From the NCBI RefSeq assembly GCF_900155605.1, contig NZ_LT707420.1, positions 398,290 through 462,289 on the forward strand: a stretch of 64,000 nt of DNA, written 5' to 3'. The notes beneath the pieces are model-generated. The model ran no database searches. It was not told the DNA's origin and saw nothing but the letters and a program-made list of their open reading frames with translations. This DNA is from Actinomyces marseillensis (GTDB lineage: Bacteria > Actinomycetota > Actinomycetes > Actinomycetales > Actinomycetaceae). Made by a program: the position numbers and the translations under genes. Of the stretch, positions 1 through 64,000 are shown in pieces; positions within the stretch are counted from its first letter, which is position 1, and each line of letters opens with the position of its first letter.

Positions 1-135
1 GTGGGCCGAGGCCTCGGGAAGGGTACGCGTTGCACCCTCCCCCACGGATGACGCACCCGTGGAAGGTGCGGAAAAGACTTCGGTTTCACCATTGGCGAAG
101 GGAGTTTCGGAAGGGTGCGACTGACGCTCTGTCAT
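1..135 (-). CDS. N-terminal fragment of an unidentified protein
   Basis: The first 45 codons of a leftward gene lie here; the rest is outside the window. The ATG (complement of 133-135) follows a strong ribosome site, GGAAGGAG, about 6 nt upstream, so the start is well supported. The visible sequence begins MTERQSHPSETPF and is rich in Ser, Thr, Glu and Pro, consistent with a disordered N-terminal tail. There is no recognisable domain. By analogy with other actinobacterial helicase/secretion loci, topA or a related gene could lie nearby, but this N-terminus does not look like TopA, so no function is proposed. Confidence 0.6.
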   Translation of the reverse strand, partial: MTERQSHPSETPFANGETEVFSAPSTGASSVGEGATRTLPEASAH

Positions 136-299
136 CGACTACTCCTTCCCTCTAGGCACCGCCTTCGAAGGCTTTATTTTAGTCATCAATACAGAGGTTT
201 ATCTATCTGAATGCTTGGTTTTTGCTCGGTTGACCGGGATGACTTTGCCGAATTTTTCCCATCCCTTATCTCGAGCCTTGACCCCGTACGTCGGTTAAA

Positions 300-818
300 G
301 TGGAGAAGTCAACAAGCGTCAGTCACGGTGACGAAACGCTACCTTACGACTCGGATCAGGGGTGCTACGTGTCGCTTTCACCGGTCAACACCGACCGTAT
401 TCGCGCGGTTCTCCACGGCCACGATCTGAATTTCGGAGAGTCTTCGGAAGAAGAACTCGCCGTACCGACGCGTAATGCTGTCTATTTTTGGAACACCTCA
501 AATCCCCACATCCTTCAGTTGCGCGCACATTGGCGTGGGATCGCAACCGATGACGCTCAGTTCGCTTCCCTTGTTGAAGAGGTGCGGCGCTGCAATTCAA
601 CGCGAACCGGCCCGAAGGCGTATCTCGCTCCTTTCGAGGACGGTCGCCGATACGGCTTGATCGCCGAATGCGACATTGTGGCGACGAACGGGCTTTCAGA
701 AGCTCAGCTCGATGCGTTTTTCGAAACCTCGATGTCGATGATGATGGGGTTCTTCTCCGACCTTGAGGAGACTCTCTCCGACTTTGTGACGTGGAACGAG
801 GAGGAAGATCACGCATGA
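300..818 (+). CDS. YbjN domain-containing protein
   Basis: A 172-residue acidic soluble protein with no signal peptide or membrane segment. The pattern (aromatic-rich core strands, then an amphipathic helix near EAQLDAFFETSMSMMMGFF and an acidic tail) fits the YbjN/T3SS-chaperone-like fold, a small alpha/beta domain of unknown biochemical role. The GTG at 300 is taken as start; an in-frame GTG at 369 is an alternative, since no clear Shine-Dalgarno precedes either. Its stop overlaps the next gene's start (ATGA at 815-818), so the two YbjN-type proteins are translationally coupled and probably act together, ahead of the helicase. Family assignment is by overall resemblance rather than by a diagnostic motif. 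Confidence 0.6.
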   Translation: MEKSTSVSHGDETLPYDSDQGCYVSLSPVNTDRIRAVLHGHDLNFGESSEEELAVPTRNAVYFWNTSNPHILQLRAHWRGIATDDAQFASLVEEVRRCNSTRTGPKAYLAPFEDGRRYGLIAECDIVATNGLSEAQLDAFFETSMSMMMGFFSDLEETLSDFVTWNEEEDHA

Positions 819-1402
819 GCACTCTTCCAGGCCCCTTCGCTATTCCGAACGATTCAACGACTCCGTACAAGGTGACTTTTGATCGTCTGATGCGCGCTTT
901 GGCCGATCTCCAGTTCCAGGCCGATGTTTTGGCCGAAAACCGGGCCGCCGGTGCAGTCTTCGACGGCATCCCCTTCTTGCTGAGCATGGATTCTGCCGAG
1001 CGTTTCCTATCGATCCGCGCGGTATGGGACACCGATTTTGATGCCGAAACCGCGGGGCACCCGCTTTTCGCCGCTGCAGATTCGTGGAATCGTGAGAAGT
1101 ACTTCCCGACCGTGTATTGGATGCTCGACCCCGAGGGCTCCCTTCAGGTCTGCGCAGATTTTGCCGTTGATACCTCCGCAGGATTGTCAGATCAGCAATT
1201 GACCGACCACCTGGGAGCCGGAATTTCGACGGGTATCGACGCAATCCGTTACATGCAAGAGGCAGCGACTCAGACTCTTGGGTGGAGCGCTCCCGAAAGT
1301 GCTCCCTATACGCAGTCTGATACTGACGTGCCCTTCCCTTCTCAAACTGACGAGGCCGGCGCTCCGCCCGCCCGCTCCGGTGCGGCTTTCGGCTTGGGAT
1401 GA
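815..1402 (+). CDS. second YbjN domain-containing protein
   Basis: A 195-residue soluble protein resembling its upstream neighbour: strand-rich core (FLSIRAVWDTDF, YFPTVYWMLDPEGSLQVCADFAVDTSAG), then a helix with the pattern LSDQQLTDHLGAGISTGIDAI. The same DxSAGLSxxQL element appears in the partner as the LSEAQLDAFFETS region, suggesting tandem paralogues. The ATG at 815 is chosen over a further upstream start because it overlaps the previous stop and is preceded by GAGGAGGAAG. The C-terminal ~40 residues are Pro/Ala/Ser-rich and probably disordered. Its stop overlaps the helicase start (ATGA, 1399-1402), giving a three-gene coupled unit. YbjN-like proteins often sit in actinobacterial operons without a defined reaction; no function is claimed. 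Confidence 0.6.
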   Translation: MSTLPGPFAIPNDSTTPYKVTFDRLMRALADLQFQADVLAENRAAGAVFDGIPFLLSMDSAERFLSIRAVWDTDFDAETAGHPLFAAADSWNREKYFPTVYWMLDPEGSLQVCADFAVDTSAGLSDQQLTDHLGAGISTGIDAIRYMQEAATQTLGWSAPESAPYTQSDTDVPFPSQTDEAGAPPARSGAAFGLG

Positions 1403-3840
1403 GCACTCACTCACAGGCCCTTCTTGACATCATTCGCGCTCGCGGAAATAGTGGTCAATTCGTTGATTACCGTTTTCTTCCCGCGCGCGCGGCTGAGTAT
1501 GGTTCCTGGCCTGATTGGCTCCCCTCGTCCCTTGTTTCTGCATGGAAGAAACAAGGCGTAGATTCTCCATGGCTTCACCAGCTCCGAGCGCTCCAGGCAA
1601 TTCACTGCGGTCACGATGTTGTCATTGCGACGGGTACAGGTTCAGGCAAATCCCTGGTCGCATGGATGCCCATCCTCTCTGACCTCCTCAATGCCGAGGT
1701 CTCGAGCCGCATTTCCGATATCCACCATCGGCCCACGTGCCTATATCTCTCGCCGACGAAGGCCCTGGCTGCGGATCAGCTCCACTCGCTCAATGAGCTC
1801 ATTGGCGCGCTCCCCGAGCAGTTGTCCGTCGCGCTTGCTGATGGAGATACCCCTCGTGAAGCTAAGAATTGGGCGCGCGCTCACGCCGACATTGTCCTAA
1901 CAAATCCGGACTATCTGCACTACGTCATGCTTCCAAACCACGAACGCTGGATGCGCGTGTTGGCATCCTTGCGTTATGTGATTGTTGATGAGATGCACCA
2001 GTGGCGCGGTGTGAGCGGAAGCCATATTTCCTTGGTTTTACGCAGACTCTTGCGTATTGCACGACACCTTGGCGCACGCGTTCAGGTGATCATGATGTCG
2101 GCGACCTTGTCAGATCCGCAGTCTGTTGCGCAGACGATGATCGGACGCGAGAAGGTCGATGCCATCACCGAAGACACATCGGGGCGCGGCACTCATCACG
2201 TTTTCATGTGGGAGGGGCGCGAGGTTCCTCGCGAAGATGAAGTCTCAATTGAGTCTTTCCTTTCTGCCCTGCAAGCCGCCGAGGCGGGTGAAGAAGCAGT
2301 TCTTGAGGCACCTACTCAGCGCATTTCTGCACAAACCGAAGCCGCTTTGTTGTCCGCAGAGCTGGTCCGCAATAATGCGCGCCTTTTGACCTTTGTCCGC
2401 TCTCGAGGCGGCGCAGAAACTGTCGCTGCTCAAACTCGCGAGAATCTCCACGACAGTCCCGAGCTTGCCTCTACCGTTGCCGCATACCGGGGAGGTTTTC
2501 TCCCCGAAGAGCGACGCGCCTTGGAAGCCGCGCTCCGCTCGGGTCAGCTTCGAGCCTTGGCAACCACTTCCGCTTTGGAGATGGGGATCGATATTTCCGG
2601 TTTGGACGTCACGATCACTGCCGGTTGGCCGGGTACGCGAGCATCTTTCTGGCAGCAGGTTGGTCGGTCGGGACGAGCCGGCGCGGAGGGTATTTCCGTT
2701 CTGATTGCTGGTGATAACCCCCTTGATTCTTTCCTTGTGCACCACAGCGATGAGATCTTTTCCCCTGTCGAGGCCGCAGTTCTTGACCCCGATAACCCCT
2801 GGGTTTTGCGCGATCACCTGTGCGCCGCCGCTGGAGAAATTCCTCTTTCTGACAGGGAAGCCACCGAAGTATTTGGACCGCGAGCGCCCGCACTTTTAGC
2901 GCAGCTTGGCGCCGAAGGCCAGCTTGTAAACCGCAGTGGTGGCTGGCGCTGGAATATCACCTCCGGTGAGCAACCCTGGGATCGAATTCAGATCCGTGGC
3001 AGTGGTCGGGATGTTCAAATCGTTGATGCTCGAAGTGGAAGCATTATCGGGTCGGTCCCTCAAGATTCTGCGGATTCTCAAGTATTTCCCGATGCGATTT
3101 ATGTTCATCAGGGACGTACTTTCCATGTCCTTTCTCTTGAGGAGGGACCCGCAAGGCTGGCATACGTTGAAGAAGTTCGCACCCCCTTACGAACCAGAGC
3201 ACAAGACGCTGTCTCCATTCGCATCGTTGATGTGGATGAAGAGTGGGTCAGTCCAGATTCCTTGGTTCATTGGTATCGAGGTAGTGTCGATGTCACGCGC
3301 CAGGTGACTGATTTTGATCTTCTTCGTCTCCCTGGTCTGGAATTCATTTCGAATACTCGCCTTGCTATGCCCGAACGTACTTTGCGTACCCAAGCGTGTT
3401 GGTACACCCTCTCGCCATCAACGATGGCTTCTCTAGGAATTGATCGAGGCAGCATCTTGGGTGCTCTTCACGCTGCTGAGCACGCATCTATCGCCCTACT
3501 GCCACTGTGTGCAAATTGCGATCGTTGGGATTTGGGTGGATTGTCAACAAATCTGCACACGGATACGGACTTGCCGACGGTTTTCGTCCACGATTCGTAT
3601 CCTGGTGGCGCGGGTTATGCGCATTTTGGATTTAAGCATGCCAGAGAGTGGATTCAGCGCACTTACCAGGCTGTCGCAGAGTGCCAGTGTCACGATGGCT
3701 GCCCACGATGCATCCAATCTCCCAAATGCGGCAACGGAAATGAACCCCTGTCGAAGGAGGGGGCGCGTCGCCTCTTGGAGTTCCTCTGTGAGCATTCCCC
3801 CTTCGAAGAGATTCCCAGAAAACTTCCAGATACAAAATAG
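1399..3840 (+). CDS. DEAD/DEAH-box helicase, MrfA/YprA type with C-terminal DUF1998 zinc domain
   Basis: An 813-residue superfamily-2 helicase. Walker A is ATGTGSGKS near residues 76-84, the Walker B/motif II is DEMH near 198, motif III is MSAT near 233, and the second RecA lobe carries ALEMGIDISGLD and the arginine-finger motif QQVGRSGRAG. The C-terminal quarter has four or more cysteines in CANC and a CQCHDGCPRCIQSPKCGNG cluster, the Zn-binding DUF1998 signature of B. subtilis MrfA (YprA), a 3'-5' DNA helicase linked to mitomycin repair. In Actinobacteria the same gene sits beside a Tad-like operon (helicase/secretion neighbourhood), exactly as here. The start overlaps the preceding stop. 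Role in DNA repair is inferred from family membership; the link with pilus genes is positional only. Confidence 0.9.
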   Translation: MSTHSQALLDIIRARGNSGQFVDYRFLPARAAEYGSWPDWLPSSLVSAWKKQGVDSPWLHQLRALQAIHCGHDVVIATGTGSGKSLVAWMPILSDLLNAEVSSRISDIHHRPTCLYLSPTKALAADQLHSLNELIGALPEQLSVALADGDTPREAKNWARAHADIVLTNPDYLHYVMLPNHERWMRVLASLRYVIVDEMHQWRGVSGSHISLVLRRLLRIARHLGARVQVIMMSATLSDPQSVAQTMIGREKVDAITEDTSGRGTHHVFMWEGREVPREDEVSIESFLSALQAAEAGEEAVLEAPTQRISAQTEAALLSAELVRNNARLLTFVRSRGGAETVAAQTRENLHDSPELASTVAAYRGGFLPEERRALEAALRSGQLRALATTSALEMGIDISGLDVTITAGWPGTRASFWQQVGRSGRAGAEGISVLIAGDNPLDSFLVHHSDEIFSPVEAAVLDPDNPWVLRDHLCAAAGEIPLSDREATEVFGPRAPALLAQLGAEGQLVNRSGGWRWNITSGEQPWDRIQIRGSGRDVQIVDARSGSIIGSVPQDSADSQVFPDAIYVHQGRTFHVLSLEEGPARLAYVEEVRTPLRTRAQDAVSIRIVDVDEEWVSPDSLVHWYRGSVDVTRQVTDFDLLRLPGLEFISNTRLAMPERTLRTQACWYTLSPSTMASLGIDRGSILGALHAAEHASIALLPLCANCDRWDLGGLSTNLHTDTDLPTVFVHDSYPGGAGYAHFGFKHAREWIQRTYQAVAECQCHDGCPRCIQSPKCGNGNEPLSKEGARRLLEFLCEHSPFEEIPRKLPDTK

Positions 3841-3866
3841 TATCCACACAGCATGGTTTCTTATAT

Positions 3867-4382
3867 TTAAGTCATCGAGAGTTGGACCCCGCTTAAGCGG
3901 GGATGCCACACCGAAAGACTTTTCGGGAAACTCGCACTGTGTTGATGGGATACTTGAGGGGCCAGCCGGGGGGCAGGCCCCTCAAGTGCATCTACGGGGT
4001 CAACACCCGCTCGAGCGGAGCGCCCAATCATCCATCCCCATGCACCTTTAAGACGAATCCTCACGATGGTATCGACGCCCTCGCACCGGCATGAGCTCAG
4101 TTGCGCGCCATTGCTTTCTGCAACTTCTTGCGCTACTTGGCACGCTTTGTCCTCAACGTCCTCCCACTGAGCAGTCGCAGAAATGTCCGCGCCTGCCAAG
4201 GCACTCAGATCCGCGATATCTTGAGCCCGATTCAAGGATACAAGGAAAACTGCGCACACAATTCCCGCACAGGCGAGCACCATGGCAAGTGCGACAACTC
4301 CGATCACCATCACGGTTCCCGAGCCCTGGTCAGCGCTCCGTCCTTTCGTTCTATCGGCCCCAGATTGATCCACCACAGACAT
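3867..4382 (-). CDS. TadE-like protein of the helicase/secretion neighbourhood
   Basis: A 171-residue protein with one N-terminal hydrophobic segment (GTVMVIGVVALAMVLACAGI, residues ~22-42) preceded by a short basic/polar leader ending DQGS. This is the prepilin-like layout of the family of small TadE-like proteins found beside the actinobacterial helicase. The Glu at +5 typical of pilins is replaced by Met (SGTVM), as is common in this subfamily. Two cysteines (CRCEG) follow in the exported part. It overlaps the upstream TadE stop by 1 nt (TGATG). The family usually ends soon after the ARAG motif seen here at residues ~125-128; the extra ~40 residues coincide with three hairpins and look like a run-on. 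Confidence 0.75.
   Translation of the reverse strand: MSVVDQSGADRTKGRSADQGSGTVMVIGVVALAMVLACAGIVCAVFLVSLNRAQDIADLSALAGADISATAQWEDVEDKACQVAQEVAESNGAQLSSCRCEGVDTIVRIRLKGAWGWMIGRSARAGVDPVDALEGPAPRLAPQVSHQHSASFPKSLSVWHPRLSGVQLSMT
3887..3902. repeat. 16-bp perfect palindrome near 3' ends of convergent genes
   Basis: CCCCGCTTAAGCGGGG is a perfect inverted repeat located 47 bp past the helicase stop and inside the 3' end of the convergent TadE-like reading frame. It can form a GC-rich hairpin but has no flanking T-run on either strand, so a terminator role is possible, not shown. Confidence 0.5.
3952..3987. terminator. 12-bp perfect stem-loop, candidate terminator
   Basis: Arms ACTTGAGGGGCC (3952-3963) and GGCCCCTCAAGT (3976-3987) are exact reverse complements with a 12-nt G-rich loop. 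No U-tract follows. It lies within the last ~40 codons of the leftward TadE-like frame and about 110 bp beyond the convergent helicase gene, suggesting that this stretch was originally intergenic. Confidence 0.45.
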
Positions 4383-4774
4383 CAGTCTTCACCGCCGACA
4401 AGAGTGCTCTCACGTAAACCTTGGTAGCGACAGTGCGCGTGAAAGCCCAGGACTCCAGCAGGACCCCGATAAGAACTTTCAGCTGAGCCATAGATCCAGC
4501 GCTCATCGCTGCTGAATTCAAAGTGAAGGTTACTCAGTCCTGCGCCTACTGCTTGGGCAGCTTGCATGCCGTTACCTCCGCGAGCGCTTTCACGCACGCC
4601 AATTCCCAGTGCAGAACACAATGTCTGAGTGGTCATTGATGCCGCAAACACCGAAATGACTATTGCGATCATGACGACGATTGAGAACGTTCCCAGTGCA
4701 ATTTCAACGCTCACCATGCCTTCATCTCCCTTTCGATCAGGCGAAGGCACGGTGAGCTGAGCGCGCCTACTCAT
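4382..4774 (-). CDS. TadE-family minor pilin-like protein
   Basis: A 130-residue protein with a prepilin-type N-terminus: leader ending DEG, then MVSVE with Glu at +5 and a hydrophobic helix (GTFSIVVMIAIVISVFAASM). TadE proteins are minor pseudopilins of tight-adherence (Flp) systems, inserted in the cytoplasmic membrane with the bulk outside. The exported part is short and contains a cysteine (AHCRYQG). It shares a 4-nt overlap with the DUF4244 pilin upstream (4771-4774) and a 1-nt overlap with the next gene, so translation is coupled through the operon. No prepilin peptidase gene is present in the window. Confidence 0.8.
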   Translation of the reverse strand: MSRRAQLTVPSPDRKGDEGMVSVEIALGTFSIVVMIAIVISVFAASMTTQTLCSALGIGVRESARGGNGMQAAQAVGAGLSNLHFEFSSDERWIYGSAESSYRGPAGVLGFHAHCRYQGLRESTLVGGED

Positions 4775-4971
4775 GAAAAACTCAGTGCCGTTGAAATGAG
4801 GTGCTCCAGCGCCGACTGAACGACACCGGATTTGAGAACGACGAGAAGCAAACCGGCAAATCCAGCGGTCGCAAGGGCACCGATCGCGTATTCAACGGTC
4901 GTCGAGCCCTCTTCCGCGTCGCAATTTTCTTCCCGCATGTCAGCACTCTGCGTTGTCATGTTCTTATTCAT
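4771..4971 (-). CDS. DUF4244 Flp-pilin-like protein
   Basis: A 66-residue pilin-like protein. The start is the ATG at 4971 because AGGAAGGAG lies 7 nt upstream; a start nine codons earlier would place the ribosome site inside the gene. The sequence has an acidic leader ending EEG, then STTVEYAIGALATAGFAGLL: Gly at -1 and Glu at +5 of a type IV prepilin cleavage site followed by a long hydrophobic helix. This is the hallmark of DUF4244, the major Flp pilin candidate of actinobacterial Tad-like loci. It is followed with 4-nt overlap by the TadE gene. Confidence 0.85.
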   Translation of the reverse strand: MNKNMTTQSADMREENCDAEEGSTTVEYAIGALATAGFAGLLLVVLKSGVVQSALEHLISTALSFS

Positions 4972-5103
4972 GGGAGTCTCCTTCCTGTGTTGTCCCACGT
5001 CTTCGAGAGTGCCCCTTTTTTAGCCTGCTTATCTCTTCTGCCTCACGAATCTGTGGATGAATCGTCAGCACGCGAATACTGTGGAAAACTTCCTTGAAAA
5101 CTG

Positions 5104-6141
5104 TCAGATTGCACTGTGAGCGAGCGTGATCAACACGGGAACGACACCTAAGCAGATAAATGCCGGCAACATGAGAAGCCCAAGGGGCACAACAAGCCTC
5201 ACACCCAGTTCTTCGGCGCCCGCCCGCGCATCTGTAAGACGCTTCTTTCGGGCCGTAGCGCCAAAACGGCGCAATTGTTCGTCTACTGCTGCACCCCGCG
5301 TCCATGCCTCGCGAAGGACCTCAGCGACCTCAAGGTATTGCTCTGGGCAGTCCTCCCAGGCAAGTTCCCATTCGAGTCCCACAGTCAAACGCGTCGAGAC
5401 AAGACTCAACTCTTCACGATCTGAGCAGCGTCCAAGACATTCCAATGCCCGAGGAATTGATGCTCCAGCATCCAAAGCTGCTGCTATGAGGGAGCAGACA
5501 AGCGCCGTATCTTCACTTCCGTCTTCATCCCATCTGCGCTGGGACGCTCGGATCATCGACACTGATACCCACCGTCCGGCAAGTAAAAACGCCAATCCAA
5601 CGATGCCGCACGCCGTCCCCGCACCTCCATCGGCAAGGACAGGAAAAGGATTAATCCCCATCACGCTCACCGCAAGCAGAGCTACAACCGGAAGCAAGTT
5701 GAGGATTTTTGCCGAGAGCGCGGGCCCGGCTCCCGCAATTCTCCTGGCTTCTTGCGCCTCGTGAAGATCATCGAAACTATCGGCAAGACAATCCAAAACC
5801 TGGGCAAGAGGTGCTCCAAGAACTGCTGAGATCCCACAAGCCGCACGAATACTCCGAAAGTGTTCGCCAGCTTGAGTAATGACCTCCCTAGGAATTCCCC
5901 ACTCATCGCACTCCCCTTCCCCGCAACTCTTCACTCGGCTCACTTCCTGCCACGCTTGTTGCGCGGGAATACCGACCTGCAGCAAAGCACTGACTTTGCG
6001 AAGTTTCTGCGCAAGCTTTTCGGCGTCAATGGATGTCTTTTGGCCGCCCTCGTTCTTTCTTCCCGAACGAGGCCAGCGCACGACTTTCTCCGCAGGGTGC
6101 GGATCCCAGGCTTGAACGCGAGTGAACTGCCGCGCTCGCAT
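5104..6141 (-). CDS. fused TadB-TadC type II secretion F-domain protein
   Basis: A 345-residue inner-membrane platform protein of the Tad pilus-like machine. An N-terminal T2SSF-like helical domain (about residues 35-125, LRKVSALLQVGIPAQQAW) is followed by two membrane helices (ILNLLPVVALLAVSVMG and CGIVGLAFLLAGRWV), a second T2SSF domain (about 205-300, CSLIAAALDAGASIPRAL) and a last membrane helix (LVVPLGLLMLPAFICLGVVP). The repeated element LxxGxxxxxAL marks the two halves. In mycobacteria these halves are separate genes (TadB- and TadC-like), so this appears to be a fusion. The ATG at 6141 overlaps the TadA stop by 1 nt (TAATG) and is preferred over a longer start. Confidence 0.8.
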   Translation of the reverse strand: MRARQFTRVQAWDPHPAEKVVRWPRSGRKNEGGQKTSIDAEKLAQKLRKVSALLQVGIPAQQAWQEVSRVKSCGEGECDEWGIPREVITQAGEHFRSIRAACGISAVLGAPLAQVLDCLADSFDDLHEAQEARRIAGAGPALSAKILNLLPVVALLAVSVMGINPFPVLADGGAGTACGIVGLAFLLAGRWVSVSMIRASQRRWDEDGSEDTALVCSLIAAALDAGASIPRALECLGRCSDREELSLVSTRLTVGLEWELAWEDCPEQYLEVAEVLREAWTRGAAVDEQLRRFGATARKKRLTDARAGAEELGVRLVVPLGLLMLPAFICLGVVPVLITLAHSAI

Positions 6142-7280
6142 TACGAATCCCGACTGAGCACGCGACGCAATTCTTCCCAAGCAGGACCGGTCGAACCGCG
6201 GCCTCGGCGATCAATGCGGTAGGCGCACGAACAGGTGAGCTCCCCGCGCTCGAGCCCGAAAACCCCAATTTGGGCAACGCGTCGGCCAGTATTCCCATCA
6301 CATCCCACGCTCCTTTCCATGTGTACGACAAGGTCAAAAGCCGCACGGGCCTGCACGTGTGTGGCTTCAGCGCTCATCCCCGCGAGTGCTCCAAGAGCGC
6401 TGAGCCTGGCCGGAACTTCCGCGGGAGTATTGGCGTGAATCGTCGCAAAACTACCGCGGTGCCCGGTATTGAGGGCACTCATAATGTCGCGCACCTCCCC
6501 ACCTCGACACTCTCCCAAAATGATGCGATCGGGTCTCATTCGCATTGCAGCGCGCACAAGCTCAGAAAGAGTAATTTCGCCTCGGCCTTGAGTGTTGGCC
6601 TGACGTGCTTGAAGGTGCACGACGTGCGGGTGCGCGGGGTGCAGTTCGCTCATTTCTTCAATACAGATCAAGCGTTCATTTACCGAAATACTGCTCAAAA
6701 GCGCGGAGAGCAGCGTTGTTTTCCCACTCCCCGTCGCCCCAGAAATGAGGACATTGCAACGCACTTCAAGCATTCGACTCAGAATTTGTTGCGTGGTGTC
6801 ATCAATACTCGCTCCCTTGCGCATCTGTTCAAGAGTGAGGCCACCCCGAGCCGGAATACGCAAAGAAATGATCGTTCCCTCACCGGAAAGCGGCGGAATC
6901 ACCGCATGAACTCGGACCCCCATGGGCAAAATTCCGTCAACTATCGGCACAGCATCATCGAGGCGTTTGCCGCAGATCGCCGCCATTGTGATGGCCAAGG
7001 CTCGCACTTCTTCCTCACTAGAAAAGCCATCGTCGATAGGCTCCACACCCTGCCCACAATCGACCCAGACCCGAGTGGAATTGACCAAAATATCGGTGAT
7101 TCCCGGAAGACGAAGCAAGGGTGCAAGGACTTCCCCGAGTCCATTGAGGCGCGCATCGAGCTCTTCTAGCGCGGATCCGACATCCCCTATGCCCTTCCCC
7201 GGGGCTTTGAGACGCATAATCGCTTCATCGAGCGCTTCTCCCGCAGTGCTCGCCATCAGGAGCGCGTCAGCCACACTCAT
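6141..7280 (-). CDS. TadA/CpaF secretion ATPase
   Basis: A 379-residue hexameric-type secretion ATPase. Walker A is GATGSGKTT, the Asp box is around ERLICIEEMSEL, Walker B is RPDRIILGECRGGE, and the His box is GSFATIHANTP. These are the signatures of the CpaF/TadA/VirB11 family that powers pilin assembly by ATP hydrolysis under the membrane platform. The ATG at 7280 overlaps the CpaE-like stop (ATGA) and is chosen over a start ~80 codons earlier, whose extra segment has no family resemblance. It lies between the CpaE-like gene and the TadB-TadC fusion. Confidence 0.9.
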   Translation of the reverse strand: MSVADALLMASTAGEALDEAIMRLKAPGKGIGDVGSALEELDARLNGLGEVLAPLLRLPGITDILVNSTRVWVDCGQGVEPIDDGFSSEEEVRALAITMAAICGKRLDDAVPIVDGILPMGVRVHAVIPPLSGEGTIISLRIPARGGLTLEQMRKGASIDDTTQQILSRMLEVRCNVLISGATGSGKTTLLSALLSSISVNERLICIEEMSELHPAHPHVVHLQARQANTQGRGEITLSELVRAAMRMRPDRIILGECRGGEVRDIMSALNTGHRGSFATIHANTPAEVPARLSALGALAGMSAEATHVQARAAFDLVVHMERSVGCDGNTGRRVAQIGVFGLERGELTCSCAYRIDRRGRGSTGPAWEELRRVLSRDS

Positions 7281-8299
7281 TCTTGCGCCTCCATGCGTTC
7301 CCACAGTTGTGCGCGCGCTTTCCTTCCCCTTCTCCCCTGACGAGGCCGCATCCCCACTGCATAGATCGGACGGGCACTGGTGTGCACGATACGCGTGATT
7401 TGCGAAAGCGAAATCAGACCGATGCTCGCCCTGCGCGCCAAAAAGCAAGACGAGGCTTGTGGAGCAATGAGTGCATACGTTGGGCACGGTGGAGGATTGG
7501 CAGCGCTGAGCGCACATAAACGTGCCGCTCCAAGCGCGTCACCGTGACCAAGGAGAATGAGGACATCGATAGACTCCCCAATTTCCGCACATCTTGGTCC
7601 CCACAGTCCCAAATCACAGACGATGCTTTTTTCGCCCTTCAGCGCTGAAATCACAGCGGGTACCCGTGAATCGTCTGCGTATGCGCCGCCGCGTGCATCC
7701 CCTCCCAAATAGGAGACTCCGCGGCTCACCGGAAGTTCTCGGATCAGTGAGGGAAGGAAGAAGCGCTCACGGACGCTGATCGCAGACCAGGTTGCAGCCT
7801 CGGCAGGGGGAGTGAGAAGAGTCCCTCGTGAAGCACGCAAAGGACCGGGGCCAGAAAGATTGACGCAAATACTGCCAGTATCGCGACACAGATCCCATGC
7901 AAGGGTGGATACGCCCGCTCCCCCGCTCCATCCCGCGATCCCCACGCACATGCGGCCAGCCATGGAACCTTGAGCAGCCATCCATCGAGCCATATCGGCC
8001 GCGAGTAACTGGCCAAGGAGCTTTTCACCACCGGGAAGTTGAACACTCTCACCCACACAGATGACATGAAGTCCCAAGTGCTCCCAAACTGAGCGCTGTG
8101 AGGAATCCGCGATTACCACACTGACGAGGTCCTGGATCCTTCTTCCCTCCTCGTGCGAAGTGCTGCGCGAGGATCCGTTTCGACCATCATTGAGTTCATG
8201 GGGGCTTCCCTGCCACATGCTCATCCCAAGAACGGCACACACTGCACGCAGTGATTCCACTGCCCGCCCTTCAAGCCCATTCCACGCAACGATTCCCAT
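7277..8299 (-). CDS. CpaE-like (Ssd-type) P-loop protein
   Basis: A 340-residue member of the CpaE/MinD-like group found in actinobacterial helicase/secretion loci (the M. tuberculosis relative is called Ssd). An N-terminal receiver-like half is followed by a deviant P-loop, AGWSGGAGVSTLAWDL, in which the usual signature and P-loop lysines are absent, as in its relatives; ATP binding may therefore be weak or lost. CpaE proteins localise the pilus machine at the cell pole or septum. The ATG at 8299 is preferred to one at 8308 because GAGGA lies 9 nt before it. It is the first gene of the leftward tad operon and diverges from the HAD gene at 8429. Confidence 0.75.
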   Translation of the reverse strand: MGIVAWNGLEGRAVESLRAVCAVLGMSMWQGSPHELNDGRNGSSRSTSHEEGRRIQDLVSVVIADSSQRSVWEHLGLHVICVGESVQLPGGEKLLGQLLAADMARWMAAQGSMAGRMCVGIAGWSGGAGVSTLAWDLCRDTGSICVNLSGPGPLRASRGTLLTPPAEAATWSAISVRERFFLPSLIRELPVSRGVSYLGGDARGGAYADDSRVPAVISALKGEKSIVCDLGLWGPRCAEIGESIDVLILLGHGDALGAARLCALSAANPPPCPTYALIAPQASSCFLARRASIGLISLSQITRIVHTSARPIYAVGMRPRQGRRGRKARAQLWERMEAQE

Positions 8300-8428
8300 T
8301 CGCGTCATTCCTCAAGCGTGAATATTCCTTGTACAGAATGCACGTGCCCCATCTGAATCTGTGGAAAACTAGGAGTAATCCCAATTCTGTGGATAGCAAT
8401 GTTGCATCCACACCAACTGAAGGTGCCG

Positions 8429-9289
8429 ATGATGTCCACTCTCAACGAAAACATCGATTCCCCGAAACCTCCTTTTCCGGGGAAAAATCGCCAAGCACTC
8501 GCAGAAGATAGCCACATCGCCGCATTTTTCGATCTCGACAAGACCATCTTGGCCACGGCCTCGGCAATGGCGCTGAGCACCCCGCTGGTCCACGCGGGTG
8601 TCATGAGTCGCTGGGATTCCCTGCGTGCAACCATCGTCCAGCTCCCCTACCTCTTCACCGGTGCGGACGATGACCGGATGCGATCGATGATGCATGCCCT
8701 CGGTGAACTCACTCGCGGCTGGGACCCTCAATATGTAGAGAAAATCGTCAACAGTGTCACGAGTTCAAGCATCGCGCCCCTGTGCTACCGCCAAGCCCTT
8801 GCGCTCATCGACCACCACCGACTCCTGGGTCACCACGTTGTCATCGCCTCCGCCTCACCCATGGAGATAGTCCGGCCAATCGCCCACCTGCTTTCAATTC
8901 CCGATGCGCTATCCACCATTGTTGGACGCGGACAAGACGGGCTGGTCGATGGGACGATCACTCACTTCAACCACGGAGCCGGAAAAGCCGAAGCCTGCAG
9001 AAAACTCGCCGAAGAACGCGGGTGGGATCTCAGTCAGTCCTACGCTTACACCGATTCCGTGTCGGATCTGCCCATGCTTGAGCTTGTCGGCCATCCCCAG
9101 GCCGTCAACCCTGATCGGTCCCTTGCCGCAATCGCCCGCGAGCGCGAATGGCCCATCCATACCTTCACCCAGACCGTTCGGATTCGCAGTCGAAAGCGCA
9201 CGCGCATGACGCTGGCCATGATTCCACTGGCCCTCGTGGGTGGGATCGGAATCGGGTATTGGGCACGCCGCTCAATTCCCAGCAAATAG
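8429..9289 (+). CDS. HAD-IB family phosphatase with C-terminal membrane helix
   Basis: A 286-residue haloacid-dehalogenase-like hydrolase related to SerB. Motif I is FFDLDKTI (nucleophile Asp35, acid Asp37), motif II is the Ser in IASASPME, motif III Lys is in HGAGKAEA, motif IV is TDSVSDLPML. It should use Mg2+ and an Asp-phosphate intermediate on a small phosphorylated metabolite; the substrate is not evident. A hydrophobic helix (MTLAMIPLALVGGIGIGYWA) near the C-terminus would tether it to the membrane. GAAGG lies 7 nt upstream of ATG 8429/8432. The same divergent arrangement relative to the CpaE-like gene is seen in Mycobacterium. Confidence 0.85.
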   Translation: MMSTLNENIDSPKPPFPGKNRQALAEDSHIAAFFDLDKTILATASAMALSTPLVHAGVMSRWDSLRATIVQLPYLFTGADDDRMRSMMHALGELTRGWDPQYVEKIVNSVTSSSIAPLCYRQALALIDHHRLLGHHVVIASASPMEIVRPIAHLLSIPDALSTIVGRGQDGLVDGTITHFNHGAGKAEACRKLAEERGWDLSQSYAYTDSVSDLPMLELVGHPQAVNPDRSLAAIAREREWPIHTFTQTVRIRSRKRTRMTLAMIPLALVGGIGIGYWARRSIPSK

Positions 9290-9304
9290 CGGCATACTTG
9301 ACAT

Positions 9305-10210
9305 ATGTCCAAACTGTCCTTGCCGCCCGGCTCCGCTCTGCGCTCAGCGTTCTTCGCTGCCATCTTTGCGCCCGTTGCTTTGATCCTCATGGGAATGTCC
9401 CTTGCGGATCTTCAAGCACGTGCGGCTATCGGCGTACCCTTGGCCTCCGTCGAGGGCATGATTGGTATGGCGTTTTCAGCCATCATTTTGGGCATGATTT
9501 CAATTAACTGCGAGCGTCATTCCATCGGAATGTTCGTCGCGGCCGCTTGGGCGCTTATTATCGGTTTCCTGCAGACTTTTGGTTATTTCCGCATTCATTT
9601 CCTTGTTGCGGCAAACCTTTCAGCCGATGACATGTCCGCTGCTCAGCGTTGGAATCTCTACCCGGTGTGCGTGGCCGCAATCCTTCTAGGTTCGGGCGTT
9701 GCGTTGGCCCTGACACACCGCGCCTGCGCGAAGAACCCAGAGGCTGAGGAGCTCATGCCTTTCGAGCGCCACCAAAGCGAACGTATTGCTGTTGCTGTTG
9801 CTTCCCTCCCCTTGGGTATTGGCGCCCTGGCGCTGCTCATTCGTTGCGCTCCTACCGATTCTCTTCCTATGGCCGCACGAGGCCTGAGCGGGGTTGTCGC
9901 ACAAACTCCGCTCCAGCCATTCCTCAGCGCCGCGGTCGCTGAAATTCTTGGCCTCGTAGCTTTGGCTTCCCGTTGGTCAATGATCGGCCCTCAAGTCATC
10001 GCATGGACCTACATCATTCCCGGGTTCTTGTTGATCCCTCTGGGAACGACCCTCACTGGCGTCGTTGTCACTCCGGGTCCCTCTTTGGGGACACAGGTCC
10101 TCATGTCTGCTTCGACGATCGCCGCCTACGGAATGATCCTCGCGGCATCGACTCTGGGAATCTATTGGGCGCGCCGCTACGCTACGAGCGACTCATCTTC
10201 AAACGATTAA
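9305..10210 (+). CDS. polytopic membrane protein, unknown function
   Basis: A 301-residue protein with roughly eight hydrophobic helices: about 16-38, 48-66, 75-95, 118-138, 160-180, 200-225, 235-257 and 265-290. The loops are short and the C-terminus is Ser/Asp-rich. No motif identifies a transporter or enzyme family. It starts 15 bp after the HAD gene. No Shine-Dalgarno precedes the ATG, but CATACT ends 6 nt before it, compatible with a leaderless transcript. It could be co-transcribed with the HAD gene. Confidence 0.7.
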   Translation: MSKLSLPPGSALRSAFFAAIFAPVALILMGMSLADLQARAAIGVPLASVEGMIGMAFSAIILGMISINCERHSIGMFVAAAWALIIGFLQTFGYFRIHFLVAANLSADDMSAAQRWNLYPVCVAAILLGSGVALALTHRACAKNPEAEELMPFERHQSERIAVAVASLPLGIGALALLIRCAPTDSLPMAARGLSGVVAQTPLQPFLSAAVAEILGLVALASRWSMIGPQVIAWTYIIPGFLLIPLGTTLTGVVVTPGPSLGTQVLMSASTIAAYGMILAASTLGIYWARRYATSDSSSND

Positions 10211-10294
10211 TTCGCTAAATGTGGCGCTTCTCGGCGGGTAATCCCCCATCCCGAGCGTTTTCTCGTTATCGTCAGCACGAGAAGAGGAGGCCTC

Positions 10295-11788
10295 ATGTCT
10301 GACCAGGAACACAACGAAGCATCGCCCGAAGAAGTCAAGGACGAAGCGATTCACCGCAACGAAAACGAAGAATTGCCGCTGACCGGTGAAGAAGTCACTC
10401 TCCCGGGCGAAGCATCTGCTACCGAAGACATTATCGGCGGCGCTTCAGTTACTGAGACCAGCCAGGTTGAGCCGGTTCACATGGGCGTCACCCCCACTTC
10501 CCTCGACGATGTTCTTGCCTCGCGCGCGCAAGACGAACAGCCTGAGGACAGCGCTTCCGAAGACCAGTCCGCAGAGGAGTCCACCGATTCTTCCTCCGAC
10601 GAGGCCCAGGGTGAGGCCCTCGCCGAAGAACCCGTGCACGAAGCCTCTCCCGCCGAAGAGCCCGCAGAAGCCGAAGCGAGCGTCGAGGCCGCAAGCGACA
10701 CCCCCGAAGAGCCGGAGAGCAACGGCGAGCCCGTGAGTGTCGAACACGAGGATGCTCCGCTCGAGGAAACCCCCACCCAGGCACCCGAAACCCACGATGT
10801 CGAAGACGCCTCGGCCTCACACGAGGAAGCCCCGGCCTCGGAAGAAGCAGTGCTCGTTGACGAAACTACCCAGGATTCCCCCGAAGAAGCAGCCGAGGAT
10901 CTTCACACGACCACGACGATCCCCGCCGCAAGCGACGCGGTCGAAGAAACACCCGAGGCGGACGAGGCCTCGGCCCCTGTCGGTGAAGTTCCCGATGCGC
11001 TTTCGCGTCGTTTTGGCGACCAAGCTGAAGTTTCTGACGACTTCCAAGAAGACGAACTCGAAAGCACAACCATTCGTCGTCGCGCTTTCGTTGCCCCGCA
11101 AGAAGAATCTCCCGTCACCGAGGCCGCGTGGAAGCCTCGTGAAGACGCCGCTGAGCGCAGCGTTCCTCAGGACACCCCTGAGAGCCTCGATGATGTTCTC
11201 TTCGAGGGCGCCTCCATCGTTCCCGAAATGCCATCACGCACCGGTGCGCACCTCTTCTCCTTCATCTTGGGGATCCTTGCCCTGCCTATCACCTGGTACC
11301 TCGTCGCCGACGCGGGTGCCCGAATGACCCTGCCCGAAGGCAACCCGGCAGCGACCGGCGTCATCAACTGGCTGGCAATCACGGAACTGGCCATCGCTTT
11401 CGTTGCGATCATCGCGCTTTTTGAAGCATTCAAGCGTTCTTCCTTGGGAGCGTGGATTGCGGGAATGTGCTTCCTTGCCGCTGGTATTCCTTGGGTTTTC
11501 GCCCCGGCTTTCACCAGCGCACACACCGTCTCCCTGCTGCATTTCCTGCAAAATGCCGGCTCCTTCGGCTCGAACCTTGCCCACCATTTGCAGGCATCGG
11601 GCTACTCTGGTCGCCTCCTGATCCTGGGCATTGTTTTGATGGGCGTTGCCTCGCTGTCTCACTCGGCACGTCGACGTGGGCGCGCGGAAGAAGCCATGCG
11701 TGAGCAGGTCGAGCGCGTGAATCCGACGGGCGCGCACTACACCGCCCGCGAGCGCCGCCGCGCTGCAAAGGCAGCTGGTCTGCGGTGA
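10295..11788 (+). CDS. membrane protein with long acidic disordered N-terminal domain
   Basis: A 497-residue protein. Residues ~1-270 are dominated by Glu, Ala, Pro, Ser and Asp, with many EEP/EAS/EE runs, and look intrinsically disordered. Residues ~315-465 contain four hydrophobic helices (FSFILGILALPITWYLVADA; INWLAITELAIAFVAIIALF; WIAGMCFLAAGIPWVFAPAF; LLILGIVLMGVASLSHSA). The tail is strongly basic (GRAEEAMREQVERV...RERRRAAKAAG). GAGGAGG lies 6 nt before the ATG. The topology suggests cytoplasmic acidic and basic ends around a four-helix membrane domain. Its stop overlaps the next gene's GTG start. No function is recognised. Confidence 0.75.
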   Translation: MSDQEHNEASPEEVKDEAIHRNENEELPLTGEEVTLPGEASATEDIIGGASVTETSQVEPVHMGVTPTSLDDVLASRAQDEQPEDSASEDQSAEESTDSSSDEAQGEALAEEPVHEASPAEEPAEAEASVEAASDTPEEPESNGEPVSVEHEDAPLEETPTQAPETHDVEDASASHEEAPASEEAVLVDETTQDSPEEAAEDLHTTTTIPAASDAVEETPEADEASAPVGEVPDALSRRFGDQAEVSDDFQEDELESTTIRRRAFVAPQEESPVTEAAWKPREDAAERSVPQDTPESLDDVLFEGASIVPEMPSRTGAHLFSFILGILALPITWYLVADAGARMTLPEGNPAATGVINWLAITELAIAFVAIIALFEAFKRSSLGAWIAGMCFLAAGIPWVFAPAFTSAHTVSLLHFLQNAGSFGSNLAHHLQASGYSGRLLILGIVLMGVASLSHSARRRGRAEEAMREQVERVNPTGAHYTARERRRAAKAAGLR

Positions 11789-12699
11789 AGCCCGAGGTTT
11801 CTCGCACCCTTCTCGAGGCGCCCGGCCCGTGGGTTCACCGCCGGGTTTCGGCCTCGGGGGCCTCATTCCACGTCGCTGACGCGGGTCCCGAGGACTCCTC
11901 TTTTGCCGTGATCTTGCTCCACTCCTTCCCCATGACGTGGTGGACGTGGCGCGAGGTGATCCCCGCATTCACCGAGGCTGGAATCCGCACGATTTCCATG
12001 GATATCCGCGGCTTTGGCACCTCGGATCTCACTCCCGGGGAAGTCGAGCTCACTCAGCTTGCATCGGATGTGGCGGCCGTGGCCTCGGCGCTGGGAATTT
12101 CTTCCTACACGGTCGTCGGTAACGGAATGGGCGGGGTAATCGCGTGGATGCTCGGCTCCCTCGAACCCGCCGGTTTGCGCTCGATTGTTCCCGTGTGTGC
12201 TCCCCACCCCCTGGGTGTGCACTTCCTTCGTGGACTTTCTTCACGAGGCCGAGGCCGCTGGTTCTCAACCCTGCTCTCGCGCCGGCCGCGCCTGACTTTC
12301 TTCGCGTCAAAGTCAGCGTGGGTGGATCGTTCGATTTCGCAGTGGGCAGCGCCTTTCACGCAGGACCACATGCTTTCGCAGGCGGGTGTGTATCGTGAGG
12401 CGCTTTCGCGTCACGTTGCTATTCGCTCTGCGTGGCAGTCTCTTCAGGCCACTTTTAGGCCCTCGTTCGCGTCAAAGGATGTTTTAACGCGCAAGGTCGA
12501 AGTTCCAGTTTTGTCGATTCAAACGCGTAATGACGGGCTGTGGTCACACGTCGACTTCGCCGATGATGTTCAGGCAACCTCGGGCGAATTCACCATGCGC
12601 GCGCTTTCTGAGAGTGGTCATTTCCCGCAGGAAGAAAATCCGCGCGCACTCGTCGCTGCAATCCTTCCCTTTATTCGCGAGGCTGCCTCGCTGGAGTAG
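11785..12699 (+). CDS. alpha/beta-hydrolase fold protein lacking the nucleophile
   Basis: A 304-residue protein with the alpha/beta-hydrolase framework: oxyanion region LLHSFPMTWWTW, strand ISMDIRGFGTSD, elbow VVGNGMGGVIAW, a late acid region around RNDGLWS and the catalytic His position in ESGHFPQEENP. In the Sm-x-Nu-x-Sm elbow, the nucleophile position (residue 114) is Gly (GNGMG) rather than Ser, Asp or Cys; codons ggt-aac-gga-atg-ggc make this clear. It may be a non-catalytic member or may bind a ligand. The GTG start overlaps the upstream stop (GTGA), so it is coupled to the acidic membrane protein. Confidence 0.8.
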   Translation: MKPEVSRTLLEAPGPWVHRRVSASGASFHVADAGPEDSSFAVILLHSFPMTWWTWREVIPAFTEAGIRTISMDIRGFGTSDLTPGEVELTQLASDVAAVASALGISSYTVVGNGMGGVIAWMLGSLEPAGLRSIVPVCAPHPLGVHFLRGLSSRGRGRWFSTLLSRRPRLTFFASKSAWVDRSISQWAAPFTQDHMLSQAGVYREALSRHVAIRSAWQSLQATFRPSFASKDVLTRKVEVPVLSIQTRNDGLWSHVDFADDVQATSGEFTMRALSESGHFPQEENPRALVAAILPFIREAASLE

Positions 12700-12895
12700 A
12701 GAATTGGCACGCATCGCTACGAATTTACGCAAAGTGTGTGCAAATCTGTGTTTTAGCTCGTTCACCATGCATAATAGTTACGACTATCACACGGTGGCTC
12801 TTTCGTGCTGGGCTGCCGTCTTAGAGGAATAGGACAGCTCAGGAGTCGGCGGCGCTGGCTAGCGGCGCTTGCGAACAGAACGGAGTTCCGGCTTT

Positions 12896-13579
12896 ATGTA
12901 TGGAGACGCAAACTTCATCAACCAAGTGCCGCTTTTCAGCGGACTTGATGAGGCCCAACAGGTATCGCTGCAGCAGAAGATGGGTCAAACGACGCTGCGC
13001 CGCGGTGAGACCCTCTTTGATGAAGGCGATCTTGGCGACCGCCTGTACATCGTCACCGAAGGAAAGGTGAAGCTGGGGCACACCTCAAATGATGGCCGCG
13101 AGTCCCTGCTTGCAGTCCTCGGCCCCGGCGAGATTCTTGGTGAACTCACCCTCTTTGATCCAGGCCCGCGTTCAACCACCGCAACTGCTGTTTCTCCCGC
13201 GACGCTGCTCCACCTGCAGCACACCGACCTCATGGAAATCGTCGAGGCAAACCCGACCCTGGCAAAGCACATGCTTCGTGCACTGGCTCAGCGTCTGCGC
13301 CGCACGAATGAATCGCTCTCGGACCTGGTTTTCTCCGATGTCCCCGGTCGCGTCGCCAAGGCTCTCCTCGATCTTGCTGATCGCTTCGGCACTGCAACCG
13401 ATAAGGGCATCCACGTTCCTCACGACCTCACCCAGGAAGAGCTCGCACAGCTCGTTGGCGCTTCTCGTGAGACCGTGAACAAGTCGCTGGCCGACTTTGT
13501 CTCCCGCGGATGGATCCGTCTGGAGGGCCGCGCCGTCACTCTGCTGGACGTTGATCGCTTGGCACGTCGCGCGCGCTGA
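12896..13579 (+). CDS. glxR: Crp/Fnr-family cAMP-responsive regulator, GlxR/Crp type
   Basis: A 227-residue regulator. The N-terminal cyclic-nucleotide domain has the phosphate-binding cassette GEILGELTLFDPGPRSTTATA, matching the cAMP pocket of actinobacterial Crp/GlxR. A long dimer helix (LAKHMLRALAQRLRRTNE) leads to a winged helix-turn-helix whose recognition helix is in EELAQLVGASRETVNKSL. The length equals that of Corynebacterium GlxR. The ATG at 12896 is preferred over a TTG nine codons earlier; the Shine-Dalgarno (GGAG) is 12 nt away, so the start is not fully certain. It is monocistronic, with a strong terminator after it. In Actinobacteria this protein is a global regulator of carbon metabolism. 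Confidence 0.88.
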   Translation: MYGDANFINQVPLFSGLDEAQQVSLQQKMGQTTLRRGETLFDEGDLGDRLYIVTEGKVKLGHTSNDGRESLLAVLGPGEILGELTLFDPGPRSTTATAVSPATLLHLQHTDLMEIVEANPTLAKHMLRALAQRLRRTNESLSDLVFSDVPGRVAKALLDLADRFGTATDKGIHVPHDLTQEELAQLVGASRETVNKSLADFVSRGWIRLEGRAVTLLDVDRLARRAR

Positions 13580-13594
13580 TTCAGTACGACGTAT

Positions 13595-13640
13595 AACGGT
13601 GGGCTGAGCAGGTACATCACCTGCTCAGCCCACCGTTTTG
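13595..13640 (+). terminator. terminator after the Crp gene
   Basis: A 19-bp perfect stem (13595-13613 with 13619-13637) around a 5-nt loop (ACATC) ends in TTTTG, an intrinsic terminator placed 16 bp after the regulator stop codon. It may also serve the convergent DUF4177 gene. Confidence 0.85.
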
Positions 13641-13662
13641 TCGCCCGCTTAAATGAGCGGGA

Positions 13663-13824
13663 TCAGTCGTTCTTCGGTCGCTTCAAATACGCCACCAAGC
13701 TATCCGAACCAGTCGGCCCTGGAACAACCTGGACGAGTTCCCAACCGTCGGCACCCCACTGGTCGAGGATTGCCTTTGTCGCGTGAGTCAGAAGCGGAAT
13801 TGTTGCATATTCCCATGTAGTCAT
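13663..13824 (-). CDS. DUF4177-family small protein
   Basis: A 53-residue protein beginning MTTWEYATIPLLTHA and containing the family core DQWGADGWELVQVVPGP. DUF4177 proteins are small alpha/beta domains of unknown role in many Actinobacteria, often near the Crp and whiB4-like genes, as here. The WEYATIPLL...LDQWGxDGWELV pattern is diagnostic. Start ATG at 13824; no clear Shine-Dalgarno is visible. Confidence 0.85.
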   Translation of the reverse strand: MTTWEYATIPLLTHATKAILDQWGADGWELVQVVPGPTGSDSLVAYLKRPKND

Positions 13825-13855
13825 AGCGCTATCCTACGACACCTTCACCAAGGCC

Positions 13856-14269
13856 TCATGCTCCAACGGGCACGGCGATGGGCCTTTCTCGGAGGACCTT
13901 GGCTGAGGCTCGAATAGACTTCATCGATAAACTCTGCGGGACCCGAGGCTTACGCAGCTCAACGGCAAGGGGGTCCGGGGAATAGTTGAGCCACTTCGAC
14001 CAATCGTCAACATTCGGGTACACCCGCAAGATCATGCGTCGTTCGCGTTCCGTAAGTCCTCCCCAGACGCCGAAGGTCATCCGCGATTGAAGCGCATCAG
14101 CAAGACATTCGAGGCGAACTGGACATTCCATGCAGCGCATCCGAACTTGCCTCTGCGCTGCCCCTTGTACGAATAGTGCATCGGGTTCTTTTTCTGCACA
14201 CAATGCATACTCCACCCAGCTGTGGTCATCAATCATTGATTCCACCCTCTCCACATCTGCGGTCAACAT
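13856..14269 (-). CDS. WhiB-family iron-sulfur transcription factor (WhiB4-like by context)
   Basis: A 137-residue protein with the four WhiB cysteines: Cys24, then Cys46, Cys49 (CMEC) and Cys55, expected to hold a [4Fe-4S] cluster, followed by the turn GVWGG (67-71) and a basic C-terminal part that contacts DNA or sigma factor. GGGAGG lies 3 nt before the ATG. The gene diverges from the PBP gene and is close to the Crp gene and DUF4177, the same arrangement as whiB4-ponA2 in mycobacteria. The subtype call is by synteny. It likely senses redox or NO. Confidence 0.88.
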   Translation of the reverse strand: MLTADVERVESMIDDHSWVEYALCAEKEPDALFVQGAAQRQVRMRCMECPVRLECLADALQSRMTFGVWGGLTERERRMILRVYPNVDDWSKWLNYSPDPLAVELRKPRVPQSLSMKSIRASAKVLRERPIAVPVGA

Positions 14270-14413
14270 TGACCTCCCTTTAAGAGACTACACATGAAAT
14301 TCACATAAGTGAAATTGGGACTATCTCGATCCAATTGCCCCCTTGTCCTTGATATTCAAGGCATTGCCTGTCTTCCTCTGCCTTTCACCGCGCCGGGCAC
14401 GTATCCTGTACCT

Positions 14414-16585
14414 ATGGCTCAGTCGCATACACGCTTCGTTCGACCCGCACAGCTGGTGGCGCTTTTGCTGTCATTCTTGGCCGCATCCGCACTTATCGGC
14501 GTGGTCAGTGCTGGCGTCTTAGTGCCGGCCGTCGGAACCGGTGCAATCACAGCGAAGGCGGGGATGGAGATCTTCGATGAGATCCCAACCGACATCCAAG
14601 TCGTCTCCCCCGCGACCGAGTCCACGATGCTCGATACGAACGGCCAAGTGATTGCCCGTTTCTACGATAAGCAGCGCATTGTTATCCCCTCGGACAAAAT
14701 CGCACCCGTCATGAAGAAGGCAATCGTCGCCATTGAAGACCGACGCTTCTTCGAACACCACGGTGTTGACCCCACGGGTATTGCCCGCGCAATGGTCAAT
14801 AACCTCGGTGATGATGGCGGTAAGCAAGGCGCATCGACCATTACCCAGCAGTACGTGCGTAATGCTTTGGCTGAAAAGGGCTATATGGAAGGCGATGCCG
14901 ACCAAGTCGAGGCCGCAACCGAGCAAACCACTGAACGTAAGCTTCGCGAAATCAAGTACGCCCTCGCCGTCGAAAAGCAGATGGACAAGGATCAAATCCT
15001 CACTGGCTACTTGAACATCGCTCCCTTCGGCCCCATCACCTACGGTGTCGAAGCCGCCTCCAAGCTTTACTTCTCCAAGTCCGCAAGCGAACTTTCCACT
15101 GGCGAGGCCGCCCTCCTCGCCGGCCTCGTGCAGTCCCCGGTGCAGTACAACCCCCTTCAGCATCCCGAGGCCGCGCAAGAACGCCGCGATACCGTGCTTT
15201 CCGTGATGGCTGACCAGGGCATCATCACCGAACAAGAAGAAGCAGAAGCAAAGGCCGTCAGTGTCTCCGACATGCTTCACCCCACGCAGATCCGTGAAGG
15301 CTGCTCGGGGGCAGGGGATGAGAACGCCTACTTCTGTTCCTATGCCGTGCGCCAATTCCTCGCCGATGAAGCCTTTGGGAAGACCTCTATTGAACGTGAG
15401 CGCCTGCTCAAGACCGGCGGTCTGACCATCCGCACGACCTTGGATCCCAAGAAGCAGCACGCGGCCTATGAATCCTTGACGAAGACCATTCCATCCAACG
15501 ATGCTTCTGGTTTGGACGATGCCTTGGTCTCTCTAGTCCCCCAGACAGGCGAAGTTGTCGCCATGGCGCAGAACACCGTGTATGGCGTGGGTGAAGACGA
15601 AACCATGTCGAACTACGCGGCTGATGGTTCCTTCCAGGTTGGATCAACCTTCAAGGTCTTCGTCTTGGCCGAATGGTACAAGGAAGGTCGATCCGGCTAC
15701 GAAACCATCGATGGGCGGACGAACTTCCCCAATGGGTCATTTAAGTGTGATGGCGAGCCCGTCCACACTGAAAGCTGGAACGTCGTCGACTTGGCGGGCA
15801 AGGACGGTGCTTTCAATGTCATCGGCGCAACCGGCCTTTCGGTGAACCACTCCTTCGTCAACATGGCCTCCAAGCTCAACTTCTGCAATATCTTCCAGGT
15901 AGCGGCCGATATGGGTATTGATGACGGAAACGGCGAACCGATCTTGGCCGTTCCCGGTAACATCTTGGGTTCTGCTTCTGCTTCGCCGCTGAACATGGCT
16001 CGTGCTTTCGCGACCTTCATCAACGATGGCAAGATGTGCCAGCCCTATTCGATCGCGAAGGTCACTGACCGCCAAGAGAACGTTCTTAAGGAAGGTTCTG
16101 CGAACTGCAAGCAGGTCATCGATTCCCAGGTCGCCCAAAAGGTCGCAACAACCCTGACGAAGTCGGCAAGCCAGTACTACACAGCTACGCGACTGTCGGG
16201 TGGTCGCCAATTCGCCGCTAAGTCTGGTACGACCGACTATTCGGCGAACACCTGGCTGACCGGATCGACCGCCGAGCTCACCACCGCGGCGTGGGTTGGC
16301 CACGGCAACGCCTCGACGACCCCGGTTCAAAACGTTCGCATTAACGGACGCTACTACTCGCAAATCTTCGGTGAAACCTTCGTTGGTCAAAACATTTGGG
16401 CGCCGTACATGAGCACGGCTCTAGAGGGAACACCCAACAAGCCCATGCCCAATGCAAACATTGGCGCGCCTCAGGCGGTCACGCGGGCAACTCAAGCACC
16501 TACTCCCAGCGCCACGCCCGCTGCTCCCCAGAACCAGGGAGAAGGAAACGGGCCTGGGGATGATGACGATGAAGGGGATGACTGA
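14414..16585 (+). CDS. bifunctional penicillin-binding protein (class A PBP, PonA2-like)
   Basis: A 723-residue peptidoglycan synthase. After an N-terminal membrane anchor (LVALLLSFLAASALIGVVSAG) comes a GT51 glycosyltransferase domain with AIEDRRFFEHHGVDPTGIAR (catalytic Glu) and GASTITQQYVRN. The transpeptidase domain has SxxK as STFK (Ser411, Lys414), SxN as SVN and the KTG-type box KSGTTD. The C-terminal ~60 residues are Pro/Ala/Asp-rich and probably disordered; no PASTA domain is seen. ATG 14414 is chosen because it precedes the membrane anchor; TATCCT ends 6 nt before it and there is no Shine-Dalgarno, which suggests a leaderless transcript. The next gene begins 3 bp after the stop. Confidence 0.92.
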   Translation: MAQSHTRFVRPAQLVALLLSFLAASALIGVVSAGVLVPAVGTGAITAKAGMEIFDEIPTDIQVVSPATESTMLDTNGQVIARFYDKQRIVIPSDKIAPVMKKAIVAIEDRRFFEHHGVDPTGIARAMVNNLGDDGGKQGASTITQQYVRNALAEKGYMEGDADQVEAATEQTTERKLREIKYALAVEKQMDKDQILTGYLNIAPFGPITYGVEAASKLYFSKSASELSTGEAALLAGLVQSPVQYNPLQHPEAAQERRDTVLSVMADQGIITEQEEAEAKAVSVSDMLHPTQIREGCSGAGDENAYFCSYAVRQFLADEAFGKTSIERERLLKTGGLTIRTTLDPKKQHAAYESLTKTIPSNDASGLDDALVSLVPQTGEVVAMAQNTVYGVGEDETMSNYAADGSFQVGSTFKVFVLAEWYKEGRSGYETIDGRTNFPNGSFKCDGEPVHTESWNVVDLAGKDGAFNVIGATGLSVNHSFVNMASKLNFCNIFQVAADMGIDDGNGEPILAVPGNILGSASASPLNMARAFATFINDGKMCQPYSIAKVTDRQENVLKEGSANCKQVIDSQVAQKVATTLTKSASQYYTATRLSGGRQFAAKSGTTDYSANTWLTGSTAELTTAAWVGHGNASTTPVQNVRINGRYYSQIFGETFVGQNIWAPYMSTALEGTPNKPMPNANIGAPQAVTRATQAPTPSATPAAPQNQGEGNGPGDDDDEGDD

Positions 16586-16588
16586 CCG

Positions 16589-17566
16589 ATGAGTACGCGT
16601 CGCCTCGCCACTAGCGCCTTCCGAGGCGTAGCTGCCCTTGCTTTGGGCGGTACTGCTGCTCTCGCCTGGGGGAGCGTCGAGCGACGCCGTCCCATAGTCC
16701 GTCACTTCGACGTTCCTTTATCTGCACTATCGACCCCCATGCTGCGTTCTCAGACCCGCATGGCGAAGGTGCTTCACTTTTCGGATCTTCACCTCTTCCC
16801 CGGCCAGGAATTCCTCATCGATTTCCTTCAGCAAGTTCGCGATACCGAGGAATTCGATTACGTCATTTCAACCGGGGATAACTTCGGAAGCCCCGATGCT
16901 CTTGGCGCGGTTATTCAGGCACATGAGATTTTTGCCGACTTCCCCGGCGCCTTCGTTTTCGGCTCAAATGACTACTACTCCCCCAAGCGCAAGAGCTGGA
17001 CGCGCTACCTCAGGCCTCGGGGATCGGCGAAGGTGGACCGCGCGGTGGACTTGCCGTGGACGGAACTGGCTGCGCACCTGCGCTCGATGGGGTGGGCGGA
17101 CCTCTCGAACGCCTCGGCGTATCTTCAGGCGGAAAACGAAAGGATCGCCGAGCCTGACCTCCCCATGGTGCTTCCCGCGCCCCTTGCCCTCCTTGGTGTT
17201 GACGATCCGCATATTAATCGTGATTCCATCAATGGCCTCTCGCAGCGTTGGCTCAGCCCCGATGCCATTCGTATCGGTGTCACTCATGCGCCCTACACGC
17301 GCATCCTCGATTCGATGACTCACTTGGGAACCGAATTGATTCTCGCTGGGCACACACACGGTGGCCAGATTGGTCTTCCGGGCGTGACCTCGCTGGTGAC
17401 GAATTGCGATCTTCCCCGCGAGTTCGGCAAGGGATTGCACGTGTGGGAAACCGGAGTGAATGAGTGCTCGTGGTTGCATGTTTCGGCTGGCCTTGGAACC
17501 TCTCCCTACGCCAAGGTTCGGATTGCGACGCGCCCCGAAGTATCAATTCTGACGATTCACGACTGA
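16589..17566 (+). CDS. membrane-anchored metallophosphoesterase
   Basis: A 325-residue calcineurin-like phosphoesterase. An N-terminal hydrophobic segment (FRGVAALALGGTAALAWG) acts as anchor or signal. Metal-binding motifs follow in order: FSDLHLFPG (D-x-H), STGDNFG (GD), FGSNDYYS (GN-type with Asp), GVTHAPY and GHTHGGQIG (GHxH). It lies 3 bp after the PBP gene, an order conserved in mycobacteria, so it probably acts at the envelope. The GAAGGGGATG upstream region supports ATG 16589. Substrate unknown; related YkuE/YaeI proteins act on lipids or UDP-sugars. Confidence 0.88.
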   Translation: MSTRRLATSAFRGVAALALGGTAALAWGSVERRRPIVRHFDVPLSALSTPMLRSQTRMAKVLHFSDLHLFPGQEFLIDFLQQVRDTEEFDYVISTGDNFGSPDALGAVIQAHEIFADFPGAFVFGSNDYYSPKRKSWTRYLRPRGSAKVDRAVDLPWTELAAHLRSMGWADLSNASAYLQAENERIAEPDLPMVLPAPLALLGVDDPHINRDSINGLSQRWLSPDAIRIGVTHAPYTRILDSMTHLGTELILAGHTHGGQIGLPGVTSLVTNCDLPREFGKGLHVWETGVNECSWLHVSAGLGTSPYAKVRIATRPEVSILTIHD

Positions 17567-17635
17567 TTAGTAGAGCTTTCTCTCCGCTGAATCACGGTGA
17601 TTGTGCCCTTTTTGGCGCGCGCCGCGCATGTGAAT

Positions 17636-17664
17636 TTGGCGCAGTAGCTTCAGGCGGCTATACT
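17636..17664 (+). promoter_or_regulatory. promoter of tRNA-Pro
   Basis: TTGGCG (17636-17641), a 17-bp spacer and TATACT (17659-17664) form a good sigma-A-type promoter. The predicted start is a few bases upstream of the mature tRNA 5' end at 17675. Confidence 0.7.
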
Positions 17665-17674
17665 CATACGGTCA

Positions 17675-17748
<74 letters not shown>

Positions 17749-17755
17749 CGTGATT

Positions 17756-17788
17756 CCCGCAGTATCTTTTGATGCTGCGGGTTTTTTC
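17756..17788 (+). terminator. intrinsic terminator after tRNA-Pro
   Basis: Stem CCCGCAGTATC/GATGCTGCGGG (11 bp with one G-U pair) around a TTTT loop, followed by six T residues: a textbook rho-independent terminator 8 bp after the tRNA. Confidence 0.9.
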
Positions 17789-17860
17789 TTACCCGTTTAC
17801 ACAGTCCCAACTTCTTCGTTGTCCGCGCACGCCGAGCACTTGCCCTGATAGCGTGGCGCT

Positions 17861-18625
17861 ATGAACGCTTCTCAACCAGCTCACCGCCCCTTCCTGGTGG
17901 CCGTCTGCCGTCCAGATGGCATTCTTGCGCGCGATGAACTGGCCTCGATGAAGGCTATCGGCAGTCTTGACGACCGTGATCTTCACGCTCTTCCCCTTGT
18001 CGATGAGGCATCACCTCACCCGGTGAGCGACATTGACCTTGAGCAGTACTCGGGCGTAATCATCACGGGTTCTCCCTTCGGATTCGAGCACCCGCACGAG
18101 AAGAAGACTGACGAACACCTGCGCGTAGAAGAACGAATTGATGCTCTTGCCGCCGTCCTCCTCAAGCGTGATTTCCCGACCTTTGGAATTTGCTTCGGCA
18201 TCCAATCCCTTGCACGAGCTTCCGGGGCTCCCCTTGTTCAGGGGTTCTCCGAAGATCTCCAAGCTCCTGAGATCACTTTGACCGAGGCCGGGCGCGTAGA
18301 TCCGCTCACCGGGGCTCTTCCCCCAAGCTTCTACGCATATACCGGGCATGCGGATGCCATCGGCGCCATTCCCACCGGCGCCGAGCTCTTGGCAACGGGC
18401 TCACGTTGCCACGTTCAGATCTTGCGTTGGGGCCACAATATCTACGGCACTCAATTCCATCCTGAAATTACGCGTGAAGGCATGCATCTTCGCATTGATA
18501 CCTACGGGGACACCTACTATCCTGCGGAAGAAAAGCCTGCCGTTATCGCGCGCTGCGATGCGGCAGATACACAACCCGCCCACGACCTTTTGGCATCGTT
18601 TATCCACCGTTACAAGCGAGCCTGA
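17861..18625 (+). CDS. class I glutamine amidotransferase-like protein
   Basis: A 254-residue stand-alone GATase1 domain. The nucleophile elbow is FGICFGIQS with Cys111; the catalytic His-Glu is in YGTQFHPEITREG. A GSPFGFEH segment supplies the oxyanion loop. Such proteins hydrolyse glutamine to deliver ammonia or act as gamma-glutamyl hydrolases; the partner is unclear. Immediately downstream is a GCS2-type glutamate-amine ligase (12 bp gap), suggesting a shared role in gamma-glutamyl metabolism. No Shine-Dalgarno; TAGCGT ends 6 nt before the ATG, compatible with a leaderless mRNA. Confidence 0.85.
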   Translation: MNASQPAHRPFLVAVCRPDGILARDELASMKAIGSLDDRDLHALPLVDEASPHPVSDIDLEQYSGVIITGSPFGFEHPHEKKTDEHLRVEERIDALAAVLLKRDFPTFGICFGIQSLARASGAPLVQGFSEDLQAPEITLTEAGRVDPLTGALPPSFYAYTGHADAIGAIPTGAELLATGSRCHVQILRWGHNIYGTQFHPEITREGMHLRIDTYGDTYYPAEEKPAVIARCDAADTQPAHDLLASFIHRYKRA

Positions 18626-18637
18626 CGAGGGGGAGCT

Positions 18638-19834
18638 ATGGCCATTTCTTTTGCTCAGTCCGAGCGTTCAACTTTGGGCGTGGAATGGGAACTCCAGCTG
18701 ATCGATGTCGATTCAGAAGATCTACGCCAGTGTGCGGGAGCCATCCTCAGTGAGATTTCGGCCCGCTATCCCGACGACACTCTCATCCACGGTGAGATGC
18801 TGCGAAACACGATCGAGTTGGTCTCGCGCAAACAAACCCGAGTGAGGGACGCGATTGCAGATCTCAATGAGGGACTCGATCTCTTACGCCCCGTGACGTC
18901 TGCGCTTCGCGTGGACCTGACCGGCGCAGGTTCGCATCCCTTTGCAAATCCCGCCCATCAGCGTGTTTCCGACTCTGAGCGCTATGCAGAACTCGTGAAT
19001 CGCACGCAGTTTTGGGGTCGCCAAATGCTGCTCTTCGGCACCCACGTCCACGTTGGGATCGAGGACCGCTCAAAGGTTCTTCCACTGCTTGGGTTCCTCG
19101 CAACCCACCTTGGCAGGCTCCAAGCACTCTCGGCCTCGTCGCCCTACTGGGCAAGCACGGACACGGGGTACTGCGACAACCGCGCGATGGTCTTCCAGCA
19201 GCTGCCTACCGCTGGAGTTCCGCAGCTCTTCACCAGGTGGGAAGAGCTTGAGGGCTATACCCAGGACATGAAGAAGACCGGAATCATCTCAAAGTTCGAT
19301 GAGATCCGCTGGGATATTCGCCCCTCGCCCAGGCTTGGGACCCTCGAGGTTCGCGTATGCGACTCTGCCTCCAATGTCGCCGAAATTGGCGCGATCACTG
19401 CACTGATCCACTGCCTCGTCGAATATGGCTCACGCATCCTGGACCGCGGCGAAGAACTGCCGAGGACATCGCCGTGGTTCCTCGCGGAAAACAAGTGGCG
19501 CGCGGCGCGATATGGAATGGATGCCGTCCTCATCGAAGACATCCACGGCAACGAACGGCATATTGACGATCTTCTTGATGAGACCGTGCGCGAACTGGAG
19601 CCCATCGCTGACGATCTTCAGTGCCAAGAAGAACTCGACTTCATCCACACGCTGCGCAGTGTCGGCGTGGGTTACCAGCGCCAGAAAGCGGTCGCCGATG
19701 GCTCTGGCAGTCTCGAGGCCGTCGTCGCTCACTTGCGCGCTGAGACCGCAGCTGGACGCCCGCTCGCCCCGCAGGTGACTGCTGGGACCACGACGGAAGG
19801 GGCACGTTCGCCTCGTCCGGGAAACCGGAAGTAA
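18638..19834 (+). CDS. glutamate-cysteine ligase family 2 (GCS2, YbdK-type) protein
   Basis: A 398-residue carboxylate-amine ligase. The N-terminus STLGVEWELQLID is the GCS2 ATP/Mg motif, followed by HGEMLRNTIELVS, LLFGTHVHVGIED and IRPSPRLGTLEVRVCDS, all typical of the YbdK/EgtA-like family that forms a gamma-glutamyl amide with ATP. GAGGGGGAGC lies just before the ATG. It is downstream of and probably co-transcribed with the amidotransferase-like gene. The last ~25 residues are low-complexity. Actinomycetes that lack mycothiol precursors may use it for other gamma-glutamyl compounds; the exact substrate cannot be read from sequence. Confidence 0.88.
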   Translation: MAISFAQSERSTLGVEWELQLIDVDSEDLRQCAGAILSEISARYPDDTLIHGEMLRNTIELVSRKQTRVRDAIADLNEGLDLLRPVTSALRVDLTGAGSHPFANPAHQRVSDSERYAELVNRTQFWGRQMLLFGTHVHVGIEDRSKVLPLLGFLATHLGRLQALSASSPYWASTDTGYCDNRAMVFQQLPTAGVPQLFTRWEELEGYTQDMKKTGIISKFDEIRWDIRPSPRLGTLEVRVCDSASNVAEIGAITALIHCLVEYGSRILDRGEELPRTSPWFLAENKWRAARYGMDAVLIEDIHGNERHIDDLLDETVRELEPIADDLQCQEELDFIHTLRSVGVGYQRQKAVADGSGSLEAVVAHLRAETAAGRPLAPQVTAGTTTEGARSPRPGNRK

Positions 19835-19846
19835 ACGCAGACAATG

Positions 19847-19888
19847 AAAGTGGGCGACGCAGCATTTCGCGCGCGTCGCCCACTTTTT
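19847..19888. terminator. terminator between convergent genes
   Basis: Perfect 14-bp stem (AAAGTGGGCGACGC at 19847-19860 with its complement at 19873-19886) followed by TT. It ends the GCS2 gene and lies 40 bp before the 3' end of the convergent transporter gene. Confidence 0.85.
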
Positions 19889-19926
19889 CGTGCCCGCAAA
19901 GAGCGGGACTATTGGTGAGATCTAGG

Positions 19927-20919
19927 TCAGCCCTGCTTGCCGAAACGGCGGAAGAACATGGCCAAGAGTGCACCGGAAAGGTTGTGCCAAACCGAGAAGA
20001 CTGCGCCGGGAAGCGCGGCCTCGGGGCTGAAGTACTTCGTTGCCAAGCCGGCTGCCAGACCCGAGTTCTGCATACCAACTTCGATTGCGGTCGTACGAGC
20101 TGCACGGTAATCGCCGCCCGAGATACGGCCTGCGAAGTATCCGAAGAAGTAGCCCAGCAGGTTGTGGAGGATGACCACGACGAAGACGATGAGTGCGGAT
20201 TCCATGATCTTGTCGGCGGACTTGCCAACGACTGCTGCCAGCACGTAGGAGATGCCAAGGACCGAGATCCAGGGAAGAGCCGGGAGGATCTTTTCAACGT
20301 AGCGACCGGCAAGCATACGGACGACGATGCCTGCGACGACGGGGATCAGAACGATCTGAACGATTGCGAGCGCCATGCTCTTTGCATCAACGGGCATGTA
20401 CTGACCGGCCAGCCACTTGGTGAGAAGGGGGGTCATGAAGGGCGCCAGAAGAGTGGAAATCGAGGTCATGGTCACCGAGAGTGCAACGTCACCCTTAGCC
20501 AAGTAAGAGATGACATTCGAGGCAGTGCCACCCGGGGCACAACCGACCAAGATGACGCCGGCTGCAATTGCCGGATCGAGGTGGAGCAGCTTGGCCAGAA
20601 GAAAGGCAACTCCAGGCATGATCACATACTGCGCGATAACACCGACGATGACGGGCAGGGGGCGCTTCACGACAAGGGCAAAGTCGGGAAGGGTCAGGGT
20701 CAAGCCCATGCCGAACATGATGATGCCCAGGCCGATGTTCACACCCGAGGCGAGCTTTGCTGCATGGGTCGGGAAAATCAGACCCAGAGCGAATGCCGCA
20801 ATAATGATGAGCGGAAATACGGTAACCGCAATGCGGGCAGAACGATCTTCTTGAGAAAGCTCGGGCTTGGCGGCAACCGAGGATGGGACGGTTTCTTCGC
20901 GTGTATCGTTTGTTGACAT
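19927..20919 (-). CDS. bile acid:sodium symporter (BASS) family transporter
   Basis: A 330-residue membrane protein with nine or ten hydrophobic helices after a ~28-residue polar N-terminus. The family signature VGCAPGGTASNVISYLAKGD (crossover with Na+ site residues) and the later EVGMQNSGLAAGLATKYF motif identify the BASS/SBF family. These proteins import organic anions such as bile acids, pantoate or keto acids with Na+. The substrate cannot be assigned. It is monocistronic between two intergenic regions, divergent from the YwiC-like gene. Confidence 0.9.
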   Translation of the reverse strand: MSTNDTREETVPSSVAAKPELSQEDRSARIAVTVFPLIIIAAFALGLIFPTHAAKLASGVNIGLGIIMFGMGLTLTLPDFALVVKRPLPVIVGVIAQYVIMPGVAFLLAKLLHLDPAIAAGVILVGCAPGGTASNVISYLAKGDVALSVTMTSISTLLAPFMTPLLTKWLAGQYMPVDAKSMALAIVQIVLIPVVAGIVVRMLAGRYVEKILPALPWISVLGISYVLAAVVGKSADKIMESALIVFVVVILHNLLGYFFGYFAGRISGGDYRAARTTAIEVGMQNSGLAAGLATKYFSPEAALPGAVFSVWHNLSGALLAMFFRRFGKQG

Positions 20920-21052
20920 ACCTATAACATTGCGCCGAGAATTCAGTTCGCGAAAATTTCATCTCAGAGCATGGGATATCGGTGAGCGCGGGCACATTTT
21001 CCGCGTATTTCTTAGGTTTCCCTAAGTGAATAGGCCCACTACACTGTTGCCC

Positions 21053-21850
21053 ATGAATCAACGTGGCTCGAAGATGCGAAGCTTGGTCCGGCACGGGTGG
21101 CTCTCAAACGAACACGGCGCCTGGGTCATGACCATTCTTCCGATCGCTGTCGGAATATGCACTGTCCATCCCCAGCCCATTCAATTCCTGCTCCTTGCAG
21201 CCTGGACCGCCGCCTATTGCAGCTTCCATGCTCTGAGCCTGTACTGGTCAGCCTCTCCCAAGCGCCGCCGCACCTACCTTCCGGCTTTCCTCACCTGGGC
21301 GAGCATAGCTGTCGTGTGCGGGGTTCCGATTATTGTCATGCGCCCGCATGCCATCGCACGGATCATCATTCCCATCACCCTTTTTTGCGCAGTTGCGACT
21401 TACGAGGCCTTCCGCAAGCGCCGCCGCTCCATTGCCTCCCATGTGTCGAGCGTTCTTGCGAGTTCGTGCACCCTCCCCCTGTCGATCTGGATTACCTCAG
21501 AGAGCTATTCGCAGTACAAACTGTGGTGCGCAGCGGTAGCCGTCGCCGCCTACATGCTGGGGTCTATCGTCTACGTCCGCTCCCTCATCCGCGGGGCAAA
21601 TAAGCCATCGGTGTATATCGTCTCCGTTGCCTGGCACTTGGCACTTGTGGTCGCATGCCTGATCGGAGTGCTCATGCATGTTCTTCCCGGCGGAGTACTT
21701 CTGGCTTTCGTCGTGATCGCCCTGCGCGCGATCCTTATCCCCGCACTGCGTAAGATCAAGCACCTCAAGATCCCTCCCCTGATCATCGGTCTTGGGGAAT
21801 ACGTCTCCTGTGCCTGTCTCTTCTCGGCGGTCCTGGCAATCGTCGCCTAG
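21053..21850 (+). CDS. YwiC-like integral membrane protein
   Basis: A 265-residue membrane protein with about seven hydrophobic helices. The N-terminal WLSNEHGAWVMTILP is the conserved HGAW signature of the YwiC-like family, whose function is unknown. The ATG at 21053 is chosen over a GTG at 21026: TACACT ends 7 nt before it and no Shine-Dalgarno exists, consistent with a leaderless start. Basic loops (SPKRRRTY, FRKRRRS) are likely cytoplasmic. Confidence 0.8.
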   Translation: MNQRGSKMRSLVRHGWLSNEHGAWVMTILPIAVGICTVHPQPIQFLLLAAWTAAYCSFHALSLYWSASPKRRRTYLPAFLTWASIAVVCGVPIIVMRPHAIARIIIPITLFCAVATYEAFRKRRRSIASHVSSVLASSCTLPLSIWITSESYSQYKLWCAAVAVAAYMLGSIVYVRSLIRGANKPSVYIVSVAWHLALVVACLIGVLMHVLPGGVLLAFVVIALRAILIPALRKIKHLKIPPLIIGLGEYVSCACLFSAVLAIVA

Positions 21851-21883
21851 TCGACTATTACCCGATCGGCGATAATGGGGCGT

Positions 21884-22264
21884 ATGAACTTTATTCTGCG
21901 TCTCATTGGAACGGCGCTGGGCCTATGGGTCTCAGCTGCTCTTGTCCCGGGAATTACCATTGCGCGCGGTACATCCCTAACGGAAACCGTCGTCATCTTG
22001 GGTTTGATTGCACTGGTATTCACCGTCGTAAACTCCATTGTTCGACCTCTCATTCAGATTCTTACCTTCCCGCTCTACATCCTCACCTTCGGCCTTTTCG
22101 CCCTGATCACAAACGGCATTGGCTTCCTGGTGGCGGGTTCGATTGCAGACTCCATGGGCCTGCCCTTCTCCGTTTCCGGCCTTGGCGCGGCCGTCATTGG
22201 TGCCATCATTACCGCTGTTGTCTCCTCGCTTTTTGGAGGACTCACGGGCGCTAAGAAGAAGTAA
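21884..22264 (+). CDS. phage-holin-4 superfamily (YvlD-like) membrane protein
   Basis: A 126-residue protein with four hydrophobic helices and the conserved segment VNSIVRPLIQILTFPLYILT typical of the YvlD/holin-4 superfamily. Despite the family name these are chromosomal membrane proteins, not phage holins. The ATG at 21884 has GATAAT ending 7 nt upstream and no Shine-Dalgarno, again a leaderless pattern. The C-terminus is GAKKK. It follows the YwiC-like gene by 33 bp. Confidence 0.85.
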   Translation: MNFILRLIGTALGLWVSAALVPGITIARGTSLTETVVILGLIALVFTVVNSIVRPLIQILTFPLYILTFGLFALITNGIGFLVAGSIADSMGLPFSVSGLGAAVIGAIITAVVSSLFGGLTGAKKK

Positions 22265-22296
22265 TTCACCAGTGCCGTCTGGCCTCGAGCCACTTC

Positions 22297-23913
22297 TTAA
22301 GAAACTCGGCGGGTATCAAAAATGTAGGAACGCGTGCGCGTCGCCTCGGTGATACCCAGCCGAGTTCTTCTTTCCTCTTCCCAGTGAAGCACGTCCTCGA
22401 TATTGCGATAGCGGCTCGCGTCCACCGATTCGCACTCTCGAATTGCTTCGGTGTAGGTCGCAATATCGTGAGCGGCAATGGGATTGTCCTGCCCTTGTTT
22501 CCTCTCTAAGTGCTCACTGTCAAAATGCAGGGTCAATGCGTGGCCGCGATTCGCATTCGCTCCACCGTCAAGTGCGGGGACAATGTCACGCGTGTTTTCC
22601 ATATTCAGCATGGGAACACTTGAGTCGGGATGGAATCCCGCGACCGGTGACCCTGCGGTCAGCACCGAGGCAACGCGGTAGTGCGAGCGCACCTGCGGAT
22701 CTGCGGCCAACTGTGCGGCAATAATCCCACCTTGAGAGTGACCCACAAACTCAACGGGCTCATCGGACTTGATCCCCGCCATATCCATAGAAGTTTTTAC
22801 TGCCCTGAGCTGATCGGAATTCGATTGCCCAACTGCTTGAAGATTCGTCAGCATATCTTGGGGATTATCTTCGCCCGGCCCCCACTTTTGCGTCCCCCTG
22901 ATCATGACCGACCACGCTCGATGCTCCCTTCCATCACTGTCTACCGTCACGTGCTGAAGAATTTCAATTTGCCCCTCGTCTGCACTGGAGCGAAGTTGCC
23001 CGATACGTTCCAACGCCTCCGAAGCCTTCAACGGGGTTTCGACCTTCTCCAGCTTGGAACCCGCCTGGGGACGCGAAACCTGCGATTGAGGAGAGGCAGT
23101 ATGCGGTGGATAAGCTGCTACAGCGTTAACCGCATAGACGACCGCGCCGAAAGAACCGCAATATTCCGTCGGGCGCCCTCCCTGCGCAACTCCCAAGAGT
23201 ACTTGGCTTGTCGGCCCAGACGGCGCGTCATCGGGAAGGTTCTGCGCTGAAATCCTCACCCCCGAGTGCCGACCAAACATCAACCATCCCATTGCTGCAT
23301 ACAGCGTTGACATCTGTGCAGCAGCATCTCGAGTAACCTCAACGTCCGAACGCGATGAAGTCCCATTGACCAGCCGAGATAGTTCAGCAACATCCATTTG
23401 TGTACGTAACCCCAAAAACGCATCCGATGGCTGGTAAACAAAGGACAACCCATGGGTGCTAATCGTTCCTATCCCATGAAAGACGCCAAGCGGCGCAAAG
23501 AGGAAAGGAGCATAAGGATTGAGGTATTTGCCCAGACCTGCGATCTTTCGCGATGCCGTCAATCCTCCCGCCCACGAAAGCTCTCCCATGCTGCCGCCCA
23601 GCCTGCGCACGGTTTTCTGGTAGGAAGCGGCGTCGGCCTCGGCAGCGGCATGGATGGACGCAACGTAAGCAAGCCTGTCCGCACAACTACCAATCTGCTC
23701 GCTCAGTTGTGCACCCAGAGCACACAGACGTTGCAAAGCGCCCCCACACTGATGTGCACACAACTCCTGATTGAGCGAATGCGCCGCATCGAGCTGACTA
23801 TCAAGGGCCTCGCGAATCCTTCGCAGGAATAGAACATCATCGACAAGCGCCTCAGTATCGATGCGCGTTGTATCCGAAGAAACCACCATCCATGACACGC
23901 ACTGCCCACTCAT
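22297..23913 (-). CDS. large GxSxG alpha/beta hydrolase with helical N-terminal domain
   Basis: A 538-residue protein. Residues ~1-130 are helical and polar, resembling WXG/LXG-type helical hairpins in pattern (alternating Leu/Ala, ending GGSMGELSW). The C-terminal half has a lipase-like core: MIRGTQKWG, then QDMLTNLQAVG, nucleophile elbow FVGHSQGGIIAAQ (Ser393), TAGSPVAG and an acid-loop candidate NTRDIVPALDGG. No signal peptide is seen. The gene overlaps by 4 nt (23910-23913) an upstream 76-residue WXG100-like gene, so the two are coupled. The core matches that of the hydrolase at 26323-27708 across purB. Substrate and location unknown; lipase/esterase activity is an inference from the motif. 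Confidence 0.7.
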   Translation of the reverse strand: MSGQCVSWMVVSSDTTRIDTEALVDDVLFLRRIREALDSQLDAAHSLNQELCAHQCGGALQRLCALGAQLSEQIGSCADRLAYVASIHAAAEADAASYQKTVRRLGGSMGELSWAGGLTASRKIAGLGKYLNPYAPFLFAPLGVFHGIGTISTHGLSFVYQPSDAFLGLRTQMDVAELSRLVNGTSSRSDVEVTRDAAAQMSTLYAAMGWLMFGRHSGVRISAQNLPDDAPSGPTSQVLLGVAQGGRPTEYCGSFGAVVYAVNAVAAYPPHTASPQSQVSRPQAGSKLEKVETPLKASEALERIGQLRSSADEGQIEILQHVTVDSDGREHRAWSVMIRGTQKWGPGEDNPQDMLTNLQAVGQSNSDQLRAVKTSMDMAGIKSDEPVEFVGHSQGGIIAAQLAADPQVRSHYRVASVLTAGSPVAGFHPDSSVPMLNMENTRDIVPALDGGANANRGHALTLHFDSEHLERKQGQDNPIAAHDIATYTEAIRECESVDASRYRNIEDVLHWEEERRTRLGITEATRTRSYIFDTRRVS

Positions 23914-24140
23914 GTCTGAGCCCCCGCTGCCGCGCTCTCAATTTCGGCTAGGTCGCGCACTTCGATTGCCAACGCCGCCCACACCCGACAGTCATTGCGA
24001 ATCTGCTCAATTTCTGCGCGCGCCCCTTCACTTCCCTGCCCCGTCCACGAATCAAAAGAATGAGCACGCAGTTCTTCGCTGATCGCAACGCAATTGTCTT
24101 CAATCACCTTCAGTGACTGGCACACCGCAATGAACCACAT
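23910..24140 (-). CDS. WXG100-like small helical protein
   Basis: A 76-residue protein predicted as two helices joined by a turn containing SWTGQGSEGAR, i.e. a W-x-G motif at the middle, with Ala/Glu-rich helices on either side. That size and layout match WXG100/ESAT-6-like proteins. Its stop overlaps the start of the hydrolase gene (ATGA), so the products are likely made stoichiometrically and may bind one another. TAGGCT ends 6 nt before the ATG with no Shine-Dalgarno, suggesting a leaderless mRNA. No type VII secretion ATPase or membrane gene lies in the window. The family call rests on one motif and predicted structure. Confidence 0.55.
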   Translation of the reverse strand: MWFIAVCQSLKVIEDNCVAISEELRAHSFDSWTGQGSEGARAEIEQIRNDCRVWAALAIEVRDLAEIESAAAGAQT

Positions 24141-24290
24141 GAGCTCAGCCTAAAATTGCCTACCCCGCCCCCACAGAGCGCACCAAAAATCTGTGGAAAA
24201 CGCCGATGACGGTGCATCCCTGTGGATAGACCTTCCCTCTGACGCGAGCGCCCGCATGGCACGATGCCGCAGGTCTGAGATGATTAAGAC

Positions 24291-25757
24291 ATGACATCGC
24301 AGCAGGAATCCATGTTTTCACCCGAGACCGGATATGCAGACTTGGCAGCAGCAGGCCAAGCTTTGTCGCCCCTCGATGGCCGCTATCGCCAGCACACGCA
24401 GGAACTGACCCAGTACCTCTCCGAGGCCGCGCTCAACCGCACCCGCATCTATGTTGAGATCGAGTGGATGATTGAGCTACTTCGCCGCGGGGTCATTGCC
24501 CACGCTCCCTTGCTCTCTGACGCTGAGGTCGACTACTTGCGCGCGCTTCCGCGGGAATTCAACGCTGATTCCATTGCCGAACTCGCCCAAATCGAAGCCG
24601 AAACCCGTCACGACGTCAAAGCAGTCGAGTACTACATCGACAATCGACTTGAAGAAGCGCGTTCCCTCCTTGGTCCCGATACGGTCCTTCCCCAGCTGCG
24701 TCCTCTGGTTCACATCTTCGCGACCTCCGAAGACATCAATAACCTTGCACACGCGCTGAACATTCAAGCCGCAGTCCGCCAGGTCTGGTTGCCGCGCGCA
24801 CGTGGACTTCTCGCGCGCTTACTTGATTGTGCCGAGGCCGGCGCCGGTATCCCCATGCTTGCGCGAACACACGGTCAGCCGGCGACTCCGGTCACGATCG
24901 GCAAGGAATTGGCTGTCTTCGTCTACCGACTTTCCCGCCAAATTTCACGCATCGAAGACACTGAGTACCTGGGGAAGATGAACGGTGCGACGGGCACCTG
25001 GGCAGCGCACCGCGTCGCCTTGCCCGCTGTCCCGTGGCCACTGCTCACGAAGGACTTTGTTGAACGGCTGGGATTGTCGTGGAATCCGCTGACAACTCAG
25101 ATCGAGTCCCATGACTGGCAAAGCGAACTCTACAGCGATATTTCGCGCTTTGGTCGCATCGCCCACAACCTTGCAACGGATTGCTGGACCTACATTTCCA
25201 TGGGCTACTTCCACCAAAAGTTGGGTGCTCAGGGTTCCACGGGCTCTTCGACGATGCCTCACAAGGTCAATCCGATTCGCTTCGAGAATGCTGAGGCTAA
25301 CTTTGAGATCGCCTCATCTCTTCTTGAAACGCTTGCGGCAACCCTGGTGACCTCGCGACTTCAGCGTGATCTCACGGATTCGTCAACCCAGCGTAATATC
25401 GGCGTTGCCCTTGGCCACTCTCTTGTCGCAATCGATAATTTGACCCGCGGCCTTGAGGGCATTGAGTTGAACGCCCAGATCATGTCCGCCGAGCTCGATG
25501 AGCATTGGGAAGTGATTTCCGAGGCCATTCAGCAGGTGATGCGTCTTGCTTCCCTTGAGGGACGTCAGGGGATGGACAACCCTTATGAGCGCATGAAGGA
25601 ACTCACTCGCGGACACGATATCGACGCCACTCGCCTGCGCGATTTCGTTTCATCGCTGGATCTTCCTCAGGACGCGAAAGACCGACTGATGGAGCTCACT
25701 CCCGCGAGTTATACCGGGTATGCCCCAGACATGGTTGAGTGGATCAGCGCCGAGTAG
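24291..25757 (+). CDS. purB: adenylosuccinate lyase
   Basis: A 488-residue fumarase/aspartase-superfamily enzyme. Characteristic segments: LSPLDGRYRQHT (N-terminal PurB signature), LARTHGQPATPVTIGKEL (catalytic His), and the mobile signature loop GSSTMPHKVNPIRFENAE with the catalytic Ser. PurB cleaves SAICAR to AICAR and adenylosuccinate to AMP in purine synthesis. The length is slightly above the E. coli-type enzyme because of an N-terminal ~20-residue extension. It stands alone between two unrelated leftward hydrolase loci. Confidence 0.95.
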   Translation: MTSQQESMFSPETGYADLAAAGQALSPLDGRYRQHTQELTQYLSEAALNRTRIYVEIEWMIELLRRGVIAHAPLLSDAEVDYLRALPREFNADSIAELAQIEAETRHDVKAVEYYIDNRLEEARSLLGPDTVLPQLRPLVHIFATSEDINNLAHALNIQAAVRQVWLPRARGLLARLLDCAEAGAGIPMLARTHGQPATPVTIGKELAVFVYRLSRQISRIEDTEYLGKMNGATGTWAAHRVALPAVPWPLLTKDFVERLGLSWNPLTTQIESHDWQSELYSDISRFGRIAHNLATDCWTYISMGYFHQKLGAQGSTGSSTMPHKVNPIRFENAEANFEIASSLLETLAATLVTSRLQRDLTDSSTQRNIGVALGHSLVAIDNLTRGLEGIELNAQIMSAELDEHWEVISEAIQQVMRLASLEGRQGMDNPYERMKELTRGHDIDATRLRDFVSSLDLPQDAKDRLMELTPASYTGYAPDMVEWISAE

Positions 25758-25774
25758 AGTCGCTTCCCGCTTCC

Positions 25775-26323
25775 TTAGGCGGGTGTCCATCCTCGGTCGA
25801 TAGCCGGGGCTCCGAGTCGTTCGAAGAGTTCTTCGGGGCGTACCTGGAGCGCAGAGTAGCCGAGGTCCCGCATATCGACTGTGTCTTCGCCATTGACGCT
25901 CATGCGTCCTTGGATGCCGATTGGTGCAATTTCGGGGTTCTTCCACACGGCGCGCACCACAGCCTCAAGGAGCTTCCGGGCAAAGTCGACGCGATCATCA
26001 TCTATTGGCTGATTTTCTTCCATGTTGATCGAAAAGCTCACCATGGTCGGTTTCCCAAAACCTTCGTTGACCTGAACCTGGCAACTTGTACACACCCACT
26101 GCGGCGTACTTTGTTCAAGCGCGTCTTCGATCAAGGCTTGGAAACGTTCGGATCGCCCGCTTCGATCCGTCGGACGCAAGCGCGTGAGTGCCGCCCCCAC
26201 CCCGAGGCTTGCCACACCCAAGGCGGCAAGACCGAGTCGGTTGGATATACGAGGAAGTGAAATCTGCTCTGCCCCTTGCTGGACAATCCCAAGGATTCGC
26301 GCAATTGAACGATTCTGCGCCAT
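25775..26323 (-). CDS. unrecognised membrane-anchored protein linked to a hydrolase gene
   Basis: A 182-residue protein. A hydrophobic helix (LGLAALGVASLGVGAALTRL, residues ~30-49) follows a short polar N-terminus, and the remainder is a soluble domain with the segments WVCTSCQVQV, MVSFSINMEEN and VDMRDLGYSALQVRPEELFERLG. The CxxC pair could form a disulfide or bind metal. It overlaps by 1 nt (TGATG) the stop of the upstream GxSxG hydrolase, so the two are co-translated; it may be a partner, chaperone or activity modulator. No family is recognised. Confidence 0.6.
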   Translation of the reverse strand: MAQNRSIARILGIVQQGAEQISLPRISNRLGLAALGVASLGVGAALTRLRPTDRSGRSERFQALIEDALEQSTPQWVCTSCQVQVNEGFGKPTMVSFSINMEENQPIDDDRVDFARKLLEAVVRAVWKNPEIAPIGIQGRMSVNGEDTVDMRDLGYSALQVRPEELFERLGAPAIDRGWTPA

Positions 26324-27708
26324 CAGTTCCCCCCGTGAGAATTGTGGTCACCATCAGCTGCGGTGTCCTGCGATTGAGCGGTGTCAAGGACATTCACCCT
26401 GGCCCAGACACTTCCGTGCGGGTCATCGAGTTCTTGCCAAATGTCATAGAGACGAACGCGCGTGGGCTCGCCATCACGGGGCAGCATTTCTTGCAGTGCG
26501 CGGATCGCCTGTCCCACGCGGTCCCATCGCGTGACCTCTGACCTGCGTTCCAAGCGGCCAACCGTCTCGGTGTAGGTCGACGAGGAGTGTGCATAGTACA
26601 GGGGTTGTATCCGCGGCTGAGTCAGGTTTCGTCCAACCATGACCCGTTGATCGCGGATACGTGCGCCAGCTCCATCAGTCGATGGGACAACATCTTGATC
26701 GTGTGCGACATCCACCATGACGACATCGGAACGCAGACATGCCCGGTGCCCCGGCGACCCAAGCCCCAAAATCCCCTGGACCTTGACCCCGACATCTTCG
26801 GGGGGCAAACTTCCCAGATTGACTGCAATGAGGCCACCCTGCGAGTGGGCAACGATGATGATGGGCTCGTTTGCGTAGTCGGATGGAACGATGCCGTCTT
26901 CACTCATTGCTTGGTGAAGAGCGCGAATAATGCCCATTCGCATGGATGAGCTCAGTCCCAAAGCTTCGCGGATATTGGTTTCCATATCCGCGGGGTTAGG
27001 GGTCGATGGCGTATCAAAGTGGTTCGTTCCCGGAATCGACACTAACCAGCGCCGCTGCTCACCTTCGCCGACCCTGGTGATTTTGATCGATTGACCGTAC
27101 GTTCCCGCCCAGTACAGGTCATCAATATCTGCCGCCATATCCTGAAGAGAGCGCGGAGCCCACAGGCGATGGGCCGAAGATGTGGGATGTCCGGGATACT
27201 CGATGATCTCCGGCCCCATCTCAGAGTCAAAGTACTTATCCGCGTGAGCGGCTCCACCCGTCATTTGCCCCAGGGATGTTCCCGCAATGAGCATCCCTGC
27301 CATCAGCGCTTCGTAGCCATTTCGAGGCGTCACTTGGGCAAGACGCTGAAGCTTCCCACTGCGATCCCATCCCACGATCGCATCGAATGCGGCTGCCGCA
27401 TGAACGATCGCACCGGCTGTTCCTGCGATCGATGCGAGTACGCGCACGAAAAGAACATCGAGTCCGGGTTCGCGGAAGAAGATCGACTGAGACTGTTCCG
27501 AAACTTCCTCACCCAGACGGTCAGATTGCATGCGCAAACGGCTGCGAATATCCGTGGGAAGAAATCCCATTGCCGAGGCCGCACCAACCGCGAGCGCTGA
27601 AAGGAGCTTGGGGGCAAGTGGGATCAGCTTCACGCGCAGGTAGAAAGAGGAGAGGGAGTGCGGGGCACGCCTGCGTGCGTAGTAGTTGCGATAGCGTCGC
27701 GTTTTCAT
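26323..27708 (-). CDS. membrane-associated GxSxG alpha/beta hydrolase
   Basis: A 461-residue protein beginning with a basic region (MKTRRYRNYYARRR) and three hydrophobic stretches (LAPKLLSALAVGAASAMGF; VLFVRVLASIAGTAGAIVHAAAAF; YEALMAGMLIAGTSLGQMTGG). The hydrolase core follows: SIPGTNHFD, ADMETNIREALG, elbow IVAHSQGGLIAVN (Ser289), LGLGSPGHRA and acid-loop candidate AHDQDVVPSTDGAG. The order and spacing of these motifs match the hydrolase at 22297-23913, indicating related proteins. AGGAGGG lies 5 nt before the ATG. It heads a two-gene unit with the 182-residue protein. Likely an esterase or lipase; substrate unknown. Confidence 0.7.
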   Translation of the reverse strand: MKTRRYRNYYARRRAPHSLSSFYLRVKLIPLAPKLLSALAVGAASAMGFLPTDIRSRLRMQSDRLGEEVSEQSQSIFFREPGLDVLFVRVLASIAGTAGAIVHAAAAFDAIVGWDRSGKLQRLAQVTPRNGYEALMAGMLIAGTSLGQMTGGAAHADKYFDSEMGPEIIEYPGHPTSSAHRLWAPRSLQDMAADIDDLYWAGTYGQSIKITRVGEGEQRRWLVSIPGTNHFDTPSTPNPADMETNIREALGLSSSMRMGIIRALHQAMSEDGIVPSDYANEPIIIVAHSQGGLIAVNLGSLPPEDVGVKVQGILGLGSPGHRACLRSDVVMVDVAHDQDVVPSTDGAGARIRDQRVMVGRNLTQPRIQPLYYAHSSSTYTETVGRLERRSEVTRWDRVGQAIRALQEMLPRDGEPTRVRLYDIWQELDDPHGSVWARVNVLDTAQSQDTAADGDHNSHGGN

Positions 27709-27870
27709 GAATCCCTCCTATCCCTTCACGATAGCCTAACCCCGCATGGGTGCAGGTGGGGACAGTTTGAGGTCATGCTACTGGATTCATAGTCATATCC
27801 GCTGTTAGAATTTTCCAGAATGTCTCGCGCTTTTCCGCGAAATTTGGCAGCCCGTAGAAAGAAGACCTCC

Positions 27871-29133
27871 ATGAAGCGTTCGTCATACCGCGTATTCGCA
27901 CTGTGCAGCGTTCCCGTACTCGCCGGTGCAATTCTTGTCGGCGGCGGCAGTTTCCACAGCTCACAGGCGTCAACTGACATCCCGATTTCGGTCTCGGGCG
28001 AGGTTTACACTCCCGGAAGCGACATCGTGACTCTACCCGCCGATGTTGATCCCGCACAGCGTGCCGCCCTTGTCTGCCGTGGAGCTTCTCCCAAGGACAG
28101 CTACGCTATTGGCTTCCAGGGCGTTCTTGATATGACCAATGTGTGGACAAATTACGAACGCATGGCTACCTATGGCCGCTTCATGGATCCCGCTGCTTTC
28201 AACCGTTTGGTCATCACTGGTGAGTGGACGACCAGCATGACCGTTGACACGAATGATGTCGATATCGACACTGCCGCTTACACGGTCGAGGCAGTACAAG
28301 AGCAGTTCGAGAAGGCCAATGCCGCAACTGGTGAGGCTTTCTCAAAGGCAATGCGCGTCCAGAGCGTTTCGGTCGTGAATGGTACCTTCTCTGCGACCTA
28401 CCGCCTCATGCACCAAGACGCCAGCGGAAATTGGGTCGATGGAACCACAGCCGGCGCCTTGGACAATGCATCCATGCGTCCTAACAAGGTGTACTTCCCG
28501 AGCCTCGAAGGAAGCCTGACGGTTTCTCAGGCGCGTATGAATGCCTCCGCAAGCTCATCGATTCAGGCAACCTCTCCCAGCGTCACCGGTAGCTTGGATA
28601 TTCCCGCCCTTGCCGGGGTTCGTTTCCTCGCTGGCGTGCGCCCCGTGAACTTCACCAACGGTGTGGGGGCTCCTGTCACCATCGAGCTCAAGCAGCAACC
28701 CTCACTCACGGTCACCTACTCCTCCGATGATGCGGCACATGCGCTTCCCGTGGAGATCACCGCAATGGAGTACACACAAGAAGGCGCGATTGGATCTGCT
28801 CCCGTCACTGACTTGCCTCGCCCGGCAAAGACTGTCGTCGACACCGCTGATATCCAGTGGGATTGGAAGGCAAATGCGGGTATGACTCGCACTCAGTCCG
28901 CCTGCGGTGGCGTCACCTACAACACGAAGTGGACCCCGACCATCAAGCAGAATCCTTCCCCGGCTCCTAACGGGACCACGACACCTGCCTCCATCACTGG
29001 CTCAACAGCTCCTTCGACGAACCCGAAGAGCCCCTTGGCGCGCACAGGTGTGGCTGACTTCGTCCTTCCGCTGGGCGGCCTGCTCGCCCTCGCAGGTGTG
29101 GCCACCGTTGCTACGACGCGTCGGCGCGCATAA
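27871..29133 (+). CDS. secreted surface protein with LAxTG sortase motif
   Basis: A 420-residue cell-surface protein. The N-terminus has a basic region and hydrophobic signal (MKRSSYRVFALCSVPVLAGAIL) with likely cleavage near SSQAS. The mature part is strand-rich and Thr/Ser/Val-rich with no recognised enzyme motif. The C-terminus has a Pro/Ser/Thr-rich spacer, PLARTG (388-393), a hydrophobic helix (FVLPLGGLLALAGVATVATT) and RRR: a cell-wall sorting signal of the LAxTG class used by class E sortases. GAAAGAAG lies 6 nt before ATG 27871; an upstream in-frame ATG at 27820 is less favoured. No sortase gene is in the window. Confidence 0.75.
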   Translation: MKRSSYRVFALCSVPVLAGAILVGGGSFHSSQASTDIPISVSGEVYTPGSDIVTLPADVDPAQRAALVCRGASPKDSYAIGFQGVLDMTNVWTNYERMATYGRFMDPAAFNRLVITGEWTTSMTVDTNDVDIDTAAYTVEAVQEQFEKANAATGEAFSKAMRVQSVSVVNGTFSATYRLMHQDASGNWVDGTTAGALDNASMRPNKVYFPSLEGSLTVSQARMNASASSSIQATSPSVTGSLDIPALAGVRFLAGVRPVNFTNGVGAPVTIELKQQPSLTVTYSSDDAAHALPVEITAMEYTQEGAIGSAPVTDLPRPAKTVVDTADIQWDWKANAGMTRTQSACGGVTYNTKWTPTIKQNPSPAPNGTTTPASITGSTAPSTNPKSPLARTGVADFVLPLGGLLALAGVATVATTRRRA

Positions 29134-29181
29134 CTGATTGCGCGCACGAGGCACCCGCGGCCTCGGCACTCAGCAAAGTCA

Positions 29182-29231
29182 CTGTCCCCCTACTTCGGCA
29201 CCGCTTCGGAGTGGGGGGACAGACATTTTTC
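29182..29231 (+). terminator. terminator before the copper operon
   Basis: CTGTCCCCC...GGGGGGACAG arms with a CTTCGG...CCG upper stem form a hairpin (29182-29222) with one bulge, followed by ACATTTTT. It ends transcription from the surface-protein gene ahead of the csoR promoter. Confidence 0.75.
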
Positions 29232-29236
29232 CCCTC

Positions 29237-29265
29237 TTGACGCATATACCCCCCGGGGGTATATT
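29237..29265 (+). promoter_or_regulatory. csoR promoter with nested CsoR operator
   Basis: -35 TTGACG (29237-29242), a 17-bp spacer and -10 TATATT (29260-29265) form a strong promoter. A perfect palindrome, ATATACCCCC-C-GGGGGTATAT (29244-29264), covers the spacer and part of the -10 box; it has the AT-flanked C-run/G-run form typical of CsoR operators. Apo-CsoR would block RNA polymerase and Cu(I) would release it, giving autoregulation of csoR-copZ-copA. Confidence 0.85.
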
Positions 29266-29287
29266 TCGAAACATAAGGAGGATCACT

Positions 29288-29572
29288 ATGGCTCACGGAT
29301 ACACCGAAGAAACCGAGCATTACCTCAAGCGCCTACGCAGAATCGAAGGCCAGCTCAGGGGTCTGCAGCGCATGGTTGCAGAGGACACCTACTGCATTGA
29401 TGTCCTCACGCAAATCTCTGCAGTGCAGTCCGCTCTGGACTCCGTCGCACTGGGCCTCCTTGAAGACCACATGAACCACTGCGTTCTTCACGCCGCTCAA
29501 CACAGCGAAGAAGAAGGACGCGAAAAGATCCAAGAAGCCACAAAGGCAATCGCGCGACTGGTGAAGTCCTAA
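29288..29572 (+). CDS. csoR: copper-sensing transcriptional repressor CsoR
   Basis: A 94-residue all-helical repressor. The Cu(I) ligands Cys36, His61 and Cys65 are at exactly the positions known in M. tuberculosis CsoR (C...H-x3-C), and the N-terminal RLRRIEGQLRGLQRMV is the family's DNA-binding helix. AAGGAGG lies 7 nt before the ATG. It is the first gene of a copper cassette (csoR, copZ, copA) and sits directly under its own operator, so it should repress the cassette until Cu(I) binds. Confidence 0.93.
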   Translation: MAHGYTEETEHYLKRLRRIEGQLRGLQRMVAEDTYCIDVLTQISAVQSALDSVALGLLEDHMNHCVLHAAQHSEEEGREKIQEATKAIARLVKS

Positions 29573-29625
29573 GCGCACACCACACGTTTTCTCCTCCGTT
29601 TCCACCACCAAAGAAAGGCGCCATC

Positions 29626-29871
29626 ATGGCACAGGAAATTGATCGCACTGTCGAGCTCTCCATCAACGGAATGACCTGCGGACACTGCGTCGCATCGGTC
29701 ACCGAAGAACTCAAGGAGGTTCCCGGCGTTCTCGATGTTGAGGTCATCCTTAACTCCGGCGCGACCTCGAAGGCGACCGTCGTCACCAACACCGAACTCG
29801 ACGACAACGCCCTGCGCGACGCCGTCTCCGAGGCCGGCTTCGAACTGGTCGGAATCACTCGCGACTTCTGA
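29626..29871 (+). CDS. copZ: copper chaperone, heavy-metal-associated domain protein
   Basis: An 81-residue HMA (ferredoxin-like beta-alpha-beta-beta-alpha-beta) protein with the metal motif GMTCGHC (Cys18, Cys21), which binds Cu(I) and hands it to the CopA ATPase. GAAAGG precedes the ATG. Located between csoR and copA. Confidence 0.92.
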   Translation: MAQEIDRTVELSINGMTCGHCVASVTEELKEVPGVLDVEVILNSGATSKATVVTNTELDDNALRDAVSEAGFELVGITRDF

Positions 29872-29882
29872 CCCCTAACTAA

Positions 29883-29909
29883 CCGGGGGCGCCGCCAGGT
29901 GCCCCCCGG
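29883..29909 (+). other. GC-rich hairpin in the copZ-copA gap
   Basis: CCGGGGGC (29883-29890) and GCCCCCCGG (29901-29909) pair with one bulged C around a 10-nt loop. No U-tract follows. It encloses a possible GTG start at 29899; the pairing would bury that codon, favouring the later ATG at 29947, and may tune copA expression relative to csoR-copZ. Confidence 0.5.
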
Positions 29910-29946
29910 AATATCCCACGAACCACATACGACAGAATCGCTCAGA

Positions 29947-32388
29947 ATGACTCCCGAAACTCGCCACACATCACCCGATACCGAAAGCGAACACTTAGGA
30001 GACGGCTTACTGCGCCGCGCTGCGGATCTACGCAACCGCTTCCTTGTGACCCTCCCTTTCACCATCATCGTTCTGGGCCTGTCCATGGTTCCTCCACTTC
30101 AGTTCCCCGGCTGGCAGTGGGTCGTCGCTTTCGCCTCGCTACCCGTCGTGATCTGGGGTGCCGCCCCCTTCCATCGCGCTGCCTTCCAGGCGGGACGCCA
30201 TGGATCTTCGACCATGGATACCCTGGTCTCCCTCGGTGTCATCGCCTCGAGCCTGTGGTCGTGGTATGCCCTGCTCTTTGGCGGCGCAGGCATGATCGGC
30301 ATGCGCATGCATATGTCGCTCATCCCCGCGAGCAGCCACGCAACGCACGCAGAAATCTACTTCGAGGGTGCCTGCGCAATCGTCACTTTCCTTCTAGCCG
30401 GCCGACTGATGGAGGCACGGACGCGCTACCACTCCGGTGACGCCCTGCGCTCCCTTCTAGAACTTGGTGCGAAGGACGCAATCCTCGTTGAAGGAAGTGG
30501 CGCGGATCGCCAGTTCCGCACCATCCCCGCAGCTGAACTTCGCGTCGGAAACCTCTTCCAGGTTCGCCCCGGAGACAAGGTTGCAACCGATGGCATCGTC
30601 GAAGAGGGCACCAGCGCCCTGGACACCTCACTGATGACGGGCGAATCACTCCCGCGCGAAGTATCCCCCGGCAGCGCGGTCACGGGAGGCACCCTCAACA
30701 CCTCGGGTGCCTTGATCGTCCGTGCGACCGCCGTCGGCTCAGAGACTCAGCTGGCCCACATCGGCCAGATGATTACCGAGGCCCAGGCAACGAAGGCTCC
30801 CGTCCAACGTCTTGCCGACCGCATTTCTTCGGTCTTCGTTCCGACGATTATCGCCCTCTCCTTACTGACTTTGGCGGGCTGGCTCCTTGCCGGAGCCGGT
30901 ATTCAAAGCGCAATCACTGCAGCCGTTGCTGTCCTGGTTGTTGCCTGCCCCTGCGCTCTTGGTCTGGCCACTCCGACCGCACTTCTTGTGGGTTCGGGTA
31001 AGGCCGCCCAGATGGGTATCCTCATTTCTTCGGCTGAGGTCCTTGAGCGCACGCGCAGTATCGACACGATCCTCCTTGATAAGACCGGCACGTTGACCAA
31101 GGGCGCGATGTCATTGGAGTCCGTGATCCTCCCCGATGGAAGCGCGAATTCCCCCGATGCCCAGGCCAGCGTGGATGCACTGAGCGTGACCGCCTCGCTG
31201 GAGTCGGCCTCGGAGCACCCGATTGCCCGCGCGCTCACTACCGCCGCCCGCGAGCGCGATCTTTCCTCGCACCCGGTTCGCGAGCTGCGCAACCACCCCG
31301 GACTTGGGGTTTCCGCGCTCGCCGAGGACGGCGCACTCCTTCTGGCCGGCCGCGTGAGCTGGCTGGGTGAGCTCGGTATTTCCCTTCCTCAGTCCGCGCT
31401 TTCCGCCATTTCCGAGGCCGAGGCCACGGGAGCGACCGTTGTGGCCAGCGCGCGCGTTGAGGGGTGGCAGGAAAGCTCCTCCACCGAGGACGCCTCGGCG
31501 CAAGCTTCACAGCCCGCAGAAGAGGCCGAGGACGGCGGAATCATCGTCGATATGGCTGTGGGCGGCATGACCTGCGCCTCCTGCGTGCGCAGGGTTGAGC
31601 GCAAGTTGGGCAAGCTCGATGGTGTTCATGCGCAGGTTAATCTGGCAACTGAGAGTGCTCGAATCACCCTCAAGCACGATTACAGCGACGCTGAGCTTGA
31701 AGAGGTCGTCAAGGCAGCGGGCTACGAGCCGCAGGTGCGTTCGCGTCGGCTTGCTTCCGCTCAAGCACCCACAGCGACACTCACGGCCCAGACACGCGAA
31801 CTTCCCGAGCACCTTAACGGAGTGCTACTGGGTGCTTTCGTTGTGCGTGACACGGTGAAAGAGTCGTCGAGGGATGCGATTGCCCAGCTGAAAGCCCTGG
31901 GGATCACTCCAACTCTGCTCACTGGCGACCATGAATCTGCAGCACGTTTTGTTGCCTCGCAGGTGGGGATTGACTCGGTTATTGCAGGAGTTCTTCCCGC
32001 AGATAAGCGCGATGCGGTGATGCGCCTTCAAGAAGAGGGCCACCAGGTCGCCATGGTCGGTGACGGCGTCAATGACGCGGCCGCTCTGGCACAGGCCTCA
32101 ACTCAGGGATTGGGTATTGCCATGGGCTCGGGTGCCGATAGTGCAATCGCTGTCGCCGACATGACGCTGGTGAGCTCGGACCCGACGATGGCTGCCGCCG
32201 CGATTCGTATCTCGCGCGCAACACTGAAGGTCATCAAAGAAAACCTCTTCTGGGCCTTCTTCTACAATGTCATCATGATTCCGCTCGCGATCTTCGGGCT
32301 TCTCAACCCGATGCTCGCTTCGGCTGCGATGGCCATGTCCTCGGTGTATGTTGTCCTCAACTCCATGAGGCTGCGTCGCGCGCACTGA
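29947..32388 (+). CDS. copA: copper-exporting P-type ATPase with internal HMA domain
   Basis: A 813-residue P1B-type ATPase that exports Cu(I) at the expense of ATP. In order: two N-terminal membrane helix pairs, the actuator TGES loop (LMTGESLPRE), the CPC transmembrane copper site (VVACPCALGLATPT), phosphorylation site DKTGTLT, the N-domain HP motif (SEHPIARAL) and hinge MVGDGVNDAAALAQA. Unusually, no HMA domain is at the N-terminus; instead an HMA domain (GGMTCASCVRRVERKLGKL, about residues 533-598) is inserted in a ~120-residue segment between the N-domain strand GATVVASARVEG and GVLLGAFVVRDT. An upstream GTG at 29899 is a longer alternative start. It is the last gene of the copper cassette. 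Confidence 0.92.
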   Translation: MTPETRHTSPDTESEHLGDGLLRRAADLRNRFLVTLPFTIIVLGLSMVPPLQFPGWQWVVAFASLPVVIWGAAPFHRAAFQAGRHGSSTMDTLVSLGVIASSLWSWYALLFGGAGMIGMRMHMSLIPASSHATHAEIYFEGACAIVTFLLAGRLMEARTRYHSGDALRSLLELGAKDAILVEGSGADRQFRTIPAAELRVGNLFQVRPGDKVATDGIVEEGTSALDTSLMTGESLPREVSPGSAVTGGTLNTSGALIVRATAVGSETQLAHIGQMITEAQATKAPVQRLADRISSVFVPTIIALSLLTLAGWLLAGAGIQSAITAAVAVLVVACPCALGLATPTALLVGSGKAAQMGILISSAEVLERTRSIDTILLDKTGTLTKGAMSLESVILPDGSANSPDAQASVDALSVTASLESASEHPIARALTTAARERDLSSHPVRELRNHPGLGVSALAEDGALLLAGRVSWLGELGISLPQSALSAISEAEATGATVVASARVEGWQESSSTEDASAQASQPAEEAEDGGIIVDMAVGGMTCASCVRRVERKLGKLDGVHAQVNLATESARITLKHDYSDAELEEVVKAAGYEPQVRSRRLASAQAPTATLTAQTRELPEHLNGVLLGAFVVRDTVKESSRDAIAQLKALGITPTLLTGDHESAARFVASQVGIDSVIAGVLPADKRDAVMRLQEEGHQVAMVGDGVNDAAALAQASTQGLGIAMGSGADSAIAVADMTLVSSDPTMAAAAIRISRATLKVIKENLFWAFFYNVIMIPLAIFGLLNPMLASAAMAMSSVYVVLNSMRLRRAH

Positions 32389-32408
32389 AAAGTATCACTC
32401 TCATGCAG

Positions 32409-32436
32409 GTGCCCCCGCGATTTCTCGCGGGGGCAC
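32409..32436. terminator. hairpin terminator after copA
   Basis: A perfect 12-bp GC-rich stem (GTGCCCCCGCGA at 32409-32420 with TCGCGGGGGCAC at 32425-32436) around TTTC, 20 bp after the copA stop. No T-run follows; strength inferred from stem stability. Confidence 0.7.
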
Positions 32437-32532
32437 CGTGTGTCTTGACTGAAATGACGCTCAATCAATTTGCGTAAACGTTTCTAGTTGACGCGCTGAG
32501 CGACCTGGAAACCGCCCGAGTTGTAAATCAAC

Positions 32533-33939
32533 TTATAGGTGGAACCGGGGGTGTGCTCCTTGCGCGTAGGAAACCGCCTCAACGTTCTTCTGCTCTCCCC
32601 ACGCAGCACCGCGCTGATCAACAACAACGTAATCCACGGCAACATCCTTCGCGGATCCCACCCAATAGACCTCATGATCGGGGATCAGATAGGCGAGCAG
32701 GGTCAGATCCGTTTCGACATTGGCATTTTCCGGGATCAATGAATTGATCTCCTCGACCTGAGCCATCCTCGGGCTCACTGCTCCAAACCCGGGGTTCGTC
32801 ATCTTCCACATGGGAAGCTGCGGGGCCGTGATGAGCGCTGCCGCACAGGGAATCGCCAAGGCAACCGTGGCGACGAAGGGACGCTGTCGGCTCATCACCC
32901 AGCCCAGGCCTCGTGAAATATCAGATTGCTCGCGCTCACTCCACCTGCGGTGAGCGTCCAAGAGCGCGCCCAGAAGGATCGGCACCAAAATCGCGTTGTA
33001 GTGCCAGTGCTTCCAATCCCAGTAGTAGTCGACGGAACCGAGGAAACGCCATGCGATGGTCGGTAGGATCACCCAGAACCAGGGCGAGGCCAGACCAATA
33101 ATCCCCGCACCCAAGACAGCCATGGCAATCACACCGAACTTTTGTGAGGGCCACAGAGCCCTCTCGATCAAGGTGACGTTTCCGCGGCCCTGCGAACCAT
33201 CGAGACTGTAAGCCCAGGTTCCTGAAGCGTTGAAAGCGGGCAGAAGGAGCTTAATCGTCACGACGAAAGCGATGACTCCGAAAGCCGCAAAAAACAGGGG
33301 GTACGCGAAGCTCTTGATTGAATCCCTGCCTCGCCACGACAGAATCAAGCCGATCATCATGATGGTGAGGCCAAGGTCTTCCTTAACCAGAACAAGCGGC
33401 GCAGACCATGCCATCGTTGCCACCCAACGGCCTTCAACGAAAGCGGCCGAGGCCCACGCAAGCATGGGGAGCGCGAAGGCAATTTCGTGGAATTGGGAGG
33501 AGACAGCGCCTTGGAAACCCCATGCGGTCACGTAGCCGATACCGATAATCGAGGCGAGGAGCCATCCTGCCTGCTTTGTCGCGAGGCGAACCAGCGGCCA
33601 CGCTGAAACCGCAATCAAAAGATCTTGAACAACCAGCAGGGTCAATCCTGAGGGGAAGAAGCGATAGATCGGCCCCAAAAGCACCAAAATCGGGTGGAAG
33701 TGATCGCCCAGCAGGTTGTATCCGGGGCCTTTGACGGGAACGATCGGCGCCTGGAAGTGACTATAGGATTTCGCGGCTTCGGTGAAAATAGCCAGATCCC
33801 ACGAGGGGACATCAAGCGAGCGCCACTGTCCCACAGAGAAAGTGATGTATAAGCAGGCACCGAGCAGGACCGACAGGGCCGCGGGAAGATAAGCCGAAAG
33901 CAGCTCTAAGGGGCGCCAACGGGTACCTTTTTCAGACAT
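32533..33939 (-). CDS. DUF2079 polytopic membrane protein, probable C-terminal frameshift
   Basis: A 468-residue membrane protein with ten or more hydrophobic helices and the DUF2079 signatures SWDLAIFTEAAKSYSHF and NLLGDHFHPILVLLGPIYRFFPSG. The family resembles GT-C-type membrane enzymes; activity unknown. It overlaps the upstream GT2 gene by 1 nt (TAATG), so the pair probably acts together on a membrane-bound glycan. The end AHPRFHL is odd: the +1 frame continues without a stop to 32484 with a natural-looking tail (KEHTPGSTYKLIYNSGGFQV), so a one-base insertion around 32555-32590 probably truncates the product by about 17 residues and replaces its tail. Confidence 0.8.
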   Translation of the reverse strand: MSEKGTRWRPLELLSAYLPAALSVLLGACLYITFSVGQWRSLDVPSWDLAIFTEAAKSYSHFQAPIVPVKGPGYNLLGDHFHPILVLLGPIYRFFPSGLTLLVVQDLLIAVSAWPLVRLATKQAGWLLASIIGIGYVTAWGFQGAVSSQFHEIAFALPMLAWASAAFVEGRWVATMAWSAPLVLVKEDLGLTIMMIGLILSWRGRDSIKSFAYPLFFAAFGVIAFVVTIKLLLPAFNASGTWAYSLDGSQGRGNVTLIERALWPSQKFGVIAMAVLGAGIIGLASPWFWVILPTIAWRFLGSVDYYWDWKHWHYNAILVPILLGALLDAHRRWSEREQSDISRGLGWVMSRQRPFVATVALAIPCAAALITAPQLPMWKMTNPGFGAVSPRMAQVEEINSLIPENANVETDLTLLAYLIPDHEVYWVGSAKDVAVDYVVVDQRGAAWGEQKNVEAVSYAQGAHPRFHL

Positions 33940-34790
33940 TAACTGACTTCTCCTGGATGTGATTGGGAAATCGGAGTGTGTTCGGGATCTGGGAAGGGAA
34001 TGCCCACGCGCTGCGCCGAAACTGGAGTGCGATAGCGTCGACGGAGGCGAACCTTACGCAACGCAAGCATCGTCGAAGTCCACGCGACATCGGCTAGGCT
34101 CGCCGGCCGGTTCAAAGCGACCAGGCTATGGTCATCACCCGTGTGCTCAAAAGCGCAGGGCAATTCGATAGCGGTCATCCCCAAAGCGAGCAACCGGACC
34201 TTCATGTCCAGTTCTAGGCCGTAACCATTGGCAAAAGGCATGATCGCGTTGAGCGCCTCGCGGGTGATACACAGCTGTTCGGACAGGGGCGCTTGAGAAT
34301 CCCAACCCGTTTGGCGGCGAATCGTATTGTGTGCGAGGCGTTGCGCGGCGGTCTCTTTGCGCGCACTGCTCGGATCCTCGCTGCCAAGGCCCGCGGGAAC
34401 GGCGCAGGCAAGGTCCGCACGGCCGCTGGAAATGGCCTCGACAAGGAAAGCCGCATCCACGGCACTCTCCCCTAGGTCTCCCGAGAGGAAGAGGATGTGT
34501 CGACCGGGCGCATCAACGCGGTCACGCATTGCGGCAACCTTAACGCCCGTTTCGCGTGCCGAGGCCCGGCCTCGGGGAACGGAATGGCGAACGACAACCG
34601 CACCTGCTGCGCGTGCGTACTTTCCCGTCTCATCATCGGAACCATCATCGATGACGATGAGCAGGTCAACGCCCGGGATTGCTCGGCATGCGCGCACGGT
34701 CGAGGCGATCTGGCGGCCGACATTGTGGGCGCAGATGATCGCCGCGACCTTCTGGGAAGGTGAGGGTTCGACGGATTGAGCGGGAGTCAC
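33939..34790 (-). CDS. glycosyltransferase family 2
   Basis: A 283-residue GT-A fold enzyme: nucleotide-sugar strand AAIICAHNVGRQIASTV, then LLIVIDDGSDDETGKYA, with a later FLSGDLGES element where the usual DxD would lie. It transfers a sugar from an activated donor to a lipid or glycan; acceptor unknown. Residues after ~230 are basic and lack membrane helices. The next gene begins on its stop codon (1-nt overlap), so it is coupled to the DUF2079 protein. Confidence 0.82.
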   Translation of the reverse strand: MTPAQSVEPSPSQKVAAIICAHNVGRQIASTVRACRAIPGVDLLIVIDDGSDDETGKYARAAGAVVVRHSVPRGRASARETGVKVAAMRDRVDAPGRHILFLSGDLGESAVDAAFLVEAISSGRADLACAVPAGLGSEDPSSARKETAAQRLAHNTIRRQTGWDSQAPLSEQLCITREALNAIMPFANGYGLELDMKVRLLALGMTAIELPCAFEHTGDDHSLVALNRPASLADVAWTSTMLALRKVRLRRRYRTPVSAQRVGIPFPDPEHTPISQSHPGEVS

Positions 34791-34825
34791 CCTGCTAGTT
34801 TATCCCGACCTTCCCCCGGGATCGG

Positions 34826-35707
34826 TTAGCGGATCGTCACCTGGCGCGAAACGAGGCCCTGGCGCGCGCGACGTTCGTCTGCACTCAGCGGGGTGGTGTC
34901 CTTCAGCGCCTTCTCAACGTTTTCCGCAAGAGCCTTCGCTTCTTGAGCTACGTCTTCGGCCGAAGCGCCCTCAGCGAGCTCGAAAACCGGGATTGCCAGG
35001 CCGCATGCGCGGAAAGCTCCGACGAAGCGCGAACCTTCGCCCAAGCGCGCATTTCCTACCGCCTGCAAACGTGCCAGCGCATCAAAAAGCTTGTGCTCAG
35101 GAGCAGCAGACACGTAGCGGACGAAGTTGCGGTTCATTTCGCACCAGTACATGCCCTCGGTTCCGGGAACTGCAACGGTGGGAACGACGTCGGCGCGGTT
35201 CTGTTCGAGCGCGTCGCGCATTTCGGGGGTGAGTTCCTGATTCGGATCGAACCAGTAGCCGAAGTCGGCGGTGATCTCCATGTCGCTAAACGCCTTCGGA
35301 TCAACAATGTCCTGAAGGCGAGGGGCGGGCTCACGCACATCAATATCGATGACGCCGTCGACACCGTCGGACTGTGCCTGAAGGGCAGCAAGAAGAGCTG
35401 CGGCAACGTCGTGGGAGAGATCGCCCGAGTTCGAGCGCGTCTGTAGTCCAACGAGGATGCGCCCATCGGGGCGGATCATCGCAGGGTGGCCGTCGGGCAG
35501 AAGGGTGACGATGTCGAACTCTGCACCGCCGTGCTCTTCGGTGGTGCGCCCGCTCAGCACTGCGCAGGGGATAATTTCGCGCATTGCGACCAGTTCAACC
35601 TCGTTGGGTAGCCCTTCGAAGGGGCGTTCCACGAAGGGGATCGGGGGGCGGTATGCCGGTTGATCCGCGCTGACTGCTACTTTTTTACGACGTGAGGCTT
35701 TTCCCAT
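34826..35707 (-). CDS. DUF5926 family protein
   Basis: A 293-residue soluble protein starting MGKASRRKKVAV and carrying the family's conserved stretch PFVERPFEGLPNEVELVAMREIIP. DUF5926 is a conserved actinobacterial family sometimes mislabelled as a SecA-like protein; its role is unknown. The remainder is acidic alpha/beta with FGYWFDPNQELTPEMRDAL and GMYWCEMNRNFVRYV segments. It is upstream of the GT2 gene (35-bp gap) in the same direction. Confidence 0.8.
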   Translation of the reverse strand: MGKASRRKKVAVSADQPAYRPPIPFVERPFEGLPNEVELVAMREIIPCAVLSGRTTEEHGGAEFDIVTLLPDGHPAMIRPDGRILVGLQTRSNSGDLSHDVAAALLAALQAQSDGVDGVIDIDVREPAPRLQDIVDPKAFSDMEITADFGYWFDPNQELTPEMRDALEQNRADVVPTVAVPGTEGMYWCEMNRNFVRYVSAAPEHKLFDALARLQAVGNARLGEGSRFVGAFRACGLAIPVFELAEGASAEDVAQEAKALAENVEKALKDTTPLSADERRARQGLVSRQVTIR

Positions 35708-35766
35708 GGGGCTATCGTAGCGGTTTTCCCAGCATTCACGAGGCCGAAGCTCGCAGAGGCGGGAAG

Positions 35767-36405
35767 CTATCTCTTCGTCGTCACTTCCCCACCCGAAACG
35801 CCTGCGTCATGCGGATTCGGCGCGGTCGCCTCGATGATGAGGGACTGAAGAGTGCCGATCAGGGAAAGTTCTTCGTTCGTTAGAGCTTCGCTTGCGCCTC
35901 GTTCAATGAAAGTGAGTACGACGGAAGCGTAGATATCGGAAGCCAGGGGAAGGAGGGATTCCTTGATACGGCCGCGTGCCCACTGGTCAAAAACCGTACG
36001 ACACATGTTCGCGATCTGTGCGCTCAGGTCTCCTTCAGCCCCACGACGCAACGAAAGGAGCGTCTTGAGCTCGTGACCGTTTTGTGCGTAGAAATTTGCG
36101 AGGTCGTGGCGGAGTTTTTCGGGATCGCTCATTCGAGTGTCCTGCAGCCACAGGCCTTTGATCGCCGGAGTCATTTGCTTGATGAAAAGTGTGACAACTT
36201 CTGTAAGGACGGCATCTTTGTCGACATAGTGGTTATAAAACGTTGTTCGTGAAACCAATGACGCGGTACATATATCGGTCACAGTGACCTTGTCGTAGGG
36301 TTTGTTTTCACAAACGGCAAGGAAGCCTGCGCGGATCGCTCGACGAGTCTTTCGGATACGGAGATCCGTATTTTCATCACTCGCGTCAACTTCATTCAAA
36401 GACAT
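35767..36405 (-). CDS. TetR-family transcriptional regulator
   Basis: A 212-residue regulator with an N-terminal TetR helix-turn-helix (TRRAIRAGFLAVCENKPYDKVTVTDICTASLVSRTTFYNHY, residues ~20-60; the YDKVTVTDI and RTTFYNHY parts are diagnostic) and an all-helical C-terminal ligand/dimer domain. It diverges from the hydrolase gene at 36533, with a 24-bp inverted repeat between them, so it probably represses that gene and itself. Confidence 0.88.
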   Translation of the reverse strand: MSLNEVDASDENTDLRIRKTRRAIRAGFLAVCENKPYDKVTVTDICTASLVSRTTFYNHYVDKDAVLTEVVTLFIKQMTPAIKGLWLQDTRMSDPEKLRHDLANFYAQNGHELKTLLSLRRGAEGDLSAQIANMCRTVFDQWARGRIKESLLPLASDIYASVVLTFIERGASEALTNEELSLIGTLQSLIIEATAPNPHDAGVSGGEVTTKR

Positions 36406-36458
36406 GATGATCCGATCATTTTCCGTGTCGTTTCATAGTTATCCTACCGTTTAAGGAC

Positions 36459-36482
36459 AACGTGTTCATTATCGAACATATT
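36459..36482. promoter_or_regulatory. candidate TetR operator
   Basis: AACGTGTTC-ATTATC-GAACATATT: arms TGTTC/GAACA are perfect and the outer bases match 7 of 9. It lies between the divergent TetR and hydrolase genes, the normal place for a TetR operator. Assignment is by position and symmetry. Confidence 0.5.
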
Positions 36483-36532
36483 GTTAGGTTTTGTGCGTTT
36501 TATCCTGCGATTACACGATATAGGCTGCTTTC

Positions 36533-37720
36533 ATGTTCGTTAAGTACACCGGTAATCGCCAATTCGATCTGCAACTCAACCGCGTATTTAATCCGCTTCT
36601 CAACCGAGAAGGAATGGATGCCGTCTCCACAGATCTCTTGCCTCGCATCAAGTCCACTCACGACATCACAAGGCTAGCGCTCCAATCGGCACGGCATTTC
36701 GACAAAGTGGACGACGCAGATGCAGCGTGGCGCCTCTATGAACTTGCCGCCTTCTACCTGCCAAGAAATGATCCACACAAACAAGAGTCTATTGACTCGA
36801 TGTCACGTCATTTCGATTGCGCCTATGCAGATCAAGGCTTCACTCGCCACAAGATCCCCTATGGCGGTGGCAAACTAACAGCAATGCGTTGGCAAGCCGA
36901 TTCGATGGATCGAAAGACCGTCGGCGCGAATAGCCCTCGCACCCTCATCATGATGAATGGTTTCGACGGTTACGCCGAAGAAATCATGAGCTTTGCTATG
37001 CACTTTCCCACTCGCCCCTTCGACATCATCGTCTTCGACGGACCAGGACAGGGGCATACGGCACTGGCAGGAATGCCTTTGGAACCACAGTGGGAGCGCC
37101 CAACTGCCGCGGTCTTAGACTTCTTCGGAATTGAAAGTGCTGCTGCACTGGGAGTTTCTTTTGGCGGTTACCTAGTCATGCGCGCTGCGGCATATACCCC
37201 ACGTATTAGCCACGTCATTGCATTCGACATGATGTACCGCCTTCTGGACGGGCTAACGATGCCGCTACCTCGCGCACTGCGTCCAGCAATTGATGGATTC
37301 ATCGATAGATCAGAGCCTGAATGGCTCATCAACACAAGCATGAGGGTTTTGCCCCACATGAATGCCGATCTGGCATGGAAGCTCCAGCAGGCGCGTGATC
37401 TCACCGGATTACGTGTGCCCACCGATGTCTTAACGGCAATGGGAGCTTTCACTATGGCCCCATTGGAAGGAATGATCAACCAGCACTGCCTGGTTATGGC
37501 CGGAGATGCTGATCAGTACGTGCCTTTTGAACGCTTAGAGGATGTGCGTCGAGCACTACGAAATGCGGCAAGCCTTGATATCCGGGAGTTCCACGCCGCA
37601 GATGACCCGGATATGGCTGAGCATTGCCAACTTGGTGATCTTGACCGAGCTTTCGAGATTATGGGTGATTGGCTCACTCACACGCATGAGATGCGCACCA
37701 GCGCAAAATCGCCTGCATGA
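36533..37720 (+). CDS. FrsA/DUF1100-like alpha/beta hydrolase
   Basis: A 395-residue protein. A helical N-terminal domain (~1-110) precedes an alpha/beta-hydrolase domain with IIVFDGPGQGHTA, elbow LGVSFGGYLVMRAA (nucleophile Ser) and VMAGDADQYVP (acid). This two-domain layout matches FrsA-like and 2,6-dihydroxypseudooxynicotine hydrolase-like enzymes, which act on esters or C-C bonds; substrate unknown. It probably is induced by the TetR ligand. Its last 47 bp overlap the 3' end of the convergent HAD gene. Confidence 0.82.
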   Translation: MFVKYTGNRQFDLQLNRVFNPLLNREGMDAVSTDLLPRIKSTHDITRLALQSARHFDKVDDADAAWRLYELAAFYLPRNDPHKQESIDSMSRHFDCAYADQGFTRHKIPYGGGKLTAMRWQADSMDRKTVGANSPRTLIMMNGFDGYAEEIMSFAMHFPTRPFDIIVFDGPGQGHTALAGMPLEPQWERPTAAVLDFFGIESAAALGVSFGGYLVMRAAAYTPRISHVIAFDMMYRLLDGLTMPLPRALRPAIDGFIDRSEPEWLINTSMRVLPHMNADLAWKLQQARDLTGLRVPTDVLTAMGAFTMAPLEGMINQHCLVMAGDADQYVPFERLEDVRRALRNAASLDIREFHAADDPDMAEHCQLGDLDRAFEIMGDWLTHTHEMRTSAKSPA

Positions 37721-38585
37721 CGGCGGCCGCACCATCGTTTTCGACTGCTGCCGCAACAAAATCGCTGTGAACGCGAATCTCCTCGGTGGCACCGCCCATG
37801 GCGACCCCGAAGGCCGCCCACTGAATCATGGCAATGTCGTTCGTGCCATCGCCAATAGCGACCGTTCCCTCAACGGGAAGCGAGAGATCCCGTCGGAGTT
37901 CATCAAGCCCACTGGCTTTCGTCACCCCGAGTGAACTGATATCAGCCCACGAGGTCCAACCAACGAAAACCTCGTGAGTCTTCGCGAAAGGCAGGGCACA
38001 CAAGATACTTTCGAAAGCATCGCGGTCCAAAGCGGGCTCGCGAATGACGAGCTTGGGCGTGCGCATCGCTTTGAGTTCATCAACGCTCACCAGCTTGGTG
38101 TCTTCAACGATCTCCCCTTCGGGAAAACCTGTTGAAATCAAGCGAAGATTACGGTCTTCGACGGCGAAACGCGCATGCGGAAGAGTCTTCAACGCCTCGT
38201 CGATGACCTCGGCGGGGGAAAATTCGTGGCGATGCACAATCTCGTAGCCGGCCTCGTGAACGCGAGCAAGGATCGCACCATTGGAAGCAACGATCCACCC
38301 GCGGCGAAAACCCAGCAGCGGGAGAACTGGCAGGACCGCACCCATCGAGCGACCGGTCGCAATGACGACCTGCGCACCGGCGCGACTCAGCGCTGCAATC
38401 GATTCAACGACCTGTGCGCTGGCACCACTGGGACTCAAGATCGTCCCGTCGATGTCGAGGGCGACCATCACCTGCGTGATATCACGCGGGAAAGTGGAAG
38501 GAAGCGCATTGAGCGCCTCCTCCACAAGTTCCCCGAAAGGACGGGGAGCCTCACCGCTCAGCGGCGCCGTCAAATAGCTGGTCAC
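37674..38585 (-). CDS. Cof-type HAD-IIB phosphatase
   Basis: A 303-residue HAD hydrolase: motif I LDIDGTIL, motif II VVIATGRSMG, the C2B cap, and motif IV IGDGTNDIAMIQWA. The family dephosphorylates sugar phosphates or FMN-type substrates. It starts 9 bp after the serS stop, so the two form an operon. The 3' end overlaps the convergent hydrolase gene by 47 bp. Confidence 0.88.
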   Translation of the reverse strand: MTSYLTAPLSGEAPRPFGELVEEALNALPSTFPRDITQVMVALDIDGTILSPSGASAQVVESIAALSRAGAQVVIATGRSMGAVLPVLPLLGFRRGWIVASNGAILARVHEAGYEIVHRHEFSPAEVIDEALKTLPHARFAVEDRNLRLISTGFPEGEIVEDTKLVSVDELKAMRTPKLVIREPALDRDAFESILCALPFAKTHEVFVGWTSWADISSLGVTKASGLDELRRDLSLPVEGTVAIGDGTNDIAMIQWAAFGVAMGGATEEIRVHSDFVAAAVENDGAAAVMQAILRWCASHACE

Positions 38586-38594
38586 ACAGCCTCG

Positions 38595-39875
38595 TTACTT
38601 TGCGGCAACAGGCTCAAGAACCTCGAGGCCACCCAGGTAGGGACGCATTGCCTCGGGAACGCGGACCGAACCATCGGCCTGCTGGTGATTCTCAAGAATC
38701 GCAACCAGCCAGCGGGTGGTGGCCAGGGTTCCATTGAGCGTGGCCACCGCGGTCATGCCATCTTCGCGACGCTCACGAATACCCAAGCGACGTGCCTGGA
38801 AAGTCGTGCAATTCGAGGTCGAGGTGACCTCCATGTAGCGTTCCTGAGTCGGCAGCCAGGCCTCGCAGTCGAACTTGCGGGCAGCAGAAGTGCCCAGGTC
38901 ACCGGCGGCCGTATCGATCACGCGGTAGGGCAGCTCAACCTTAGCGAGCATCTCTTCTTCCCATGCGAGGAAGCGTGCGTGCTCTTCTTCTGCATCCTCA
39001 GGACGGCAGAAGCTGAACATTTCAGCCTTGTTGAACTGGTGGACACGGATAATGCCTCGCGTATCCTTACCAGCCGAACCGGCCTCGCGACGGTAGCAGG
39101 TCGACCAACCCATGTAGCGCTTGGGGCCAGCGCTGAGGTCGAGGATCTCATCGGCGTGGTAGCCGGCGAGCGCAACCTCAGAGGTACCCGTCAGGTACAG
39201 GTCATCGGCGGGCAGGTAGTAGATCTCTTCGGAGTGCTCGTTGAGGAAGCCCGTACCACCCATGACCTGCGGGGTCACCAGGGTCGGAGTCATCATCGGC
39301 ACGAAACCGTTGGCGACGGCCTGGTCCATGGCCATGGTCATGAGAGCGAGTTCGAGGCGTGCGCCCACACCCTTGAGGTAGTAGAAGCGCGCACCCGACA
39401 CCTTCGCGCCGCGCTTGGTGTCGATCGCATCCAAGCCCTCACCCAGTGCCAGGTGATCCTGGGGCTCAAAACCTTCGCTTGCGAAATCACGAGGCGCGGG
39501 GCCCTCGTGGCGCAGGACAACGAAGTCTTCCTCGCCGCCGACGGGAACTCCATCGAGGACCAGGTTCGGGAGCAGGCGAGCGAGGCGATCGGCCTCGGCA
39601 TCGGCAGCGTTTGCGGCGGCCTCGGCAGCCTTCACCTCATCGGCCAGTTCCTTCGCGCGTGCAAGGATCGCAGGGCGTTCCTCCGCTGAGGCGCGACCCA
39701 CGGACTTGGAGACCTCTTTCTGGGTCGCACGCAGGGCCTCGAAAGACTGCAAGGCCTCGCGACGGGCGACGTCGGCTTCGAGGATCTGGTCAACAAGGGC
39801 GGGGTCAGCTCCGCGAGCGCGCTGTGAGGCGCGGGCGGGCTCAGGGTTTTCACGCAATGCACGCACATCAATCAT
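38595..39875 (-). CDS. serS: seryl-tRNA synthetase
   Basis: A 426-residue class II synthetase: N-terminal coiled-coil tRNA arm (residues ~35-110), then motif 2 [23 protein letters not shown] and motif 3 [18 protein letters not shown], with the ATP/serine site between. It charges tRNA-Ser. Length and motif order are normal. The HAD-IIB gene follows in the same operon. Confidence 0.96.
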
Positions 39876-39955
39876 GGGGCCATCTTAGTTCACGCACCCG
39901 CGTCAGTGCCGACGAATATCAGCGCGTGCGCCGATATGCCCTTTACACTTGCAGT

Positions 39956-41131
39956 ATGCGTAAGTTTCATCCACCGTCGCCCTACTTGATTGCGCTGGCC
40001 GGAATCGCTGGCGCTGGCGTGACGGCTGGTGCTAAATACTTCATTCAATCTCGTGCTCGCCGCGCGCATCGTTCGGCGATTTCACTTCCCCCTGGCATCG
40101 CTGAGAATATCCGCCCCTGGGTGGTTTTTAATCCTTCCAAGCACGAGGATCCCCAGGCTTTCCGCAATTCGGTGACCATGGATGCGCGCGCTCTTGGCGT
40201 GCGAGACATTCACTTCCTCGAGACCACTATTGAAGATCCCGGTGTCTCTCAGGCACGTAAGGCCGTGCGCGCAGGTGCGACGCATGTGATTGCAGCCGGC
40301 GGCGACGGAACCGTCCGCGCGGTGGCCGCTGGTCTGGCTCACACCGGGGTGCGCATGGGCATCCTGCCCGAGGGTACGGGTAATGTTTTGGCCCGCAATC
40401 TTGGGCTTCCCTTGGATTCTCCCCTCGATGCTCTGGCAGTTGCTTTGGGTGAGTCCACTCGCAGCGTTGATTTGGCGTGGCTTCGCATGATTGACCCCGA
40501 GGAACGCTTTTCCCTTCCCTGCGAGGGAAAACTGCTCTCCGCATTAACTTCGGATTCTCGTCGTTCCACTGACGAGGCCGCACTTGCCTTGGACGACGAG
40601 TTCCCCTTTGTGACCTTGGCTGGGATGGGCTTTGACGGCGAAACAATGTCGAAGACGGACCCCGAGCTCAAGAAAACTATTGGCTGGGCGGCATATGTCA
40701 TTTCAGCGGTGAACTCGCTTAATGTGCCCCGCATGGGTGCGCGCCTGAAGGGAAAGGGAGCTGACGGCAGTGATGTGTCAACACGATTCACTGCCCGTTG
40801 CGTTCTCTTTGCAAACTGCGGTGATTTGCCCGTCGTAACTTTGGCTCCCGAAGCTTCCTTACATGACGGTTTAGTCGATGTCATCGCTGTAGATACGCAG
40901 GTTGGTATTGTCGGTTGGGCGCACCTGTCTTTGAAGGTCTTTGGGCAAAGCTTGGGCTTGCCGGCCGTCAATATGCCCGCATCTCCCGCGGAGTTGTCAT
41001 TTAGGCAGCTCACGGAAGGCGAGCTTTCCTTGGATCAAGCTGCCATTGTTGAAGTCGATGGCGATGCTATCGGTCGCTCACGCAAAGTTGGTGTGCGTAT
41101 CGACCAGGGCGCGCTGCTGATCGCGGGCTGA
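39956..41131 (+). CDS. diacylglycerol/lipid kinase family protein
   Basis: A 391-residue lipid kinase-like protein. An N-terminal hydrophobic segment (LIALAGIAGAGVTAGAKYF) precedes the catalytic domain with the glycine-rich nucleotide motif AAGGDGTVRAVAAGL and EGTGNVLARNLG, both characteristic of DagK/YegS-type kinases that phosphorylate diacylglycerol or related lipids. A Ser/Thr-rich insert (LTSDSRRSTDEAALAL) is not typical. TACACT ends 6 nt before the ATG with no Shine-Dalgarno, a leaderless pattern. It diverges from serS. Confidence 0.85.
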   Translation: MRKFHPPSPYLIALAGIAGAGVTAGAKYFIQSRARRAHRSAISLPPGIAENIRPWVVFNPSKHEDPQAFRNSVTMDARALGVRDIHFLETTIEDPGVSQARKAVRAGATHVIAAGGDGTVRAVAAGLAHTGVRMGILPEGTGNVLARNLGLPLDSPLDALAVALGESTRSVDLAWLRMIDPEERFSLPCEGKLLSALTSDSRRSTDEAALALDDEFPFVTLAGMGFDGETMSKTDPELKKTIGWAAYVISAVNSLNVPRMGARLKGKGADGSDVSTRFTARCVLFANCGDLPVVTLAPEASLHDGLVDVIAVDTQVGIVGWAHLSLKVFGQSLGLPAVNMPASPAELSFRQLTEGELSLDQAAIVEVDGDAIGRSRKVGVRIDQGALLIAG

Positions 41132-41182
41132 ACATTGCCGGGTAAACACCGACTGAAGGCCACCTCTCTATCCCCACACACA

Positions 41183-41258
41183 CATTCCTGGTTTAGCTCA
41201 CCCATTCCGGGCCTATTGCCGTTTTAAGGCGGTAGGTGAGTGAGCTAAACCAGGAATG
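41183..41258. repeat. long inverted repeat (19-bp arms) in an intergenic region
   Basis: Arms at 41183-41201 and 41240-41258 are perfect reverse complements (core GGTTTAGCTCAC / GTGAGCTAAACC); the loop itself can fold (CCTATTGCC/GGCGGTAGG, 7 of 9). A further imperfect copy of GGAATGG...GAGCTAAA lies at about 41253-41269, so the left arm has two possible partners. The flanking 41132-41402 stretch holds no gene. It could be a bidirectional terminator between the lipid kinase gene and the tRNA-Ala unit, or a small repeat element. Confidence 0.6.
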
Positions 41259-41402
41259 GACGAGCTAAAACCGTCTGTGACGTGCGTGTGATCTCGCGGC
41301 GAGCTATGCGCTGCTATGCGCTATGCGCCGTATCCACGTGCGGTGTTAAACGCGGTACTACATTCGCGGTTTCCGAATACCAGGCTAGACACCGTAGACA
41401 AG

Positions 41403-41430
41403 AAAAAGGCCCAGCCGAAGCTGGACCTTT
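41403..41430 (-). terminator. terminator after tRNA-Ala
   Basis: On the minus strand: stem AAGGTCCAGC/GCTGGGCCTT around TTCG, followed by five T residues. It ends the tRNA-Ile/DLW-39/tRNA-Ala unit. Confidence 0.85.
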
Positions 41431-41435
41431 GGTGG

Positions 41436-41508
41436 TGGAGCTAACGGGACTCGAACCCGTAACCCCCTGCTTGCAAAGCAGGTGCGCTACCAATTGCGCC
41501 ATAGCCCC
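41436..41508 (-). tRNA. tRNA-Ala (anticodon TGC)
   Basis: A 73-nt cloverleaf on the minus strand: acceptor GGGGCTA pairs with TAGCTCC (one G-U), anticodon stem CCTGC/GCAGG with loop TTTGCAA giving TGC, T-arm ACGGGTTCGAGTCCCGT. CCA is encoded (41433-41435). Decodes GCA/GCG. Confidence 0.95.
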
Positions 41509-41526
41509 AAAGGGGTTCCCCCAGAT

Positions 41527-41664
41527 TTACGCCTGCGAGACGTCATCCGTAAGGGATGTCCACAGTTCCTCATTGTCGGAGAGATCCTGGCAGATCTGCC
41601 GGACCACAAGCCCCACTGCAGCGACACAAGCCACTAGCGAAAGAGTCTTCACAAACTTCTTCAT
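41527..41664 (-). CDS. DLW-39 family small protein
   Basis: A 45-residue peptide: MKKFVKTLSLVACVAAVGLV (hydrophobic, membrane-embedded) followed by an acidic tail with the family's conserved Leu-Trp in NEELWTSLTDDV. GGAGG lies 5 nt before the ATG. DLW-39 proteins are a widespread actinobacterial family found near gyrA and the Ile/Ala tRNAs; their role is unknown. It sits between the two tRNAs. Confidence 0.8.
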   Translation of the reverse strand: MKKFVKTLSLVACVAAVGLVVRQICQDLSDNEELWTSLTDDVSQA

Positions 41665-41696
41665 GGGAGCCTCCGCTCAATTGTTCCTGCGGATGG

Positions 41697-41770
41697 TGGG
41701 CCTAGGTGGGCTCGAACCACCGACCTCAGTCTTATCAGGACTGCGCTCTAACCTACTGAGCTATAGGCCC
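41697..41770 (-). tRNA. tRNA-Ile (anticodon GAT)
   Basis: A 74-nt cloverleaf on the minus strand: acceptor GGGCCTA/TAGGCCC, anticodon stem CAGTC/GACTG with loop CTGATAA giving GAT, T-arm GGTGGTTCGAGCCCACC. CCA is encoded (41694-41696). Ile-Ala pair near gyrA as in mycobacteria. Confidence 0.95.
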
Positions 41771-41933
41771 ATTGCCATGCCGAAAGGCACGCGTTAAATA
41801 GTACATGCGAGCGGGCGTTCGCGCCAAATTGTTGATCGTGACGTCGCCCACTCATTGCTGACAGATGCTGCTATCGCCCGGAATCACTTGCAAAGTTCGA
41901 CCTAGCGGCTGCCGCCGCAGTAGGCGAAACACA

Positions 41934-41973
41934 GGCCCGGGGGTATTGATGTCCCCATCAATACCCCCGGGCC
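41934..41973 (-). terminator. hairpin terminator after DUF3566
   Basis: An 18-bp perfect stem (41934-41951 with 41956-41973) around a TCCC loop, 20 bp beyond the DUF3566 stop. It closes the gyrB-gyrA-DUF3566 unit. No long U-tract; the flanking 41771-41933 has no gene. Confidence 0.8.
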
Positions 41974-41992
41974 AACGAGCTCGAATGCCCGA

Positions 41993-42385
41993 TCAGTCAT
42001 CCATCAATGTGACCTTGATGCCACCGACGAGCGAAGCGACCAGGTTGTACAAGAATGTGCCTAGTGCCGACAAAGCGGTCAACATGACGACATTCATCAC
42101 AGCAATCAAAGTCGCGTAGGCCATGACCTTCGGAAGCCTGACGTAGTCCAAGAGCGAGGCCATCTGCGAGGCTCCGATGGACTGCAGGAAGCTCTCTGCC
42201 GACGCAAAGACGTGCATCGCATTGAGCATGAGCCACAAGATCAACACTGCGACCACCATGGCGATTCCCAGTGCAACGCTGAGAAGGAATGCCACCTTCA
42301 TGACTCCCCAGGCGTCCACTCGCACAATCGCGAGGTCTACCTGACGGGGAAGATCATCGCGGTCATTGGATGCGTGATCACTCAT
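41993..42385 (-). CDS. DUF3566 membrane protein
   Basis: A 130-residue protein with two long hydrophobic helices ([25 protein letters not shown] and [24 protein letters not shown]) and the DUF3566 pattern [15 protein letters not shown]. The family sits directly downstream of gyrA throughout Actinobacteria; its function is unknown. It overlaps the gyrA stop by 4 nt (42382-42385). Confidence 0.85.
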
Positions 42386-45003
42386 TCCTGAACCTCCTGT
42401 GAGTCGTCATGCTCTGACGCTACATCCTGTGCAGGGGTTTCGTCACTATTTTCGCCGACACCCACCTGAGAGTTTTCCTCTTCTAAGGTCGACTGCTCAC
42501 CATCCTCTTCGTCAATGTCGCGCTCAGGATTGCGCGTCACTGCAATGATTCGGTCATTCTCATCGGGGCGAGCAAAGATCACGCCCATGGTGTTACGAGC
42601 GGTCGGGCGAACATCGGAAGCATTGACCTGGACAAGCTTGCCGGACTCGGTGATAACCATGATGTCTTCTTCGGGATCCACGACCAGCGCGCCAATGAGT
42701 CCGCCACGTTCTTCAACAAGGCGACCCACGCGCACACCCATGGTTCCACGGCCCTTGGTCGGATACTCCTCGATCGGAGTGCGCTTGGCGTAACCGGACT
42801 CCGTCACAATGAGCAGGTCCGTGCCTTCACGCGGGACGTCCATGGTCAAGAGCTCATCGTCGTCGCGGAACTTCATACCGCGCACACCCGAAGTCGAGCG
42901 GCCCATGGGTCGCAACTGCTCGTCCGTTGCCGCGAAGCGAACGGCCTGACCATCACGCGAAACCAGCAGCAGATCATCATCAGCGTTAGCCAGCTGAGCG
43001 GAGACCAACTCATCGGGGTTGCCCTCTTCATCCTCACGCAGGTTAACGGCAATGATGCCACCACTTCGCGGAGAGTTGTACATCTCCAGCGGGGTCTTCT
43101 TCACTAGGCCAGACTTTGTTGCCAGCACCAAGTACTGTGCGTCCTCGTAAGTGCGAATTGCCAAAACCTGTGCGATGCGCTCCTCAGGTTGGAATGCCAG
43201 GAGGTTTGCAACGTGCTGGCCCTTGGCATCGCGACCGCCCTCGGGAATCTCGTAAGCCTTCGCGCGGTAGACGCGACCGAGGTTCGTAAAGAACAGCAGC
43301 CAGTGGTGCGTGGTTGTGACGAAGAAGTGTTCCACCACGTCATCGCCGCGCAACTGGGTTCCACGAACGCCCTTACCGCCTCGTTTCTGGGAACGGTAGT
43401 TGTCGGTACGGGTGCGCTTTGCAAAGCCATCGCGAGTGATGGTGACGACAACATCCTCTTCGGGGATGAGGTCTTCCATCGACATTTCCCCGTCGAAGGG
43501 AACGATGGTCGTGCGGCGCTCATCACCATACTTTTCAACGATTTCACCGAGTTCTTCGGAGATAATCGCGCGCTGACGTTCGGGCTTAGCCAAGATATCC
43601 TGCAGATCTTCAACGCGTGCACGCAGTTCCGCGTGCTCGTTCAAAATCTTCTGACGTTCCAGAGCGGCCAGGCGGCGCAGCTGCAGAGCCAAGATCGCGT
43701 CGGCCTGGATCTCATCAACATCGAGCAACTCCATCAAGCCGCTTCGTGCCTCGTCGACCGTGGGCGAGCGACGAATCAGAGCAATAACCTCGTCCAGTGC
43801 ATCCAGTGCCTTGAGGTAACCGTCCAAGATGTGCAGACGCTCTTGAGCCTTGCGCAGGCGGAACTGCGTGCGGCGCACAATTACGTCGATCTGGTGAGCA
43901 ACCCAGTGGCGTATAAAGCCATCAATCGACAGGGTTCGCGGAACACCGTCGACCAGCGCGAGCATGTTTGCCGAGAAGTTCTCTTGCAGGGAGGTGCGCT
44001 TGTAGAGGTTGTTCAAAACAACCTTCGCAACAGCGTCACGCTTCAAGACAATCACCAAACGCTGACCGGTACGTCCCGAAGTCTCATCGCGAATATCCGC
44101 GATGCCCTGGATCTGACCGTCGCGAACTAGCTGAGCGATCTTGTCAGCGAGGTTGTCGGGGTTGACCTGGTAGGGCAGTTCGGTGACCACCAAGCACTGG
44201 CGTCCCTGGATCTCTTCGACGCTAACAACGGCTCTCTGAGTGATGGAGCCGCGTCCCGTACGGTAGGCATCCTCAATTCCACGGTGGCCCAAAATCGTTG
44301 CGCCGGTCGGGAAATCGGGGCCGGGAATGAGCTTGATGAGTGCGTCAAGCAGTTCTTCGCGCGAGGCCTCGGGGTTGTCCAGCGCCCACTGCACGCCGCG
44401 TGCGACTTCACGCAGGTTGTGCGGGGGGATTCGGGTGGCCATACCGACGGCAATACCTTCCGAACCATTCACCAAGACGTTGGGGAATCGGGAGGGAAGA
44501 ATGGTCGGTTCCTGGTTGCGGCCATCGTAGTTGTCCTGGAAATCAACGCATTCTTCGTCGATATCGCGGACCATTTCCATGGCCAGGGGTGCCATCTTAC
44601 ATTCGGTGTAACGCGGTGCTGCCGGGCCGAGGTTACCGGGAGTTCCGAAGTTACCTTGGCCCGCCACCAGCGGGGCGCGCAGCGACCACGGCTGCACGAG
44701 GCGTGCGAGCGCGTCGTAGATCGCCGCGTCACCGTGCGGGTGGTAGTTACCCATGACGTCACCGACGATACGCGATGACTTGGAGAATGAAGAGGTGGGA
44801 CGGTAACCACCGTCGTACATCGCGTAGAGAATGCGGCGGTGCACGGGCTTGAGTCCGTCACGAACGTCGGGCAGCGCGCGCCCGACGATCACGCTCATTG
44901 CGTAGTCGAGGTAGGAGCGCTGCATTTCCTTTTGCAGGTCGACCTGGCGAATACGTTCGATGTCGCGGATGTGTTCGGCATCGACTGTCTGTTCGTCGCT
45001 CAC
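42382..45003 (-). CDS. gyrA: DNA gyrase subunit A
   Basis: An 873-residue topoisomerase subunit that cuts and re-joins DNA. The catalytic Tyr132 is in APRYTECKM; the quinolone region is [12 protein letters not shown] (residues 88-99) where the position equal to E. coli Ser83 is Ala93 and the Asp87 equivalent is Asp97. The GyrA C-terminal pinwheel has the GyrA-box QKRGGKG. The C-terminus is Glu/Asp-rich. The GTG start at 45003 follows GAAGGA. It lies 62 bp after gyrB. Confidence 0.97.
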
Positions 45004-45065
45004 TTTGGTCCTTCGTTTCGTTTTCTACTGACGAGGCCGCACGTGTGTGGCCCCGTCGCTGGGCT

Positions 45066-47096
45066 TTAGATGTCGAGGAAGCGCACGTCGGTGGCGTTGC
45101 GCTGGATAAACGTGCGGCGCCTCTCGACGTCGTCACCCATCAAGATGGTGAAGGTCTCATCGGCATCTGCTGCATCTTCGAGAGTGACCTGCTTGAGGAT
45201 GCGGTGCTGAGGATCCATGGTGGTTTCCCACAGCTCGTGATCATTCATCTCACCCAGACCCTTGTAGCGCTGGATGCCGCCTTCCTTGGGAAGCCTGCGG
45301 TTTGCTGCAGCTCCCGCGGCAAGCATTTCGTCGCGTTCCTTGTCCGAGTAGGCGAATTCGTGCTCCGCATTCGACCACTTGATGCGGTACAGCGGAGGCA
45401 TAGCGATGAAGGTGTGTCCCTGTTCGACCAGGGGACGCATGTAACGGAAGAGCAGCGTGAGCAACAGGGTTGCAATGTGCTGGCCGTCCACGTCGGCATC
45501 CGCCATGATGACAATCTTGCCGTAACGCAGCTTCGACAGATCGAAATCCTCACCAATTCCGGTGCCGAAAGCCGTAATCAGAGAGCGAATCGTATCCGAG
45601 CTCAGGGCGCGGTCCAGGCGAGCCTTTTCCACGTTCAAAATCTTGCCTCGGATCGGCAAAATTGCCTGGTGTTCGGGGTCGCGTCCGCCGACGGCCGAAC
45701 CGCCTGCGGAGTCACCCTCGACGATGAAGATTTCGCATTCTGAGGGCACTCGCGAGGAGCAATCGCGCAGCTTGCCGGGCATCGAGGCCGACTCCAGAAC
45801 GCCCTTACGGCGGGTCGCCTCACGCGCCTTTCGTGCGGCAACGCGAGCGGCCTGAGCGGCCTGACCCTTCGAAATAATGGCTTTCGCGTCTGCGGGGTGC
45901 GCGTCGAACCAGTCGGTGAGCTTGGAGTAGACCTGCTGTTGAACGAAAGTACGAGCTTCGGTGTTTCCAAGCTTCGTCTTCGTCTGGCCTTCGAACTGGG
46001 GCTCGGTGAGCTTGATGGAGATGACGGCGGTGAGGCCTTCACGCACATCGTCACCGGTGAGGTTGTCATCCTTGTCGCGGATGATTCCCTTTTCGCGCCC
46101 ATAGCGGTTCACCAGTGAAGTCAGCGCCGTACGGAAGCCTTCTTCGTGCATGCCACCTTCGGTGGTGTTGATCGTGTTCGCGAAGGTGTGAACCGAGGAG
46201 GAATACGAGGTGGTCCACTGCATGGCGATTTCCACGCTCATGGTGCCCTCGTCGTTTTCCGCTTCGAAGTCGATGATGTCAGCGTTAATAGCTTCGGTCT
46301 TCTTCGCTGAATCCAGGTACTCCACGTAGTCACGCAGACCGTGCTCGTACATGTAGGAGACCTGGCGGAATCCCTTGTGCTTTTCTTCCGAGGCCTGCTC
46401 GTCGCCCGCGATTTCGTCGCCTTCGCCGGTGGCGCTTTCGCGCTCATCGGTCAAGGTAATGCGCAGTCCCTTGTTGAGGAATGCCATCTGCTGGAAACGC
46501 TGACGCAGGGTCTCAAAATCGAAAACGGTCGTCTCAAAGATTTCGGGATCCGGGTAGAAGGTTTGCGTCGTGCCGGTCTCGTGGGTTTCTTCACCGCGAA
46601 CGAGCTCTGTGATGGGATGACCACCGTTGGCAAAAGACATGCGCCATGCGTAGCCCTGCCGACGAATAACCGTGTCAACGCGCGTTGACAGCGCATTCAC
46701 AACCGAAATACCCACGCCGTGAAGACCACCGGAGACGGCGTAACCACCGCCGCCGAACTTACCACCGGCGTGGAGAATCGTCATGACGACCTCGACCGTG
46801 GGCTTGTGCTCGGTGGGGTGTTCGTCGACAGGAATACCGCGGCCGTTATCGACGACGCGAATACCGCCATCGGCCAGGATCGTGACCTCAATGTGGTCCG
46901 CGTAACCAGCCAAGGCCTCGTCAACGGAATTATCAACTACCTCGTACACCAGGTGGTGTAGGCCGCGCTCACCGGTTGACCCAATGTACATACCGGGGCG
47001 CTTACGCACCGCCTCCAAACCTTCGAGGACGGTAATATCTGACGCGCCGTAGCCGTCGGATCCGTCATCGACTGTTGGTTCTTGCGTTTCAGCCAC
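45066..47096 (-). CDS. gyrB: DNA gyrase subunit B
   Basis: A 676-residue ATPase subunit. GHKL ATP-binding motifs: [19 protein letters not shown] and [14 protein letters not shown]; the Toprim domain has EGDSAGG and DADVDG. The GTG start follows GAGGGGAG. It supplies ATP-driven negative supercoiling with GyrA. The ~200-bp upstream gap carries its promoter and a weak terminator of dciA. Confidence 0.97.
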
Positions 47097-47244
47097 CTAA
47101 TGGCTCCCCTCATTCTTCACCCACACGGGTGCGTACTGCCCGAAAATGGCGCAGTATCAATAAAACAACCGTTCCTATTCTACCGAAAAGGCAAGGGGAA
47201 AGCCCTGATTGACACCGCTATGAGGGCTAATCACTCACAGGAAT

Positions 47245-47268
47245 AAACCGCGAAATCTAGCGGTTTTT
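47245..47268 (-). terminator. candidate terminator after dciA
   Basis: AAACCGC (47245-47251) and GCGGTTT (47260-47266) form a 7-bp stem around an 8-nt loop, ~30 bp beyond the dciA stop. The rest of 47097-47297 holds no gene and presumably carries the gyrB promoter; no convincing -35/-10 pair was found. Confidence 0.5.
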
Positions 47269-47297
47269 GAGGCTGTGATCAGTCACACGTTCAGAAA

Positions 47298-47948
47298 CTA
47301 CGCGTAGGTATCTCGAGGACCACGTCCAGGCACCGATAAACGGCCCTTTTTCCACGAAGGAGAGGCCGGTGGACGCAAGATCACTTGCTGAACAACACCC
47401 TCACCCACGGCCTCGGCAATATTGCGCTCAAGCTGGGGAAGAAAGAGCTGAACGTTCTTAAACCAGTTCGTCGAATCGCATTGGACAATGACTCGTCGAT
47501 CTTCAATTGCTTCGATCCTGCAATGAGCAGCAATCTCCTCGCCGGCAATCTGGCTCCACCTCGACATGAGATCCCCCATGCGAGTGTGCTCTTGCCAACC
47601 GCGCTGAGCAATGAGGGAATCAACCGTGAGTCCAAGGCGCTTAGGTTCCCGGTACTTTCGGCGCAGTGGCGCCATTCCTGGCATTTTGATCCATCGGCTC
47701 CCCGCCCGCGAGACAACAGTGGAAAGCGCACTGAATTCACCATCGGGGTCAGCCTCGGAATCAACGCTCACGTCATCAAGCTCGTGCTCATCATCGAGCA
47801 GAATTTCTTGGGCAAACTCTTCACTTTGACCGCTGATCGAGCGGCGTCGAGTCCGCAAGGGCACACGGTAGTGTCCCTGGGCTTGTGCTCTGGCTTGTGC
47901 ACGCCGTAGTGCTGCAGAGGCATATTCAAAATCGGAAAATTCACTCAT
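47298..47948 (-). CDS. dciA: DUF721 protein, replicative helicase loader DciA
   Basis: A 216-residue protein whose C-terminal ~110 residues form the DUF721/DciA KH-like domain (WSQIAGEEIAAHCRIEAIEDRRVIVQCDST and WFKNVQLFLPQLERNI regions). DciA loads or activates the DnaB helicase in bacteria lacking DnaC. The N-terminal half is charged and disordered. ATG 47948 overlaps recF by 8 nt and is preferred to an earlier start. Placed between recF and gyrB, as in other Actinobacteria. Confidence 0.85.
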   Translation of the reverse strand: MSEFSDFEYASAALRRAQARAQAQGHYRVPLRTRRRSISGQSEEFAQEILLDDEHELDDVSVDSEADPDGEFSALSTVVSRAGSRWIKMPGMAPLRRKYREPKRLGLTVDSLIAQRGWQEHTRMGDLMSRWSQIAGEEIAAHCRIEAIEDRRVIVQCDSTNWFKNVQLFLPQLERNIAEAVGEGVVQQVILRPPASPSWKKGRLSVPGRGPRDTYA

Positions 47949-49101
47949 CACCGACCACCGTTCCAAGCTCAGGATCCCAGTGAACAGCATGAGTCTGAGC
48001 GTGCAATTCTGGCGGAACATCATCGGCGACAGCTGCCGTGATCAATACCTGTTCCGCTCCGGTAATCATACGTGTTAAACCGGCTCGGCGGGAGGAGTCT
48101 AGCTCTGCAAATACATCGTCGAGAATAAGAATCGGGGTGTCACCATCGCGAGAAAGCAACTCGAAAGCACCCAAACGCAGTGATAGTGCAACCGACCATG
48201 TCTCACCGTGGCTTGCATAACCTTTCACTGGCATCCCACCAAGGGAAAGTTTGAGGTCATCTCGATGCGCGCCGACCAGGTTTACCCCTCGTTCGGCTTC
48301 CTTCATGCGCGAAGCAGCGAGCAGGTCCTTAAGTTCTTCTTTGAGTTGCGCGGCGCTGGCCTCGGGTGCGCAACTTCCCTGTGAAGCGACGAATTCGATA
48401 TCCATTTTCCGAGGCGATCCACCGATTTCTTCGTAAGCATCGGCTGCGGGCCTGCGAAGTTCGGCGACGAGGCCGGCGCGAGCAAGGCTCAGTCGAGCAG
48501 AAAGCTCGGCGAAGGTCTCATCCCACACATCAATCGTTGAAAAATCGGGGGTATATCCCCTGCGCAGTTGAGATTGCGCGCTTTTCATCAGCGCCGCTCT
48601 TTGGCGAGCAACCTTCTCGAAATCATTCTTTACCTGCGCGATCAGCGGGTGCTGTTGAATGAGCAAATCGTCCATAAATTGACGGCGAAGCTGCGGGTCA
48701 CCGCGAACGATTTGAAGATCTTCGGGTGAAAAGACCACGCTTTTGAGAAGGCCCAAGACCTCTCGTGGACGCACCTGAGTACGGTTCACCTTCGCACGGT
48801 TGGCTTTGCCGCGGACAATTTCGAGCTCAATAACGGTTTCGCGCTCACCGGCAGTGACGAGTTTGACTCTGACCACTGCACCGCCGGGTTGGGGCTCATC
48901 TGCCTCAAGCGGGAGACGCACGAGCGCCTGCTCGGCACTGACGCGGTGCGAGGAGAAAGCCGAAAGGTAGGAAACCGCCTCGACGAGGTTGGTCTTCCCC
49001 TGGCCGTTAGCACCCAGAAGCACTGTCGTCCCGGGCGAAAACTCCACTACCGCATGGCGGTATGAACGAAAGTCATCCAGCGCAACGTGCGAAACTCGCA
49101 C
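47941..49101 (-). CDS. recF: DNA replication and repair protein RecF
   Basis: A 386-residue ABC-type ATPase: N-terminal strand VALDDFRSYR, Walker A GANGQGKTNLVEAVSYLS, signature-like SHGETWSVALSLRLGAFEL and Walker B PILILDDVFAELD. It promotes RecA loading at single-strand gaps. The GTG start is preceded by GGAG. It begins 12 bp after dnaN. Confidence 0.95.
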   Translation of the reverse strand: MRVSHVALDDFRSYRHAVVEFSPGTTVLLGANGQGKTNLVEAVSYLSAFSSHRVSAEQALVRLPLEADEPQPGGAVVRVKLVTAGERETVIELEIVRGKANRAKVNRTQVRPREVLGLLKSVVFSPEDLQIVRGDPQLRRQFMDDLLIQQHPLIAQVKNDFEKVARQRAALMKSAQSQLRRGYTPDFSTIDVWDETFAELSARLSLARAGLVAELRRPAADAYEEIGGSPRKMDIEFVASQGSCAPEASAAQLKEELKDLLAASRMKEAERGVNLVGAHRDDLKLSLGGMPVKGYASHGETWSVALSLRLGAFELLSRDGDTPILILDDVFAELDSSRRAGLTRMITGAEQVLITAAVADDVPPELHAQTHAVHWDPELGTVVGDE

Positions 49102-49113
49102 ACAAACTCCAGA

Positions 49114-50247
49114 TCAGATTCCGTAGCGGATCGGCATGAGCAGGTAGCGGAAATCGGTTGATTCTCCACCGTCTGCCTTCTCTTGGCCCGTGATGACCGC
49201 GGGCTTCGTGGGGTGGGTGAAACCGAAACGAACGAAGTCCGTATCCATCACCGACAGACCTTCGCTGAGGTACTGCGGGTTAAATGCCGTCGCGATGTCT
49301 TCACCCATGAGCTGCGCAGGAACAACTTCGGAAGCCTGAGCATTGTCACCTTGGCCGGCTTCGAGGACAAGCTGTCCATCGGAGAAGGAGAGTCGAACAC
49401 TGGTCTTGCGTTCGGCAACCAAAGACACGCGCTTGACTGCTTCGAGCAGAGTGTGGCGCTCAACAATGGCCTGAATTGTTGTGGTTTCGGGGAAAAGCCT
49501 GCGAACGGGCGGATAATCGCCATCCATGAGGGTCGAGGTCGTGCGTCGTCCACCGGCCTGGAAACCAATGAGCGAGGAGGCACCGGGCTGGGATTCCTGG
49601 GACAGACCGACGTCGACCTTTGCACCACTGGTCATTGACTTGGCAACGTCTTGGAGGATCCGCGCCTTCACCAATGCGGCCTCGGACATGTCGGAAACAG
49701 AATCCCAGTGAAGCTCACGCATGGCCAAGCGGTAGCGGTCGGTTGCCAAAAGCGTGATGTTGTCACCGTCGATTTCAACGCGAACTGCAGTGAGCAGGGG
49801 AAGAGTTTCATCGCGCGACGCAGCAATTGACACCTGAGCAACGGCCTGGGCAAAAACCTGCGAATCGACAGATCCGGCAACCTGGGGCTGTCCGGGAAGC
49901 AAGGGATATTCATCAATGGGCATGACAGCCAAGGTGAAGTGCGAAGAACCGCAGGAAAGTGAAACTTTTTGTCCGTCAACTTCGATGGTGACGGGCTTGT
50001 TGGGCAGTGACTTTGAAATATCGGCAAGAAGCCGACCCGAAACCAGGACTTCGCCTTCTTCGTCAACGGATGCAGGAATTCGTGAATTTCCCGAGACTTC
50101 GTAGTCAAAGGAGGACAGAGTCAGTTCTTGACCCTGGGCTGAAATACGCATTCCGGCAAGGATGGGGCTTGCAGGACGGGTAGGAAGTACACGCGCTGTC
50201 CATGAAACAGCTTCAGCAAGCACGTCGCGGGCGACGGTGAACTTCAT
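49114..50247 (-). CDS. dnaN: DNA polymerase III beta sliding clamp
   Basis: A 377-residue clamp made of three similar domains; typical segments are the N-terminal MKFTVARDVLAEAVSWTARV and the C-terminal LLMPIRYG, with ATDRYRLAMRE and FSDGQLVL between. It encircles DNA and tethers the replicase. AAGGAG lies 6 nt before the ATG. Confidence 0.96.
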   Translation of the reverse strand: MKFTVARDVLAEAVSWTARVLPTRPASPILAGMRISAQGQELTLSSFDYEVSGNSRIPASVDEEGEVLVSGRLLADISKSLPNKPVTIEVDGQKVSLSCGSSHFTLAVMPIDEYPLLPGQPQVAGSVDSQVFAQAVAQVSIAASRDETLPLLTAVRVEIDGDNITLLATDRYRLAMRELHWDSVSDMSEAALVKARILQDVAKSMTSGAKVDVGLSQESQPGASSLIGFQAGGRRTTSTLMDGDYPPVRRLFPETTTIQAIVERHTLLEAVKRVSLVAERKTSVRLSFSDGQLVLEAGQGDNAQASEVVPAQLMGEDIATAFNPQYLSEGLSVMDTDFVRFGFTHPTKPAVITGQEKADGGESTDFRYLLMPIRYGI

Positions 50248-50640
50248 GGATTCTCCTTGGAACTGAATAAAGAAATACCGGTTGTTAGTTTAGCTGGCTG
50301 TAGGCGTCAAGGAAACTGAAAAATTCGCTGCTGTGGAGTTCACCAGGGGGCTTGAGTGATGCGGGCGAATTTTTGTTATTTGTCTTGAACTTAGTTCGTC
50401 TTCGTCATCGGCTATGTGGATAGTGTGGATAAGTGGTTCTTTCCGCTTAATGACAAGAATTTCATCGTGGACGTAGATGTGTATCCGAGTGTGAACAAAC
50501 TACATCTTTTTGTGGAAGAAATTTTTGTCATTCTTGAAGTTCCACAGCTTCCCTTTTCCTGTACACATGTTCACGCTGCGATTTCACCACAGTTTCCACA
50601 GCTTCTGTGGATTGCACCGAAAATGGGAGTAATTCGCCAT
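50248..50640. other. oriC part 1 (dnaA-dnaN intergenic)
   Basis: A gene-free 393-bp AT-rich gap. DnaA-box-like sites: TGTGGATAG (50415-50423) directly abutting a perfect TGTGGATAA (50424-50432), plus GTTTCCACA (50592-50600) and TGTGGATTG (50606-50614). AT-rich stretches near 50360-50400 and 50500-50560 could unwind. This is the usual oriC position in Actinobacteria. No coding region was found in it. Confidence 0.8.
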
Positions 50641-52095
50641 TTAACCTAGTGTCGCTGACTCGCGCGCCGCCTGCTTGATGCGGTTCGTCAATTCGGTGAC
50701 GTAGTTAAAGGTCTCTCTCTTTTCTGCCATCAATCCGACGATTTTCTTATTAGCGTGCATGACAGTTGTATGGTCGCGTCCGCCAAATGCTGCGCCGATC
50801 TTGGGCAGGGACAAATCAGTGAGTTCTCGGCACAAGTACATCGCGATCTGACGTGCTTCGACGACGACATGTGAGCGATCCGAAGACGAAAGCTGATCGA
50901 TGGTGACCCCGAAGTAGGTCGCAGTCTGACTCATGATCAAGGTAGGTGTCACCTCGGTATCTTGAGGATCCGAAGCGAAGTCCTTAAGGAGCATTTCCGC
51001 CATCGATACGGTGACTGGTTCCTTTGAGAGGGATTCAAAGGCTGCGACGCGGACGAGGGCACCTTCAAGTTCGCGAATATTCGAAGAAATTCGTTGAGCA
51101 ATGTACTCCAAGACACGAGGATCCACCTCGATGTTTTCCGCACTCGCCTTCTTCTGCAAAATTGCGATACGCGTTTCAAGATCAGGCGGTAAGACATCGA
51201 CCAAGAGACCCGCAGCGAAGCGAGAACGAATGCGGTCTTCCAAATCGAGTTCACGAGGCGGAACATCCGAGGTCAGCACGATCTGCTTTCCCGCGTTATA
51301 GAGGGAATTGAAGGTGTGGAAAAACTCTTCAACCGTGCGTTCTTTGCCTTGAATGAACTGAATATCGTCGATCAGAAGCACATCGACTTCGCGGTATCGC
51401 CGCTGGAACTCTTCGATGCTCTCCTCACGAACGGAGTTAATGAAGTCGTTCGTAAATTCCTCTGAATTCACGTAGCGCACGCGCATCTGCGGGAAAAGCG
51501 AAAGCGTGTAGTGGCCGATGGCGTGAATGAGGTGGGTTTTTCCCAGACCGGAATCACCGTGAATAAAGAGGGGGTTGTAAGCGCGACCGGGAGTTTCCGA
51601 GACCGCAAAAGCTGCAGCATGGGCGAAGCGATTCGAGGGACCAATCACGAAAGTATCGAAAGTGTGCTTCGGATTCAGGTGGGTGCTAGCGGTGTCGATT
51701 GCTAGTTGCGGGCTACTCGACGGCGCTGCCTGAGCCGGGGCGGCTTGGTGTGGTGTGGTAGCGCTTGGTTGCACCTGGCCCTCGCTTCCCACTGACGAGG
51801 CAACTGGTGAGGGTTGCTCGACCGGTTCGGGTTCGGGTTCAAGAGAGGGGTCGATGGTGACCGCTAGACGAATACTGCGCCCAAGGATGTTGGTCAGAGA
51901 AGCAGTGAGATCAGTCGCGTCGTTGTTTTCGATCCACTTCTTTGTGAAATCGTTGGGAACAGCGATCAAGATCGTTCCATCAATGTCACCCAGGGGTTTT
52001 GCTGAGCGTAGGAAAGACAAGGTTGCAGGTCTCAATTGGTCTGAGATTTGAGCAAGTGCCTCAGACCATGCCTGAGTAAGGGCATCGATAGACAC
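50641..52095 (-). CDS. dnaA: chromosomal replication initiator DnaA
   Basis: A 484-residue initiator. Domain I (helical, SIDALTQAWSEALAQI) is followed by a Pro/Ala/Glu/Gln-rich linker, an AAA+ domain with Walker A GDSGLGKTHLIHAIG and Walker B VLLIDDIQF, and domain IV with the box-binding signature GGRDHTTVMHA. The GTG start at 52095 is chosen because CGGAGG lies 5 nt upstream; a longer frame to 52161 lacks a ribosome site. It diverges from rpmH across oriC. Confidence 0.96.
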   Translation of the reverse strand: MSIDALTQAWSEALAQISDQLRPATLSFLRSAKPLGDIDGTILIAVPNDFTKKWIENNDATDLTASLTNILGRSIRLAVTIDPSLEPEPEPVEQPSPVASSVGSEGQVQPSATTPHQAAPAQAAPSSSPQLAIDTASTHLNPKHTFDTFVIGPSNRFAHAAAFAVSETPGRAYNPLFIHGDSGLGKTHLIHAIGHYTLSLFPQMRVRYVNSEEFTNDFINSVREESIEEFQRRYREVDVLLIDDIQFIQGKERTVEEFFHTFNSLYNAGKQIVLTSDVPPRELDLEDRIRSRFAAGLLVDVLPPDLETRIAILQKKASAENIEVDPRVLEYIAQRISSNIRELEGALVRVAAFESLSKEPVTVSMAEMLLKDFASDPQDTEVTPTLIMSQTATYFGVTIDQLSSSDRSHVVVEARQIAMYLCRELTDLSLPKIGAAFGGRDHTTVMHANKKIVGLMAEKRETFNYVTELTNRIKQAARESATLG

Positions 52096-52385
52096 AAGAA
52101 CCTCCGGAAACTGACGTGAGATAGGACACGAGAAATGATATCTGTCGAAATCATCTTCCACCGATAATTCTAATATGATGCCACGTTTTCCACAGCTGGG
52201 GATATACCTGTGGATATTTAATCCCCAAATGACATTTGTGTAGTTACAAGACCTCCCCGTTGAGTGACAAAGAAAATGTCTCTATCCACAGGTTTGTGGA
52301 TAACTTGCAATGTGGATAACTTACCCCTTATGTATCCACACCTCCTTCCACAGGTGTGGATGGCCTGAATTAAGTGGCTCTTTCG
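52096..52385. other. oriC part 2 (dnaA-rpmH intergenic) with DnaA box cluster
   Basis: DnaA boxes: TGTGGATAT (52209), CTATCCACA (52282-52290), perfect TGTGGATAA at 52295-52303 and 52311-52319, GTATCCACA (52332-52340), TGTGGATGG (52355-52363), with further TTTCCACA-type matches. Four sites fall within 80 bp on alternating strands, fitting the initiator assembly region. No gene in this stretch. Confidence 0.85.
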
Positions 52386-52414
52386 TTGACGGAACGGCGA
52401 AAAACCCTTAGGCT
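52386..52414 (+). promoter_or_regulatory. rpmH operon promoter
   Basis: TTGACG (52386-52391), a 17-bp spacer and TAGGCT (52409-52414) make a strong sigma-A promoter, about 60 bp upstream of the rpmH start and just beside the DnaA box cluster. Confidence 0.8.
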
Positions 52415-52477
52415 GTTGGTTCGTATGTGTTTGTCGTTGAGATAAACACCGTCCATGACCAATTCGAGGAGATATCA

Positions 52478-52618
52478 GTGACCACCAAGCGGACTTATCA
52501 GCCGAACAACCGTCGTCGTTCCAAGACGCACGGCTTCCGCCTGCGTATGAGCACCCGCGCTGGCCGCGCGATTCTGGCTGCGCGTCGTCGCAAGGGCCGC
52601 GCCCGCCTCTCCGCCTGA
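52478..52618 (+). CDS. rpmH: 50S ribosomal protein L34
   Basis: A 46-residue basic protein: [20 protein letters not shown] and RKGRARLSA are the canonical L34 sequence. The GTG at 52478 follows GAGGAG at 7-8 nt; an earlier ATG would add an unrelated tail. First gene of the rpmH-rnpA-yidD-yidC-jag-rsmG series. Confidence 0.96.
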
Positions 52619-52629
52619 GCTTTCGCGAG

Positions 52630-52998
52630 GTGTTGCCCCGCTCGAACCGCATGGTGAATCCAGCGGACTTCCGCCTCGCAATCCGAAGCGGATCGCGCGC
52701 GGGTCAGCAAAGGCTCATTGTGCATTGTCGAACCGACGAGGAAAGTGATTCACGCCTCGTCGGTTTCGTCGTACCTAAGAGCCAGATCAAACGAGCAGTT
52801 GGACGCAACCGAGTCAAGCGTCAATTGCGCCATCTCATGGCCGATCGCCTCAGTGCACAGCCTGCCGGTGCCCGCGTCGTCGTCCGAGTAAAAGCCGATG
52901 CATTGGGTGTCACTTCGGAGCAATTGGGTGAAGAATTAGATCAGGTTTTGGCCAGGGCATGGAAGAAATGGGATCGATCTCAGGAGGGACGCGCATGA
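52630..52998 (+). CDS. rnpA: ribonuclease P protein component
   Basis: A 122-residue basic protein with the RnpA signature [14 protein letters not shown]. It binds the catalytic RNase P RNA to mature tRNA 5' ends. The GTG at 52630 gives the family-typical start VLPRSNRMV. Its stop overlaps the yidD ATG. Confidence 0.95.
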
Positions 52999-53402
52999 GC
53001 TCTCCTTTCGCGTATATCGCAATCATCCCCGTGCGCCTCTACCAGCGTTTCATTTCCCCACTTTTCGCGCCGCGTTGCCGCTACTACCCCACCTGCTCAA
53101 GCTACGCCCTCGGCGCTTTGCGCACCCACGGCCTCGTCAAGGGAACACTATTAGCCATCTGGCGAATCCTTCGCTGTAACCCCTGGAGCCTCGGCGGGGT
53201 CGATGAAGTTCCCGCACGCGGCAAGTGGACCAGCGAAGCCTGGACGCCACCCCAGGACTGGGCCGGCTACGACGATCCATGGGCACAAACCCCCATGGGC
53301 ATGGATCGCACCGATGACAAGACATCGGTCGACACTCTCGAAGACTTCTCGGCGAAGGCCGAGCATCACACGGACGCAGTGAGCGTCCCCCGCGCATCAT
53401 AA
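52995..53402 (+). CDS. yidD: membrane protein insertion efficiency factor YidD
   Basis: A 135-residue protein with the conserved YidD core [26 protein letters not shown] and [15 protein letters not shown]. The Cys-rich motif and the amphipathic helix assist YidC insertion. The ATG overlaps the rnpA stop. The C-terminal ~60 residues are an acidic, less conserved extension. Confidence 0.92.
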
Positions 53403-53413
53403 GGAGATCTCCT

Positions 53414-54721
53414 GTGGATTCGATTCTCTATCCCTTTGCAGTAGCGGTCGCCTGGCTCTGGGTCAGGATTCACGACCTGCTGCTGCTCGTTGGAATGAAC
53501 AGCGGCGCAGGATTCACATGGGTCCTGTCCATCGTTCTGCTGACCATTTTGGTGCGCGTGCTGATCATCCCGCTGTACCTCAAGCAGCTCAAGAGCATGC
53601 GAGGCACGTCGATTGTTCAGCCTCAGATGCAGAAGATTCAGGCCAAGTACAAGGGCAAGACGGATATGGCCTCCCGCCAGCGCATGCAGCAGGAGATTTC
53701 CGAGCTCAATAAGAAGTACGGTGTGAACCCCTTCGCTTCGTGCTTGCCAATGCTCGTTCAGTTGCCGGTTCTCTTCGCGATGTACCGTGCGATCTACGCC
53801 ATCCACGCCCTGGCAGAAAGCAGCTACCAGGTCGGTTCGCGTCACGTGGACTCCCTGGGTCCGATCACTCAGGCCGTCGCCTCGGAAATCGACTCCTCGC
53901 AGGTTTTCGGCGTCCCGCTGTCCCACACGATCCGCGACTCTTCCTTTGCCTCGCTTCCGACGCTGATCTTCGGTGTCTTCATCGTCATCATGGTCGCGAC
54001 GCAGTTCTTGACCATCCGTCTGACGATGACGAAGAACATGCCGCAGAACCAGGATCCGAACAACCCCATGGTTCGTTCGCAGCGCATGATGATGTACGTC
54101 ATGCCCTTCATGTTCATCTTCTCGGGCCTGTTCTTCCAGATGGGTGTCGTCATCTACACGACGACCGCGGGCATTTGGGGCTACCTGCAGATGCTGTGGG
54201 TCATCAAGAACATGCCGAACCCGAACTCCGCTGCTTACAAGGAGCTCTTGGCCAAGCGTCAGAGTGCCTACCAGACGTGGGCTCGCCCCTTCTTTGCCGA
54301 TTACGACGAGAAGCGTCGCGTCTTGGCCGATGGTTCCGATGAACTCAAGGCTTTGAACTCGGCCACTTTGAAGGAATTGCGCGCTCGCGCAAAGCGCCAG
54401 AAGGTCGCCTCTGATTTCCCCGAGGTCATGAGCGAGGGAGAGATCGTTTCGATCTACCGCAATCTTTCGATGCAGGAATGGACGACCCTTCCCGACGAGG
54501 TGTGGATGCGCGGAGTCAAGGTTGCGACCGAACGTGCGGCGGATCGTCGCGAGGCCGCGGCCAAGCGTGAGGAAGCACAACGTCAGGCACGTACCCGTTC
54601 GCCTCGTGCACAGGCGGCCTCCGAGAATCCGAACTCCTCGGTTGATGCTGACGAACTCGAGCGCAAGCGCCAGGAGCGCCGCAAGGCTCGTCGCGCCGCT
54701 GCAAAGAAGAAGAAGCGCTGA
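53414..54721 (+). CDS. yidC: membrane protein insertase YidC
   Basis: A 435-residue Oxa1/YidC-family insertase. Hydrophobic helices are near residues 5-27, 33-53, ~108-128, ~180-200 and ~225-250, with typical LSIVLLTILVRVLIIPLYL and NPFASCLPMLVQLPVLFAMY segments. It inserts and folds inner-membrane proteins, alone or with Sec. AAGGAG precedes the GTG start. A basic tail (ERRKARRAAAKKKKR) probably contacts ribosomes. Confidence 0.95.
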   Translation: MDSILYPFAVAVAWLWVRIHDLLLLVGMNSGAGFTWVLSIVLLTILVRVLIIPLYLKQLKSMRGTSIVQPQMQKIQAKYKGKTDMASRQRMQQEISELNKKYGVNPFASCLPMLVQLPVLFAMYRAIYAIHALAESSYQVGSRHVDSLGPITQAVASEIDSSQVFGVPLSHTIRDSSFASLPTLIFGVFIVIMVATQFLTIRLTMTKNMPQNQDPNNPMVRSQRMMMYVMPFMFIFSGLFFQMGVVIYTTTAGIWGYLQMLWVIKNMPNPNSAAYKELLAKRQSAYQTWARPFFADYDEKRRVLADGSDELKALNSATLKELRARAKRQKVASDFPEVMSEGEIVSIYRNLSMQEWTTLPDEVWMRGVKVATERAADRREAAAKREEAQRQARTRSPRAQAASENPNSSVDADELERKRQERRKARRAAAKKKKR

Positions 54722-54783
54722 GCGCGCCACCACAGACCACTCGATGCCCATGGCATCAAACATCCCCTGATGGAGGAAATACT

Positions 54784-55305
54784 ATGAGCGAAGATACGTC
54801 CAGCGAGCTGTCGCGCCTGGAGGAAGAAGGCGAACTCGCAGCCGACTACCTGGAAGAGCTTCTCGATATCGCTGATCTTGACGGTGATATTGAAATCGAT
54901 GTCGAAAATGGCCGCGCACTGGTTGAGATCATTTCCGAGGACCCCTCTGCTCTTGACCACCTCGTTGGCGAGGACGGTGAAGTCGTTGATGCGCTCCAAG
55001 AACTGACTCGACTTGCCGTCCAGACCGAAACCGGCGAGCGTTCGCGCCTCATGCTTGACATTGCAGGCTTCCGTGCCGATCGTAAGGCGGATCTGCAGGA
55101 TCTGACTCACGAGGCCATCGCGCGCCTGCGTGCGACCGGTGAGCCGCAGAAGCTTGAACCGATGAACCCGTTTGAGCGCAAGGTTTGCCACGACGTTGTT
55201 GCCTCTGAGGGTCTGCGCAGCGAATCTGAAGGCGTTGAGCCCCGTCGCCGTGTCGTGATTCTTCCCGCCGATGAGTCCGCCATTGATGAGGCCGAGGAGG
55301 CCTGA
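54784..55305 (+). CDS. jag: Jag/KhpB RNA-binding protein
   Basis: A 173-residue protein: KH-II-like domain (GDIEIDVENGRALVEIISED and IGED-like GEDGEVVDALQELTRLA) then an R3H domain (PMNPFERKVCHDVVASEGLRSESEG). Acidic at both ends. It binds RNA and is linked to cell division and envelope synthesis. Follows yidC, as in many bacteria. Confidence 0.9.
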   Translation: MSEDTSSELSRLEEEGELAADYLEELLDIADLDGDIEIDVENGRALVEIISEDPSALDHLVGEDGEVVDALQELTRLAVQTETGERSRLMLDIAGFRADRKADLQDLTHEAIARLRATGEPQKLEPMNPFERKVCHDVVASEGLRSESEGVEPRRRVVILPADESAIDEAEEA

Positions 55306-55971
55306 GTGGACACCCTCGCGGGCGGCTCGGGTGAGCTAGAGATTGAACTTGAGGTTCCCGGACCTGAAGTTCGCGAACTTTTCGGCTTGGCATATCCAGA
55401 TATCGCCGAGTTTGCCAACATGTTGGTTGAAGAGGGAGAGCTTCGCGGACTGATTGGTCCGCGAGAGCTTCCCCGGCTCTGGTCGCGCCACCTCGTGAAC
55501 TCTGCTGCGGTTCTTGATTTCCTACCCAAGAAGGGACAGGTTCTCGACGTCGGATCGGGAGCCGGATTCCCGGGTATTGTCATCGCTGTATGCAGGCCGA
55601 ACCTTGATGTTCACCTTGCGGAGCCCATGGCTCGGCGCTGCGAGTGGCTTGCCGATGTTGTTGATGCACTTGGTTTGGATAACGTCACTATTCATCAAGC
55701 ACGTGCTGAAGAACTCCGAGGTAAGGGCAAGGCAGACGTCGTCACTTCTCGAGCGCTAGCGAATATGACCAAGCTTGTCCGTATGACCTCTAAGTTAATT
55801 GCTCCCGGTGGCTCACTGGTTGCGCTTAAAGGTCGTCGTGCTGGTGGAGAGGTCGAGGCTGCGCAAGTTGAGCTCAAGCGTCACCATTTGGCGGCCTCGA
55901 TTCACGAGGTGCCTTCCGTGATGGAGGATGACTCGACCTTCGTTGTCGTCGCAAAGAGAGTTCGCTCGTAG
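55306..55971 (+). CDS. rsmG: 16S rRNA (guanine527-N7)-methyltransferase
   Basis: A 221-residue Rossmann methyltransferase with the SAM motif LDVGSGAGFPGIVIA, acidic strand VHLAEPMARRCEWL and VVTSRALANMTKLV. RsmG forms m7G527 in 16S rRNA. It starts immediately after jag (GTG at 55306), with GAGGAGG in the jag end as its ribosome site. Confidence 0.94.
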   Translation: MDTLAGGSGELEIELEVPGPEVRELFGLAYPDIAEFANMLVEEGELRGLIGPRELPRLWSRHLVNSAAVLDFLPKKGQVLDVGSGAGFPGIVIAVCRPNLDVHLAEPMARRCEWLADVVDALGLDNVTIHQARAEELRGKGKADVVTSRALANMTKLVRMTSKLIAPGGSLVALKGRRAGGEVEAAQVELKRHHLAASIHEVPSVMEDDSTFVVVAKRVRS

Positions 55972-56070
55972 CTTGCCGGGATAGCTCTGGTAGCGCGTGT
56001 CCTCAGCTATCAGGGTGTGTTCTTCTTGCCTACACTTGTGTCATTGACGTGCGAGAAAGGCTCAACTTCT

Positions 56071-56940
56071 ATGGCCGGTCAGACTCCGCTTTCGGATCAG
56101 ATCACCCAAAACTTCCAAGATCGTGCCTTCTTGGAGAAGGCAAAGTTTGGTGTGCCTTCTTCCACTCGCGTGATCGCCGTCGCGAATCAGAAGGGCGGGG
56201 TTGGCAAGACCACTTCGGTTGTCAACCTTGCTGCGGCATGTGCTTTGGGTGGGTTGAAGGTTGTCGTGATTGACGCCGACGCTCAGGGTAATGCCTCGAG
56301 TGCGCTGGGTATCGCGCATACCCCCGGTACTCCTTCGACCTACGAGGTGATCACTGGTCAGGCTTCGATTGGTGAGGTCCTCCAGGCCTGCCCTGATTTA
56401 GACAATCTCTGGGTTTGTCCGGCGACGATTGACTTGTCTGGAGCCGAGATTGAGCTTGTTGATCTTGCGCGGCGCGAGTTTCGCCTTGCCGACGCAGTTT
56501 CGCATTTCGTCGAGGCCTATCAGCAAATTGATTTAGTTTTCATCGATTGCCCGCCTTCCTTGGGTTTGGTCACTTTGAATGTCATGGTCGCAGCTGATGA
56601 GGTTTTGATTCCGATTCAGACCGAGTACTACGCGCTTGAGGGCCTGAGCCAGCTATGGTCGACGATTGATCGCATCAGTGGTGACCTGAACCCGAAACTG
56701 CATGTTTCAACTATGTTGTTGACCATGGCCGATAAGCGAACGAAACTTTCTGAAGAGGTTGAGTCGGAAGTTCGTTCACACTTCCCAACCCAAACACTCC
56801 AGACAGTGATTCCTCGTTCGGTTCGCGTCTCTGAAGCTCCGAGCTATGGGCAGAGCGTCATTACCTACGATCCAAATGGCGCGGGCAGCCTCGCATACCG
56901 GAAAGCTGCACTCGAGTTGAGTCTGCGTCTGGCCAAGTAG
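56071..56940 (+). CDS. parA: chromosome partitioning ATPase ParA
   Basis: A 289-residue Walker-type ATPase with deviant Walker A KGGVGKTT, Walker B FIDCPPSLGLVTLN and switch DADAQGNASSALG. ParA binds DNA in its ATP form and pulls ParB-parS complexes apart. ATG 56071 is preceded by GAAAGG and is taken as the start; an earlier in-frame ATG lacks a ribosome site. Confidence 0.94.
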   Translation: MAGQTPLSDQITQNFQDRAFLEKAKFGVPSSTRVIAVANQKGGVGKTTSVVNLAAACALGGLKVVVIDADAQGNASSALGIAHTPGTPSTYEVITGQASIGEVLQACPDLDNLWVCPATIDLSGAEIELVDLARREFRLADAVSHFVEAYQQIDLVFIDCPPSLGLVTLNVMVAADEVLIPIQTEYYALEGLSQLWSTIDRISGDLNPKLHVSTMLLTMADKRTKLSEEVESEVRSHFPTQTLQTVIPRSVRVSEAPSYGQSVITYDPNGAGSLAYRKAALELSLRLAK

Positions 56941-57048
56941 GTCTATTTCGTTTTCTGGAAGGAACTTTTTCGGGATTTAGTGGTGTTGCGAATCTCAGGA
57001 GAAGGACGCTCTGAAAATCGTTTTTTGATTGTTCAGTCCACATTTTCG

Positions 57049-57064
57049 TGTTTCACGTGAAACA
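57049..57064. other. parS site 1 (parA-parB gap)
   Basis: TGTTTCACGTGAAACA, a perfect 16-bp parS palindrome, the ParB binding/CTP-loading site, 36 bp upstream of the parB start. Confidence 0.97.
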
Positions 57065-57099
57065 ATGGATTCATCATCACGAGTACGCGAGATTGGTAA

Positions 57100-58374
57100 A
57101 TGAGCATGGCGGAGCACTCCGAATCACAGCATAAGGCTCAACGGCGAGCAGGTTTGGGCAGAGGGCTCGGTGCCCTTATCCCCCAGGCACAGAGTGAGAA
57201 TCCTGAGGAGGTAGCAAAGCGTCCTCTTGACGTTCTCTTCCCCGGTCAGCGCTCAAGCACGACGGCACGCGGTGGTTCAGCGCGCGAACTGCTCGAACCG
57301 AAGACTAGGAAGTCGTTGAGTAGCCGTAGTAGTGCTGCTTCAAAGCCCGTCAGGACGCGTAAAGCTCAGGAGTCGAAGGCGCAGGGAGGCTCGGAAGGCG
57401 GTGAAAAGGGGGAAGCGATTTCCACCTCGGTATCGGCCGCGGCCGCGTCGTCCAAGGAAAGCCGCGACGATCAAAACGATGTTTCACGTGAAACATCAGA
57501 ACTTCTGAACGTTCCTGGTGCGACCTTCGCAGAGATTCCTTTGGAGCAGATTGTTCCCAATACCCGTCAACCGCGCCAGGTGTTTGATGAAGATGATCTG
57601 AACGAACTCGCTGCCTCCATTCGCGAGGTCGGTGTTCTGCAGCCAATTGTTGTCCGTAGGATCGCGCTCGATCAGGAACCTTCTGAAACTCTGAAGGAAC
57701 TCCTGAAGGAGAAGCCAGAGGCACGCTACGAACTCATCATGGGTGAGCGCCGACTGCGAGCAAGCGAATTGGCGGGGCTGTCGAGTATTCCAGCGATTGT
57801 ACGTCATACCGAGGATGAAGATCTTCTGCGTGACGCCTTGCTTGAAAACCTTCATCGTGCGCAGCTCAATCCCCTTGAAGAAGCGTTTGCATATCAGCAG
57901 CTCATGGCAGATTTCGGGGCGACGCAGGAAGAACTCTCGAAGAAGATTGCGCGTTCACGGCCGCAGATTGCGAACACACTTCGACTTCTTAAGCTACCTG
58001 CATCCGTACAGAAGAAGGTATCAGCGCAGGTTCTGTCGGCAGGCCACGCACGTGCACTTCTCGGGCTGAGTACGCCGGAAGAAATGGAGATCCTCGCCAA
58101 CCGCATCATTGCAGAAGGACTTTCTGTACGTACGACAGAAGAGCTCGTTCGCTTAGGTTCAATCCAACGCCCGACGCATCACTCGGTGAAGCGTATGAAC
58201 GTTGCATCTCCGCTTGGTGAACATATGAGCCAAGTCCTCGCAGACGCTTGGGACACCCGCGTGACGATCTCTGAGGGTAAGCGCAAGGGTAAGATCATCA
58301 TCGAATTCGCGGGTAGTGAGGATCTTCAACGTCTTGCGGATCTTCTCCTTCCCAAAGCGAACCGCGAAGACTAA
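57100..58374 (+). CDS. parB: chromosome partitioning protein ParB
   Basis: A 424-residue CTPase. The N-terminal LGRGLGALIP is the ParA-stimulating peptide; a long charged linker (residues ~25-145) precedes the CTP-binding fold with GERRLRASELAG and NLHRAQLNPLEEA, an HTH (LSKKIARSRPQIANTLRLL) and a C-terminal dimer domain. ParB loads at parS and slides. A perfect parS lies inside the coding sequence (57480-57495), where it codes for VSRET. Confidence 0.95.
   Translation: MSMAEHSESQHKAQRRAGLGRGLGALIPQAQSENPEEVAKRPLDVLFPGQRSSTTARGGSARELLEPKTRKSLSSRSSAASKPVRTRKAQESKAQGGSEGGEKGEAISTSVSAAAASSKESRDDQNDVSRETSELLNVPGATFAEIPLEQIVPNTRQPRQVFDEDDLNELAASIREVGVLQPIVVRRIALDQEPSETLKELLKEKPEARYELIMGERRLRASELAGLSSIPAIVRHTEDEDLLRDALLENLHRAQLNPLEEAFAYQQLMADFGATQEELSKKIARSRPQIANTLRLLKLPASVQKKVSAQVLSAGHARALLGLSTPEEMEILANRIIAEGLSVRTTEELVRLGSIQRPTHHSVKRMNVASPLGEHMSQVLADAWDTRVTISEGKRKGKIIIEFAGSEDLQRLADLLLPKANRED
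57480..57495. other. parS site 2 (inside parB)
   Basis: A perfect TGTTTCACGTGAAACA in the parB linker region, in phase with codons GTT-TCA-CGT-GAA-ACA. Intragenic parS in parB is known in other bacteria. Confidence 0.97.
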
Positions 58375-58508
58375 TTCTGAGCCGTTTGGTGCACCTGCTG
58401 CATTTGATGGGATGCGCGCTTGGTAAGCATTCACTTGAGCTGGAGGAAAATGTTGCAGCCAAAGATGAGGCTTCGGCGAGGTAGGTAGCAAGACCCGAAA
58501 GAGAAAGA

Positions 58509-58552
58509 ACATGTGTGGGTGATGTTTCACGTGAAACATCACCCACACATGT
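58509..58552. other. parS site 3 inside a 44-bp perfect palindrome
   Basis: The parS core is at 58523-58538 and perfect symmetry extends to 58509-58552 (outer arms ACATGTGTGGGTGATG / complement). It is 135 bp after parB and 66 bp before the HAD gene, so as RNA it would form a 22-bp hairpin and could also terminate transcription of the parAB unit. The 58375-58508 stretch has no gene. Confidence 0.95.
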
Positions 58553-58617
58553 ATGAGAAGGCGGTTTGTTGTCGGGGCAGTAATGCGAGACAATAGAACC
58601 GGAGGTTCACAGCACTT

Positions 58618-59250
58618 ATGGATAGACCACAACCTGATCTCATCTACTTCGACATTGGTGGAGTTCTGGTCACACAGCGGCCTGATCCTGGGCAATTTGC
58701 CTCGATCCTGAACCTAGGGAACGAGCCTCATGTGCTGACACTCGTCGACCATGCGATCTGGGCCCATCGAGACTCATATGACGAAGGTATGACAGACAAG
58801 GAATTCTGGAACGCTGTCAGCGGTGACTGCGGGCTACCGGAGCCAAGCGAATCCCAACTCGATGAACTTGTTACTGCTGACTCTCGCCGAATGTACGGCA
58901 TTGATGAGTGTGCCGCGTACCTTCTTGAAGAACTGAAGTCTAAGGGCTACATCATGGGGGTCCTGACGAATATGCCAGCGCCTCACGCGTCAATCGTGAT
59001 GGAAAGTCCGTGGGCACATAAGTACTTCAATGGACCAATGATCTTCTCATCCTATGTTGGAGTCGCAAAACCGAATCGTGGAATCTATCGCGAGGCGATT
59101 GAAGCCGCGCGGCTCGAGGCAGAGAAAATTTTGTTCATCGACGATCGCGAACAAAATACGAAGGCGGCGGAGTACTTGGGTATTTCGACCTTGAGCTGGG
59201 CAAACGCGCATGAAACCAGGGAAGAGCTCATTCAGCTCGGGCTTCTCTAA
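58618..59250 (+). CDS. HAD-IA family hydrolase (YihX-like)
   Basis: A 210-residue HAD protein. Motif I is YFDIGGVLV (Asp nucleophile; the second Asp of DxD is Gly, as in YihX-type DxG proteins), motif II LTNMPAPH, motif III Lys in GVAKPNRG, motif IV ILFIDDREQNTKAAEYLG. Likely a small-molecule phosphatase. It is followed by a 17-bp terminator stem. Confidence 0.82.
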   Translation: MDRPQPDLIYFDIGGVLVTQRPDPGQFASILNLGNEPHVLTLVDHAIWAHRDSYDEGMTDKEFWNAVSGDCGLPEPSESQLDELVTADSRRMYGIDECAAYLLEELKSKGYIMGVLTNMPAPHASIVMESPWAHKYFNGPMIFSSYVGVAKPNRGIYREAIEAARLEAEKILFIDDREQNTKAAEYLGISTLSWANAHETREELIQLGLL

Positions 59251-59258
59251 AACATGAA

Positions 59259-59297
59259 AGTTGGGGGCGGGCACCTTCATGGTGCCCGCCCCCAACT
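59259..59297. terminator. bidirectional terminator between HAD and ddl
   Basis: A 17-bp perfect GC-rich stem (59259-59275 with 59281-59297) around TTCAT, 8 bp past the HAD stop and 30 bp from the convergent ddl stop. It serves both genes. Confidence 0.85.
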
Positions 59298-59327
59298 ATG
59301 CGAAACAATGAGCGCTAAGCGGCTAGG

Positions 59328-60278
59328 TCAATCCCGGCTTGCAACGTAGCGAACGATAGCCGCGCAGATCTCGTCAAAGGAACCTGTGGCCTCGGCAGCC
59401 TGCGGGAAAAGCGAAGTATCGGTCATTCCGGGCGAAACATTCGCGTCAATGAACCAAAAGCTCCCGTTATCGTCAACAATAAAGTCAATACGTGACAGGT
59501 CACGAAGACCAAGCAACTCGTGGATCTGGATAGCGGCAGCCTGGACATCCGTCATCTCATCGTTGCTCAGGCGGGCGGGTACAAAGTATTCGCTCTCATC
59601 AGTTGTGTAGCGAGCCTCGTAATCGTAGTGACCGTCGTCGGTGGAGACCTCGACGGGTGGCAGGGCAATAGGCCCTTCCTCTAGATCGACAACCGAAACA
59701 GCGATATCGCGGCCTTCAACGAAACGTTCGAGCATGACATGCTCCTCGTAGGAGAAAGCATCAACCATCGCAGAACGAAGATCACTTGAATCCTGAGCAC
59801 GGGACATTCCAAGAGCCGAACCACCCGAAGAAGGTTTGACGACAAGCGGGAAAGTCAAAGAGGAGTTGATCATCCCAAGAACATTGTGCGCGCCGAGCTG
59901 GCGGAACAAAAGCTGGGGAAGGGCAATCCACCCGGGGGTATCAAGTCCGGCTGCGCCAACGAGCGCCTTAGCAGTGGGCTTGTTGGAAGCCAGCATCGCC
60001 TGCGCAGGTGTCGACCCCACGTAAGGAACTCCCACACCCTCAAGAAGGGATTGGAGAGAACCATCCTCGCCCAAAGATCCGTGAACAAGCGGCCACACAA
60101 CATCGGGGCCGAAAGCGGAAATCTCAGCGGGAAGATTCTGATCAAAATCGACAACCTTAGCGTCGAAACCCTGGTTGATCAGGGAGTTTGCGACGCGACG
60201 TCCGGAGCGAACAGAAACATCACGCTCATGGGTGAGGCCGCCAGCGATAATAAGGACCTTTAATGAATCAGTGGACAT
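59328..60278 (-). CDS. ddl: D-alanine--D-alanine ligase
   Basis: A 316-residue ATP-grasp ligase. Typical segments: LVHGSLGEDGSLQSLLEGVG (Gly-rich N-domain loop), FPLVVKPSSGGSALGM (ATP loop), SRIDFIVDDNG and NVSPGMTDTSLFPQAA. It joins two D-Ala for peptidoglycan. It follows the aminotransferase gene by 18 bp in one operon. Confidence 0.9.
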   Translation of the reverse strand: MSTDSLKVLIIAGGLTHERDVSVRSGRRVANSLINQGFDAKVVDFDQNLPAEISAFGPDVVWPLVHGSLGEDGSLQSLLEGVGVPYVGSTPAQAMLASNKPTAKALVGAAGLDTPGWIALPQLLFRQLGAHNVLGMINSSLTFPLVVKPSSGGSALGMSRAQDSSDLRSAMVDAFSYEEHVMLERFVEGRDIAVSVVDLEEGPIALPPVEVSTDDGHYDYEARYTTDESEYFVPARLSNDEMTDVQAAAIQIHELLGLRDLSRIDFIVDDNGSFWFIDANVSPGMTDTSLFPQAAEATGSFDEICAAIVRYVASRD

Positions 60279-60296
60279 GACGATTTCTCCTCGGAA

Positions 60297-61616
60297 TTAG
60301 TCTTCGGTATGAACGGAACCATCATGACGGTTCGTTAAAAATTCAGCTTCTTCTTCGGGTGCAACGCCGAACATATCGACGAGCTGCTTCTCAGCATTAA
60401 CAACGCCAGCAAGGCGACGAATACCTTCACGGATACGATCGGGTTCGGGATAGCAGAAGGACAAGCGCATGTGATCAGCACCCCGGCCGTCGTAGTAGAA
60501 AGCGGTACCGGAAACGTAGGCGACCTGTGCCTTTACAGCGCGAGGAAGCATGCTGCGCGCATTCAAACCCTCGGGCAGGGTCACCCATGTGTAGAAACCG
60601 CCATCCGGAGTCGTCCACGAGCACTCGGGCATGTACTCCGCCAAAGCATCCAACATGGCCTTGCAACGTTCGGCGTACATTGCGCGATAGACCTTGACTT
60701 GGCTGTACCAGTCATAACCGGCCAGGTAGCTCGAGAGGAACATCTGACCGAACATACCTGGGGACAAAATTGCGGCCTCAGAAGCCAGTATCAGCTTCGC
60801 GCGAATGGCGTGGGGAGCAAGGGCCCAACCGATACGCATACCGGGCGCAAACATCTTCGAAACCGAACCCAAGTAGACAACGCCCTCGGGAGACCACGAA
60901 CGAAGTGCGGGAAGCGGATCGGAATCAAAACCAAGCAAGCCGTACGGGTTATCTTCCAAAATCAACACGTGTTCACGCATGCAGATTTCAGCGATCAGGG
61001 GGCGACGCTCCAAAGAAAGCGTGACGCCCGCAGGATTGTGGAAGTTTGGGATCGTGTAGAGGAACTTAATGGCGCGACCGGCGGACTTCAGGCGACGGAT
61101 CGTCTCTTCTAAGGCCTCGGGAATGATGCCGTTGTCATCCATATCAACGTGAATGACATCGGCTTGGCGGGCACGGAAACAGCCAAGGGCGCCAACGTAG
61201 GAAGGAGACTCGGCCAAAACAACGTCACCGGAATCGATAAAGAGCTCGGCCATCAAGTCGAGTGCCTGTTGCGAACCCGTCGTAATGACGACGTCGTCAG
61301 GGTCAGCGCCGATGATGCCGTCATAGGTCATGACGTTGACAAGTTGCTCACGCAAGGGTTCCCAGCCCTGGCCCGAACCGTATTGCAGTGCCTGGGCGCC
61401 GGAGGAAAGGATCAGCTCCTTCGCGGTTTCGGCCAAGCTCTCCAGAGGAAGATCCTTCAGGTTCGGCATACCGCCCGCAAGTGAAACAACCTCGGGCCGC
61501 GAGACGACAGAAAAAAGCGCGCGAATCTCAGAAGCTCGCAGGTTGTGAGCTCGATCGGCGTAGGCATCAAACCACGGGTCGAGTCGAGTTCCCTGCAACT
61601 GAGAATCCTGAGTCAT
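60297..61616 (-). CDS. PLP-dependent aminotransferase, class I/II
   Basis: A 439-residue fold-type I aminotransferase with PLP Lys in YLGSVSKMFAPGMRIGW, phosphate motif VVITTGSQQALDLMA, and LILEDNPYGLLGF. It resembles the family near actinobacterial parAB loci and LysN/AspT-like enzymes. It starts the operon with ddl. The substrate (2-aminoadipate-like or aspartate-like) cannot be fixed from sequence. Confidence 0.88.
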   Translation of the reverse strand: MTQDSQLQGTRLDPWFDAYADRAHNLRASEIRALFSVVSRPEVVSLAGGMPNLKDLPLESLAETAKELILSSGAQALQYGSGQGWEPLREQLVNVMTYDGIIGADPDDVVITTGSQQALDLMAELFIDSGDVVLAESPSYVGALGCFRARQADVIHVDMDDNGIIPEALEETIRRLKSAGRAIKFLYTIPNFHNPAGVTLSLERRPLIAEICMREHVLILEDNPYGLLGFDSDPLPALRSWSPEGVVYLGSVSKMFAPGMRIGWALAPHAIRAKLILASEAAILSPGMFGQMFLSSYLAGYDWYSQVKVYRAMYAERCKAMLDALAEYMPECSWTTPDGGFYTWVTLPEGLNARSMLPRAVKAQVAYVSGTAFYYDGRGADHMRLSFCYPEPDRIREGIRRLAGVVNAEKQLVDMFGVAPEEEAEFLTNRHDGSVHTED

Positions 61617-61715
61617 AATCGCGAACCTTTCTGAGTCACTATGTCAAAAGACACACGTCCAAGTGTGCCACTATTCGCCCACTATTGGATACCGTCAACG
61701 AGGCCGTGGATACCT

Positions 61716-62420
61716 TTAATCCATGCCGTGCGGATCCGCTTCCTCAACGGAGTAGATGCCGGGAAGATCGGAGATCGTTGCAATCAGTGCAGGGAGTGCA
61801 ACGCGGTCGGCGGTCGTCGTTTCGATGTACGCATGGCCACGCTTGCCTTCGGTATCGCTGCGAACCTGGGAAATACGCCACTTCGACTCCGTCATCACGT
61901 TCATCACGCGACGCATCACCCCTTGACCGGAGTCGAAGACGACTTCAAGCACAACGGTATTTGGCCGGCGCGAAGAATGCGGACCGATGTGGCGGGCAAG
62001 CGGCGTAAGGGCAAAAACAATGATGAAGTGCATGAGCGTCACTGCAACGCCCGCGACCCACAATCCCGCGCCACACGCCATACCAATTCCAGCAGTTTCC
62101 CACACCGTGGCGGCAGTAGTCAGACCGCGCACCGCACCTGAACGCGTCAAAATGATGCCGGCACCGAGGAAGCCAATACCGGAAACAATCTGTGCGGCGA
62201 CACGCGAGGGATCTACGCGGACCAAATCTGCGGCGAGCACATCGTCGAAGCCATACTTGGAGACCACCATGAGGAGAGCAGAGGTCATGCCAACGATCGC
62301 ATCCGTGCGTAGACCCGCGCTCTTTCCACGCGCCTGACGTTCCAGACCGATCAGAGAAGACAGGAGTAGGGCGAGGAGAATCCCGGCAATCTGCTCAAAA
62401 TGTTGGCTTAGGGTCAGCAT
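61716..62420 (-). CDS. MgtC/SapB family membrane protein
   Basis: A 234-residue protein with four or five N-terminal hydrophobic helices, the MgtC motifs LIGLERQARGKSAGLRT and SGIGFLGAGIILTRSGAVRGLTTAATVW, and a soluble ACT-like C-terminal domain (VVLEVVFDSGQGVMRRV). The family supports growth under magnesium limitation or acid. It diverges from the ABC transporter. Confidence 0.9.
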   Translation of the reverse strand: MLTLSQHFEQIAGILLALLLSSLIGLERQARGKSAGLRTDAIVGMTSALLMVVSKYGFDDVLAADLVRVDPSRVAAQIVSGIGFLGAGIILTRSGAVRGLTTAATVWETAGIGMACGAGLWVAGVAVTLMHFIIVFALTPLARHIGPHSSRRPNTVVLEVVFDSGQGVMRRVMNVMTESKWRISQVRSDTEGKRGHAYIETTTADRVALPALIATISDLPGIYSVEEADPHGMD

Positions 62421-62550
62421 GGCCTTCCTCGGTGATAATAACGGCGTGCACGTAATTGTTTCCTAGGGTACATCCCCATTACCACAACTAGGGGCAAATC
62501 AGGGCAATACCCAATAGTGAACACGGGTAGCTCACGAGCACACTAAAACT

Positions 62551-63291
62551 ATGACTACTCCACTGCAGCAGGGCGCAAGCGCGCCAGACGCACCCAACGC
62601 ATCCACGGCCTCGGGAATGATCGTTCGCGGGCTGACAAAAACCTACCAGCGAGGCGGAAACACGGTTTACGCACTCGCGGGAGTAAGCCTCTCGATCCCT
62701 CAGGGGAGCCAACTGGCCATCATGGGACCCTCAGGATGCGGTAAAACGACCTTGCTGCACTGCCTCGCGGGGGTTCTTCGCCCGACTTCGGGAAGCATCA
62801 TGCTCGACGGTACCGAATTGGCGGCGACGAGTGAGGGGGCGATCTCGCAACTGCGGCTGCGCAATTTTGGTTTTGTCTTCCAAGACGGTCAGCTCCTCCC
62901 CGAGCTGCCATGCCAAGAGAATGTTGCGATGCCGCTCATGCTGGCGGGAGTGTCGCGCAAGAACGCGGTCTCTCAAGCGCAGCAGATCCTGATGAATCTG
63001 GGGCTGGATGGTGCAGGCCCCTACCGTCCGGGGCAACTTTCCGGCGGGCAAGCACAACGCGTCGCTATTGGGCGCGCGCTCATCACTCACCCCAAAGTCG
63101 TCTTTGCTGACGAACCAACGGGCGCGCTGGACCAGGGGACGGGGGCTGAAGTCATGAGCGTCCTGACAGGAGCGTGCTCGGCGACGGGTGCCAGTCTGAT
63201 CTTGGTCACCCACGATCCTTCAGTTGCGGCGCGCCTCCCGCATGAAATCCACATGCGCGACGGCTTGATCGATCAGCAGGTGTCTCGATGA
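62551..63291 (+). CDS. ABC transporter ATP-binding protein (MacB/LolD type)
   Basis: A 246-residue nucleotide-binding subunit: Walker A GPSGCGKTTLLHCLAG, Q-loop FVFQDGQLLPEL, signature LSGGQAQRVAIGRAL, Walker B KVVFADEPTGALD, and His VTHDP. The MacB/LolD group exports peptides or lipoproteins. It overlaps the permease gene by 4 nt. CACACT ends 6 nt before the ATG with no Shine-Dalgarno, a leaderless pattern. Confidence 0.92.
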   Translation: MTTPLQQGASAPDAPNASTASGMIVRGLTKTYQRGGNTVYALAGVSLSIPQGSQLAIMGPSGCGKTTLLHCLAGVLRPTSGSIMLDGTELAATSEGAISQLRLRNFGFVFQDGQLLPELPCQENVAMPLMLAGVSRKNAVSQAQQILMNLGLDGAGPYRPGQLSGGQAQRVAIGRALITHPKVVFADEPTGALDQGTGAEVMSVLTGACSATGASLILVTHDPSVAARLPHEIHMRDGLIDQQVSR

Positions 63292-64000
63292 GCGCAACAC
63301 TGACCGCAGCCAAGGCAACGTTGCGTTCGCGTGACCGCGCGACAACAATCCTGACGGTTCTTGCTTTCGCTTTCCCGCATGCGATTTTGCTGAGCGTCAC
63401 AGGAGGGGTGTGCGCATTTGTCTCTCGCGCAAGTAACCCACCGGCCGGTTTCAGCGATGTCGCAACCTTCTACGTGGTGATGGCGTGTTTTGCTGCAACG
63501 CTGATGACTGTCCCGATCCTCTCGATGGGTGGTGCGGCAGCGCGCCTGGGGCTGAGTCGCAGAGCGCGTGACCTTGCTGTACTGAGACTCATCGGCTTAA
63601 AACCGGGGCAAACTCGCCTTGCTTGCGTCATCGAGACCGCGGTTTATGCGCTGGTCGGTGTTGTTGCGGGTTCGCTGCTGTACGCAGCGTGCTTACCCGG
63701 ATGGAGTTTCGTTTCTTTCCAGGGCGTAGCCTTGAGCGTCGGCGAGATGTGGGTCGGTCCCCTGATCCTCATTGCCGAGGCCGCGCTGATGATGGTCCTT
63801 GCAGCTGCCTCCGCGATGCTTGCGATGCGTCGCGTGGTCGTCACGCCTCTAGGAGTGAGCCGAAGAAGCGATGTGTCGAAGGTGTCTCCCGTGGGGCTGG
63901 GCATCATGGTCGCCCTCATGGTCGTCTGGCTCTTTATTGGTGGAACCATCTGGAATGCAGGAATTGCTATCGGCTTGTCGGTGCTATTGGGATTCATGGG
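63288..64000 (+). CDS. FtsX-like ABC permease, N-terminal part
   Basis: The partner permease of the ABC pair, cut by the window end. ATG 63288 overlaps the ATPase stop (ATGA). The visible 237 residues hold hydrophobic segments near 20-46, 62-80, 115-135, 150-178 and 210-230 and the FtsX-type coupling stretch RRARDLAVLRLIGLKPGQT. No stop occurs before the end. It belongs to the same exporter as the ATPase. Confidence 0.88.
   Translation, partial: MSATLTAAKATLRSRDRATTILTVLAFAFPHAILLSVTGGVCAFVSRASNPPAGFSDVATFYVVMACFAATLMTVPILSMGGAAARLGLSRRARDLAVLRLIGLKPGQTRLACVIETAVYALVGVVAGSLLYAACLPGWSFVSFQGVALSVGEMWVGPLILIAEAALMMVLAAASAMLAMRRVVVTPLGVSRRSDVSKVSPVGLGIMVALMVVWLFIGGTIWNAGIAIGLSVLLGFM

What the first reader, a model, noticed from the sequence alone, without database searches (positions are those of the whole stretch)
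58509..58552. parS embedded in a 44-bp perfect palindrome
The 16-bp parS is extended to 22-bp perfect arms, after the parB gene. The RNA would form a long hairpin, so one site may combine segregation loading with transcription termination, or the extended arms may alter ParB affinity.
Basis: partly seen in the sequence, partly recalled or inferred. Interest (0 to 1): 0.5.

Follow-up and report, generated by a model that had tools for sequence, protein, structure and literature searches.

The report
Centromere site inside terminator-like hairpin
Just after the parB gene, a chromosome-segregation site (parS) forms the tip of a 44-base perfect palindrome that RNA would fold into a strong hairpin; similar but differently spelled parS hairpins recur at gene ends in related bacteria, which suggests that one short DNA stretch serves both chromosome segregation and the ending of a transcript.

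Summary
In detail: 58509-58552 is a perfect 44-bp palindrome, the longest in the window, starting 134 nt after parB and centred on an exact parS. The two other exact parS sites have arms of 8 and 10. Among 743 parS-core sites in 150 Actinomycetaceae parB regions, perfect arms of 18 or more occur at 16 of 67 sites within 400 nt 3' of parB, against 5 of 676 elsewhere (0 of 149 deep in coding sequence). Arm sequences are mostly unrelated between clades while pairing is kept, partly by two-sided changes; the trait needs at least 11 changes on a ParB tree. Outside the family some copies look like textbook terminators: a 46-bp parS palindrome with A5/T5 ends between convergent parB and a thioredoxin-like gene, and parS stems with T-runs directly after jag. 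So parS fused with a 3'-end hairpin is well supported as an architecture. That this copy terminates parB transcription is inferred: it has no U-tract on the parB strand (only on the other), a 30-locus hold-out was not significant alone, and the apparent exclusion of ordinary terminators is absent in tandem gaps like this one and unsupported by phylogenetic pairing. ParB affinity is not testable here.

The parts
58509..58552 (.). 44-bp perfect palindrome; as RNA a 20-bp stem with a 4-nt loop
58523..58538 (.). exact 16-bp parS at the centre of the palindrome (hairpin apex)
58497..58508 (-). U-rich tail after the stem on the minus strand only (TCTTTCTCTTTC); the plus-strand tail is ATGAGAAGGCGG
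57100..58374 (+). parB (424 aa)
56017..56940 (+). parA
57049..57064 (.). exact parS in the parA-parB gap, arm 8 (not extended)
57480..57495 (.). exact parS inside the parB coding sequence (reads VSRET), arm 10
58578..58611 (+). block directly upstream of the HAD gene that still aligns with an 81% relative after the rest of the gap has diverged; candidate promoter/ribosome-binding region (inferred; the sigma-70 consensus scan found no promoter in 55000-60500)
58618..59250 (+). HAD-family hydrolase gene downstream of the hairpin
59259..59297 (.). ordinary 17-bp hairpin at the HAD/ddl convergent junction, no parS; for comparison

Best explanation
A composite element: the ParB-loading site parS (DNA level) is also the apex of a hairpin that ends, or protects the 3' end of, the parB transcript (RNA level). 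Only the 16-bp centre is fixed by ParB recognition; the arms are free in sequence and held together by pairing. The likely benefit is economy and insulation: RNA polymerase leaving parB is released at the ParB loading site and does not run on into the HAD gene or, in relatives, into the oppositely oriented ddl. Shown: palindrome, recurrence, location bias, pairing kept through sequence change, T-run versions in other families. Inferred: that ParB binds this copy, that parB RNA ends here, and the insulation benefit.
For: Location: arm 18 or more at 16 of 67 sites within 400 nt 3' of parB versus 0/149 coding (>150 nt inside), 0/32 near ORF starts, 2/207 in rsmG-parA-parB operon gaps, 1/107 other convergent, 1/93 other tandem, 1/88 divergent/edge. 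Within loci: of 46 loci with sites both there and elsewhere, the long arm is only 3' of parB in 15, only elsewhere in 0, both in 1. Recurrence: at least 11 changes of the trait (arm 16 or more 3' of parB, 18 of 150 loci) on a ParB tree; mostly unrelated arm sequences. Pairing: the 81% relatives keep a 16-nt arm with T:A changed to C:G on both sides; L127/L128 gap 69% identical yet the hairpin identical; L162/L193 gap 53% yet inner arms kept and outer arms differ on both sides. Stems that pair through bulges beside or near parS, L227 and L240. Outside the family: in 40 hand-picked loci of other families the 4 of 128 sites with arms of 16 or more start 8-56 nt after a stop codon: L277 8 nt after yidC, L298 56 nt after rsmG, L299 17 nt after jag and followed by T6, L286 25 nt after parB with A4/T4 ends. 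A T5-directed scan of 394 genomes added L315, a 46-bp palindrome with A5/T5 ends 46 nt after parB and facing a minus-strand gene, and L323, arm 21, 16 nt after jag and followed by T7. In 8 sibling loci parS lies next to an ordinary hairpin at the HAD/ddl junction.
Against: No U-tract on the parB strand here (1 T in 8 nt), nor generally in the family's parS hairpins (mean 2.1 T/8 in 20; ordinary hairpins there 2.46; background 1.67). A family scan for parS followed by T5 (24 of 213 genomes, 33 matches) gave no G+C-rich parS stem with a U-run among the 20 loci taken; one of them, an arm-16 site with T5, lies inside parB on the antisense strand, so such shapes also arise where they cannot end parB. 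[quoted passage not shown] The 30 lowest-scoring of the 150 loci alone show no significant bias (arm 18 or more: 1/23 3' of parB, 0/48 coding, 2/49 other 3' ends). Exclusion of ordinary hairpins (1/16 vs 42/84 in convergent gaps, p 0.0007; other thresholds up to 0.03 there and 0.06 over all gaps) is absent in tandem gaps such as this one (p 0.56-0.80) and has no support in phylogenetically independent pairs (6 pairs). The window's own gap also holds a weaker ordinary 11-pair hairpin 7 nt after parB. G-rich 5' arms (13 of 15 here; ordinary hairpins 29:13) are also seen in extended parS arms elsewhere (22:8), so they do not single out gene ends. Folding energy of the 60 nt around parS separates classes less well than arm length: -25 kcal/mol or lower in 25/67 here but 21/93 in other tandem gaps. 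In one search, 19 of 35 loci of the genus have neither kind of hairpin between parB and HAD. No transcript data.
Confidence: 0.57

Rival explanations
1. Neutral growth: parS is a fixed palindromic seed at which template switching during replication turns flanks into longer palindromes; such palindromes persist wherever no coding or leader function removes them, so 3'-gap copies are longest without any function in transcription.
For: Arms of 10 or more exceed the re-paired-flank null in all seven contexts, coding sequence included (58 of 197 vs 27; arm 14 or more 7 of 197 vs 0.10). Non-parS zero-loop palindromes with arms of 14 or more are rare (4 in the 150 regions, N runs left out), so growth would be tied to parS.
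Against: Other untranslated convergent gaps should then be as rich: 1/107 against 16/67 3' of parB. Arm lengths are bimodal in that class (18 at 16 or more, none at 14-15, the rest 13 or less). T-runs at or after the stem directly behind stop codons in L315, L323, L299, L286 and pairing with bulges in L227, L240 are not expected.
Confidence: 0.2
2. The symmetric flanks improve or tune ParB binding or CTP-clamp loading at this site; the RNA hairpin is a by-product.
For: A mild symmetric extension (arm 10 or more, often GA-parS-TC) is commoner than the re-paired null in all seven contexts.
Against: Long arms have mostly unrelated sequences between clades, are absent from sister parS sites in the same genomes in 15 of 16 loci, and sit at gene ends; L227 and L240 keep the stem although the DNA symmetry around parS is broken.
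Confidence: 0.1
3. The hairpin is a terminator for transcription on the minus strand (antisense to parB), where the U-rich tail lies, and protects parB from antisense transcription.
For: The U-rich tail is only on the minus strand (TCTTTCTCTT); 13 of the 18 family loci with arms of 16 or more 3' of parB have a convergent ddl as the next gene.
Against: In this genome the next gene is on the plus strand and an ordinary hairpin already stands between HAD and ddl (59259-59297, also T-rich on minus); no minus-strand promoter evidence.
Confidence: 0.13

Closest known systems
Chromosomal parS sites of ParABS (ParB/Spo0J)
   Same: Exact consensus, beside parAB, several copies; the review PMC7022226 (passages) gives TGTTNCACGTGAAACA.
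   Different: Described as a 16-bp site; the review's main text has no occurrence of 'terminat' and the 12 passages seen do not mention a longer palindrome or hairpin.
DNA uptake sequences in inverted pairs that double as Rho-independent terminators (Neisseria)
   Same: A DNA-level recognition motif re-used as the stem of terminators (PMC2397512, passages).
   Different: There closely spaced inverted copies of the uptake motif make the stem; here a single palindromic motif is the apex and variable arms make the stem, at few sites near parAB.
parS overlapping transcription signals in mycobacteria
   Same: A putative parS overlaps the -10 element of a gidB promoter in M. bovis BCG (PMC2346475, passages): segregation site shared with a transcription signal.
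   Different: Start signal, not end signal; no extended palindrome described in the passages seen.
Centromeres downstream of the partition genes in plasmids (P1 parS, F sopC)
   Same: Centromere placed after the partition genes (stated in PMC2346475, passage).
   Different: Different site architecture (recalled); no terminator fusion known to me.

Membership tests
Chromosomal parS site | 16-bp TGTTNCACGTGAAACA | tested here: met
Chromosomal parS site | Clustered near parAB | tested here: met
   three exact copies within 1.5 kb around parB; oriC/dnaA itself not located
Chromosomal parS site | Bound by ParB in the cell | not testable with these tools
   no ChIP data
Intrinsic (Rho-independent) terminator | Stable G+C-rich hairpin just 3' of a transcription unit | tested here: inconclusive
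   20-bp stem, -42.8 kcal/mol for the 91-nt stretch, 134 nt after the parB stop; but only 9 of 20 pairs are G-C
Intrinsic (Rho-independent) terminator | U-tract after the stem on the transcribed (parB) strand | tested here: not met
   plus tail ATGAGAAGGCGG; present only on the minus strand. Hence not filed as a canonical intrinsic terminator of parB
Intrinsic (Rho-independent) terminator | Transcript 3' end at the hairpin | not testable with these tools
   no RNA data
parS-hairpin composite (defined here) | parS-centred arms of 16 or more in an untranslated gap after a gene | tested here: met
parS-hairpin composite (defined here) | Pairing kept while arm sequence changes | tested here: met
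   one two-sided change in the window's clade, more in another clade
Inverted-DUS type terminator | Two inverted copies of the recognition motif form the stem | tested here: not met
   one palindromic parS at the apex; arms are unrelated to parS

The most novel reading that the evidence does not exclude
Centromere-terminator fusion is a recurrent, repeatedly evolved building block of actinobacterial origin regions: parS is recruited into transcript-end hairpins so that RNA polymerase is cleared at the ParB loading point, and ParB occupancy at this parS may in turn set how much of parB's own transcript ends there (a feedback between segregation complex and parB mRNA).
Probability: 0.3. Interest if true: 0.75.

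Novelty: new variant of a known kind. Interest (0 to 1): 0.55.

Why it matters
Transcription through a ParB-loaded region should disturb the segregation complex (inference); a terminator built around the loading site would be a simple solution, readable from sequence, and would make the cross-talk of transcription and chromosome segregation testable by changing arms without touching the 16-bp parS. It also warns that parS sites cannot always be treated as DNA-only elements when parS deletions are interpreted.

Tried and rejected
Rfam scan of 50000-64000: nothing at gathering thresholds. Sigma-70 promoter scan of 55000-60500: none found. The first gene calling placed two long-arm sites inside an ORF that overlaps ddl on the other strand; calls were redone with known genes fixed first, so the classes replace those. 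Hold-out, the 30 lowest-scoring of the 150 loci: no significant location bias (classes of that stage). Phylogenetically independent pairs for exclusion of ordinary terminators: no support, low power. Within-locus longest arm 3' of parB versus elsewhere, all lengths: 22 longer, 20 shorter, 4 ties, p 0.05; only the long-arm contrast is clear. The reversed-pattern control is zero because it destroys parS, so it says nothing. Other families: 40 loci that I picked by hand from those listed (spread over families, not at random); 128 sites in 32 of them; 1 of 10 sites within 400 nt 3' of parB has a long arm, so outside the family parB ends are not special, and 3 further arms of 16 or more follow yidC, rsmG and jag. 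Literature searches for parS with terminator, palindrome or stem-loop. Only listings were seen, and those were cut (15 of 75, 15 of 90, 12 of 1,306); passages were read in PMC7022226, PMC2346475, PMC5521831, PMC2397512 and PMC10937400. No listed title describes a parS-terminator. Most subscription papers are not held.

Full report
What is there. The window lies in an actinobacterial genome; its parB matches Actinomyces/Schaalia records best. Around the site the order is jag, rsmG, parA, parB, a HAD hydrolase (all plus), then ddl and an aminotransferase (minus) (jag and the aminotransferase named by recall). The palindrome 58509-58552 is exact and is the longest inverted repeat listed in the window. 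Its centre is an exact parS; the assembly has two other exact copies, in the parA-parB gap (arm 8) and within parB (arm 10). Only the one after parB is extended far. Its RNA folds far better than shuffles on both strands (z about -7); the other two sites do not.

Near relatives. The 91%-ParB relative has an identical 243-nt gap, so it says nothing about constraint. Two relatives at 81% ParB identity keep the element 70-71 nt after parB with arm 16; the inner arm reads GTGGGCGA instead of GTGGGTGA and the other side changed to match, while the outer six pairs are not kept. Between those two relatives the gap is 69% identical but the hairpin is identical; a block before the HAD gene is also nearly identical and can be aligned with the window, which I read as the HAD gene's own promoter or ribosome-binding region (inferred; the sigma-70 scan found nothing). 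Another member of the genus (L137, a contig of the same length as the named record L018) has an arm of 12 at the same place. By the criterion, of 35 loci of the genus 5 have a parS hairpin between parB and HAD, 11 another hairpin and 19 neither; in eight sibling loci parS lies next to an ordinary hairpin at the HAD/ddl junction instead.

Family-wide test. I took 150 parB regions, all those listed in order of ParB score (203 of 213 genomes had a match there; the list was cut), and classed all 743 GTTTCACGTGAAAC sites by context. Perfect arms of 18 or more: 16 of 67 within 400 nt 3' of parB; 0 of 149 in coding sequence more than 150 nt inside; 0 of 32 near ORF starts; 2 of 207 in rsmG-parA-parB gaps; 1 of 107 in other convergent gaps; 1 of 93 in other tandem gaps; 1 of 88 divergent or at an edge. 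Fisher p values for this threshold are 0.001 or lower against each class, but sites in related genomes are not independent. On a ParB tree of the 150 loci the trait (arm 16 or more 3' of parB; 18 loci) needs at least 11 changes, and the arms are mostly unrelated in sequence between clades, so it arose or was lost many times. A within-genome contrast: 15 loci have the long arm only 3' of parB, none only elsewhere, one both. Against this, the 30 lowest-scoring loci alone show no significant bias (1/23 versus 0/48 in coding sequence and 2/49 at other 3' ends), and energy of folding separates the classes less well than arm length (25/67 at -25 kcal/mol or lower here, 21/93 in other tandem gaps).

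Is it a terminator? For: position, pairing kept under sequence change, and stems that pair through bulges (L227, L240). In convergent gaps an ordinary hairpin of 13 or more pairs is present in 1 of 16 loci with a parS hairpin and 42 of 84 without (p 0.0007; other thresholds up to 0.03, all gaps up to 0.06), but tandem gaps, the window's own kind, show nothing (p 0.56-0.80) and independent pairs on the tree do not support it. G-rich 5' arms, 13 of 15, agree with ordinary parB-end hairpins (29:13) but extended parS arms elsewhere are G-rich too (22:8), coding ones not (9:6). The strongest evidence comes from other families. In 40 hand-picked loci, 4 of 128 parS sites have arms of 16 or more and all four start within 8-56 nt after a stop codon: yidC in L277, rsmG in L298, jag in L299 (followed by T6), parB in L286 (A4/T4 ends). 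A scan that asked for T5 behind parS (11 matches in 9 of 394 genomes; arms of 12 or more in L315/L324, which are one palindrome, L321 and L323) added L315, a 46-bp parS palindrome with A5 and T5 ends between parB and a minus-strand thioredoxin-like gene (name recalled from the sequence), and L323, 16 nt after jag and followed by T7. Against: in the window's family the parS hairpins lack U-tracts, as do the ordinary hairpins there, and this copy has one only on the minus strand; in the family scan an arm-16 site with T5 lies inside parB on the antisense strand. I therefore call it a 3'-end hairpin of probable terminator or RNA-end function, not a canonical intrinsic terminator.

Rivals. Template-switch growth of palindromes from a palindromic seed explains why even coding parS sites have longer arms than chance, but not the difference between parB ends and other untranslated gaps, the bimodal arm lengths or the T-runs. 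Improved ParB binding explains neither location nor arm diversity; the mild extension seen in all contexts could be its share. A minus-strand terminator remains possible for this copy.

Known or new. In the listings seen of the searches made (three of them cut) no title describes a parS that is part of a terminator, and a ParB review (passages) has no occurrence of 'terminat'. The nearest precedent in logic is the inverted DNA uptake sequences that act as terminators in Neisseria (PMC2397512, passages); in mycobacteria a parS overlaps a promoter element (PMC2346475, passages). I rate it a new variant of a known kind: known parts, a fusion that I did not find described.

Contexts outside the family were measured, controls and results against the reading were added (tandem gaps, G-richness elsewhere, folding energy, the antisense site inside parB, the weak 11-pair hairpin in the window's own gap). 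Confidence in the best explanation went from 0.58 to 0.57 and in the minus-strand rival from 0.12 to 0.13 for these reasons.

Noticed in passing
57480-57495: A parS is written inside the parB coding sequence (VSRET); an exact parS lies 883-898 nt before the parB stop in 19 of the 23 named Actinomyces/Schaalia-like records examined (L010-L031, L066).
   Followed up: partly
L129-L133, L135, L136, L138: parS lies next to an ordinary hairpin at the HAD/ddl junction (for example TGTGGGCCCGGGAGG...CCTCCCGGGCCCACA), whose stem also varies on both sides (L129, L133): parS beside, not inside, a terminator-like hairpin. Hairpins of 12 or more pairs within 75 nt: 19 of 174 sites in the 3'-of-parB and other convergent classes, 6 of 569 in the rest.
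   Followed up: partly
L011, L013, L015 (records): Records titled Trueperella pyogenes, Xylanimonas cellulosilytica and Sanguibacter keddieii carry parB regions that match Actinomyces/Schaalia (63-77% ParB identity); genomes with contigs of the same lengths are classed in the window's own genus, so the titles look mislabelled.
   Followed up: no
L234:5493 (plus-oriented): The longest parS palindrome met: arm 29 (58 bp), 3' of parB and facing ddl.
   Followed up: partly
L205:5707 (plus-oriented): A 50-bp zero-loop palindrome without parS 21 nt after parB (arm 25), so long perfect palindromes at this junction need not contain parS.
   Followed up: no
G000:C2:581810-581825: A parS-like site with one mismatch, about 125 kb from parB, in the window's assembly.
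   Followed up: no
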